This document shows positions 1 to 41,324 of a stretch of 41,324 nt of DNA, piece after piece. Below the pieces are notes generated by a model. That model saw only the letters and a list, made by a program, of their open reading frames with translations. It searched no databases and was not told where the DNA came from. Both the position numbers and the translations under genes were made by a program. Source of the stretch: Sedimentibacter sp. SX930 (GTDB taxonomy: Bacteria; Bacillota; Bacilli; Lactobacillales; Aerococcaceae); assembly GCA_002155105.1 (NCBI GenBank), contig MUZD01000016.1, positions 1 through 41,324 on the forward strand, written 5' to 3'. Every line of letters begins with the position of its first letter. Positions within the stretch are counted from its first letter, which is position 1.

Positions 1-96
1 AGTGGAAGCAAGCTTCCATAGAAAAGACCGTTCGACTTGCATGTATTAGGCACGCCGCCAGCGTTCGTCCTGAGCCAGGATCAAACTCTCATGTAA
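1..96 (-). rRNA. rrs: 16S ribosomal RNA, 5' end (partial)
   Basis: The reverse complement of 79-89 is AGAGTTTGATC, followed by the universal 16S 5' sequence through the CTCAGGACGAACGC and CGGCGTGCCTAATACATGC blocks. Only the first 100 or so bases are inside the window; the gene continues off the left edge. The mature 5' end is placed about seven bases before AGAGTTTGATC, as in other bacterial 16S genes, so position 96 is approximate. Confidence 0.97.
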
Positions 97-240
97 ATGT
101 GGACTCTTGTACAGAAATCCTACATGTTAAGCTGATAGCTCTTAATTTCTTGCTGACTTTATGTTTGCGATACTACGTATCGTCTTCGTTTGCTTCGACC
201 GAAGTCTAAGCTCCTTGCACATTTGGTTCGTTCATTCTTC

Positions 241-260
241 ATTCAGTTTTCAAAGGTCAA
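241..260 (-). promoter_or_regulatory. boxA-like rRNA antitermination leader
   Basis: On the minus strand this reads TTGACCTTTGAAAACTGAAT, close to the boxA element (core TCTTTGAAAAC) found in the leaders of Bacilli rRNA operons. It lies between the nearest promoter and the 16S gene, where Nus-factor antitermination signals occur. The match in CTTTGAAAACTGAA is strong; its function is inferred from the family. Confidence 0.6.
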
Positions 261-266
261 TCGTGC

Positions 267-283
267 ATCACGTGTTACGTGAT
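267..283. other. 7-bp perfect inverted repeat at the 5' end of the proximal rrn transcript
   Basis: ATCACGT-GTT-ACGTGAT forms a perfect short hairpin. It falls about 10 bases downstream of the -10 box of the promoter nearest the 16S gene, so it would sit at the very start of that transcript. It could stabilise the leader or be a protein site; nothing more can be said from sequence. Confidence 0.35.
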
Positions 284-292
284 TGCTTATTT

Positions 293-321
293 ATAATATC
301 ACGGCTCCGACACTCCGTCAA
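293..321 (-). promoter_or_regulatory. rrn promoter, proximal (third of three)
   Basis: On the minus strand TTGACG (316-321), a 17-base spacer, then TATTAT (293-298). It points at the 16S gene and is the promoter nearest to it. Confidence 0.75.
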
Positions 322-385
322 GCCTTTTCTGAAAGTTTTTCAGAAGCAATATCGGCTTGCAGATGCGTGGATCAGCAACTTTTAT

Positions 386-414
386 ATAATATCACGCTCT
401 AAATCGCATGTCAA
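386..414 (-). promoter_or_regulatory. rrn promoter, middle (second of three)
   Basis: On the minus strand TTGACA (409-414), a 17-base spacer, then TATTAT (386-391). The -35 is perfect and the spacing ideal. It lies 93 bases upstream of the proximal promoter. Confidence 0.8.
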
Positions 415-462
415 CAATTTTTTCAAATCATTTCAAAGCCGATTCTGGCGGACAACTTCTAT

Positions 463-491
463 ATACTATCATCGCAGCCGAATGCTGTCAA
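463..491 (-). promoter_or_regulatory. rrn promoter, distal (first of three)
   Basis: On the minus strand TTGACA (486-491), a 17-base spacer, then TAGTAT (463-468). It lies 77 bases upstream of the middle promoter. All three share a TTGAC(A/G)-N17-TA(T/G)TAT design. Confidence 0.78.
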
Positions 492-642
492 CGATTTTTT
501 CAGCTTATTTTTGACTGATTACTAATTATTCAAAAATAAAGGCTCTGAGCAGTCTCTTCTGCTGGCATTAATTCTCATTCCATTATATAGTAGACTTTAA
601 TATTGGACAGCCACATTTAAGGGCAGAAAGTGAGTGTAGTGA

Positions 643-1488
643 TTGGATAAAAAAATTATTTTTTTGGATATTGATGGTACTTTGGTGACGGATGATGGTT
701 GGGTTCCCGCATCCGCTGCGGACGCATGCAGACAAGCCCGCTTGAATGGACACGAAATTTATTTGTGCACCGGCCGGTCAAAACCGGAAATCTATGATTT
801 CATCATGGAAATCGGCTTTGACGGCATCATCGGCGCTGGCGGCGGCTTTGTTGAGCTGAATGATGGAATGTTGTACCACAAAACGGTCCCAGCCAGCGAA
901 GTCAGGCGGATGGTGGATTTCTTCAATCAGCATAGCGTTGACTTTTACTTGGAATCAAACGGCGGTCTGTTCGCCAGCGAGAATTTCCTGCCGCATGTGG
1001 AACGCTGCATTTACGGGGATATCGACAACGATCCGGATGCCCGCAGACGCAAGGAAGAGAATCCTCATCCCTTTATCGAGGGATTGATCTACGGTGAAGA
1101 GGATCTGTATAAGACTGATGTCAATAAAGCCTGTTTCCTTCAGAGCGACAAACTTTCATTCGCACAGATCAAGGCTGAATTCGAAAATGCTTTTGATACG
1201 ATCCAGTGCACCGTGCCTCAATTTGGGGATGACAGCGGCGAACTGATGGTACCAGGCGTACACAAAGCGACTGCAATCGAAGCGTTATTGATACACCTGA
1301 ACTTACCCAAAGAGCGGACGATCGCGATTGGAGACGGCTTGAATGATTTGGAGATGTTCGACTATTGTGCGGTGGGCATCGCTATGGGGAATGCCAAGGA
1401 AGAATTGAAGGCTGTCGCGGACCATGTCACGAGTTCGGTGGATGAAGATGGTCTTCATCAGGCATTCCGTACTTTCGGGCTCATCTGA
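643..1488 (+). CDS. Cof-type HAD-IIB family phosphatase
   Basis: A 281-residue cytosolic hydrolase of the haloacid dehalogenase superfamily, subclass IIB (Cof type), which usually removes phosphate from sugar phosphates or similar small metabolites. The nucleophile motif DIDGTL (Asp9, Asp11) is at the N terminus and the metal-binding GDGLNDLEM motif is near residue 230, with the large cap domain between. Length is normal. The start is a TTG directly after an in-frame TGA at 640-642, so no longer form is possible; the upstream GAAAGTGAG is a weak ribosome site. It is divergent from the rRNA operon and alone in its transcription unit. The substrate cannot be read from sequence. Confidence 0.9.
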   Translation: MDKKIIFLDIDGTLVTDDGWVPASAADACRQARLNGHEIYLCTGRSKPEIYDFIMEIGFDGIIGAGGGFVELNDGMLYHKTVPASEVRRMVDFFNQHSVDFYLESNGGLFASENFLPHVERCIYGDIDNDPDARRRKEENPHPFIEGLIYGEEDLYKTDVNKACFLQSDKLSFAQIKAEFENAFDTIQCTVPQFGDDSGELMVPGVHKATAIEALLIHLNLPKERTIAIGDGLNDLEMFDYCAVGIAMGNAKEELKAVADHVTSSVDEDGLHQAFRTFGLI

Positions 1489-1526
1489 TAACCGAACCAA
1501 ATAATCTTATATATTTTATTAAACTA

Positions 1527-1563
1527 TCTTCATAGTTTCTTCATACTTGAGTTTTAATATAAG
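1527..1563 (+). promoter_or_regulatory. Direct-repeat promoter of the candidate sRNA
   Basis: TCTTCATA occurs twice (1527-1534 and 1538-1545), 11 bases apart, i.e. one helical turn, where a -35 box would be. It is followed by overlapping -10 candidates TAATAT (1555-1560) and TATAAG (1558-1563). Tandem repeats with 11-bp spacing just ahead of a -10 are typical of OmpR/PhoB-type response-regulator promoters, including those of streptococcal CiaR-controlled sRNAs. That a response regulator binds here is inference. Confidence 0.45.
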
Positions 1564-1569
1564 TGTAGG

Positions 1570-1665
1570 CCAATCACAAACAATCTTTTTTTCAATTTCT
1601 TTACTCCTCCAAAGTAAAGAGCAACTCCTTTAGGGCTGCCTGATAACTTCAGGCAGCTTTTTTTT
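1570..1665 (+). ncRNA. Candidate trans-acting small RNA with anti-Shine-Dalgarno motifs
   Basis: A stretch of about 96 bases between the HAD gene and proB. Seen directly: an AU-rich 5' tail; a 7-bp perfect hairpin (1598-1604 with 1614-1620) whose loop holds TCCTCC; a single-stranded linker containing ACTCCTTT; and a 9-bp perfect Rho-independent terminator. Both C-rich motifs are complementary to ribosome binding sites (GGAGGA, AAAGGAGT). This layout resembles LhrC of Listeria and the csRNAs of streptococci. No open frame with a ribosome site was seen. It could instead be only the 3' end of the HAD mRNA, or an attenuated leader of proBA. Confidence 0.45.
1635..1665 (+). terminator. Rho-independent terminator
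   Basis: Stem GCTGCCTGA (1635-1643) with TCAGGCAGC (1649-1657), 5-base loop, then eight T. It ends the candidate sRNA and any HAD read-through, and isolates proBA. Confidence 0.85.
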
Positions 1666-1799
1666 GCTATATCTTAATTTTTTCGCCATTCCATGATACT
1701 ATATGAAGTAATACCTCGCTGGATGCGAGCTCTGCAACACATAAAAAAACTATTCTTTCTATAGATGAAAAAAATCAAATCGTAAACGGGGATGTGCAC

Positions 1800-2615
1800 A
1801 TGGAACCTATTCGCAACAAAATATTGGACTGCAAAAGGATCGTCATCAAAATCGGCACAAGTTCTTTGATGCTGGCCGATGGATCCGTCAACTACCAAAC
1901 TTTCGACAGGCTTGCTTATGTCTTGACTGTTTTGCGCAATCAAGGCAAAGAAATTGTCTTGGTGTCATCCGGCGCAATCGGAGTCGGGCTCAACCGCCTG
2001 AACCTGCCGCATCGTCCGAAAACCATCCCGGAACAACAAGCCGTCGCTTCTGTGGGGCAATCCGAGCTGATGAACCTCTACACCCGCTTTTTCTCGCACT
2101 ATAACCAGATTGTGGGGCAAATACTCATGACCTTGGATATCGTGCAGTTCCCGGAAAGCCGCAGGAATGCCGTAAACGCCTTCGAACAGTTGTTGAAAAT
2201 GGGCATCATCCCGATCGTGAACGAGAATGACGCTGTCTCCGTTGAAGAACTGGATCACCTGACCAAATTCGGGGATAACGATCGCCTTTCTGCAACCGTT
2301 GCGGAGATCATCTCCGCCGACCTGCTGATCATGCTTTCCGATGTCCCAGGTTTTTATGATAAAAATCCGATGGCGCATCCGGATGCCGTCCTCTTCCACA
2401 CCATTCATGCCGTCACGGCCAAGGAAATGGCTTTGGCTGGCGGGAACGGTTCGAAATTCGGGACCGGCGGCATGGCAACAAAACTGAAAGCTGCCAAACG
2501 CATCCTGAAGAACAAGCAACAAATGGTATTGACGCAAGCCACAGACCCGACCGTATTGTTCGATATACTGGCCGGCAAAGAAATTGGAACCTATTTTGTG
2601 AGGGAAGACAAATAG
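1800..2615 (+). CDS. proB: Glutamate 5-kinase
   Basis: Phosphorylates L-glutamate to gamma-glutamyl phosphate, the first step of proline synthesis in the cytosol. The protein opens with the amino-acid-kinase signature [12 protein letters not shown] and carries SSGAIGVGL, the NENDAVS and FGDNDRLSA substrate/nucleotide segments and [12 protein letters not shown]. It is 271 residues, so it lacks the C-terminal PUA domain of E. coli ProB, as in many Lactobacillales. An in-frame GTG at 1794 is possible, but the GGGG at 1788-1791 is better spaced for ATG 1800. It sits 13 bases ahead of proA in a two-gene operon. The upstream terminator isolates it from the HAD gene. Confidence 0.96.
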
Positions 2616-2628
2616 AGGAGGATATTCG

Positions 2629-3879
2629 ATGAACAGTTTATTACAAGAAATGGGCATTGCCGCGAAAGCCGCAGCCAACAGCCTGAGGAAAGCATCAACC
2701 AAACAAAAGAATGAGGGACTTTTGGCCATGGAAGCTGCCCTTTACACGCATCAGGATGCCATCCTGGCAGCCAATGCGAATGACATCGCAGCAGCCGAGG
2801 TTAATGGCTTGCCGACGCCGATGATCGAACGTTTGACTTTGAATCCGCAACGGATCAAAGGGATGGCGGACAGTTTCAAGGAAATCGCTCAACTGCCTGA
2901 TCCGATCGGCTACGTTGAGGAAATGACGAAATCTGCCGATGATTTGATGATCGGCAAGCAGCGTGTTCCTCTTGGCGTCATCGGAATCATTTATGAATCG
3001 CGTCCAAACGTCACAGCGGATGCCAGCGCCCTTTGCTTCAAATCAGGTAATGCCGTCATCCTGCGTGGCGGAAAAGAGGCTTTGGAATCCAACAAAGCCA
3101 TCATGACCGCACTGCAGGACGGACTCGTGAACGCCGGTTTCGCCAAGGAAACGCTGCAACTGATTCCTGATCCGTCGCGCGAACTGGCCAATGAATTCAT
3201 GAAACTGAATGACTATCTGGATTGCTTGATCCCTCGCGGAGGAGCCGGATTGATCCAGAACGTTTTGAAAAACGCGACCGTTCCAGTCATCGAAACCGGG
3301 GTCGGAAATTGCCACCTGTACATCGATAAGGCTGCCGAATTGGAGATGGCTACGCGCATTCTGGTCAACGCGAAATGTTCCCGCCCTTCCGTCTGCAATT
3401 CCATCGAGACGCTCGTTGTCCACGAAGCAGTTGCGGATGCTTTCCTGCCCGTTTTCGCGGATGCTTTGGTGCCTTATAAAGTGGAATTGCGCGGCGATGC
3501 GAAGACCTGCAGCATCCTGCCTGAAGCTATCCCAGCAACAGAGGAAGATTTCGCTGCCGAATTCTCGGATTTCATTTTGGCTGTGAAGGTGGTCTCCTCT
3601 TATGACGATGCCATCGCGCATATCCAAAAATACAGCACAGGCCATTCCGAAGTGATCGTCACCGATCATTACCAAACGGCACAGAACTTCCTGAACGACA
3701 TCGATGCAGCGGCAGTCTACATCAACGCCTCTTCCCGCTTCACGGACGGCGGATGTTTCGGCTTCGGCGGAGAAATCGGCATCAGCACGCAAAAACTCCA
3801 TGCCCGCGGACCGATGGGATTGAAGGAATTGACTTCCTACAAATACATCATCTACGGCGAAGGCCAAATCAGAACCTAA
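2629..3879 (+). CDS. proA: Gamma-glutamyl phosphate reductase (glutamate-5-semialdehyde dehydrogenase)
   Basis: Reduces gamma-glutamyl phosphate with NADPH to glutamate-5-semialdehyde, which cyclises on the way to proline. It is 416 residues, the usual length, an aldehyde-dehydrogenase-fold enzyme. Landmarks are [14 protein letters not shown] near residue 110, [13 protein letters not shown], and the segment [16 protein letters not shown], which carries the catalytic cysteine, at about 248-263. The C-terminal [14 protein letters not shown] block is also typical. AGAGGAGG precedes the ATG. It is cotranscribed with proB and followed by a strong terminator. No proC is in the window, so the last reductase must be encoded elsewhere. 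Confidence 0.97.
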
Positions 3880-3905
3880 AAGGGATCCTCATCAAAAATA
3901 TTTAG

Positions 3906-3931
3906 AGCCGGGACACCGTTCCCGGCTTTTT
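3906..3931 (+). terminator. Rho-independent terminator of proBA
   Basis: Stem AGCCGGGA with TCCCGGCT (3906-3913 / 3920-3927) around a 6-base loop, followed by a T run. Confidence 0.85.
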
Positions 3932-3979
3932 CTGTCCAGAATGCAAAAACCGGCTACCGGAGAAAGAAGGGTTCCAACC

Positions 3980-5107
3980 ATGCAAAAGAAGATTGCAGTA
4001 ATCGGTGGCGGCATCGTAGGCTCCACCGCCAGTTACTACTTGGCAAAAGCCGGCCACAGCGTCAGCGTGTTCGACAGCGGCACAGGCCAAGCAACAGCCG
4101 CGGCGGCAGGGATCATTTGCCCTTGGCTGTCCAGACGCCGCAACAAAAAATGGTACCGCCTCGTCTCAGAAGGCGCGGCTTTTTATGACAAGCTGCTGGC
4201 AGACTTGGCTTCCGACGGCTTGATGACGGATGCCTACGCACGCTGCGGCGCCCTGATCCTGGGACAATCCACCAAGTATATCCAGGAGGTCCACGACCGT
4301 GCACTGGAACGGCGCGAGCAGGCGCCTCTGATCGGCAGCGTCGCTATCCTAAAAGGCACCGAACTCAAAAAAATCTTCCCGCCGCTCAGCAACGTCGAAC
4401 AAGCCCTTTACGTGGGCGGTGGCGCCCGCGTGGACGGCCGGGAATTGACGAAGACATTGCTGCAGGCGACAACTCGATTCGGAGGCAGCATCCAGAAAGG
4501 GACCGTCTCCCTCGCCAAGGATAACGACGGCACCTTGTCCGTCCTGACGCCGGACGGACCACAAAGATTCGACGCGGTCCTCCTGGCGGCCGGTGCTTGG
4601 CTGCCCCAACTCCTCCAGCCGCTCGGGTACACGGTCGATGTCAGGGGGCAAAAAGGGCAGCTGGTCGTCCTCCAAAAAGAGGTCCGTGATCCACAGACTT
4701 TCCCAGTCATCATGCCCCAAGGCGAAATCGACCTGCTTCCGTTCGGGCAAGGGAAAACAGTCATCGGCGCAAGCCATGAAAACGACAAAGGTTATGACCT
4801 GCAGCCTGACACTTCCGTTACGGATCCGATGTTGGTACAAGCCCTCACTTGGCTTCCCGATCTGAAAGAAGCGGCAAAAATGGATATCCGTGTCGGCACA
4901 AGGGCCTACACTTCCGACTTCAGTCCCTTCTTCGGCAGTGTACCGGGTCTGCAAAACTGCTTCGCGGCAAGCGGGCTCGGCTCATCCGGATTGACCTCCG
5001 GCCCGCTGATCGGTTACCTGTTGGCCGAATTGGCGCAAGGCAAAGAAAGCAGCTTATCGACCGAGGATTATCCGGTCGCTGCTTACGTCAAATCGACCGG
5101 TAGCTAG
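3980..5107 (+). CDS. FAD-dependent glycine/D-amino-acid oxidase-type oxidoreductase
   Basis: A 375-residue flavoenzyme of the DAO family (glycine oxidase, D-amino-acid dehydrogenase, sarcosine oxidase group). The N terminus has the FAD Rossmann motif IGGGIVGSTASYYLAKAGH; further in are VDGREL, the LLAAGAWLP segment and, near the C terminus, RAYTSDFSPFFG and ASGLGSSGLTSGPLIG, which close the FAD site. ATG 3980 is chosen over ATG 3941 because the Rossmann strand starts at once after it and GAAGGG is upstream; the longer form would begin inside the proBA terminator area. It stands alone after proBA. The amino-acid substrate is not predictable; the position next to proBA hints at amino-acid metabolism, but that is inference. 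Confidence 0.85.
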   Translation: MQKKIAVIGGGIVGSTASYYLAKAGHSVSVFDSGTGQATAAAAGIICPWLSRRRNKKWYRLVSEGAAFYDKLLADLASDGLMTDAYARCGALILGQSTKYIQEVHDRALERREQAPLIGSVAILKGTELKKIFPPLSNVEQALYVGGGARVDGRELTKTLLQATTRFGGSIQKGTVSLAKDNDGTLSVLTPDGPQRFDAVLLAAGAWLPQLLQPLGYTVDVRGQKGQLVVLQKEVRDPQTFPVIMPQGEIDLLPFGQGKTVIGASHENDKGYDLQPDTSVTDPMLVQALTWLPDLKEAAKMDIRVGTRAYTSDFSPFFGSVPGLQNCFAASGLGSSGLTSGPLIGYLLAELAQGKESSLSTEDYPVAAYVKSTGS

Positions 5108-5144
5108 AAAAACATAAAAATATTATCCGCTAGTGCACTATTTT

Positions 5145-5173
5145 TTGCTATCTCAACGCAATTGAAATATAAT
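5145..5173 (+). promoter_or_regulatory. Promoter of mscL
   Basis: TTGCTA (5145-5150), a 17-base spacer, then a perfect TATAAT (5168-5173), ending 23 bases before the mscL start codon. Confidence 0.75.
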
Positions 5174-5196
5174 TATGTTAAACGGAGGTGAAAAAT

Positions 5197-5592
5197 ATGT
5201 GGAAAGAATTTAAAACATTCATCATGCGTGGGAACGTACTTGATCTTGCCGTCGGGGTTGTCATCGGGGGTGCATTTACAGCAATCGTCAATTCATTAGT
5301 AAAAGATATCATCACACCGATCATCGTAGCCATAACAGGCAACGCAGACTTGACGGGACTCTCCTTCAAAATCGGACAAGCAGACTTCACGTACGGTAAT
5401 TTCCTGCAAGCCTTACTGAACTTCTTGCTGATTGCACTTGTCCTCTTCCTGATGATCAAGGTAATCAACAAACTCAAACGCAAAATGCCTGAGGAAGAAC
5501 CAGTGGAAGTTGAAGCCGAAGTACCGGTTGTTGAACTTTACCTGAAAGAAATCCGTGATTTGATGGTGAATCAGAACAAAAAAACTGAGTAG
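5197..5592 (+). CDS. mscL: Large-conductance mechanosensitive channel
   Basis: A 131-residue inner-membrane channel that opens under membrane tension and releases solutes during hypo-osmotic shock. The N terminus matches the family signature (KEFKTFIMRGNVLDLAVGVV, then IGGAFTAIVNSLVKDIITP), with a first membrane helix at about 14-42 and a second at about 68-92, and a C-terminal acidic segment ending in the conserved LKEIRDLM helix. An in-frame GTG at 5188 lies inside the GGAGGTG ribosome site, so ATG 5197 is the start. Its own promoter lies upstream and a terminator downstream. Its nearness to proline synthesis genes fits osmotic adaptation only loosely. Confidence 0.97.
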   Translation: MWKEFKTFIMRGNVLDLAVGVVIGGAFTAIVNSLVKDIITPIIVAITGNADLTGLSFKIGQADFTYGNFLQALLNFLLIALVLFLMIKVINKLKRKMPEEEPVEVEAEVPVVELYLKEIRDLMVNQNKKTE

Positions 5593-5604
5593 TGCTCAAC
5601 AAAA

Positions 5605-5638
5605 TCTGCCTCCTGTAATACACGGGGGGCAGGTTTTT
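5605..5638 (+). terminator. Rho-independent terminator of mscL
   Basis: CTGCC-T-CC pairs with GGGGGGCAG around a small loop, followed by five T. It lies 12 bases after the mscL stop. Confidence 0.75.
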
Positions 5639-5660
5639 AAATCCCACTGAAAAGTAAACA

Positions 5661-5715
5661 AAAATGAACCCTATAGAGTGCACTTTTATAGTGTCCATTC
5701 TATAGGGTTCATTTT
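5661..5715. repeat. 17-bp perfect inverted repeat between convergent genes; probable bidirectional terminator
   Basis: AAAATGAACCCTATAGA (5661-5677) is repeated perfectly inverted at 5699-5715 around a 21-base centre that itself holds CACT...AGTG. It sits between mscL and the end of the minus-strand PTS operon, so it can terminate that operon. The long stem with only a partial T tract also resembles a small repeat element or the end remnant of an insertion sequence. Confidence 0.6.
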
Positions 5716-5722
5716 CTTTTTC

Positions 5723-6172
5723 TTAAAAAGCGTCGTCCTCATCATCATCTTCGTCTTCAATCATGGATACATGCCAATCACTGATGCTGCTCTTTCCTTG
5801 AGCGATCACAGCTTCGGCAGCTTCTTCCACAGGCGTCCCGATCAATTGATGGTTGATCCCTTCCAACAGCATCGGAAGGTTTACCCCGCCAATGACGTAA
5901 ACGGAATCTTGCAGCGGTTTCTCCAGACTATTCGTCACAAGTACCGATTGGTTGTACGGGCTGGCGCTCACCAGATCCACCAACACGATTACCCCGTCAC
6001 CTTGGTTGACTTCATGGATGGATTCTTTTATTGTTGCGCCTAATGCCTGCACGTCGTCTCCCAGATTCAAATTTGCCGTTGTGATATTATTGGTCGGCCC
6101 AAAGATCACTTCCGCTGAATTTTTAAGTCCATCGCTTAACGTACCATGTGTTGCAATGACAATCCCTAACAT
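5723..6172 (-). CDS. PTS mannose-family EIIA component
   Basis: A 149-residue cytosolic phosphocarrier, EIIA of the mannose/fructose/sorbose superfamily, which takes phosphate from HPr and passes it to EIIB. The active histidine is His9 in the N-terminal [11 protein letters not shown] motif; [12 protein letters not shown] and the [13 protein letters not shown] segment are also typical. The C terminus ends in a run of acidic residues ([11 protein letters not shown]) beyond the normal domain. GGAGG precedes the ATG. It is the last gene of the seven-gene operon that starts at 11566, separated from EIIB by the M28-like membrane protein gene. Confidence 0.93.
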
Positions 6173-6208
6173 TGATAATCCTCCTTCGTTACGGAAAAGG
6201 CCCAGTGC

Positions 6209-7090
6209 CTATCTGCACAATTCCATAACTTTCTCTATATTTTCCATATTTAGTGTTTTTCGATCCAAATCCGCTTTATCCAGGTAAAAGCTCGTCTTTT
6301 TTTCTTTTTCCGAAGTTTTTGCACTGAAGATATAAGTGATTCTTTCGTTGGACAGTTGATGGTCTATCTGCAACGCCGACAGCTTTTCCTGGGAAACATC
6401 ATTCCCGATAACATGCAGCGGAGCATCTGCGCCCACGCAATCCAAAAAGAAAATCTTCGCTTTCTTATTTCCAGGTGTACGCATTGCTTCCAGACCGCTT
6501 TCTCCAAAACTGCCTTCATCCACAAAAGCGAAAGCTGTTTTCTCTCCCTTTTCCTCACTTATCATTGCCAACATAGCAAGGACGGACGAAGTATTTCGAA
6601 TCAACGTCTTTCGGTTTGCCGACCCCTTCGCAATCTTGCCGAACAAGTAGAAATAGACACCGTAAGCAAGAGCGATAAACAAGGTGCGAACCGAAATCAG
6701 GTCAACCGCACCGGATGCATTCTGCATATAAAAGAGCGTTCCTGCAATACCCACCAGGAGCAACAAGACCGAACTGACTATGATGAAACTGGTTGTCCGT
6801 TTTTCCTGTGCCTCGCGATCAAACAAAACATAAGGACCAAAGTGTTGGATTGGCGTGTCATAATACGTGCAAATGATCCGATCCGCTTTTTCGATATCGC
6901 CAACGTAAACGTTCCTTGAAGCATATTTTTTGTGACGATTGTACTCGATCACCTGCACATCTTCCCGCATGTCAGAAATATCCGCCACCAATGCCGAGAT
7001 AAACCGCCGTTTGCTTTTATCAGTACGGCGTACGCGATAAAAAGACTGATATCGAAACAGCCAATCTTTAAATTTTTCATTTTGCTGCAT
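6209..7090 (-). CDS. Membrane protein with degenerate M28-peptidase-like domain
   Basis: About 293 residues. Two hydrophobic segments (about 100-122 and 130-150) sit between soluble parts. Fragments recall zinc M28 aminopeptidases: IICTYYDTP (family: THYDTP-like), the following NTSSVLAMLAMI (family: DNASGVA), FAFVDEGSFGESG (family: F.EE.GL.GS) and KIFFLDCVGAD. The metal-binding His is Tyr here and the Asp is Asn, so zinc catalysis looks lost. The link to M28 is my reading of these short motifs, not proven. ATG 7090 has AGGTGG upstream; GTG 7102 overlaps that site. Embedded between EIIB and EIIA genes, it may be an accessory of the transporter. No established function. Confidence 0.7.
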   Translation of the reverse strand: MQQNEKFKDWLFRYQSFYRVRRTDKSKRRFISALVADISDMREDVQVIEYNRHKKYASRNVYVGDIEKADRIICTYYDTPIQHFGPYVLFDREAQEKRTTSFIIVSSVLLLLVGIAGTLFYMQNASGAVDLISVRTLFIALAYGVYFYLFGKIAKGSANRKTLIRNTSSVLAMLAMISEEKGEKTAFAFVDEGSFGESGLEAMRTPGNKKAKIFFLDCVGADAPLHVIGNDVSQEKLSALQIDHQLSNERITYIFSAKTSEKEKKTSFYLDKADLDRKTLNMENIEKVMELCR

Positions 7091-7179
7091 AGTATTTGCC
7101 ACCTGTCATTTTGGTCACTGTTTTCCCGATTGAGAAAAGCAGCTATTTTGCAATAACTGCTTTCCCGCCAGGATTTATT

Positions 7180-7683
7180 TTATAAACCGAATTGTTTTAA
7201 TACATCCGCTAAACTGGAACTTGAGGATGATGGTGTCGCTTGGAAATAGATGTTCTCAACGCCATAGTCTTCATTCAATTCTTTCAATTTCAGCGCATCC
7301 GCTTTGTTCAGATAAACTGATTTTGTGACCAAAATATCATCATCGCCTTTTTTTGCGATTCCGCCGATATTCAGATCCTTGATCGGAACACCATGTTTAA
7401 CCAGATTATAAATTCCGGTCACTGTTTTCGTGATCAGGATAGCGCTGTACTCTTTAAATTTGAACTCATCCCAATAGAATTTGCACTTTTCTTCAGTCAT
7501 GACAATTGTTTTTTGCCCTGTACGGCTGCCTGCACTCTTGTACAGATCCTTCATGAATTTATCTTTGGCAACAACATCATCCACTACGAAGATCGAATTT
7601 ACTCCATCTCGTTGAGACAACGTCAACATTACTTGACCATGGATCAGTCTCTCATCTACACGCGCTAAATTTACAACTCCCAT
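7180..7683 (-). CDS. PTS mannose-family EIIB component
   Basis: A 167-residue cytosolic EIIB of the mannose/sorbose class, which accepts phosphate from EIIA and phosphorylates the incoming sugar on EIIC/EIID. The phosphorylated histidine is in the N-terminal ARVDERLIHGQVM motif (His15). FVVDDVVAKDKF and the LNIGGIAKKGDD segment are also typical. A serine stretch (SSSSSS) near residue 155 is a low-complexity linker. AAGGGAAG precedes the ATG. It lies 30 bases after EIID. Confidence 0.94.
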   Translation of the reverse strand: MGVVNLARVDERLIHGQVMLTLSQRDGVNSIFVVDDVVAKDKFMKDLYKSAGSRTGQKTIVMTEEKCKFYWDEFKFKEYSAILITKTVTGIYNLVKHGVPIKDLNIGGIAKKGDDDILVTKSVYLNKADALKLKELNEDYGVENIYFQATPSSSSSSLADVLKQFGL

Positions 7684-7713
7684 TTTTCACACTTCCCTTT
7701 CTTAAATGACCTT

Positions 7714-8583
7714 TTACAGAATACCGATACCGGCCAGAACAATCAAAATCAGCGTCAACCCTACTAATGCACGTGTTACCTTCAGACCTTTTTTGATGTA
7801 GAAGAAGTATACACCCAGAACAACAGCCAGCGGCAACATACCAGGCATGATCTTATCAAGCATTTCCTGCATGATGAACGGACGACCTGAAATCTCAAAT
7901 TCTAAGCTTGATGAAACTTTAACATAATTTCCGGCTAAAATCCCCATCATAAACATACCCAGGATAGACAACATTTCGATGACAGTCTGGATTCCGGCAC
8001 TGTGCATTACACCTGTTGCATTTTTACCTGTCTTGAATGCACTTCTTGCAAAGAATACACCTAGCAAAGCTTGGTAAAGAGCAAAAGCGATGAATGGGAA
8101 CAAGGCACCGATCGGGCTACCCATTTGTGCCCAAGGAACAGCGATAGCGATAAAAATGTATTGTACAGTTCCTGAGTCGATCGAATCACCGATCCCTGCC
8201 AATGCTCCCATCAGACCTGCCTTAGTATTATACATCAGATCATCGGTCATGGTAACTTCTTCGCCGTTCACAACCTCTTTGGCGCGTTCTTGTTCCATCG
8301 ATGACATCAGCCCTGTGATGACTCCGCCACCCCATGACAGTTGCGTATTAAAGAACAGCAATTGGCGTTTGTAGGCGGCTCTTAATTGATCCTCATCTTT
8401 GTACAGTTTGCGCAGAATCGGCATCATCGCATAAAGGAGCGAAGGCGCTAAATAACGTTCGAATGAGTGAGGGATTTCATTTGCAAAGTGCCAGCGTAAA
8501 TAGGTTTTCGTAACATCTTTAGCGGTTATTTCTTCTGGAGCTAACATATTTGTTTCTTTAGCCTCTAGATTAGCGTTCATCAT
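7714..8583 (-). CDS. PTS mannose-family EIID component
   Basis: A 289-residue membrane subunit that forms the sugar channel with EIIC. It has the EIID landmarks: a cytosolic N terminus with TYLRWHFANEIPHSFER, then FFNTQLSWGGGVITGL, GALAGIGDSIDSGT and several C-terminal membrane helices, ending with a short hydrophobic tail. Two ATGs in a row (8583, 8580) lie behind AAAGGAAG; either can serve. Length is normal. EIID occurs only in the mannose superfamily of PTS transporters, which fixes the class of this system. Confidence 0.95.
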   Translation of the reverse strand: MMNANLEAKETNMLAPEEITAKDVTKTYLRWHFANEIPHSFERYLAPSLLYAMMPILRKLYKDEDQLRAAYKRQLLFFNTQLSWGGGVITGLMSSMEQERAKEVVNGEEVTMTDDLMYNTKAGLMGALAGIGDSIDSGTVQYIFIAIAVPWAQMGSPIGALFPFIAFALYQALLGVFFARSAFKTGKNATGVMHSAGIQTVIEMLSILGMFMMGILAGNYVKVSSSLEFEISGRPFIMQEMLDKIMPGMLPLAVVLGVYFFYIKKGLKVTRALVGLTLILIVLAGIGIL

Positions 8584-8614
8584 TTTTTCATCTTCCTTTC
8601 AATTTGCATGCTTT

Positions 8615-9439
8615 TTAGAAATCGTCGTCATCGTCATCATCAAGAGATGCACTGCCAGCGGAAGCAGGAGCTGCTTTTGCACCCTGTCCTTTAGCCAGTA
8701 CGAAAATGGCTGCAATTAAAGCGCCGATGATGGCATAGGTTACCATTGTGATTGATAAGGAAGATAAAACGACACTCATCAAGTAAGCCAGCAAGAAGAA
8801 AACCATGTAGTCTTTACGGCCGATAACATAAATCGTTGTTGCGATACCGATAGCTGCTAGACCGCCACCGACAACTGTAAGAATATGGAACACAACCGTA
8901 CCTTCAAGCGCAGTGATGACATCAGCGATAACTGGTGCTCCGAAGTACAAAGCAATGAACACTAAAGGTACAAATAACAAGAAAGAAGCGATTGTTGGGT
9001 AAAGGATGATTGATCTTACGATTGCACCGTCATTCAAATTCTCTACGGCTTTATCGGTGTATTTACCCAAAAACGTGTTGATGAAAAATCTGAATTGGTA
9101 AAGATAAGCACCCAATAAACCTACCGGCACAGCTACAGCTATCGCTGCTTCAGGCTGCAGGTTACCCATCAAAGCAACCGGCACTGCGATTGCTGCTGCG
9201 ATTGATGGCTCAGAAGGCATTGTTCCCCCTGGAGAGAAAACCCCCATGTAAATCAATTGGATTGCTGCTGTGATGATCATTGCCTGTTGAACGTCACCCA
9301 TTACGATACCTGCGATCAAACCCGTCATCAAAGGAGAAAAACGTAACGTTAATGTCGCTCCACCTAAAAATGCACGTGACATGACTGCCCCTACCCAAAG
9401 TGCAATTAACAAACTTTGCATTGCGGTAATATTTTCCAT
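8615..9439 (-). CDS. PTS mannose-family EIIC component
   Basis: A 274-residue integral membrane subunit with many hydrophobic helices. The N-terminal segment, the GGATLTLRFSPLMTGLIAGI and GVFSPGGTMPSEPSIAAAIA blocks and the overall length match EIIC of the mannose/sorbose family. After the last helix and an alanine-rich linker the protein ends in seven aspartates and a phenylalanine, an acidic tail much like the one on EIIA of the same operon. GGAGG precedes the ATG. It starts three bases after the dehydrogenase stop, so expression is tightly linked. Confidence 0.94.
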   Translation of the reverse strand: MENITAMQSLLIALWVGAVMSRAFLGGATLTLRFSPLMTGLIAGIVMGDVQQAMIITAAIQLIYMGVFSPGGTMPSEPSIAAAIAVPVALMGNLQPEAAIAVAVPVGLLGAYLYQFRFFINTFLGKYTDKAVENLNDGAIVRSIILYPTIASFLLFVPLVFIALYFGAPVIADVITALEGTVVFHILTVVGGGLAAIGIATTIYVIGRKDYMVFFLLAYLMSVVLSSLSITMVTYAIIGALIAAIFVLAKGQGAKAAPASAGSASLDDDDDDDF

Positions 9440-9442
9440 TGC

Positions 9443-10546
9443 CTATACCTCCGTATTTATGTATTTTTCTAAATCTATTATTGCTTTTTTCAAGACTGCT
9501 TCATTAATCGTCATCGGCAACAAATGCACTTTTTGCTTTTTGTTGACCAGTTCGACTATGTTGTTGAGTTCCTCTTCCGCCAAGGGATACTCGCCCATTT
9601 CGGTTAATGATTTCGGTAAACTTAAAGCTTCATACATCGGAATCAACTCGTCAATCACTTGCCATTTGCCTTCTAGAGCCAACTGATAGAAAATGCCGTA
9701 TGCCACTTTTTCACCATGCAAGTAGCTGTGGACTCCCGGCAGATAAGCTGAAATAGCATCATGAATGGCATGAGCTGCAGTATTGCGGGCATATTTATCG
9801 CCAAATCCCCCAACCAGTCCCGCAACCCCGAATATGACTTCAGACACTTTTATGAACTCAGCAGATACCGTCCCATTGCGCATATCCTCGATAGCCTTCA
9901 AACCATCTTCAGCGAGGACATCCTTGCAGATCCGCGCCGAATGCCGCGCGAGCATCAAGAAATTATTCGCTTGAAACTGCGGCTGCTCCAATATCATATC
10001 GGATTCATACCACTTGGCTAAAGTATCCGCGATTCCTGCGATAAAGAACTTCATCGGCGCATCGACGACCAACGTTGGATCGGTGATTAGAAATGCTGCC
10101 TGTCTTTTGTAATGCTCGGTTTTGCCTTCAGCTAGTCCATTATCTTTGTACATAACGGATAAGGGAGCCCAGGGTGCACAATTACTGGCCAACGTCGGAA
10201 CGACGCCGAAAGGTTTTTTCGTTAATGAGCCGACGTAGTATACCAGATCACACAATTTCCCTCCGCCGACGCCGATAATAAAGTCAAAGTTGCCATCGCC
10301 GACTAGTTTGGCCAACCGATTTGCTTCATTATAACTGCACTCACCGTTGTATTTCTCATACTCGATTGCGAAGTCCTCATCCAGAAATTCCAAATACGGC
10401 CTTGCTTTCTCCCATGAAATCGTGCCATGAACAAGCAACACGCGTTTCGCACCGTATTCGTTCAGTATGTCAGGGATCATTTCCATAGCGCCTTGCCCAT
10501 ACTTATAAAATTGCGGGCCAACTTTTACATTTACAACTGTATCCAA
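9443..10546 (-). CDS. Iron-containing alcohol dehydrogenase family protein (GldA/YbdH-like)
   Basis: A 367-residue metal-dependent NAD(P)H oxidoreductase of the glycerol dehydrogenase branch. The nucleotide-binding IIGVGGGKLCD motif is near residue 91. Metal ligands are visible as Asp in AGIADTLAKWYE and His in AAHAIHDA and YLHGEKVAYG. The segment ASNCAPWAPLSVMY recalls E. coli YbdH (HcxA), which reduces 2-oxo acids, more than glycerol dehydrogenase. It starts with TTG behind GGAGGTG. As second gene of the PTS operon it probably acts on the imported sugar acid or its product; this is inference from context. Confidence 0.88.
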   Translation of the reverse strand: MDTVVNVKVGPQFYKYGQGAMEMIPDILNEYGAKRVLLVHGTISWEKARPYLEFLDEDFAIEYEKYNGECSYNEANRLAKLVGDGNFDFIIGVGGGKLCDLVYYVGSLTKKPFGVVPTLASNCAPWAPLSVMYKDNGLAEGKTEHYKRQAAFLITDPTLVVDAPMKFFIAGIADTLAKWYESDMILEQPQFQANNFLMLARHSARICKDVLAEDGLKAIEDMRNGTVSAEFIKVSEVIFGVAGLVGGFGDKYARNTAAHAIHDAISAYLPGVHSYLHGEKVAYGIFYQLALEGKWQVIDELIPMYEALSLPKSLTEMGEYPLAEEELNNIVELVNKKQKVHLLPMTINEAVLKKAIIDLEKYINTEV

Positions 10547-10561
10547 CTTTATACACCTCCC

Positions 10562-11566
10562 TCATGCTGTAATATAAGGACTTACTGGTTGCACTACCCG
10601 TCGAGGCATCCTCCCTTCCACTATCGATTCACAGTCAGAAACACATTTGTCTCCCATCCCTTCCAGGCACTCCATTGTGTACGCGGACGTGTGCGGGGTC
10701 AAAATGATATTCGGATATTCCAGGAAAGGATGGTCACTGCGTCCTGGTTCAACTTCCAGTACATCTGTTGCATATCCGCGCAGTTTCCCGGTTTGGATCG
10801 CTTCGATGATTGCCTCTTCATCCACAAGTGCCCCACGAGCTGTGTTGGATATGTAGACACCGTCCTTCATTTTCGCAATGGCTTCTTTGGAAATCAGATG
10901 GTAGTTCGTTTCATTCAGGCTTGCGCAGAGGCAAATGACCTCGGCCCGCTCCAGAAGTTCGTCCAATTCGACTTTCTTGCCGCCGAAAATCTCGATTTCC
11001 AATGCGGTCTTGTTCGGATCGACCCCCAACACTTCACACCTGAATCCATAATGCAGGATTTCGACGGCTCGGCTGCCGATATTGCCGACACCAATGACGC
11101 CCACCGTTTTTCCGCATAAACCGTTTCCAATAAATCGCGCTCGATTTTCCCAGCCATCTTTTTTGACTTCCTGGGCCGACTCAGTTGTGCGCCGCATCAA
11201 CGCAAGCAAATTGGTGACATTATTTTCTGCAACTGCGTCGCGCTCAATCAGAGGTGGAACAATCGCGACAATCGTACCATGTGCCTTGGCAGCTTCCAGG
11301 TCTATATTGTTGTACCCGATTCCGTGACGTGTGATCAACTTCAGTTCATCCTTATGCTCAAAAAACTCGCTAGTGAAAAATGGTGTTACACTCGCGATAA
11401 TAATATTATACCCTATTAAGGATTCAGCTAGTTGCTTTCCTTCAATAGAACTATCAAAATCGAAACGATCGACCTGCCCTATTTTTTCCAGTCTTTCCAC
11501 ATGCGTGTCAAACATCTTCCCAAAACTGCTTGAATTAACGATGGCTATCTTATTTTCTTGAGTCAT
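10562..11566 (-). CDS. D-isomer-specific 2-hydroxyacid dehydrogenase family protein
   Basis: A 334-residue NAD(P)-dependent enzyme that interconverts 2-keto and D-2-hydroxy acids. The Rossmann motif VGVIGVGNIGSRAVEIL is at about 150, the catalytic Arg in SNTARGALVDEEA, a Glu in DVLEVEPG and the catalytic His in ILTPHTSAY. The longer GTG start at 11584 lies inside the GGAGGGG ribosome site, so ATG 11566 is chosen. It is the first gene of the PTS operon, just behind the promoter and RpiR operator. 2-Ketogluconate-6-phosphate reductases belong to this family, so an uptake route for a 2-keto sugar acid is a reasonable hypothesis. Confidence 0.9.
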   Translation of the reverse strand: MTQENKIAIVNSSSFGKMFDTHVERLEKIGQVDRFDFDSSIEGKQLAESLIGYNIIIASVTPFFTSEFFEHKDELKLITRHGIGYNNIDLEAAKAHGTIVAIVPPLIERDAVAENNVTNLLALMRRTTESAQEVKKDGWENRARFIGNGLCGKTVGVIGVGNIGSRAVEILHYGFRCEVLGVDPNKTALEIEIFGGKKVELDELLERAEVICLCASLNETNYHLISKEAIAKMKDGVYISNTARGALVDEEAIIEAIQTGKLRGYATDVLEVEPGRSDHPFLEYPNIILTPHTSAYTMECLEGMGDKCVSDCESIVEGRMPRRVVQPVSPYITA

Positions 11567-11616
11567 TTTTCTTTGCCCCTCCACTTGTACAACATTATGT
11601 CCACCAAACCCACTTT

Positions 11617-11630
11617 TGTAATCGTTTTCG
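11617..11630. promoter_or_regulatory. cre-like site (CcpA)
   Basis: TGTAATCGTTTTCG matches the catabolite-responsive consensus TGWAANCGNTNWCA at 13 of 14 positions. It lies 15 bases downstream of the -10 box of the PTS operon promoter, where bound CcpA would block transcription. Confidence 0.55.
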
Positions 11631-11644
11631 TAATTTATATTCTG

Positions 11645-11673
11645 ATTATAATAAATATTTTTTACTTTGTAAA
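11645..11673 (-). promoter_or_regulatory. Promoter of the PTS/dehydrogenase operon
   Basis: On the minus strand TTTACA (11668-11673), a 17-base spacer, then a perfect TATAAT (11645-11650). The left arm of the inverted repeat covers most of the spacer and touches the -10 box, so repressor binding would shut it off. Confidence 0.75.
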
Positions 11674-11696
11674 GCTAAAATAAAAAATATTTATTA
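11649..11696. promoter_or_regulatory. 16-bp perfect inverted repeat, probable RpiR operator
   Basis: TAATAAATATTTTTTA (11649-11664) is repeated perfectly inverted at 11681-11696 with a 16-base spacer, so arm centres are 32 bases apart. It lies in the divergent region between the PTS operon and its RpiR gene and overlaps the minus-strand promoter. The right arm lies where a -35 for the RpiR gene (-10 TATACT, 11713-11718) should be, suggesting that one protein controls both directions. Confidence 0.65.
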
Positions 11697-11740
11697 CTAA
11701 TCGCGAATATGCTATACTATCCCTAAGGAGGTGCTCATGT

Positions 11741-12616
11741 ATGTCAAAAAATTATATCCAAATGATCCTGAAACCGCACTACGAGACTTTTTCAGCCACT
11801 GAATTGAAGATTGCCGATTATTTCGTAAGCTTGGGCATGGATTTAGTGAACAAAACGTTGTCCAACCTAGCCGAAGAAACAGATTTTTCAGAATCAACGA
11901 TTTTTAAATTCGTGAAAAGAATAGGCTTCAAAGGTTTCCAGGATTTCAAAATCAGCGTCGCATCAAACTATCGTATGTCTGAAGAACGCACGCACCAGTT
12001 AGCCGTATTTACCGACATTACCGCTTCGGACACGCCGAGCGATATTTCTAAAAAAGTCATTCAATCCTCACAAATTATGCTGCAAAGCCTGATGAGCAAA
12101 CTATCCGGGGAAGCTCTGCAACAAGCTCTTGATATTATCGTCAATTCGAAAGCGCTTCATTTTTTTGGCCTTGGTTCCTCCGCGGTCATTGCACTCGACG
12201 CCTATCACAAGTTCTTAAGAACCGCCATCCCCGTAAACTATGTTTCGGATTATCATATGCAGCTGATGCACACTTCCAAATTAACGGAAAATGATTGCGT
12301 CTTCCTTTTCTCGCACTCAGGAAAGACGGCAGAAACAATCAAGATTGCGGAAGTAGCTGCCCATAATAAAGCCAAAATCATCTGTCTGACAGGGAATCCG
12401 CCAGGTGCATTGAATCGATTGAGTGATGTCAGCATCGTAGTCGAAACGGAAGAATCCATTTTCCAGTCCGAGGCACTTTCAGCCAGATTACTTTATATCA
12501 CAGTAGTGGACATCATCTACTTGTCGTATCTCTACCATGATGAGCATACAAATATAGAATCAATCGACACGATACGCGAAATCCTTTCGACAACAAAAAT
12601 TGAGGTGGATAGATAA
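11741..12616 (+). CDS. RpiR/MurR-family regulator with SIS domain
   Basis: A 291-residue transcription factor: an N-terminal helix-turn-helix domain (LSNLAEETDFSESTIFKFVKR near 45-65) and a C-terminal SIS sugar-phosphate-binding domain with LHFFGLGSSAVIAL and FSHSGKTAETIKIAE, both complete. AAGGAGGTG lies seven bases before the ATG. It is divergent from the PTS operon with a palindromic operator between, so it most likely represses or activates that operon in response to the phosphorylated substrate. Its stop overlaps the start of the HAD gene (TAATG), which means the two are translated together. Confidence 0.93.
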   Translation: MSKNYIQMILKPHYETFSATELKIADYFVSLGMDLVNKTLSNLAEETDFSESTIFKFVKRIGFKGFQDFKISVASNYRMSEERTHQLAVFTDITASDTPSDISKKVIQSSQIMLQSLMSKLSGEALQQALDIIVNSKALHFFGLGSSAVIALDAYHKFLRTAIPVNYVSDYHMQLMHTSKLTENDCVFLFSHSGKTAETIKIAEVAAHNKAKIICLTGNPPGALNRLSDVSIVVETEESIFQSEALSARLLYITVVDIIYLSYLYHDEHTNIESIDTIREILSTTKIEVDR

Positions 12617-13506
12617 TGCCCATAAAAGCGATCGTTTGTGACATGGACGGAACCTTGTTGACGGCTGACCACGCCATCAGTCCCAAAACCCAGGAACTCC
12701 TCCTATCACTGCAGCAAAAAGGCATCACGCTGGTATTGGCCAGCGGAAGAAGTTACTTGCGCTTGATGCCGGATGCCCTAAAACTGAAGATGGATTCCCA
12801 TCAAGGTTATTTGATTGATGTAAACGGCAGCTCCATTTATGATTTCAACTCTCAAACCAGGGAAAGATTGGGCATAATGGATTCGGAAGATATTCAAAAA
12901 GTCACATCCGTTTTCCGTACATTCAACGTTGAGATCCAGTTCTCCCAGGATGCCGGCCTGTACACCTATTTGCCGGATTCGCTGTATGCCTTAAAGAAGA
13001 AGATTCGCGGCGAAATGAGACTGCCCGACGATTATCCTTGGGCCAGCGGCATGTACAGTTGGCTGTGCGATATGCGCGACGGCTATCCGGAACAAAAACT
13101 GATCCTTGATCTGAAGGAAGCGCCAGCTTCTTGCAACAAAATTTCCATCAGCCAAGACCCGCATTTCATGGAGGCCGTGACGCAATCATTGCCCCATTTG
13201 GGTCTGCATGATGAGTACGAGCTAGTCTTTTCTGATGAAAGAAAACTTGAAATCACGAAAAAAGGCATCAACAAAGGCAAAGCCTTGGATACATTATTGG
13301 AAAAACTTGGCATTTCTAATGAAGAAGTGGCAGTTTTTGGCGACAGTGAAAATGATATCTCCATGCTTTCCGACAGACCCTACTCCTTCGCAATGGCTAA
13401 CGCGTTACCCAAAGCCAAGAGCGTGGCAAACTATGCAACGCCTTCCAATGATGACGAAGGTGTCTATCATGGCTTGAATCAATTGATATTAGAAGGATTG
13501 CTTTAA
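12616..13506 (+). CDS. Cof-type HAD-IIB family phosphatase
   Basis: A 296-residue cytosolic phosphatase of the HAD-IIB subclass. The nucleophile motif CDMDGTLL (Asp9, Asp11) is at the start, LASGRS near residue 42, a basic residue in KGINKGKAL, and GDSENDISML near 237-246. The start ATG shares one base with the regulator's TAA, preceded by GAGGTGG. Coupling to the RpiR gene suggests it dephosphorylates a sugar phosphate made by the divergent PTS system, perhaps to relieve toxicity; this is inferred. A terminator follows directly. Confidence 0.92.
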   Translation: MPIKAIVCDMDGTLLTADHAISPKTQELLLSLQQKGITLVLASGRSYLRLMPDALKLKMDSHQGYLIDVNGSSIYDFNSQTRERLGIMDSEDIQKVTSVFRTFNVEIQFSQDAGLYTYLPDSLYALKKKIRGEMRLPDDYPWASGMYSWLCDMRDGYPEQKLILDLKEAPASCNKISISQDPHFMEAVTQSLPHLGLHDEYELVFSDERKLEITKKGINKGKALDTLLEKLGISNEEVAVFGDSENDISMLSDRPYSFAMANALPKAKSVANYATPSNDDEGVYHGLNQLILEGLL

Positions 13507-13520
13507 ACGAGAGAACATAA

Positions 13521-13566
13521 AAAAGCCGTATATTTGCGAAATATCGCATTGTATACGGCTTTTTTT
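13521..13566. terminator. Bidirectional terminator
   Basis: AGCCGTATA pairs with TATACGGCT, with a nested TGCGA/TCGCA stem on top, flanked by an A run on the left and a T run on the right. It serves the plus-strand HAD gene and the minus-strand rsmI/ydcF operon. Confidence 0.85.
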
Positions 13567-13590
13567 GCACCGAAATTGGCGCTTATGATT

Positions 13591-14613
13591 TCAAAAATAG
13601 ATCCTCCACAATCCAAACACGAGCACGAGCGCCAGCAACAGCGTTTGCCCTTTGATCTGCAGAAAGATGAGTGCGATGAATTCGCGCAGAAACGCATAAG
13701 GCAGAAAATAAAGCGGCGTCCAGGCACCCAAGCCGTCCGTTTCCAATCCCACACGGTGGGCATAGAGGCTGCTGCGGACAACATGGAAGTTGTTCGTGAT
13801 GAAGAGGCATTTGTAGCTTTCTTTGTACGCGTCCATGATGCCCTTGGAATAGAGAAAATTCTGGTACGTATTGACGGACTGGTCTTCCTCAAGGATCACT
13901 TCCTCCGGAATGCCGTTCTCCATCAGATAGCGTTTCATGGCATAGGCTTCGGAAAAAGGTTCGTCTATCCCTTGCCCTCCACTCACAATCAGACGGCAGG
14001 GCCGCTTTTGCGTGCGCTCTGTCTGATGCCTGAAAAACCGGATTGCTCTGTCCAACCGTCTCTGCAGCAGCGGACTGATGCCCCCACCCGGCAGCAAACC
14101 CGCTCCCAGGACAATGACGAAATCTTTATCGAGGGCAACCGGAATGAGGCCGTAAAAAGCTGTCGCGATGAAAAACAAAATCAGCACAACACCGAAATAG
14201 ATGATGAAGTAGCCCATCAAGCGCATGAAGCGCCAGATCAGGTAATGATGGAACACAAAATAATTCAGCAGGAACAGCAGATCCATCAACAAAATGAAGG
14301 CGCCCACCGCAACCAGCAGGCCGTACCGCTTGGCCCAGCCCTCTTTTTTGAGCAACAGCACCCCATTGAAGACAAGCGCAAGGCCAAAAAACAGGAAAGC
14401 GAACGGTGAAATCAAGCCGAACAAAACACGGAAAAGCATCACCGCGTAACGGATCCACGCCACTTGGGGCGATTCGTTTCCCTGCAGCATTCCCACGAAA
14501 AGGAAAAGCAGCGCCGCAACCAGCAAGTAGCTTTGGAATTGCCTGTTTCTCCCCATCGATCGGAGCTTCAGACCCCCGCCAAACGAGAATGCGCTCAATA
14601 AATAGAATAGCAA
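13591..14613 (-). CDS. YdcF/ElyC/SanA-family (DUF218) membrane protein
   Basis: A 340-residue protein with about five membrane helices in the first 170 residues and a C-terminal DUF218 domain: VIVLGAGLLPGGG, RLIVSGGQG, ILEEDQSVNTYQNFLYS and FITNNFHVVRSSLYA are the family blocks. A last hydrophobic helix ends the chain. E. coli relatives (ElyC, SanA) act in cell-envelope maintenance; the exact reaction is unknown. The start is TTG at 14613, eight bases behind AGGAGG; an ATG at 14620 is out of frame and too close to that site. It is the last gene of the tmk-rsmI cluster, 16 bases after rsmI. Confidence 0.85.
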   Translation of the reverse strand: MLFYLLSAFSFGGGLKLRSMGRNRQFQSYLLVAALLFLFVGMLQGNESPQVAWIRYAVMLFRVLFGLISPFAFLFFGLALVFNGVLLLKKEGWAKRYGLLVAVGAFILLMDLLFLLNYFVFHHYLIWRFMRLMGYFIIYFGVVLILFFIATAFYGLIPVALDKDFVIVLGAGLLPGGGISPLLQRRLDRAIRFFRHQTERTQKRPCRLIVSGGQGIDEPFSEAYAMKRYLMENGIPEEVILEEDQSVNTYQNFLYSKGIMDAYKESYKCLFITNNFHVVRSSLYAHRVGLETDGLGAWTPLYFLPYAFLREFIALIFLQIKGQTLLLALVLVFGLWRIYF

Positions 14614-14629
14614 CGGTCATCCCTCCTGT

Positions 14630-15502
14630 TTAAAAGCCGTGGAAAGCTTGATACACTTCCTGTTTCTTCAGATCCCTGATTTTTGCGGTCTCTTTGATCG
14701 CATCTTTGGAGGATAGCCCCTGTTCCGTCATCAGCTTCTCAACCAATTCGGCGACGCTGAGATCATCAAATGTCTGTTCAACAGGAATTTCCGGGTTATC
14801 ATTGCCGGCTATCATCAGGCAGATTTCCCCTCTGATTTCCGTTTCTTCGGCCCAAACAGCCAACTCTTCCGCCGAACCCCGGATGAACTCCTCAAAGCGT
14901 TTTGTCAACTCACGGCAGATGACGACTTGGCGCCCTTCACCCATCACGGTTGCGATATTTTTGAGCAAATCCTTCAGCCGGTAAGGCGACTCATAGAAAA
15001 TCATCGTTTCTTCCCTGTTCTTCAATGACTCCAACTGGGCAATTTGATCCTTCTTCTTGCGCTCCAAAAAGCCGAAAAAGTAAAACGGCTGCGGTGCCAA
15101 TCCGGAAGCGATCAATGCGGTCACACCGGCATTGGCTCCAGGCAACGGCACAACCGGCACGTTTGCGTTGATGCAGGCGCGCACCAAATCATGTCCCGGA
15201 TCGCTGATCGAAGGCATCCCCGCATCGCTCACTTGGGCGATGGATTGCCCGCCAATCAGTCTTTCCACCAATTGCGGAATACGCTCCTGGGTATTGTGCT
15301 CGTGGAAGCTGATCTGGGGCGTATCCACTTCGAAATGCGTCAATAATTTCCGCGTGTTGCGCGTGTCCTCAGCCGCAATCAGGTCCACTTCGCGCAGTAT
15401 CTTTATGGCACGGAAGGTCATATCTTCCAGATTGCCGATGGGTGTGGGCACTAAGTAAAGCGTTCCGCACTCGTGCTGTTCATAACTTTTTTGCAGTTGC
15501 AT
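14630..15502 (-). CDS. rsmI: 16S rRNA (cytidine(1402)-2'-O)-methyltransferase
   Basis: A 290-residue SAM-dependent tetrapyrrole-methylase-fold enzyme that methylates the ribose of C1402 in 16S rRNA. Blocks seen: TLYLVPTPIGNLEDMTFRA at the N terminus, AAEDTRNTRKLL, SDAGMPSISDPG, PLPGANAGVTALIASGL and FIFYESP-like FYESPYRL. ATG 15502 follows AGAGGAGA; the upstream ATG 15529 lies ahead of that site and adds a non-conserved basic tail. It follows the GIY-YIG gene as in Bacillus subtilis (yazA-yabC). Confidence 0.96.
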   Translation of the reverse strand: MQLQKSYEQHECGTLYLVPTPIGNLEDMTFRAIKILREVDLIAAEDTRNTRKLLTHFEVDTPQISFHEHNTQERIPQLVERLIGGQSIAQVSDAGMPSISDPGHDLVRACINANVPVVPLPGANAGVTALIASGLAPQPFYFFGFLERKKKDQIAQLESLKNREETMIFYESPYRLKDLLKNIATVMGEGRQVVICRELTKRFEEFIRGSAEELAVWAEETEIRGEICLMIAGNDNPEIPVEQTFDDLSVAELVEKLMTEQGLSSKDAIKETAKIRDLKKQEVYQAFHGF

Positions 15503-15550
15503 CTTTGTTCTCCTCTGATTTCGATTCATTTTGGTGGCTCTGGCGACTCG

Positions 15551-15841
15551 CTAAATCCCGCCTGGTTCAGAGCTGGATACGCTGGCCCCGCGCACCTTCA
15601 AAAAATTTTCTTTTTGCTTGCGGCTCAGCTTCTTGAATGCCGCCTCCGCTTTGGTCGCTTCTGTTCTCGAACCGAAGACTTCCTTATATATCATTTGGAC
15701 AGGGCGGCGCGCCTTGGTATATTTGCTGCCGATGCCTCTGTTGTGCTCCTGTTCGCGCCGGAGCGTGTCCGTCGTGTAGCCGGCATAAAACGAGTCATCT
15801 CCGCAACACAGCACATAAAAGTAGTGCTCACTGCTCGCCAT
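15551..15841 (-). CDS. GIY-YIG nuclease-superfamily protein (UPF0213, YazA-like)
   Basis: A 96-residue single-domain GIY-YIG protein. The motif pair appears as FYVLCC...FYAGYT at the N terminus, followed by TLRREQEHNRG with the conserved Arg and KAEAAFKKLSRKQKE with the conserved Glu. Family members are small cytosolic proteins with possible nuclease activity; the role is not settled. ATG 15841 follows AAAGGA at good distance, while ATG 15850 overlaps it. It overlaps the end of the methyltransferase gene by 14 bases. The C terminus is serine-rich and ends with EPGGI. Confidence 0.9.
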   Translation of the reverse strand: MASSEHYFYVLCCGDDSFYAGYTTDTLRREQEHNRGIGSKYTKARRPVQMIYKEVFGSRTEATKAEAAFKKLSRKQKENFLKVRGASVSSSEPGGI

Positions 15842-16580
15842 AGAGGACATCCTTTACCTTCTGGCTGTATTCCCCTTCTTCATTGTACACAACGAGCGGC
15901 GGCAGCACACGGAAACCGTCCTCTTTGCCGTCCTTGATGCCTTCGATCAGGATCATGTTCGCTTCCTTGTTCTGTTTCGGGTAAATAAACTGCAGCTTCT
16001 TGGGTGCGATCCGGTTGTTGCGCATAGTTTCCAGGATCTCCATTAAACGATCCGGGCGATGGACGAAGTAGGCCTTGCCTTTCATCTTCAGCAGATGGCT
16101 CGTCTGTTTCATCAATTGGTCCAGCGTCAGATGGATTTCGTGCCGCGCAATCGCAAAAGCATCCAATTCATTCGTAAAACTGGATTCGGTCAGCTTAAAG
16201 TAGGGCGGGTTGCAGGTGATGACGTCGACGGAATCCGGTTTGATGAAGCGGGTCACGTCGTTCACATCCGCGTGCAGGAAGGAAACCTTCTCCTCCAACT
16301 GATTCAGCTGGACTGTCCTGCGGGCCATATCCACCAACCGGTCCTGCAGTTCCACCCCGACGATCGGGTTCTTGGTCTTTCCTGTCAACAGGAACGAGAC
16401 TGCCCCGTTTCCAGCGCAGAGATCGACTATCTTTGCCGGCTTCACGCGCGGCAATTCAGCGAAATCAGCCAAAAGCACCGCATCCAGCGAAAAAGAGAAC
16501 ACGGCTGAACTTTGGATGATCTGGATGTTTTCCCGTTTCAGCACATCCAACCGTTCGCCTTCCTTCAATACATTTTTCAT
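15828..16580 (-). CDS. tRNA1(Val) (adenine(37)-N6)-methyltransferase (YabB/TrmN6 family)
   Basis: A 250-residue SAM-dependent methyltransferase. The SAM motif VDLCAGNGAVSFLL is near residue 50, an acidic VGVELQDRLVDMA follows, and the catalytic ITCNPPYF motif (N6-adenine type) is near 122. The E. coli relative methylates A37 of tRNA-Val. ATG 16580 (MKNVLKEGERLD) is chosen by family N terminus and AATAGGA/AAAGGGG upstream; the ATG at 16610 adds ten non-conserved residues. Gene order matches yabA-yabB-yazA of Bacillus. Confidence 0.92.
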   Translation of the reverse strand: MKNVLKEGERLDVLKRENIQIIQSSAVFSFSLDAVLLADFAELPRVKPAKIVDLCAGNGAVSFLLTGKTKNPIVGVELQDRLVDMARRTVQLNQLEEKVSFLHADVNDVTRFIKPDSVDVITCNPPYFKLTESSFTNELDAFAIARHEIHLTLDQLMKQTSHLLKMKGKAYFVHRPDRLMEILETMRNNRIAPKKLQFIYPKQNKEANMILIEGIKDGKEDGFRVLPPLVVYNEEGEYSQKVKDVLYGEQ

Positions 16581-16748
16581 TCCTATTCCCCTTTGTTTAT
16601 ATATCATCAAACATGCAGCAACTGAAATAAGCTTCAGCCCGCATAGCCATTACATTTATCCTCAAAACAGAGGCCAGGACTTCTGTCCCCGCCTCTGCCA
16701 GTCATGCATCCATCAATTTTTGACAGTATCCGCAGTTGCGGCATACTT

Positions 16749-17099
16749 TTAGTTTTTCCGATCTCTTTCGCCGTAGATGACATCGATACAGAAAACACAG
16801 GGCTCATCATTAAGACGGCGGGAACCATAATAAACATTGCAGACATGAAAACCATCCTCGTACAGCTTCTGTAAATTCAGACGGGACTTCGACATTTCTG
16901 GCTCTTGCTTCTGCGCATCTTCTTTTTCCTTCGTAAGGAAATCGATCCGATCACGCAGATGCTGGTTCTCGATTTGAAGATTTGCGTTCTCTTCTATCAG
17001 GTCATCCATCTTCTCTTGAATCTCTTTAACATCTGCTCCCATCGATGAAATACGGCTTTCCACCCGATGGAATTGGTCATACAAGGCACGTTTATCCAT
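16749..17099 (-). CDS. yabA: Replication initiation control protein YabA
   Basis: A 116-residue protein that restrains replication initiation by bridging DnaA and the DnaN clamp. The N-terminal half is a coiled coil (about 5-65, heptads such as [20 protein letters not shown]). The C-terminal zinc site is HVC...CVFC, complete. ATG 17099 gives the family start [13 protein letters not shown] 17114 would add five residues and has a weaker ribosome site. It lies in the holB-yaaT-yabA order typical of Firmicutes. Confidence 0.95.
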
Positions 17100-17158
17100 T
17101 TTATCCACTCGCATTTTCCATACTTATTTTTCAATCTTATCGTGCAGATCCTTAAATC

Positions 17159-17950
17159 CTATAACTCTGAACTGGCAAACTCAACCGTTTTGTTGTGCTC
17201 GAACAGACGCACTTTGACGACTTGACTGAGCACATTCAATTCCACAACTTTCCCCTTACCCTCGGGTGTCATCACTTCTTGCCCGTAATCAGGCATCGCT
17301 TTTCTGAGGGAGACATACGTATCGTTCTCATAATTCAGGCAGCACATCAAACGGCCGCACAAACCGGATATTTTGGTAGGATTCAAGGACAAACCTTGAT
17401 CCTTCGCCATCTTGATCGAAACCGGCACAAAGTCGCCCAAGAAGGTCGAGCAGCAGAGCGTTCTTCCGCAAGGTCCGATTCCTCCAAGAATCTTGGCCTC
17501 ATCGCGGACACCGATCTGATGCAATTCGATCCTCGTGCGGAAAACAGCCGCCAACTCGCGGACCAATTCCCGAAAATCGATTCGGCCTTCCGAACTAAAA
17601 TGGAAAGTCAAACGACTGCGATCAAAAGTGTATTCCGCTTTGATCAGTTTCATCTCCAATTTCAGCTGTTTCATTTTCGTCTTGCACACGGCAAAGGCTT
17701 CTTTCGCCTCCGCGCGGTTTTTTTCATCCTGCTCGAGGTCCTTTTCGGTCGCAACGCGGATGATGTTTTTATGCGAAAGGATGCCGCCTTCTTCATTGCT
17801 TTTTTTATCGACAATGACGACTTGGCCAATATCGACAGCATTCCCATTATTTATGATCAATTTTTCGTCCATTCTGTACTTTGTCTGGCCTGCTTCATAA
17901 TAAGAGATGGGCCCGACAGGCATAAAACGAACACCAATTACGTTTTTCAT
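17159..17950 (-). CDS. ricT: PSP1-domain protein YaaT (RicT)
   Basis: A 263-residue cytosolic protein that in Bacillus subtilis joins YlbF and YmcA in the Y-complex, which guides RNase Y in mRNA processing and affects sporulation and competence. The PSP1 domain has the characteristic cysteine cluster CGRTLCCSTFLGDF and, 30 residues on, LCGRLMCCLNYE, which in Bacillus bind iron-sulfur clusters. GAGGAG precedes the ATG. It lies between holB and yabA, the standard order. Confidence 0.95.
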   Translation of the reverse strand: MKNVIGVRFMPVGPISYYEAGQTKYRMDEKLIINNGNAVDIGQVVIVDKKSNEEGGILSHKNIIRVATEKDLEQDEKNRAEAKEAFAVCKTKMKQLKLEMKLIKAEYTFDRSRLTFHFSSEGRIDFRELVRELAAVFRTRIELHQIGVRDEAKILGGIGPCGRTLCCSTFLGDFVPVSIKMAKDQGLSLNPTKISGLCGRLMCCLNYENDTYVSLRKAMPDYGQEVMTPEGKGKVVELNVLSQVVKVRLFEHNKTVEFASSEL

Positions 17951-17975
17951 TTTCTTTCTCCTCCAGAAGCTTTAT

Positions 17976-18980
17976 CTATAGGCTATTCCCGAGCGCGATT
18001 TCTTCCAGTACCCCTTGGAGCTGAACATTTGCTTCCAGATGTTTCTTTCCATTGAGGATATTTTCCATATGCCGGGTGATTTCCTGAGGATGCAGTTTTT
18101 CTGCAATGCGCTCGTAATCTTTTCCGTGATTTTTGTTGACGATAGCTTGCTTATTGCTGTACTTGGTATACAGTAAATCACGGTAATAGAATAATAGCAA
18201 GTCCAAAAAGAAGTGCCCATCATTTTTGTCCTTCAGCCCGTCCATCAAGTCGGTCTGCACAAACACAAATGCTTGGGGATTTTTATCGGTCATCAGTTGG
18301 AACCAAGCCCACGTCCGCTTCTTGGATTCGTGGAAGCTTTCCTCTTGGTTCAGCAACAAAGCTGCTTCTTGGTTATTGGTGATGGCCGCCAACAAAGCCG
18401 CATTTTCATGCTTTATCCCCTGTGCCTCCAAGGTTTCCCCTAAAATCTGCTTGTTGATGACCTGGAAATGGACGATTTGGCAACGTGAGCGGATGGTCGG
18501 CAGGATATTTTCCTTGGCCGTGGTCATCAGAATCAGGTAAGTATCTTTCTGCGGCTCCTCCAAAAACGTCAGCAGACTGTTCGAAGCGCTGACCGTCATT
18601 TTTTCGGCGTCATAAATCAGATAGACCTTGCGGCTGCCCTCCATCCCGCTTTTGGAAAGCTCGGCCTTCAGTTCGCGTACTTGGTTGACTTTGATGGTGT
18701 TGCCATCCGGCCTGATTTCCGCCATATCGGGAAATTCGCCCGCCGCAATCCGCAGGCAATGATTGCAGTGCCCACAAGGCTGATCATCCTGCAGCTCCTC
18801 GCAAAAGAGCATCTGAGTTATCCAACGCGCCAATTCTTCCTTACCGGTTCCCTGCGCTCCTTCAAACAAGTAAGCGTGGACCAGTCGTTTTTCACGAATC
18901 GTCCGTTGGAACCTTTCGAGCAGTTCCGGCTGTTGCCTCATCAAAAGCTGTGTCACACCATCCATCCTTTCCTTTGTCAT
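17976..18980 (-). CDS. holB: DNA polymerase III delta' subunit
   Basis: A 334-residue clamp-loader subunit. The AAA+ domain has a P-loop-like EGAQGTGKEELA near residue 38, the zinc knuckle CGHCNHC near 70, an NQVRELKAELSKS region, SASNSLLTFLEEP and the SRC motif RSRCQIVHF. The ATG at 18980 shares one base with the yaaQ stop (TGATG), so translational coupling supports this start even though no strong ribosome site precedes it; ATG 18965 is the alternative. The yaaR gene that often sits between yaaQ and holB in Bacillus is absent. Confidence 0.95.
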   Translation of the reverse strand: MTKERMDGVTQLLMRQQPELLERFQRTIREKRLVHAYLFEGAQGTGKEELARWITQMLFCEELQDDQPCGHCNHCLRIAAGEFPDMAEIRPDGNTIKVNQVRELKAELSKSGMEGSRKVYLIYDAEKMTVSASNSLLTFLEEPQKDTYLILMTTAKENILPTIRSRCQIVHFQVINKQILGETLEAQGIKHENAALLAAITNNQEAALLLNQEESFHESKKRTWAWFQLMTDKNPQAFVFVQTDLMDGLKDKNDGHFFLDLLLFYYRDLLYTKYSNKQAIVNKNHGKDYERIAEKLHPQEITRHMENILNGKKHLEANVQLQGVLEEIALGNSL

Positions 18981-19309
18981 CAGAATCTGTGAAAACTATC
19001 TACCGGCAAGACAAACACGGTCGCTCCGCCTACATGCACTTCCATCGGATAGGCGATTGCGTTGTCCAACGGCACATCCATGCTTACTGGTGTCGCTACA
19101 AATTGCTCACGCGCTTCGCAGTTGGTTTTAATGATCTGCAACACTTCATCGACCCGTTCGTCTTCCACACCGATCATGAAGGTGGTATTGCCGGCGCGCA
19201 GAAATCCGCCTGTAGAAGGCAATTTAGTAGCGCGGACGTTCGCTTCCACCAACTCATCGGACAGGATAGCACTGTCTTTATCTTGAATTATAGCCATAAT
19301 TAATTTCAT
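18980..19309 (-). CDS. darA: Cyclic-di-AMP receptor (DarA/PstA, YaaQ family)
   Basis: A 109-residue PII-like signalling protein that binds cyclic di-AMP as a trimer. It begins MKLIMAIIQDKDS and carries ANVRATKLPSTGGFLRAGNTTFMIG, the family's ligand-loop region, and ends with VGGATVFVLPVDSFHRF. Full length. It sits between tmk and holB as in Bacillus. Its downstream partners are not known in most species. Confidence 0.94.
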   Translation of the reverse strand: MKLIMAIIQDKDSAILSDELVEANVRATKLPSTGGFLRAGNTTFMIGVEDERVDEVLQIIKTNCEAREQFVATPVSMDVPLDNAIAYPMEVHVGGATVFVLPVDSFHRF

Positions 19310-19373
19310 AACAAATCCCCACTTTCTGTATGTTGAAAAGGCTGATCAGTGATGCTTGGCAAATGATCTTGCA

Positions 19374-20015
19374 CTAAAAATAGCTTGGATATCTGTTTTT
19401 GATGATCTGATAGCAAGCTTCCGCTACCTCTTCACGGCTCATCGTCCCATCGACGACCACTATCCGTTCCGGATTAGCCTTCGCCAATTGCTGATAGCCA
19501 GCTCGGACTTTTTCATGGAAGTCGAGCTTTTCCTGGTCCAAACGATTATATTCCCGTTCGTCCAAATTCGCATGGATTCTTTGAATGCCTACTTCCGCCG
19601 GGACATCGATGTACAACGTCACATCCGGATCGAGGCCTTCTGTTGCGAATTGGTTGATTTCGCGGATCCCCTCTTCACCGATGCCTCTTGCGTAGCCTTG
19701 ATAAGCGATTGAACTATCAACAAAACGATCACAAAAAATGACGTCTCCACTTTCCAAAACGGGCAACACCTTTTCGATCAGATGCTGGCGGCGGCTTGCC
19801 GCATACAATAAAGCTTCTGTCCTAGAATCCATGTCCGTATGCGAAGGATCCAGTATCAACGAGCGGATCTTTTCCGCGATTGGGCTTCCACCCGGTTCTC
19901 TCGTCGCTACTACTTTACGGTTCATCTCTTGTTGCAGACGCGGCACTACTTGCTGCAACGCGGTTGTCTTCCCTGAGCCATCCGGCCCTTCGATTGTGAT
20001 GAAAATCCCTCTCAC
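19374..20015 (-). CDS. tmk: Thymidylate kinase
   Basis: A 213-residue enzyme that phosphorylates dTMP to dTDP. The P-loop FITIEGPDGSGKTT is at the N terminus, ATREPGGSPIAEKIR binds dTMP, and FCDRFVDSSIAYQGYARG carries the DR motif. GTG 20015 is preferred: AGGAG lies eight bases upstream, while GTG 20024 abuts that site. A TATAAT at 20046-20051 on the minus strand probably belongs to its promoter. It heads the tmk-to-ydcF operon. Confidence 0.96.
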   Translation of the reverse strand: MRGIFITIEGPDGSGKTTALQQVVPRLQQEMNRKVVATREPGGSPIAEKIRSLILDPSHTDMDSRTEALLYAASRRQHLIEKVLPVLESGDVIFCDRFVDSSIAYQGYARGIGEEGIREINQFATEGLDPDVTLYIDVPAEVGIQRIHANLDEREYNRLDQEKLDFHEKVRAGYQQLAKANPERIVVVDGTMSREEVAEACYQIIKNRYPSYF

Positions 20016-20228
20016 TTTGCACACTCCTACGATTCTAATACTTCCATTATACGCTAAATGAAAGTTTTTTTATACAGATGAATCCGATATAGCTTTGTCA
20101 ATTTTGCAACAATTAATTGCCGTTGTCGGCTTTTTCCGAAAACAGAACAAGTAAACTCCTGGCCCCAAGAAACCCAGTTTTGCTTACAATCACGAAACCC
20201 TTACCCCGATAAAAATGCAAAATAAAAA

Positions 20229-20277
20229 AGAGTAGCTGAGAACCTGTACTCGCAGATCCAACTACTCCTTTATGCGC
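20229..20277 (-). terminator. Terminator of the MFS transporter gene
   Basis: On the minus strand GAGTAG pairs with CTACTC around an inner CTGCGAG/CTCAG stem, followed by CTTTTTT. It lies just after the transporter stop at 20285. Confidence 0.65.
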
Positions 20278-20284
20278 CATGTCC

Positions 20285-21442
20285 CTACTTTATTCCCGAT
20301 TGCTTTAAGGACGCCGTTTTCAATACAACTGCTGCACATACAGGAAAAATGATAAACGTTACAATTGCTGCATTTATATGCATCAGATTACTGATAAATC
20401 CTGACATCAGCGGCGAAATGAAGGAAGCCACACCCATATAAAAGCTTATTGACAACAATTGACCCGTAGATAACAACTTCTCCGGTGTAACCTTATGAAT
20501 CATCATCCGGCTGCCGAGACTAAATAAGGGTACCGTAAAAATTTGCAGAAAACTGGCCACCACGATTATCTCAACGGTAGCTGCGAAATAATAGATCCCA
20601 AACTGGACAAATAAGGCAAGGCAGGTCAGATAGATGAGCATTTCATTTTTTACTTTCCTATTGAAGCGATTTAACAAAAAATAGGCTGGCACTTCGCAAA
20701 ACGACTGAATCGCCCATTTCATTCCCACAAAACGGTAACCTGTCGGAAACGACAGTATTTTATCGATGATCAATGTGTTGTTAGCCACTATCGTCAGATA
20801 AATTAGAAAGAAAACAAATGTAAAAGCAACGTACTGATTGTTCCGGACAAGTTTTATGATATCTTCTTTGCTGATTTCCGCCGAATGGATTTCGTTCCTC
20901 ACATCGTCTTCTTTAATCCTGGATGATAGAAAAAGAAGCAACAAAGCAATTCCGCTGATGATATACGCCAGCATCGCAAAGTGTGTTCCTGACACAAGCA
21001 GAGGCAAGAGTATGCTGCTTATTCCCCAACCTAGAGAACCTACTGCTTTAATTCCAGAGAAATGACTTCGTGCCTTTTTGTTGCTGATAACCCAGTTATC
21101 AACGACTGCTGCCGATGTATTGCATAAGCCACCTGCTATGGCGAGCAAAATGAGGTGTAAAAAGAAAATACGTTTTGTGATAAAGAAAAACAGGGACGAA
21201 AATATTGCCAGACCAACGATGACCGCTACATAAAACATTTTGACGCGCCTCTTTTTATCGCACAAATAGCCAACATAAACTTGAAAAAAGATGGTTGTAA
21301 AACTGTACGAAGCTAACAACCAGCCTCTTTGAATGGAATCATATCCAAGATGCGTCAAATAAGGCACAATCTGGGTCATCAAGCCTGCCATTAATATATG
21401 TTGGGACAGATAGATACCTCTGAAATAGTTGATTAATTTCAT
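20285..21442 (-). CDS. Major facilitator superfamily transporter
   Basis: A 385-residue polytopic membrane protein with about 12 helices in two halves separated by a charged loop (RIKEDDVRNE to KLVRNN, about 175-200). The loop between helices 2 and 3 carries YVGYLCDKKRRVKMFYVA, the MFS motif A pattern. Resemblance is to sugar or nucleoside symporters of the LacY-like type. GGAG precedes the ATG. It lies downstream of glvC-glvA on the same strand with an imperfect terminator between, so it may share their control, perhaps as a sugar exporter or importer; the substrate is unknown. Confidence 0.85.
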   Translation of the reverse strand: MKLINYFRGIYLSQHILMAGLMTQIVPYLTHLGYDSIQRGWLLASYSFTTIFFQVYVGYLCDKKRRVKMFYVAVIVGLAIFSSLFFFITKRIFFLHLILLAIAGGLCNTSAAVVDNWVISNKKARSHFSGIKAVGSLGWGISSILLPLLVSGTHFAMLAYIISGIALLLLFLSSRIKEDDVRNEIHSAEISKEDIIKLVRNNQYVAFTFVFFLIYLTIVANNTLIIDKILSFPTGYRFVGMKWAIQSFCEVPAYFLLNRFNRKVKNEMLIYLTCLALFVQFGIYYFAATVEIIVVASFLQIFTVPLFSLGSRMMIHKVTPEKLLSTGQLLSISFYMGVASFISPLMSGFISNLMHINAAIVTFIIFPVCAAVVLKTASLKQSGIK

Positions 21443-21463
21443 TTTACTCCACTTCTCAAAACA

Positions 21464-21487
21464 GGCCTGAGCATAATTGCTCAGGCC
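21464..21487 (-). terminator. Hairpin between glvA and the MFS gene
   Basis: GGCCTGAGCA / TGCTCAGGCC, a perfect 10-bp stem with a 4-base loop. On the minus strand it is followed by TGTTTTG, a weak T tract, so partial read-through into the MFS gene is likely. Confidence 0.65.
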
Positions 21488-21536
21488 CTCTTATTTTATA
21501 TACGCGCTGGATGAGTAGGGCCCAAAAATGTTCAGC

Positions 21537-22874
<1,338 letters not shown>

Positions 22875-24449
22875 TTACTCCTCGTTGTATAATAAATTTT
22901 CAAATGACTCTCGCACCATCGGAACTGTCAGTCCGACAATTACTTGAATTGCACCTTTTCCGTCATTGACTAAACCATGTGCACCGGTTTGCTGGAATTC
23001 TTGTACTGTTCCCACTTTTTTAGGATCTTTGACTGTCAATCTTAAGCGAGTAGCACAATTCGTTACTTCCACCACGTTATCTTTTCCGCCCAACAATTCT
23101 AAATAAGAGGCTGCTTGGTGAGAATGTCTGCTGCCTTTTTCTCCCTTTTTCTGCAAATAATCTTTTTTGGTATACAGTTGACCGACTTCTGCTGTCTCTT
23201 CTCGCCCCGGTGTCTTCAGATCGAATTTTTTGATCATAAAGGTGAATGTTAAATACCATACGACTGAAAAGAGCAAGCCAATTAAAATCTGAGCGACATA
23301 GGTATTCCCGTGAAATTTCCACAGAGGCAGCCAATTAAGCGTTGTGAAGTTGATGATTCCGCCGCCAAAATCCCCTACAACACCTAAAGCATATGCGGAA
23401 GTGGCTAAAGTCGCTGATAATAAAGCATGGATCAAAAATAATGAAGGCGCCAAGAACAGGAACGTAAACTCAATCGGTTCGGTGATACCGGTCAATATAG
23501 CCGTTAGTGCCGCCGGAACCATAAGCGCGATTACTGTCTTCCTTTTTTCAGGCTTAGCCGCTTTAATGATAGCTGCGCTTAACCCGATTGATCCGAATAT
23601 TTTTGACATCCCGGATAGTGCAAATCCGCCCATTGGGTACATCTCTTTTAAGCTTTGAGCGGATGTTTGAAACTCTCCAATATGTGATGCCCAGTATGCA
23701 GCCATTCCCCCTTGAACTACTGCATTATCATAGGCAAACGGGGAATAGATAAAGTGATGCATTCCTGTTGGTATCAATATTTTTTCAAGGAATGAGTATA
23801 CCCAAACTCCGAGGTTGCCTGAATTAATGAAAAATCCTTGTAAGGATCTCACGCCTTCCTGTATGACTGGCCAAACAAAAGCCATCAGGACGGCTACCGG
23901 AATCATGGCAAAAAATGCAAGCATCGTTACAAAAACGGAACCGCTGAATATGGATAGGACTTCTGGCAAAGGCTGTTCAAAATATTTATTATGTAAATAC
24001 ACAGTAATTCCGGATACTAACAAGGCTCCTACCATACCTGTATCCAGACTTTTGATACCGGCAATCATAGCCAGACCACTTGATCCGCCCACATCCTGCA
24101 TGATGTCCGCCATGAATGTAGTTGGCCAATACGTCAGTAAAGCGTTGATAAAATAATTAAATGTCAAATAGGCAACCAAAGCTTCCATTGCGGCTCTTCC
24201 GGAATGCTTTTTCGCGAGTCCGATAGGCAAGCCTACTACAAATAAAAGTGGTAATTGGAAAAAGACCGTCCATCCGCCCGCCGCTATAAGATTCCAGAAT
24301 TTCCACCAAAATGTTCCCTCGTGGGCGATTTGACCCATGATTTGTTCATTTTGGAACAAAATCGCCAAACCAACAATGACACCCGAAAAAGAGAAAAGCA
24401 TAACTGGAGCTAGCATAGCTCCCCCAAATCGCTGAACTTTCTTCATCAT
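22875..24449 (-). CDS. glvC: PTS alpha-glucoside EIICB component
   Basis: A 524-residue membrane transporter that imports and phosphorylates maltose-type alpha-glucosides. The EIIC part (about 1-420, some ten helices) includes MKKVQRFGGAMLAPVMLF, TGMHHFIYSPF and GITEPIEFTFLFL. After a linker, the EIIB domain has the phospho-cysteine in VVEVTNCATRLRLTV. There is no EIIA domain and none nearby, so a glucose-type EIIA from elsewhere must supply phosphate. Two ATGs open the frame behind GGTGG. It is divergent from an RpiR regulator. Confidence 0.94.
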   Translation of the reverse strand: MMKKVQRFGGAMLAPVMLFSFSGVIVGLAILFQNEQIMGQIAHEGTFWWKFWNLIAAGGWTVFFQLPLLFVVGLPIGLAKKHSGRAAMEALVAYLTFNYFINALLTYWPTTFMADIMQDVGGSSGLAMIAGIKSLDTGMVGALLVSGITVYLHNKYFEQPLPEVLSIFSGSVFVTMLAFFAMIPVAVLMAFVWPVIQEGVRSLQGFFINSGNLGVWVYSFLEKILIPTGMHHFIYSPFAYDNAVVQGGMAAYWASHIGEFQTSAQSLKEMYPMGGFALSGMSKIFGSIGLSAAIIKAAKPEKRKTVIALMVPAALTAILTGITEPIEFTFLFLAPSLFLIHALLSATLATSAYALGVVGDFGGGIINFTTLNWLPLWKFHGNTYVAQILIGLLFSVVWYLTFTFMIKKFDLKTPGREETAEVGQLYTKKDYLQKKGEKGSRHSHQAASYLELLGGKDNVVEVTNCATRLRLTVKDPKKVGTVQEFQQTGAHGLVNDGKGAIQVIVGLTVPMVRESFENLLYNEE

Positions 24450-24480
24450 AAAATGAAGTTCACCACCATCTTTTTATTTT

Positions 24481-24500
24481 TAAATAAAGCGCTTTATTTA
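24481..24500. promoter_or_regulatory. 20-bp perfect palindrome, probable RpiR operator for glvC-glvA
   Basis: TAAATAAAGCGCTTTATTTA is a perfect 20-base palindrome 31 bases upstream of glvC. On the minus strand it begins inside a TTGTAA -35 candidate and fills the spacer to a poor AAAATA. It is the best candidate operator for the divergent regulator; the promoter itself is not clear. Confidence 0.55.
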
Positions 24501-24579
24501 CAAGTAGTTTAACAGTTCACTCCCTATATAGTAAGGGGTTGCAATGAAATAGGAGGACTTCACAGTATATAAATTTTTA

Positions 24580-24604
24580 TCACAAAAAAGTGTGACTGTT
24601 CACA
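24580..24604. promoter_or_regulatory. Interlocked TCACA/TGTGA inverted repeats
   Basis: TCACA-N6-TGTGA (24580-24595) and TGTGA-N4-TCACA (24591-24604) share the middle arm. They lie just upstream of the rpiR promoter. The pattern is visible; which protein, if any, binds is unknown. Confidence 0.3.
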
Positions 24605-24613
24605 TATTCCAGC

Positions 24614-24642
24614 TTGTAAAACGCTTACTCAATCGTTATACT
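24614..24642 (+). promoter_or_regulatory. Promoter of the glv regulator, with an overlapping cre-like sequence
   Basis: TTGTAA (24614-24619), a 17-base spacer, then TATACT (24637-24642). GTAAAACGCTTAC (24616-24628) over the -35 has a cre-like core and arms but is one base off the ideal palindrome, so CcpA control is only possible. Confidence 0.6.
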
Positions 24643-24670
24643 TGGTTCTGTAACAGAAGGAGGGGCTCCA

Positions 24671-25432
24671 TTGCTAGAAGAAAAAATCAATGAAGTTTTT
24701 GACGAATTGTCTGAAACAGATCACTCAATTTGGGCTTATGTTTTGAAGAATAAAAACGCAGTACGTACCATGACCATTAATGATGTAGCAAATGCCTGCA
24801 GCGTTTCGAGAACCACCATCATGAGATTCAGTCAAAAACTGGGCTTTTCTGGTTTTTCCGAATTCAAGTATGCACTTAAACAGGAAACAGATTCCGTCTC
24901 ATCAATTTTTTCTCAGTCTGAAGATATCATTTTAGAAAATCATACATTTACAATTAACAATTTAAAGCAGAAAGATTTTTCTGCTATATGTGAACTCATC
25001 TCAACTGCGGGTCGCATATTTATTTATGGTTCAGGAGACATCCAAAAACTTGTTTGCAATTATATCAAAATGCTTTTTTTGCATAGCGGTGTCCTCGTTT
25101 ATAATTTTGATGCCATCTATATTAACGAAGAATTCTACAATTTGATAACCGAAGATGATGTCGTTATATTAATCACTTTGAGTGGGGATTCAGAATCGAT
25201 CGAAAAGATAGCTAAGAAATTAAAAAATAGAAATGTAAAAACAATTGCAATCACAAAGCTGAAAAACTCATCCATGACAAAATTGAGTACAGAAAATATT
25301 TACATTTACAATTCAAAAGTACCTTTGACAGCTGATCCTAATAATCTTTTCGAATCAACCTCCATTCTCTTTTTTGTAGCTGAATTTTTATTGATAAAAT
25401 ATAATCAATGGCAACAAAACGCACTCACTTGA
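24671..25432 (+). CDS. RpiR/MurR-family regulator of the alpha-glucoside locus (GlvR-like)
   Basis: A 253-residue regulator. The helix-turn-helix is in INDVANACSVSRTTIMRFSQK (about 36-56), and the SIS domain has IFIYGSGDIQKLV and VILITLSGDSESIEKIA. The start is TTG behind AAGGAGG. It is divergent from glvC-glvA, the arrangement of glvR in Bacillus relatives, where the protein activates the operon when maltose is present. A very long hairpin follows it. Sequence around this gene is AT-rich compared with the housekeeping genes nearby. Confidence 0.92.
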   Translation: MLEEKINEVFDELSETDHSIWAYVLKNKNAVRTMTINDVANACSVSRTTIMRFSQKLGFSGFSEFKYALKQETDSVSSIFSQSEDIILENHTFTINNLKQKDFSAICELISTAGRIFIYGSGDIQKLVCNYIKMLFLHSGVLVYNFDAIYINEEFYNLITEDDVVILITLSGDSESIEKIAKKLKNRNVKTIAITKLKNSSMTKLSTENIYIYNSKVPLTADPNNLFESTSILFFVAEFLLIKYNQWQQNALT

Positions 25433-25473
25433 TGGTATACTTCCAGTCGGCCAAATAATGCTCTTATACTGAA

Positions 25474-25526
25474 AATGGACCATGTGGACAGACACTGTTT
25501 TTTAGCGTCTGTCCACATGGTCCATT
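25474..25526. terminator. 20-bp perfect stem-loop between convergent genes
   Basis: A perfect 20-bp inverted repeat (25474-25493 with 25507-25526) around a 13-base loop containing TTTTTT. It begins AATGGACC. It lies between the plus-strand regulator and the minus-strand ABC gene and probably terminates both, although neither side has a strong T tract. Confidence 0.7.
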
Positions 25527-25551
25527 ATTTATAGAACTACTTTATCTTGCA

Positions 25552-27369
25552 TCATACTCTCATCTGCGTTTCGTACAGCGTCGTGTAGATGCCGCCCTTT
25601 TTGACGAGCGTCTCGTGGTCTCCTCGTTCAACGATTTTGCCTTTTTCCAGCACCAAGATTTCATCAGCCGACAGGATCGTCGAAAGACGGTGCGCAATGA
25701 TCAGGCTCGTGCTCTTGGCAAGAATCGGTTCTATCGCTTCCTGGATGGCATGCTCCGAGATGGAATCCAACGAGGAAGTGGCCTCGTCGAAGATGATCAG
25801 CCCCGGTTTCCGAAGAATGATCCGGGCGATTGAAAGCCGCTGCTTTTCGCCGCCGGAAAGCTTCATGCCGCGGTTGCCCACGATGGTGTCGTAGCCTTTC
25901 GGCAAGCCGCTGATGAACGCGTGGATATTAGCTTCACTGCAAGCTTTCTCGATTTCGGCCTGCGTGGCATCGGCTTTGGCGTAGAGCAGATTCTCCTTGA
26001 TCGTGCCGTTGAACAAGTACGTGTCCTGCGTCACCACTCCGATATGCTGGCGCAGATAGGCCAAATCGAGTTTGCGGATGTCAACGCCGTCCAACAGGAT
26101 CCTTCCGCCCGTCACATCATAGAGCCGCGGAATCAGGTTGATGATGGTGGACTTGCCCGCTCCCGAAGGCCCGACGATGGCAACGGACGATCCCGGCTTC
26201 AGTTCGAAGCTGACGTTATTCAAGATTGGCTGTTCCGGATCATAGTGAAAGGAAACCTCTTCAAAAGCCAACTCGCCTGTAAACGACTCAGGCTTGAGCG
26301 CCTCCGGATCGTTGTCGATTTCCACTGGCAGATCGAAATACTCGAAGATACGGTCAAAAAGCGCCATCGAACGGATTATATCGACCTGGATGTTCAGCAA
26401 GGAATTGACCGGCCCGTACATCCTGCCCAGGAGCGCCACCATGACGGTGATGTCCCCGATCGTCAGATCCGTGTTGCCGTATTCAATGATGAGCATCCCG
26501 CCGACCAGATAGATCAGCATCGGGCCGATGTTCGTGAAGACGTTGATCACTACCCGGAACCATTTGCCCGCCATGCTTTCCTTGATGTTCAAGCGGATCA
26601 TCTGCTTGTTGGCTTCCTGGTAGCGGTCGAACTCGTAGTCTTCCGTGACGAAAAGCTTCGAAAGCAATTGGCCGCTGACGCTGAGGGTTTCGTTCAGGAT
26701 CTGGTTGATGTCGTCATTGTGCTTCCGCGAAGCCAAGGTGATTTCCCAACGCCTTTTGCCCACGCGCTTCGTCGGCAGGATGAACAACGGCACCACCACG
26801 ATACCGATTGTCGCCAGTAAAGGGCTTTTCGTATACATCGTGACGAGCGCAACCGTCAACGTCGCAAAATTCTGCAGGATGCTCGTCCAAGTTCCCGTCA
26901 GCACACTCTGCACGCCGCCGATATCGCTGGTCATGCGGGTTATTATGTCGCCCTGCTTACTGGTCGTAAAGAACCGGTGCGACATCCGCTGTAGATGGCT
27001 ATACATCTTATTGCGCATATCATAGGTGATGTTTTCCGCCATCCAGACATTGACATAACTCTCCACGACACTGATCAGATTGGCGATGATCAACACCCCG
27101 AACGAGAGGCCGATCAGACGGATCAGCACAGGCAGGTCCTGCTGCAGCAGGCCTTCGTCGATGATGCGTCCAGTCAGTATTGTCGGAAACACGCCGAATA
27201 CCGATGAGGTGATGATCGCCAGCACGGAAACGATGAGCTGCTTCCAATAAGGTATGAGATAACTGAACATCCGCTTCAGCAACTGCGCCGTGATTTTGGG
27301 GCTGTTCTGTTTTTCCTCCTCCGTCAGGAAACCGCCGCGGCCCCCTTTGAACCCGTTGCCGCCCATCAT
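25552..27369 (-). CDS. ABC multidrug-type exporter, fused permease and ATPase
   Basis: A 605-residue half-transporter that works as a dimer. A glycine-rich N terminus (GGNGFKGGRGGF) is followed by a six-helix ABC type-1 membrane domain (about 35-330) and the ATPase: Walker A GPSGAGKST near 400, signature LSGGEKQR, Walker B LIIFDEATS and the H-loop AHRLST. The ATG overlaps the marR stop (ATGA), so the two genes are translationally coupled. Local MarR control suggests export of a drug or toxic compound that is also the MarR ligand. A heterodimer partner is not present, so a homodimer is likely. Confidence 0.94.
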   Translation of the reverse strand: MMGGNGFKGGRGGFLTEEEKQNSPKITAQLLKRMFSYLIPYWKQLIVSVLAIITSSVFGVFPTILTGRIIDEGLLQQDLPVLIRLIGLSFGVLIIANLISVVESYVNVWMAENITYDMRNKMYSHLQRMSHRFFTTSKQGDIITRMTSDIGGVQSVLTGTWTSILQNFATLTVALVTMYTKSPLLATIGIVVVPLFILPTKRVGKRRWEITLASRKHNDDINQILNETLSVSGQLLSKLFVTEDYEFDRYQEANKQMIRLNIKESMAGKWFRVVINVFTNIGPMLIYLVGGMLIIEYGNTDLTIGDITVMVALLGRMYGPVNSLLNIQVDIIRSMALFDRIFEYFDLPVEIDNDPEALKPESFTGELAFEEVSFHYDPEQPILNNVSFELKPGSSVAIVGPSGAGKSTIINLIPRLYDVTGGRILLDGVDIRKLDLAYLRQHIGVVTQDTYLFNGTIKENLLYAKADATQAEIEKACSEANIHAFISGLPKGYDTIVGNRGMKLSGGEKQRLSIARIILRKPGLIIFDEATSSLDSISEHAIQEAIEPILAKSTSLIIAHRLSTILSADEILVLEKGKIVERGDHETLVKKGGIYTTLYETQMRV

Positions 27370-27806
27370 TGCTCACCCGCTTGGTTTCTGAAGTCCTCCA
27401 AGGATTTTGTCAGTTTTTCGCAGAGCGCAACAAATTGTTCCTGCTCATCCAACGTCAAGCTTTTATTGATGTGCTCCCTTTCCGTTTGGCGCACTGCCTT
27501 CATTTTTTTCAATAAAACAGACCCCTTTTCCTGGATAAAAATCCTGTTTCTGCGCTGATCAGCCGGGTCTGACTGACGCGTCAAGATCCCATCAGCCTCG
27601 AGGCGGTTCAGCATCTCCGTTAAGGAAGCCGGCCGGATCCCCATCCGGTCAGCCAATTCCCGCGAACTCATCCCGTCGTTTTCCTGCAATACCCGCAAAA
27701 GCCTTCCCGCTCCGCGCGATTCGTGCTTGGCGGGATTCTCCTTGCGCCGCAACGTGCGCATCAGCTTCATCGCGCTGCCGATGACATCTTTATTTTGTTC
27801 TTCCAT
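27366..27806 (-). CDS. MarR-family transcriptional regulator
   Basis: A 146-residue winged-helix repressor. The DNA-binding part is SSRELADRMGIRPASLTEML with the wing RQSDPADQRRNRIFI; flanking helices form the dimer interface. ATG 27806 follows GGAGGAGG at eight bases; ATG 27824 overlaps that site. It heads a two-gene operon with the ABC exporter. Two identical-core palindromes in the promoter make autorepression very likely. Confidence 0.93.
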   Translation of the reverse strand: MEEQNKDVIGSAMKLMRTLRRKENPAKHESRGAGRLLRVLQENDGMSSRELADRMGIRPASLTEMLNRLEADGILTRQSDPADQRRNRIFIQEKGSVLLKKMKAVRQTEREHINKSLTLDEQEQFVALCEKLTKSLEDFRNQAGEQ

Positions 27807-27828
27807 AATAATTTCCTCCTCCATATAG

Positions 27829-27881
27829 TTAGGTACCTATCTATTCCCCCTCATTATATTAGGTACCTAACTAATTTGCAA
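27829..27881 (-). promoter_or_regulatory. marR-ABC promoter with two MarR operators
   Basis: On the minus strand TTGCAA (27876-27881), a 17-base spacer, then TATAAT (27853-27858). Palindrome TTAGGTACCTAA (27859-27870) fills the spacer; TTAGGTACCTAT (27829-27840) lies downstream of the -10. Their centres are 30 bases apart, about three helical turns, so two dimers on one face could cooperate. Confidence 0.85.
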
Positions 27882-27895
27882 CAAAAATGCTTGCG

Positions 27896-28045
27896 CTAGG
27901 TGTTCCGACAAGCGGAAAACATGGATATCTGTCGATTATCCATGTTCTCGACAACATTTTGGTCTCTAAACATGAATTCTGTCGAATTATTCATGTTTTC
28001 GATCACATTTCGGCGCAAAAACATGAATTTTTTCGGTTTATTCAT
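27896..28045 (-). CDS. Possible small protein of 17-residue repeats
   Basis: An open frame of 49 residues read through the 51-bp repeat array; since 51 is divisible by three, it encodes three 17-residue units of the form N-M-N/D-x5-M/F, with FMF or SMF in each. ATG 28045 has AGGAGA four bases upstream, closer than usual. No promoter was seen and the opposite strand is also open, as expected for hairpin repeats. It is more likely a repeat array than a gene, but translation cannot be ruled out. Confidence 0.2.
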   Translation of the reverse strand: MNKPKKFMFLRRNVIENMNNSTEFMFRDQNVVENMDNRQISMFSACRNT

Positions 28046-28067
28046 GTTTTCTCCTGATTCACTAATG
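27918..28067. repeat. Three tandem 51-bp hairpin repeats
   Basis: AACATG(A/G)AT begins at 27918, 27969 and 28020, an exact 51-base period. In each unit it pairs with a later AT(T/C)CATGTT, giving a small stem with TCG in or near the loop (TGTCGA, TGTCGA, TTTCGG). The last unit fades after ATTCATGTTTTC. It occupies the gap between yaaL's terminator and the marR promoter. Too few and too self-complementary to be a normal CRISPR array. Confidence 0.75.
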
Positions 28068-28078
28068 TTTAAAGAGCG

Positions 28079-28108
28079 CAAAAAAACCAGACCGCCGCCG
28101 GTCTGGTT
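28079..28108 (-). terminator. Rho-independent terminator of the dnaX-yaaL operon
   Basis: AACCAGACC pairs with GGTCTGGTT around GCCGCC; on the minus strand an uninterrupted T run follows. It begins five bases after the yaaL stop. Confidence 0.88.
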
Positions 28109-28113
28109 CTTTG

Positions 28114-28425
28114 TCATTCCGAATGGAAAATATCTTCCGCGCGGTTCGTGCGCTTGCGCCAACGGAATTGCTTGGCTTTTTTCGGTGCGGAAATGTCCGC
28201 TTGGATCTGTCTTTCTTTGGCTTCCCGCAGCAGGAACAGATATTTCGCTTCCGCTATCTTCTCGAAGATACGCAAATCTTCCGGCAAATCATAGGCATTC
28301 TGCTGCAGTTGAGCCAAAGTAGTGTAATGTTGATGGACATCGCTGATCAAATCGACCAGTTTTTCGTCGTATTTCTGCTTTAAGTGTCCCTGCTTCTTGC
28401 TTGCGCTGTTCAAATGGAATGCCAT
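28114..28425 (-). CDS. YaaL-family (DUF2508) protein
   Basis: A 103-residue, highly charged and mostly helical cytosolic protein. The family match rests on its position right after recR, its size, and segments such as KYDEKLVDLISDVH and AKYLFLLREAKERQIQ. Function is unknown. The ATG follows GGGGGGAACGG. It is the last gene before the terminator; in Bacillus the cluster would run on towards tmk, but here an accessory block of about 8 kb follows. Confidence 0.85.
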   Translation of the reverse strand: MAFHLNSASKKQGHLKQKYDEKLVDLISDVHQHYTTLAQLQQNAYDLPEDLRIFEKIAEAKYLFLLREAKERQIQADISAPKKAKQFRWRKRTNRAEDIFHSE

Positions 28426-28460
28426 TTTGTTTTCCGTTCCCCCCGTTGTTCCTACCCTTG

Positions 28461-29057
28461 TTACAGTTCCCGGCGCCCATCGATGGCACGGAAGAGGGTC
28501 ATCTCATCCGCATATTCGATGTCGCTGCCGACCGCCAGGCCGTAAGCCAGACGCGTCACTTTGATGCCCGCCGGCTTGATCAGACGCGAAAGATACATCG
28601 CCGTCGCTTCCCCTTCGGCTGTCGCATTCGTCGCGATGATGATTTCCTTGACGGTCTCATCCTGCAGGCGTTTGATCAGACTGGCAATGTTCAGATCTTC
28701 CGGGCCGGTCCCTTCCATCGGCGAAAGGACGCCATTCAACACATGGTACAAACCGTGGTATTCGCGGATTTTCTCCATCGACATGATGTCGCGGGGATTT
28801 TCGACCACCAGGATAATGGACTTATCCCGGGTATTGTCCGCACAGATGTTGCATGGATCTGATTCGGTAATATTACCGCAGATGGCGCACTGGTGTAAAT
28901 CCCTTTTTGAACGGATCAGCGCGTCCGCAAACGCCAACACAGCCTCCTCATCCATATCCAGACAGAAAAAGGCCAACCGGGCTGCCGTTTTTTGCCCGAT
29001 GCCCGGCAATTTCATGAAACTTTCGATTAATTTAGCTATCGGTTCTGGGTATTGCAT
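28461..29057 (-). CDS. recR: Recombination mediator protein RecR
   Basis: A 198-residue DNA-repair protein that works with RecO to load RecA at gaps. The helix-hairpin-helix [14 protein letters not shown] is at the N terminus, the zinc finger [16 protein letters not shown] at about 57-72, and a Toprim domain follows with [15 protein letters not shown] and [15 protein letters not shown]. Full length; it begins [10 protein letters not shown] behind AGGGGA. It lies between ebfC and yaaL, the standard order. Confidence 0.97.
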
Positions 29058-29175
29058 TTCGATAAATCCCCTTTTCTTCTCTCAAAAGAAAGGAGGCTGG
29101 GACTAAAGTCAACACTGCCCGACTTGTCTCACCCTCGCTCCCCTCATTCATTTCGCTTATTGCCTGCAGCCTGGC

Positions 29176-29490
29176 TTAGAAGCCCGGAATCGCGCTGGCA
29201 AACTTGCCCAATTTCGCTTTCGTTGCTTCATCGATCTTGCTTAATGCGTCATTAGTCGCCATCAGGATCAGATCCTGCAGCATTTCCACATCTTCCGGAT
29301 CGACCGCTTCAGGTGCGATGACAACGTCGGTCACCTTCTTGTTGCCGGTCATCGTGATTTTGACCAAATCATTTGAAGCCGCACCGACAAACTCCGTTAT
29401 ATTGAGTTCTGCTTGTGTCTGCTCCATTTCTTTCTGCATTTTTTGCATTTGTTTCATCATGCCTTGCATATTTCCCATTCCGCCTCGCAT
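29176..29490 (-). CDS. ebfC: YbaB/EbfC family nucleoid-associated protein
   Basis: A 104-residue DNA-binding protein that dimerises in a tweezer shape. The N-terminal part is methionine- and glutamine-rich (MQGMMKQMQKMQKEMEQTQ), followed by the conserved VKITMTGNKKVTDVVIAPE and EMLQDLILMATNDAL. AGAGGGAG precedes the ATG. It lies between dnaX and recR as in almost all bacteria with this cluster. Confidence 0.95.
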   Translation of the reverse strand: MRGGMGNMQGMMKQMQKMQKEMEQTQAELNITEFVGAASNDLVKITMTGNKKVTDVVIAPEAVDPEDVEMLQDLILMATNDALSKIDEATKAKLGKFASAIPGF

Positions 29491-29557
29491 TGTATGACTC
29501 CCTCTCTGTTTGTGTATTTTAGTTTGTGTTCATAGCTTGTGTTTATTTCGAACGCTG

Positions 29558-31501
29558 TCAGTCCTCGACGACAGTTACGACTTCATCCCCGAAAAGGCTC
29601 AGCGCCTGATCGACGACTTCCTGTTCCTTTTGTTCCTCTATCACGATTGGATCGGTCTCGACCGAAAAATCATCGGCGAAATTCCCGGGGTGATAGTCAC
29701 CGCGGTACCCGTCTTCCATTTCCGGCATCGGAGGTTCAGGCGGCAGATCCAGATCGACAGGCTTATCCTTACCGACTGTTGCCGGAGCTTGCTGTTTAGA
29801 CGCAGCCGATGGTGCCCCCGCTTGCTTTGGCGCGGCTTTTTTCGGTTCACCACCGGATTCAGCAGCCGGGCTGTCGTTCCGGTTCTGGATGTAGTTGCGT
29901 CGCACCGATGTCCATTGTTCTTCCGTCAAGCATACCAATTCGCCGGGACGCTGCAGCATCCGCTGCGTTGCTGCATCCACAGCCGCCTGCAGTTCAGCAT
30001 CCTCCGTCGCCTTTTGGCAAAGGATATCATACTGGAACGACAGGATAAAGCTGGTCGGACTCGCCGCCACCGGATTGGCCTGCTTGAGCACGGCACGCTG
30101 GGTGACCGAGAGCACATCCAGGATATCCGTCCAGAAATCACGAACGCGGGCAAGATCTTGCTTCGTCGCCTCGCCCAAAATCTGGTAAGTCCGCCCCATG
30201 TTGGGTTTGAATCCGACTGACGTGTTCGATGAACGGACCGTTTCTTTTTTGACTGGTGCCGCTTTGGCCCCCTCCTGGGAAACTGCAAGATTCCCCGAAG
30301 CAATCAGTTCCTGCAGCTTCGCAAGTTCTTTTTTGACGAGCTCCAATTCGTGCGCCAGCTTCTGGATCTCTCCGTTCGGTGCCGCTTGTGCGCTCGGGGT
30401 TGCTGCTGGTGCATGCGCCTTGGATTGGGACAGCTTCACAGCCAATACTTCCAGATAAATGTCCGGTTGCGTCGAGAAGCGCATCTCCCCTTGGGTCTCG
30501 TTGAAGGCTTCGATCATCTCGTAGAGGAACGTTGCCGGCGCCTCCTGCGAGAAAGTCTGGAAAGCTTCACTGTATTGTTGCGTATTGTCCGCGAAGGCCT
30601 TGCCTTTTGTCTGCTGGTAGACCAGCACATCCCGCGCAAACAGGATCATCTCCTCAAGGAAACGACCAGCCTCTTTGCCGGCGCTCAGGATTTCCTGCAG
30701 CAGTTGCAGCGCCGATTCCGTCTCTTCGTGCAGCAACGCGCTGGAGAAGGAAATCATCATTTCCTCAGTCAGACTGCCTGACACTTTCACCGCATTGTCG
30801 AAAGTGACCGCATCCGAACCATAGGAAATGATCTGATCGAGCAAACTGAGCGCATCCCGCATCCCGCCGTTCGCGGAGCGCGCGATGACATGCAGCGCCT
30901 GATCATCATAGCCGATCTTCTCCTCCTGCAGGATATAGGCCATCCGGTTGATGATGTCCTGATAGGAAATCCGCTTGAAGTCGAATCGTTGCGTCCTGGA
31001 AATGATCGTCAACGGAATCTTATGCGGTTCTGTCGTCGCCAAAATGAAGATGACATTTTCCGGCGGCTCCTCCAGCGTTTTCAGGAGCGCATTGAAGGCC
31101 CCGGTCGAGAGCATATGGACCTCATCGATGATGTAGACTTTGTAGTCGGCTTGGGTCGGCGCATAACGCGCTTTGTCGCGGATGTCCCGGATCTCCTCCA
31201 CGCCGTTGTTGCTGGCGGCATCGATTTCGATGACGTCGTTCAAGCGTCCTTCGGTGATGGCCTTGCATGTTTCACATTCGTTGCACGGCTCCCCATCGAC
31301 GCGATGATGACAGTTGATGGCTTTCGCAAAAATCTTGGCTGCACTCGTCTTACCCGTTCCGCGCGGCCCGGTAAAAAGGTAAGCATGGCTCGTTTTCCCC
31401 TGTATTAAGGCATTCTTCAGCGTCTGCGTGACCGCTTCCTGACCTGCGATGTCTCCGAACCGCTGCGGGCGCCAAACCCGATATAGTGCTTGATAGCTCA
31501 T
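29558..31501 (-). CDS. dnaX: DNA polymerase III gamma/tau subunit
   Basis: A 647-residue clamp-loader ATPase. N terminus YQALYRVWRPQRFGDIAGQE; Walker A YLFTGPRGTGKTSAAKIF; zinc cysteines CHHRVDGEPCNECETC; Walker B VYIIDEVHML; sensor/arginine-finger segment SRTQRFDFKRIS. After about residue 365 come an alanine/glutamine-rich linker and the tau C terminus, which ends in an acidic stretch. AGAGGGAAAAGG precedes the ATG. No obvious slippery frameshift signal was recognised. It heads the dnaX-ebfC-recR-yaaL operon. Confidence 0.97.
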   Translation of the reverse strand: MSYQALYRVWRPQRFGDIAGQEAVTQTLKNALIQGKTSHAYLFTGPRGTGKTSAAKIFAKAINCHHRVDGEPCNECETCKAITEGRLNDVIEIDAASNNGVEEIRDIRDKARYAPTQADYKVYIIDEVHMLSTGAFNALLKTLEEPPENVIFILATTEPHKIPLTIISRTQRFDFKRISYQDIINRMAYILQEEKIGYDDQALHVIARSANGGMRDALSLLDQIISYGSDAVTFDNAVKVSGSLTEEMMISFSSALLHEETESALQLLQEILSAGKEAGRFLEEMILFARDVLVYQQTKGKAFADNTQQYSEAFQTFSQEAPATFLYEMIEAFNETQGEMRFSTQPDIYLEVLAVKLSQSKAHAPAATPSAQAAPNGEIQKLAHELELVKKELAKLQELIASGNLAVSQEGAKAAPVKKETVRSSNTSVGFKPNMGRTYQILGEATKQDLARVRDFWTDILDVLSVTQRAVLKQANPVAASPTSFILSFQYDILCQKATEDAELQAAVDAATQRMLQRPGELVCLTEEQWTSVRRNYIQNRNDSPAAESGGEPKKAAPKQAGAPSAASKQQAPATVGKDKPVDLDLPPEPPMPEMEDGYRGDYHPGNFADDFSVETDPIVIEEQKEQEVVDQALSLFGDEVVTVVED

Positions 31502-31535
31502 CCTTTTCCCTCTTTCACTTTTGCTTCGTCCATCT

Positions 31536-31564
31536 ATTATAAGGGAAAAACAGTAAAATAGAAA
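31536..31564 (-). promoter_or_regulatory. Probable dnaX promoter
   Basis: On the minus strand TTTCTA (31559-31564), a 17-base spacer, then a perfect TATAAT (31536-31541), about 35 bases before the dnaX start. Confidence 0.6.
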
Positions 31565-31658
31565 GGCATCGCTCTGTGGCTTTCCTGCTTAATATAAGCT
31601 TGTATTACGCTTGATTCTGGGGGAATTCAGCCCCTTTAAAACAAGCAGATAAAAACAA

Positions 31659-31687
31659 TTGACAAAAAGTAAGTTAGGCATTATAGT
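31659..31687 (+). promoter_or_regulatory. Promoter of the VOC dioxygenase-like gene
   Basis: TTGACA (31659-31664), a 17-base spacer, then TATAGT (31682-31687). It leaves a leader of about 100 bases before the ATG at 31796. Confidence 0.8.
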
Positions 31688-31704
31688 GAATCTATCAAAT
31701 AGTT

Positions 31705-31712
31705 CGAATTCG
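31705..31712. promoter_or_regulatory. CGAATTCG palindrome, possible MhqR-type operator
   Basis: CGAATTCG, in the context AGTTCGAATTCGTATT, lies about 10 bases past the expected transcription start. The same core occurs in Bacillus MhqR operators that control ring-cleaving dioxygenase genes. The outer arms match only in part, so the assignment is tentative. Confidence 0.35.
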
Positions 31713-31795
31713 TATTAATTAAATTTGTGATACTATTCCGGCAAGAACGGGCTTCAAATAAAAAACGACAATAGACAACAAAGGGGAAAAAGAAT

Positions 31796-32647
31796 ATGAC
31801 AGCATTTTGGGATTTGGGCAAGGTTGCCTTGAAAGTCAATGATCTAAAGAAAATGACGCAATTCTACCAGGAAGCGCTTGGCTTGGATTTAATGGAAGAA
31901 AAGGAAAATTCGGTTGTGTTGGGGGTTGCCGCGGACAACACGCCCTTGGTGGAGCTGATCCAACTCGCTGCACCAACCGACCGCAAGAGAACGACCGGCC
32001 TTTTCCACTTGGCGATTCTTTTGCCGACGCGCGCGGACTTGGGATCCATCCTGTATCATTTGCTGACGAAGAAATTCGGCATTGATGGCGCGAGTGACCA
32101 CGGCTACAGCGAAGCCATTTATTTCAACGATCCGGAAGGCAACGGCATCGAAATCTACCGCGACAAAGAGATGTCGGCTTGGGATGTCCGTCCGGATGGC
32201 AAAATCGAAGGCGTTACGGAAGCGATGGATGCGGATGGCGTGATCGGTGCGATGGTCAAAATTTATGACGGTATCCCTTCCGGTTCAATAATGGGACACG
32301 TCCATTTGACCGTTCACGATCTGGTCGAAACCCAACAATTTTACGAAAATGTCCTCGGCATTTCTCTGAAGTCCGACTTTTTCGGACAAGCAAAATTCTT
32401 CGCTGCCGGAAACTACCATCACCACATCGGATCGAATATGTGGGCTGGAAAGCATCTGCCTGCCGCTGAAGAGAACCAACCAGGCTTGGCGTACTTCACT
32501 TGGGTAGTTGCTGACAACGCTGCTTATGAAGCGCTGAAAGGCAGATTAAATAATGAAGGAATTTCGTTTGAAGAAACGGACCACACCCTTATCTTCAAAG
32601 ACAACAGCGGCATCGAGATCCACGCTGTCATTCATCAAGGTGAGTAA
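31796..32647 (+). CDS. VOC-family protein, ring-cleaving dioxygenase-like (CatE/YfiE type)
   Basis: A 283-residue protein with two vicinal-oxygen-chelate domains. The first begins GKVALKVNDLKKMTQFYQEALG, the second GHVHLTVHDLVETQQFYENVLG at about residue 166. Candidate metal ligands in the second half are His in MGHVHL, His in the NYHHHIG run and Glu in SGIEIHAV. This domain pair matches Gram-positive catechol-2,3-dioxygenase/YfiE proteins linked to quinone and phenol detoxification. Its own promoter and a palindrome lie upstream, and a terminator follows, so it is monocistronic. Confidence 0.88.
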   Translation: MTAFWDLGKVALKVNDLKKMTQFYQEALGLDLMEEKENSVVLGVAADNTPLVELIQLAAPTDRKRTTGLFHLAILLPTRADLGSILYHLLTKKFGIDGASDHGYSEAIYFNDPEGNGIEIYRDKEMSAWDVRPDGKIEGVTEAMDADGVIGAMVKIYDGIPSGSIMGHVHLTVHDLVETQQFYENVLGISLKSDFFGQAKFFAAGNYHHHIGSNMWAGKHLPAAEENQPGLAYFTWVVADNAAYEALKGRLNNEGISFEETDHTLIFKDNSGIEIHAVIHQGE

Positions 32648-32660
32648 TTAAATTATATCC

Positions 32661-32702
32661 AAAAAGCGTAACCGGTGGGAATCCCTGCCGGTTACGCTTT
32701 TT
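32661..32702. terminator. Bidirectional terminator
   Basis: AAAAAGCGTAACCGG pairs perfectly over 15 bases with its inverted copy at 32688-32702 around a 12-base loop. A run on one side, T run on the other. It overlaps the last bases of the VIT gene and serves both convergent genes. Confidence 0.88.
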
Positions 32703-33417
32703 AAATGCCTCCCAAAATATAACCTATCAAGTAAGCAGAAACAGCTGCTAAACCACCTATAATCAACATTTCCAGTCCGGATCTCAGCCAGTTTGACTGG
32801 GTAATGAGAGATTTCAATGCGCCTAAAAGAAACAATGTCACGCCGGTCAGAACAGAAGCAACAAAAAAAACATGCTCATTCAGAGCCGGTACGAACATGG
32901 AAAGAACATAAACTAAGAGTGGTGTCATTCCAAAAAGAAAGAAAGAAAAGAAGGTAACGATCGCATTTTTCAGTGGCCCATCCTGGATCTCATCACTGCC
33001 ATGCCCATTTGTGATCCTTTGATTAATAAATGGTGTTTCATATTTGGCTAACGTGTAGGCTATGGATTGAGCATCTTTAGTTGACATGCCTTGGTTCTCA
33101 TAAGCTTTCACTAAACTTTCTATTTCATCATCAATGTTTTTAATAAGTTCTCGCCTTTTTTGTTTATCGAGGCCGAGATTGTACTCATTCTCGGATTTAG
33201 AAGAAAGATAGTCACCTACAGCCATTGAAAAGCCGTCAGCCAAGAGATTAGAAAAGCCGAGAATAATAACCACTTTCATAGCCAGCGACGCGCCCGCAAC
33301 ACCTGAGACTACGGCAAATGTCGTTACAATTCCATCCAATCCACCATAGACTATACTTTTGATGTATTTTCCGCCTTTGAATTTTTTCTGATCTTTCTTT
33401 ATCAAAGGATTTTCCAT
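32701..33417 (-). CDS. VIT1/CCC1-family iron/manganese transporter
   Basis: A 238-residue membrane protein of the vacuolar iron transporter family, which moves Fe or Mn out of the cytosol. The N-terminal helix has the family signature [20 protein letters not shown] followed by [20 protein letters not shown]; a charged cytosolic segment (about 75-145, with repeated Glu suited to metal binding) separates it from three C-terminal helices. AAGGAGG precedes the ATG. It stands with small stress-type genes downstream and may serve metal or oxidative stress; that is inference. Confidence 0.93.
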
Positions 33418-33536
33418 TACTCAACCTCCTTCAAAAACCGCTCATCCTATCTTTCCTAAATTTTTTTCTACGCAAAACTTCCACGGTTTAGCGAAGAACG
33501 CTATTCATTCTTACTTGATTATTTATTCAGAAACAG

Positions 33537-33591
33537 AAAATAACGATAGTATTATAGACTAAGTGAACAGTCATACTACTATCGTTATTTT
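33537..33591. terminator. Long stem-loop downstream of the GlsB/YeaQ gene
   Basis: AAAATAACGATAGTA (33537-33551) pairs perfectly with 33577-33591; the 25-base centre holds a second GACT/AGTC stem. It lies after the minus-strand GlsB/YeaQ gene and upstream of the VIT gene. On the minus strand TTATTTTCTGTTTCTG follows. Confidence 0.65.
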
Positions 33592-33632
33592 AAATATTCC
33601 ATGCTAAACTACCTCTTGATTGTTGGCCAAGT

Positions 33633-33881
33633 TTACTTTCTCATCGATTTCATAATAAGGGAAAGGATGAGGATCAGAATGATAGCTCCTATTAATGCAG
33701 GTGCAATGTAGAATCCTCCGATTGCAGGCCCCCAAGCCCCGAATAAAGTTACTCCTAACCATGAACCAACGAAACCCGCAATGATATTTCCGATAATGCC
33801 GCCGGGAACATCTTTACCCAAAAAAGCTCCAGCAAGTGCGCCTAAAACCCCACCAACAATCAGTGACCAAAGAAAGTCCAT
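33633..33881 (-). CDS. GlsB/YeaQ/YmgE family stress response membrane protein
   Basis: An 82-residue protein with three hydrophobic, glycine-rich helices. It begins WSLIVGGVLGALAGAFLGK and contains GIIGNIIAGFVGSWLG, the family pattern. Members are small membrane proteins induced by general or acid stress; biochemical function is not known. GGAGGAG precedes the ATG. Confidence 0.92.
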   Translation of the reverse strand: MDFLWSLIVGGVLGALAGAFLGKDVPGGIIGNIIAGFVGSWLGVTLFGAWGPAIGGFYIAPALIGAIILILILSLIMKSMRK

Positions 33882-34055
33882 TTTTTACTCCTCCTTCTTC
33901 ATAAAGAAGCCCGCAGTAACCATGTGTCTATACCTTGCTCGTTACACTGCAATTATATAAGGAATGGCCTATATTATAAAGTATTTGCACTCGAAGCGAG
34001 CTGGTTTCCGAAAAGGGAAACTTGGACTTGTCAGATAATGCTCTTACAGCAATTG

Positions 34056-34091
34056 AAAAAACTCCCGGAAGAAGAATCTTCGGGAGTTTTT
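34056..34091. terminator. Bidirectional terminator
   Basis: AAAAAACTCCCG pairs with CGGGAGTTTTT, with an inner GAAG/CTTC extension. It ends the minus-strand YflT-domain gene 16 bases after its stop and can also act on the plus strand. Confidence 0.8.
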
Positions 34092-34106
34092 GAGTGTTTG
34101 CCTTAT

Positions 34107-34673
34107 TTAGCTTTCAATGCGTGAATCTTCATACGGATCTTCATGCGTACCTTCATCTCCGGGAACAACAGTTGTTTCCTGCTCCAAAACATCTTCCATT
34201 GACTTAATATCAGGATGAGAATCTGTCTCCGGCGTCTCTTGTAGGATTTGGTTGGACTCGACTGCATCCACGGTATCCGTTGCATCCACTTGGTCCAAAT
34301 TGAGTGAGGCTTCTTTATTAAAAAAGTCGTCCACTATCACAACGATTTCACCATCATCTAATTGCTTCTGATACCCTTCCAACAGCGTGTCTTCTTCTGG
34401 TTCCAATTCAGCGTCCTCTTTGTTGCTCGCATAATCACTGCTGGTGAAAATAGGGAAAGCCTGCATGATTTTCTCCCAAAGGGTAAGATGCTCGTCGATA
34501 GGATCCTCTGACTTTATTGTAGCGTCTGTGGAATTGATCAATTCATCATACTTCTTAGCTTCATTCGTTATAAGTGTAATATTCGATTCAGTGTATCCTT
34601 CTTGTCGCAAACCCTCTAAAACAGTATGAACTTCTGAAATGGTGCGGTAGGAGCCTTTTACAAACTTAGCCAT
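34107..34673 (-). CDS. YflT-domain general stress protein (GSP17M-like)
   Basis: A 188-residue soluble protein. The first 100 residues match the YflT/GSP17M domain (GSYRTISEVHTVLEGLRQEGY, then NITLITNEAKKYDEL, and GEIVVIVDD at the domain end). The rest is an acidic, probably disordered tail rich in Asp, Glu and Thr, longer than usual. ATG 34673 follows GGAGG at eight bases; ATG 34688 overlaps it. Family members are induced by general stress in Bacillus; molecular role unknown. Confidence 0.87.
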   Translation of the reverse strand: MAKFVKGSYRTISEVHTVLEGLRQEGYTESNITLITNEAKKYDELINSTDATIKSEDPIDEHLTLWEKIMQAFPIFTSSDYASNKEDAELEPEEDTLLEGYQKQLDDGEIVVIVDDFFNKEASLNLDQVDATDTVDAVESNQILQETPETDSHPDIKSMEDVLEQETTVVPGDEGTHEDPYEDSRIES

Positions 34674-34717
34674 ATTCATTACCTCCACTTTCTTCTTGGT
34701 TACGCTGTTACAGACTT

Positions 34718-34746
34718 ATTGTATAGAAAATTAACTTCACTAGCAA
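34718..34746 (-). promoter_or_regulatory. Promoter of the YflT-domain gene
   Basis: On the minus strand TTGCTA (34741-34746), a 17-base spacer, then TACAAT (34718-34723), 44 bases before the ATG. It is a housekeeping-type, not a sigma-B-type, promoter. Confidence 0.6.
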
Positions 34747-34853
34747 AGATAAAGCCTTTCCAAGAATCAAAGAGAGTTTAGCAACTGAACAAAACAAATA
34801 GAGGAAAATCCCTATCTACAGTAACCTAAAATTGGGGATATATTCAGCAGACA

Positions 34854-35837
<984 letters not shown>

Positions 35838-35909
35838 ATCGTTACTCCCCCTTTATTTTTGTAGAACAAAAGAATGAAGCTGAATATAATTGTCCTGTTG
35901 TTCATTATT

Positions 35910-35940
35910 AGTTTACTTGCTAAAGTTCACTTTAAGGCAA
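35910..35940 (-). promoter_or_regulatory. MerR-type promoter (19-bp spacer) of the aldo/keto reductase gene
   Basis: On the minus strand TTGCCT (35935-35940), a 19-base spacer, then TAAACT (35910-35915). The spacer holds the dyad TAAAGT-GA-ACTTTA (35921-35934). A stretched spacer with a central dyad is the hallmark of MerR-family activation, known for AdhR/NmlR-type aldehyde responses. Confidence 0.65.
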
Positions 35941-36079
35941 GCGTTTTCTTTATTTTTCACATTTTACTTGTCTTTCTTTCTTTCTGCAGCAGTATCTCTT
36001 ATCATTCCCCTCTCTGTACTAAGTCTTTATAAATGTTAAAATAATGAAGTGATTGAAATCAATTGAAGAGGTGGGAAAT

Positions 36080-36808
36080 GTGGAAACATTGATTTATAAT
36101 CTTTTAGCATACATAAACAATTCTCTTGATAAGGATATTAACTACCATATAGCAAAAACATTGCTCGAAAATTTTCATAAGATTGAGGGGTTTTCATTAG
36201 AAACAGCAGCAGAGGTATGTAATGTAGCCCCTTCTACCATTAATCGTTTCTGCAAAAGAATTGGTTTTAGAAATTTTTCAAACTTAAGAAATTCTGTAAT
36301 TAAGCATGGGGCACCTCTTGAAAAGAACGATATTGACCTTAGTGGAGATAGGTTTATAGAGCAATTAAAGGAAAACGTGGAAATAATTGAGAATATCCCA
36401 AGCGAACAGATTGAGCGGATTTTAAAACAAATCAGCACATCCCATAGAGTTGTCATATTAGGTTTTGAAAAGCATCAGATCCAAGCTTTGGAGTTACAAA
36501 AAAAAATACTTCTGGCAGGGAAATTTTCTGAATGTAATACAAATATTTTTAAACAAATGGATGTTCTGGACATATTGACAGAGGAAGATATGATCATCAC
36601 TATTTCTATACAGGGATACTTACTCTCAGAGGAATTCCTCTTATTTGAAAAACTTAAAAAGACAAAGGGAAAGAAATTACTCATTACCTTCTCGGAGCCA
36701 CATCAACATCTAGAATTATTTGATGAAATCTTACAGTGCGGAAAAATTGAAAATAGTGCTGTCAGTAGTCAAACGTTATTAAGATTGTTTGATGTATTGT
36801 TTCAATGA
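36080..36808 (+). CDS. RpiR-family regulator with divergent SIS domain
   Basis: A protein of about 242 residues. The helix-turn-helix is clear (LETAAEVCNVAPSTINRFCKR), as in RpiR proteins. The C-terminal half has the alternating strand-helix pattern of SIS (RVVILGFEKHQIQALEL, MIITISIQGYLLSEE), but the usual Gly-x-Gly-x-Ser and Ser-x-Ser/Gly sugar-phosphate motifs are missing, so ligand binding may differ. GTG 36080 has GAGGTGGG upstream; a TTG at 36053 is the only longer choice. A terminator separates it from the GH1 gene it probably controls. Confidence 0.83.
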   Translation: METLIYNLLAYINNSLDKDINYHIAKTLLENFHKIEGFSLETAAEVCNVAPSTINRFCKRIGFRNFSNLRNSVIKHGAPLEKNDIDLSGDRFIEQLKENVEIIENIPSEQIERILKQISTSHRVVILGFEKHQIQALELQKKILLAGKFSECNTNIFKQMDVLDILTEEDMIITISIQGYLLSEEFLLFEKLKKTKGKKLLITFSEPHQHLELFDEILQCGKIENSAVSSQTLLRLFDVLFQ

Positions 36809-36837
36809 TTCCAATAGCAACATTCTTCTTCGCCTTA

Positions 36838-36865
36838 AACTGGTCTCTTTTTGACCAGTTTTTTT
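36838..36865 (+). terminator. Rho-independent terminator between rpiR and the GH1 gene
   Basis: AACTGGTC pairs with GACCAGTT, 7-base loop, then a T run. No BglG-type antiterminator target was recognised over it. Confidence 0.82.
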
Positions 36866-36876
36866 AGCATCCCTAA

Positions 36877-38370
<1,494 letters not shown>

Positions 38371-38383
38371 ATAGAACTTACAA

Positions 38384-38413
38384 GGGGGTGTCTCAAAATG
38401 AGGCACCCTCTTT
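38384..38413 (+). terminator. Rho-independent terminator of the GH1 gene
   Basis: GGGGGTGTCTCA pairs with TGAGGCACCCTC (one or two G-T pairs) around AAA, then a short T run. Confidence 0.75.
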
Positions 38414-38438
38414 GCTTATAGATATGATAGCACCTATG

Positions 38439-38576
38439 TTATTCAAATTTAAGTGAGTAGTGCCCTGAGGAATGGTCCTTCAATAGGTTCATGGCCAGAT
38501 TGATTTGTTTTGCGAGTGTCGTAAAAGAAAAAGCAGTATCCATAAACCCGTTACATTCTCTATGTTCACTTTTTTC
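38439..38576 (-). pseudogene. Unidentified coding remnant
   Basis: A short open stretch of about 46 codons on the minus strand, bounded by stops, containing TLAKQINLAMNLLKDHSSG and ending LKFE. It has codon-like composition but no proper start region or ribosome site; an internal ATG is at 38543. It may be the C-terminal leftover of a lost gene, perhaps of a mobile element, but I do not recognise it. The rest of 38371-38689 holds only terminators. Confidence 0.2.
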
Positions 38577-38620
38577 CTTTTATCAAACGTTTCACCCCTT
38601 TTTAAGTTTAAGTTGAAATT

Positions 38621-38647
38621 AAAAAGAATCCTATCTTCATAGGATTC
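38621..38647 (-). terminator. Rho-independent terminator of the small membrane protein gene
   Basis: GAATCCTAT pairs with ATAGGATTC around 4 bases (38626-38647); on the minus strand TTTTT follows. Confidence 0.8.
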
Positions 38648-38689
38648 CAGATACGGACGTAAGTAGCTCTGTATAATTTCCGTTGTCCA

Positions 38690-38887
38690 TTAATTTGGTT
38701 GCAATAGCTGAGAAACTATTTCAGAGCTACCTGGCAGTAGCATAATTAACGAAACTACAATAAATAAAACCCCGATAACAAGCGACAAACTTACAATTTT
38801 AACTGAACATGAAACATCTTTATTTAATATACCTACTACAATAAGAGTGATACCTGCAAAGAGTATTAGAAAATACCAAAAACCCAT
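38690..38887 (-). CDS. Small hypothetical membrane protein
   Basis: A 65-residue protein with two membrane helices (about 3-22 and 30-52) joined by a short loop with NKDVSCSVK. GGAAGTAGGAG precedes the ATG and a good terminator follows, which supports a real gene although no family is recognised. It lies in the AT-rich, decayed stretch and has no functional neighbours. Confidence 0.6.
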   Translation of the reverse strand: MGFWYFLILFAGITLIVVGILNKDVSCSVKIVSLSLVIGVLFIVVSLIMLLPGSSEIVSQLLQPN

Positions 38888-39132
38888 TATATCTCCTACT
38901 TCCTTTTATTTTATTGTTGAAAGAAGTATACCCTTTAATTGTATATGATTTTATATAATTATTGTTATGTTTGTAATAAGGTTTCAGTAGAAATTATTTA
39001 TTGTGTTGATATGTTGAACTCTCAATCACTAGATATATCTATATTTTTCTTGTAGTAGTTAATAACAGTAATAACCAATATACGATTTCCGATCAAAAAT
39101 AACAGTATCAGCGTAATAAATCATCAATGTGA

Positions 39133-39348
39133 TCATTGATGACAATCAAACGATTTTTCAGTAATTGACCTTTTTTTCAGCGCTAAATTCCCGCCCTGAT
39201 TTTGGAATAATTTAACTTCAAGATCAGTTTCGAGATATTGGATATGTTGCGTGATGGCTGGTTTGGACAAACAGAGTTCTTGAGCAGTATTTGCATAATC
39301 CAAGCAATCCGCTAAAACCAGGAAAGTTTGGTAATGATAATCAATCAT
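39133..39348 (-). pseudogene. Truncated LysR-family regulator
   Basis: Only the N-terminal winged-helix part of a LysR regulator remains, about 60 of the usual 290-300 residues: FLVLADCLDYANTAQELCLS, then KPAITQHIQYLETDLEVKLF. After that the reading leaves the family pattern and stops at residue 71. AAAGGG precedes the ATG, so a short protein may still be made and could bind DNA without its effector domain. No effector-domain remainder was seen downstream (38888-39132 is AT-rich and empty). Confidence 0.7.
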
Positions 39349-39378
39349 GAAATCACCCTTTCATTTCTTATTGATGGC

Positions 39379-39651
39379 TTACCGGAAAGACAAATCTGAA
39401 ATCGCCTTAAAATGTGTTATTTCGGAAGCATTTTTTCTGAATAGAAGCATAGAGAGTCCAAAAAACAGCTTTGTGCTTGAATCGATGGAAGCATTTCTTA
39501 CTTTACCCGACGTTAGATAGTAAAGATAAAAGTTTGCGAAAACATCGGAAAGACTTGCACCTTCCAAATCCATTTCTTTCATGAAATCGTCTAATTCTTC
39601 TTTACTGACAATCAGATTGGCCAGTTTATTATAGTCCCCCAGTGGATAGAC
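39379..39651 (-). pseudogene. Unidentified gene fragment
   Basis: An open frame of 90 codons directly after an in-frame stop, with content that looks coding (KLANLIVSKEELDDFMKEMD, then SDVFANFYLYYLTSGKVR). The only ATG (39582) is internal and lacks a ribosome site, so the 5' part of a larger gene seems lost. I do not recognise the family. It lies immediately upstream of the truncated LysR gene on the same strand. Confidence 0.4.
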
Positions 39652-39701
39652 TTAGATGACTTTTCCCGGTGTCTTCCGTTGGATTTTTTCTATTTCTTAT
39701 T

Positions 39702-40211
39702 TTATAAATTGATTTTTTTCCATTTGCGAATTTTTGTTCTGAAGGTCGTAAATGGTGCTACAGCGTTGATGTGAATCCATTTCCAGAGAGGCCATTCCGC
39801 TTGTGTGGTTGCCCAATTTCTTTGTCTTGGTTCGAAAAGTTCTTTGTCCGTTAAGGCCTGAATCCATTCGTTTAAATCGGTAACTGCAGCATTTAAAAGA
39901 TCTATTTGTTTTTCTAATGGGTATTGGCCGTATTCTTCGTAGAAAGATTGATATAATCCTCCCAGATTATTCCATTTATAGCCATTCCCAGGCGTTTGTA
40001 CATCTTTTCCACCTTTCTCGTCCCTATCCCACTGCAGTAATAAATTGATCCAACCTAGTTGATAAGACACGTTCTCAGAAGGTGTCCTATTTACTTCATC
40101 ACTGCGTTTATTCTTTAGTTCTTCTGGAATACCTTCAAATTCAGCGATATACTTTTGATACTTATCTTGAATTGCTTCAAGCAAATCCTGCTTATTATTG
40201 TATGGTTTCAT
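39702..40211 (-). CDS. ClbS/DfsB-family four-helix-bundle protein (DUF1706)
   Basis: A 169-residue soluble protein. Family marks are the start KPYNNKQDLLEAIQDKYQKY, ENVSYQLGWINLLLQWDRDE, then GYKWNNLGGLYQSFYEEY and, near the end, NWATTQAEWPLWKWIHINAVAPF. Named members include ClbS, which protects against colibactin as a cyclopropane hydrolase, and DfsB; most members have no known role. AAGGAG precedes the ATG. It is intact although the genes around it are broken. Confidence 0.88.
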   Translation of the reverse strand: MKPYNNKQDLLEAIQDKYQKYIAEFEGIPEELKNKRSDEVNRTPSENVSYQLGWINLLLQWDRDEKGGKDVQTPGNGYKWNNLGGLYQSFYEEYGQYPLEKQIDLLNAAVTDLNEWIQALTDKELFEPRQRNWATTQAEWPLWKWIHINAVAPFTTFRTKIRKWKKINL

Positions 40212-40333
40212 TTTGAATTCTCCTTCTTTAGGATTTCAGACTTTTCTCCGGGCTTGCTATATGGCATTGAGCTATTGCTATCATTATAGATTTAGTCATA
40301 CCTTACATCTACAATGATAGACAAAATAGGCAG

Positions 40334-40498
40334 CTAGCCAATCCCAGCAACCTGGATTCCTAGGAACACATAACTGGGATCAAATGCAGAACCTGTCAAA
40401 TCAAGGTTTCCACCGGTCTGGTTACGACCTTCCGGGAATGCAGGCTGTAAATGGTTTAACACGATTTTGAACCAAAGCGGAATTTTTGAAGCTACATA
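40334..40498 (-). pseudogene. Unidentified C-terminal gene remnant
   Basis: A 54-codon open stretch on the minus strand with protein-like composition (KIVLNHLQPAFPEGRNQTGG, then DLTGSAFDPSYVFLG) that ends at a stop at 40334-40336 and begins right after another stop, with no start codon. It looks like the tail of a lost enzyme gene; the family was not recognised. Confidence 0.35.
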
Positions 40499-40558
40499 TT
40501 AGGTGTTATGCTAAGATACTTATGTACCAAACAATAACACTAAGCGCTGACATAATAA

Positions 40559-40794
40559 TACTGTAACAGCCTTACCAAAGATTATCTACGGCCAGTTGAA
40601 GGACAGTATTATGACCAACCTATAATTGAATTTCACCTTCCAAAATCGGATATAATAGAAGCTATGTATTCAATAGAACAACGATTAAAAGACGAGTCAA
40701 ATGAATCAGTAAGGTTTCTAAACTTTGCATAGAAAAGATTGACACATACCAGACTATCAATAACATAGAGAAAATTATTGAAAATAAGTATTAG
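40559..40794 (+). pseudogene. Frameshifted gene remnant
   Basis: A plus-strand open stretch starting after a stop at 40556-40558 reads DYLRPVEGQYYDQPIIEFHL and SDIIEAMYSIEQRLKDESNE, then hits a stop at 40730-40732. A different frame over the same end continues with coding-like SKLCIEKIDTYQTINNIEKI and stops at 40792-40794. This suggests one gene tail broken by a frameshift near 40715. No start is present and the family is not recognised. Confidence 0.4.
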
Positions 40795-41263
40795 TGCGTT
40801 TTTATAGGACAATACTCAGTCGTTTCTCCTCCTGTCATTGACTTTATATATATTTATTGAGTATAGTTGTTTTACGATAAGTTAAAGAAAATTGGCGGAC
40901 TCAAAACTATTAAGTTGAGAGAGGAAACCTATAGAAACGGGTTCTTATTGCAAAAAGGATCCCCCCTAGCTAATCTAGCGGGAAGATTCCAGGTTGAACT
41001 ACCTAGTTAGGGATACTGGCAGCCATTATGAATCAATCAAAGAATTCTGATATTCATTAGAGAAAGTAATTTTATAACGATGACACAATTAATGGGTTAC
41101 GCAACGAACGATATGAGGACTAGTTTCCGCTTATTACAAATAATTCTTAAGTTTTGCTTACATAGTAGGTCAATATATTAAATCAAACAGATATACAAAA
41201 AGAAGCGTGGATTAATGAAATTAAATAACAATAAAAATTTTTATTAGACAAAGGAGCTTTAAA
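40795..41263. other. AT-rich stretch without recognised genes
   Basis: No convincing reading frame, RNA gene or strong terminator was seen here. It joins the gene remnants to the last partial gene. Confidence 0.5.
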
Positions 41264-41324
41264 ATGACAAAAATGAAATATTTGAAAGTTATATTTTTAG
41301 TTATTATTGTTTCTTATATTATAG
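41264..41324 (+). CDS. Start of a hydrophobic protein, cut by the window end
   Basis: ATG 41264 follows AAGGAG by seven bases. The 20 residues available read MTKMKYLKVIFLVIIVSYII, a short basic start and a hydrophobic core, i.e. a signal peptide or membrane anchor. The gene continues beyond the window, so nothing about the function can be said. Confidence 0.6.
   Translation, partial: MTKMKYLKVIFLVIIVSYII

Follow-up and report, generated by a model that had tools for sequence, protein, structure and literature searches.

A conserved multicopy small RNA family of the Lactobacillales and a candidate PieR-type regulator of its promoters

Comparative evidence indicates that a short intergenic segment (1527-1665) of the window, the 41,324-nucleotide stretch of contig MUZD01000016.1 from Sedimentibacter sp. 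SX930 that we analyzed as a whole, is a genuine, conserved, and multicopy small RNA (sRNA) gene. Judged from the sequence of the locus and its relatives, the predicted RNA belongs to the same kind as LhrC and the csRNAs, as a variant for which another regulator is predicted. We consider it probable that the family comprises multicopy trans-acting sRNAs that are activated by a PieR-type response regulator and cover ribosome sites through two CU-rich motifs.

Anatomy and conservation of the locus

A sequence-only reading of the window had proposed a small transcription unit between two genes, and the repeat, -10 hexamer, hairpin, linker, and terminator were all found where it had placed them (Table 1). 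The direct repeat TCTTCATA, read directly at 1527-1534 and 1538-1545, has an 11-bp period; the promoter has a -10 hexamer and lacks a -35 element at the normal distance, and the RNA start was set from the -10 to within about ±2 nt. RNA 1570-1666 folds into two hairpins at -26.5 kcal/mol, compared to a shuffle mean of -11.9 (z -5.6; 0/200 shuffles as good), and the terminator consists of a 12-bp stem within 1632-1660, the loop UAACU, and a U-run. The CU-rich hairpin loop of the earlier reading was thus recovered, but with other letters, CCUCCAA in the fold instead of TCCTCC. There is no ATG, GTG, or TTG in RNA 1569-1665, a tRNA search of the window gave none, and no Rfam model matched the 1527-1665 locus at gathering scores. 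The downstream kinase gene is presumably that of the glutamate 5-kinase ProB, judging by its position before an aldehyde-dehydrogenase-family gene. The start of the window (1-96, minus strand) falls within the 5′ end of a 16S rRNA gene, and three strong tandem sigma-70-like promoter matches lie behind this gene on the same strand (293-491, minus strand); tandem sigma-70-like promoters are expected for rRNA operons.

Table 1. Features of the sRNA locus and its two neighbors (window coordinates)
Feature	Position	Strand	Basis
Response-regulator-type box, TCTTCATA-GTT-TCTTCATA = TTCATA-N5-TTCATA	1527..1545	+	Read directly; conservation
-10 hexamer TAATAT, 9 nt past the second repeat	1555..1560	+	Read directly
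Predicted sRNA, about 97-99 nt	1567..1665	+	Fold; covariance model R1 match at 1569-1664
CA-rich leader without structure, then U-run	1569..1596	+	Fold; common to relatives
Hairpin 1, 9-bp stem	1597..1621	+	Fold; stem covariation
Hairpin 1 loop CCUCCAA, inside anti-Shine-Dalgarno motif ACUCCUCC	1606-1612	+	Fold
Linker CAACUCCUUU, single-stranded, second anti-Shine-Dalgarno motif	1622..1631	+	Fold
Intrinsic terminator hairpin and U-run	1632..1665	+	Fold; terminator prediction
Upstream neighbor, HAD-family hydrolase (Hydrolase_3)	643..1488	+	
Downstream neighbor, amino-acid kinase	1794..2615	+	

The sequence-only reading had staked its case in part on conservation of the C-rich motifs and the hairpin, and this part was borne out. 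At 10 orthologous loci of this copy (copy 1) within the genus, hairpin 1 is fully invariant, followed by the box (84% of positions), linker (83%), leader (79%), and terminator (70%). The corresponding values for the rest of the locus are 24% for the spacer before the box, 44% between box and -10, 50% for the -10, 58% for the 55 nt past the terminator, 35% for positions 1721-1800, and 51-55% for the flanking coding ends. CTCCTCC occurs in 98 and ACTCCTT in 88 of 104 distinct family sequences, both counts being biased because some of the sequences were fetched by these motifs.

Compensatory changes in the stems of these 104 sequences, together with the copies at other loci described below, agree with the earlier view that the locus encodes a trans-acting kind of sRNA. 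The predicted pairs are formed in 98.9% of 1545 cells, and 426 cells carry double changes, whereas shuffles gave 122 and sliding of the partners no more than 72, a count flattered by an alignment that was fitted to the structure. Changes on both sides were observed in 12 of 15 pairs, and sliding the partners abolishes the signal. The bulk of it comes from the terminator helix, in which all eight counted pairs changed on both sides, and at the base of hairpin 1 an A-U pair is replaced in step by C-G. RNAalifold on a MAFFT alignment (A1) recovered just four terminator pairs because MAFFT had misaligned the stems, and it was superseded by a hand-set structure on a second alignment (A2).

Distribution of the family and its relation to known sRNAs

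The source genome contains a paralogue (C29:184161-184262) that is 82% identical over the aligned core. DNA matches were found in 15 of 41 sampled genomes, including 10 of 12 from the source genus (the source genome counted) with 2-3 copies each; the two genomes of the genus that gave no DNA match are 51% and 63% complete. A degenerate pattern run over 84,980 species genomes returned 56 stretches, which by record title come only from Trichococcus, Vagococcus, Desemzia, Pisciglobus, Carnobacterium, or Enterococcus timonensis. The covariance search of related genomes that the sequence-only reading had proposed, for which we built a model (R1) from 18 sequences, matched at least 80 of 246 Lactobacillales genomes in at least 26 of 64 genera, with at least 13 matches in one Vagococcus-type genome; these counts are lower bounds, since at most 16 candidates were scored per genome. 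In a class-wide draw, R1 matched 7 of 250 genomes, and all seven belong to the order of the source genome. Some copies form tandem arrays with a 195-bp spacing.

Several observations concern individual copies. Three small Vagococcus fluvialis plasmids carry unannotated sRNA copies (L387:4590-4691, L388:1376-1477, and L389:4398-4499), which adjoin a helix-turn-helix gene and a replication-initiation gene and have box scores of only 9-10. At L011:6400-6500, a third copy that a sister species (L041) carries is absent, with both flanks and its terminator still in place, which suggests a clean loss. A short variant that lacks hairpin 1 and keeps the leader, the linker, and a 10/12 box at -40 was found at L390:1501-1582 and L391:1051-1132, in records labeled Enterococcus phage (PQ520085 and OR846601); both records are marked unverified and could be host DNA, and we make no claim of a phage-borne form. 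By eye, a TTTTCTTAAGAAAA-like palindrome lies upstream, beyond the box, in several Vagococcus, Carnobacterium-like, and Pisciglobus copies (L025, L027, L040, and L057).

Among known sRNAs, the family is best read as a distant relative of Ref84 of Enterococcus and LhrC of Listeria. In a permissive search, the Ref84 model (RF02846) matched the window copy end to end (model positions 1-87) at 36.4 bits and the paralogue at 45.1 bits, both below the gathering score of 52. Ref84 and the window RNA have in common the order of leader, U-run, hairpin, ACUCCUUU linker, and terminator. In contrast to the window family, the four Ref84-type copies that were examined (Enterococcus-like) have a hairpin without CTCCTCC and no box at -40, their top box scores being 7-10 at other positions. 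For E. faecalis sRNA_109 and E. faecium sRNA_093, a likeness to Enterococcus sRNA 084 has been noted, and the function is given as unknown (PMC7724050). Weak Rfam matches of nse_sRNA, RcsR1, and RT-2 at the locus fell far under their own cut-offs and were discarded. A literature search on Ref84 returned no paper on a window-type RNA by title, and a search combining LhrC, Enterococcus, Vagococcus, Carnobacterium, and Trichococcus gave none among the matches listed. The RNA had been put forward as possibly undescribed, a label that calls for qualification, since a relative, Ref84, is already in Rfam; the copies of the source genome lie below the Rfam cut-offs of both Ref84 and LhrC.

The likeness to LhrC, also raised by the sequence-only reading, stands and may go beyond analogy, as weak model matches run both ways. 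The LhrC model (RF00616) scored above its cut-off in 4 of 17 genomes, all of family f7, which we therefore take for Listeria or close kin. Against window-family copies it gave 38.9 bits (E 2.3e-4) for one in a family f2 genome (G040) and E 0.011 for one in G009 of the source genus, the best score staying under the gathering cut-off of 110 bits, and at the sRNA sites of the source genome it gave no match at E up to 1. Conversely, when R1 was applied to f7 loci totaling 32.5 kb, nine of ten LhrC copies came out at the top (E 0.005-0.043), followed by an unrelated match at E 0.31 and the tenth copy at E 5.3. LhrC is multicopy and controlled by a two-component system, as is predicted for the window family, and the two share a layout of CAACAA leader, UUUUCAU, hairpin with a CU loop, AACUCC(C)UUUU linker, and terminator. 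They differ in that LhrC has three CU-rich (UCCC) sites, one of them in the terminator loop, whereas the window RNA has two and the terminator loop given above; some CTCC, TCCC, or TCCT occurs past the linker in 23 of the 104 distinct sequences. We read these comparisons as pointing to a possible remote homology of LhrC and the window family.

The csRNAs of Streptococcus resemble the family in being sRNAs under a 6-N5-6 direct-repeat box (PMC8186281). As the earlier reading had anticipated, the repeat itself differs: the csRNA CiaR box is TTTAAG-N5-TTTAAG (PMC8186281), and the element upstream of the window RNA is TTCATA-N5-TTCATA. None of the 14 listed genomes of family f4, which we take for Streptococcus, was matched by R1. 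The comparison with the csRNAs covered the box and this R1 search.

Promoter box and candidate regulator

With all scores counted, 70 of the 96 unique copies have their best TTCAYA-N5-TTCAYA box beginning at -40 relative to the RNA start; of the 57 best boxes that score at least 10, 51 begin there. A score of 12/12 was reached by 25 copies and a score of 11 by 19, compared to 0 and 1.25% of shuffles; many of the 96 copies are close kin and hence not independent. In the 39 copies outside these 57, most of them Vagococcus-type, the best box does not exceed 9, a score that shuffles attain easily, and several Vagococcus copies carry an extra half-site near -62, two 11-bp steps upstream. The -10 occupies -14 to -9, with T at -14 in 96%, A at -13 in 94%, and T at -9 in 95% of the copies. 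Within the 3.13-Mb source genome, the exact box plus -10 occurs at two sites, both preceding sRNA copies, and the reversed control gave 0. The wider search for such sites that had been suggested yielded 28 in 13 genomes of the genus (reversed control, 0), of which 23 are sRNA copies (one of them, L099, decayed), one is the promoter of a PieR-type regulator gene (G009), and four lie elsewhere. A mismatch-tolerant repeat search of the source genome was rejected as too loose (62 matches versus 30 in the control).

Eleven OmpR-type regulators are encoded in the source genome, and one of them (C34:42849-43559) adjoins a HAMP/HisKA/HATPase sensor kinase. Its top NCBIfam match is PieR (NF041209) at 306.5 bits, with the runner-up at 209.5, and this score is below the curated cut-off of 450, so that we refer to it as PieR-type. 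The promoter of this gene reads TTCATA-GAAAT-TTCAAA, 9 nt, TATCGT, an 11/12 box with the same spacing as at the sRNA, and the G009 orthologue has the exact box plus -10 pattern. Boxes of 12/12 were also found upstream of the PieR-type genes of G022, in which the sRNA is present, and G019, in which it was not found, in a locus scan that left 4 of 30 loci unscored because no start was found. A perfect box precedes the PieR-type gene of a Listeria-like genome, and in several lineages a box lies upstream of the regulator on the opposite strand.

The specificity of this association was examined by scoring 250 nt upstream of the OmpR-type regulators of the source and five further genomes; 19 of 76 loci were dropped because the gene was not located by motif, which left 57. 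A box scoring at least 11 precedes five of six PieR-type genes versus one of 51 other OmpR-type genes (Fisher p 8e-6; two of the six share one genus), and the four boxes scoring 12 all lie before PieR-type genes. The sixth PieR-type gene belongs to a V. fluvialis genome and follows a small membrane-protein gene in an apparent operon; a perfect box lies at -460, ahead of the first gene of the operon and 9 nt from TAAGAT. Four other Vagococcus-type genomes have an 11/12 box at -460 to -470, outside the 250-nt range covered by the shuffle control. The small membrane protein encoded before the PieR-type gene in Vagococcus-type genomes (L231, about 462-801) appears SdpI-like by eye. Of 40 PieR-type genes scored as a further set, which shares three members with the specificity test, eight reach a score of at least 11 within 250 nt (1.25% of shuffled windows), and 32 have no such box, including 13 of 15 in family f2.

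The regulator is present in 79 of the 80 sRNA-bearing genomes, the exception being 89% complete. The hypergeometric p of 9e-9 makes this co-occurrence look stronger than it is, as related genomes are not independent. The regulator occurs in 118 of 246 genomes in which the sRNA was not detected, and therefore it is not sRNA-specific.

The same sRNA and mechanism could instead be activated by a LisR-type regulator (the L160 orthologue), as LhrC is in Listeria, which we regard as unlikely. A regulator of the source genome is 78% identical to one of a Listeria-like genome that we take to be LisR, and one L160-type gene (L344) has an 11/12 box upstream. Over six L160-type genes, however, the best upstream boxes score 10, 11, 9, 10, 9, and 8 at varying positions, and none of the perfect boxes in the specificity test precedes a gene of this type. 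LhrC, possibly a distant relative as the mutual weak matches suggest, needs LisR, yet mapping placed the LisR-responsive element farther upstream than -53 (PMC4132741), whereas the box of the window family is at -40/-29. Inspection by eye showed that the half-sites of most lhrC promoters differ in sequence and lie one 11-bp step further upstream, although one promoter type (L283) has an 11/12 box at -40. The PieR-type regulator is our preferred candidate.

The best NCBIfam family of the regulator is that of PieR of the Listeria PieRS system, as noted, at a score under the model cut-off. PieRS controls the PrsA secretion chaperones in Listeria, and the products named in the abstract of that work are proteins only (PMC12234432). 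A literature search for YclJ with TTCATA found nothing. The PieR-type regulator is presumably related to YclJ of Bacillus subtilis, the site of which is TTCATA-type. The YclJK system is described as of unknown role, with a regulon that is up at low oxygen (PMC7961091).

Proposed mechanism and biological meaning

In the mechanism that we favor, the PieR-like OmpR-family regulator encoded beside the sensor kinase would bind TTCAYA-N5-TTCAYA at -40, a step with strong comparative support, and would activate a promoter that has a -10 and lacks the usual -35; in several lineages, the promoter of the regulator itself carries the same box. The predicted product is an RNA of about 97 nt that opens with a CA-rich leader, continues with a hairpin presenting CCUCC and the unpaired CAACUCCUUU linker, and ends in a terminator. 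Through its two CU-rich motifs, this RNA would pair with Shine-Dalgarno sequences in several mRNAs and keep translation from starting, as suggested by the motifs and by LhrC, which binds a ribosome-site region via CU motifs (PMC4132741). Such blocking would follow activity of the two-component system; envelope or secretion stress is a plausible guess at the signal, given that PieRS controls PrsA chaperones in Listeria (PMC12234432). Several near-identical copies would raise the dose and may merge inputs. By its sequence features, namely its own promoter and terminator, unpaired CU motifs, and copies elsewhere, the RNA falls in the class of trans-acting anti-Shine-Dalgarno sRNAs. A target search with AAAGGAGTTG-N2-9-ATG in 13 genomes (30 loci read, gene names by eye) returned a recurring beta-glucosidase-like gene, an XRE-like regulator, and a 25-codon frame; ordinary Shine-Dalgarno abundance suffices to explain these matches, and no target is claimed. 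The 25-codon frame (L300, about 1501-1580) is leader-like, has the Shine-Dalgarno AAAGGAGTTG, and is recurrent in the genus.

It is improbable, and more so than activation by LisR, that the RNA owes its main activity to the conserved CA-rich leader, or serves as a sponge or binds protein, with the CU motifs secondary. Within the genus, the invariance of the leader nearly equals that of the linker, and the short variant in the two phage-labeled records dispenses with hairpin 1 while retaining leader, linker, and box; on the other side, the predicted fold leaves the motifs of the hairpin loop and the linker unpaired, and both are conserved across genera, subject to the ascertainment bias mentioned above, and the corresponding motifs of LhrC bind its target (PMC4132741). 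A role in cis, as leader or attenuator of the proBA-like operon that follows, which the position of the sRNA upstream of the proB-like gene in the same direction might suggest, is highly improbable, as a strong terminator ends the sRNA about 130 nt ahead of that gene and copies with the same body are found at further loci, some of them in tandem arrays or plasmid-borne.

Tentatively, and at somewhat less than even chances in our judgment, LhrC, Ref84, and the window RNA may be branches of an ancient Lactobacillales superfamily that kept an anti-ribosome-site body while swapping regulators. The PieR-type regulator would have taken over in the relatives of Trichococcus, Vagococcus, and Carnobacterium, with the sRNAs as a main part of its regulon, at least 13 copies, and small plasmids as accessory doses. 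If PieR-type control of the family holds, CiaR, LisR, and the PieR-type regulator would represent three lineages in which look-alike multicopy anti-ribosome-site sRNAs are attached to three two-component systems, and the family would be an extreme case of sRNA copy expansion, with some copies plasmid-borne. It would suggest a testable function for Ref84 of Enterococcus, and it would make testable both why such an sRNA output recurs and what role the poorly understood PieR/YclJ systems play.
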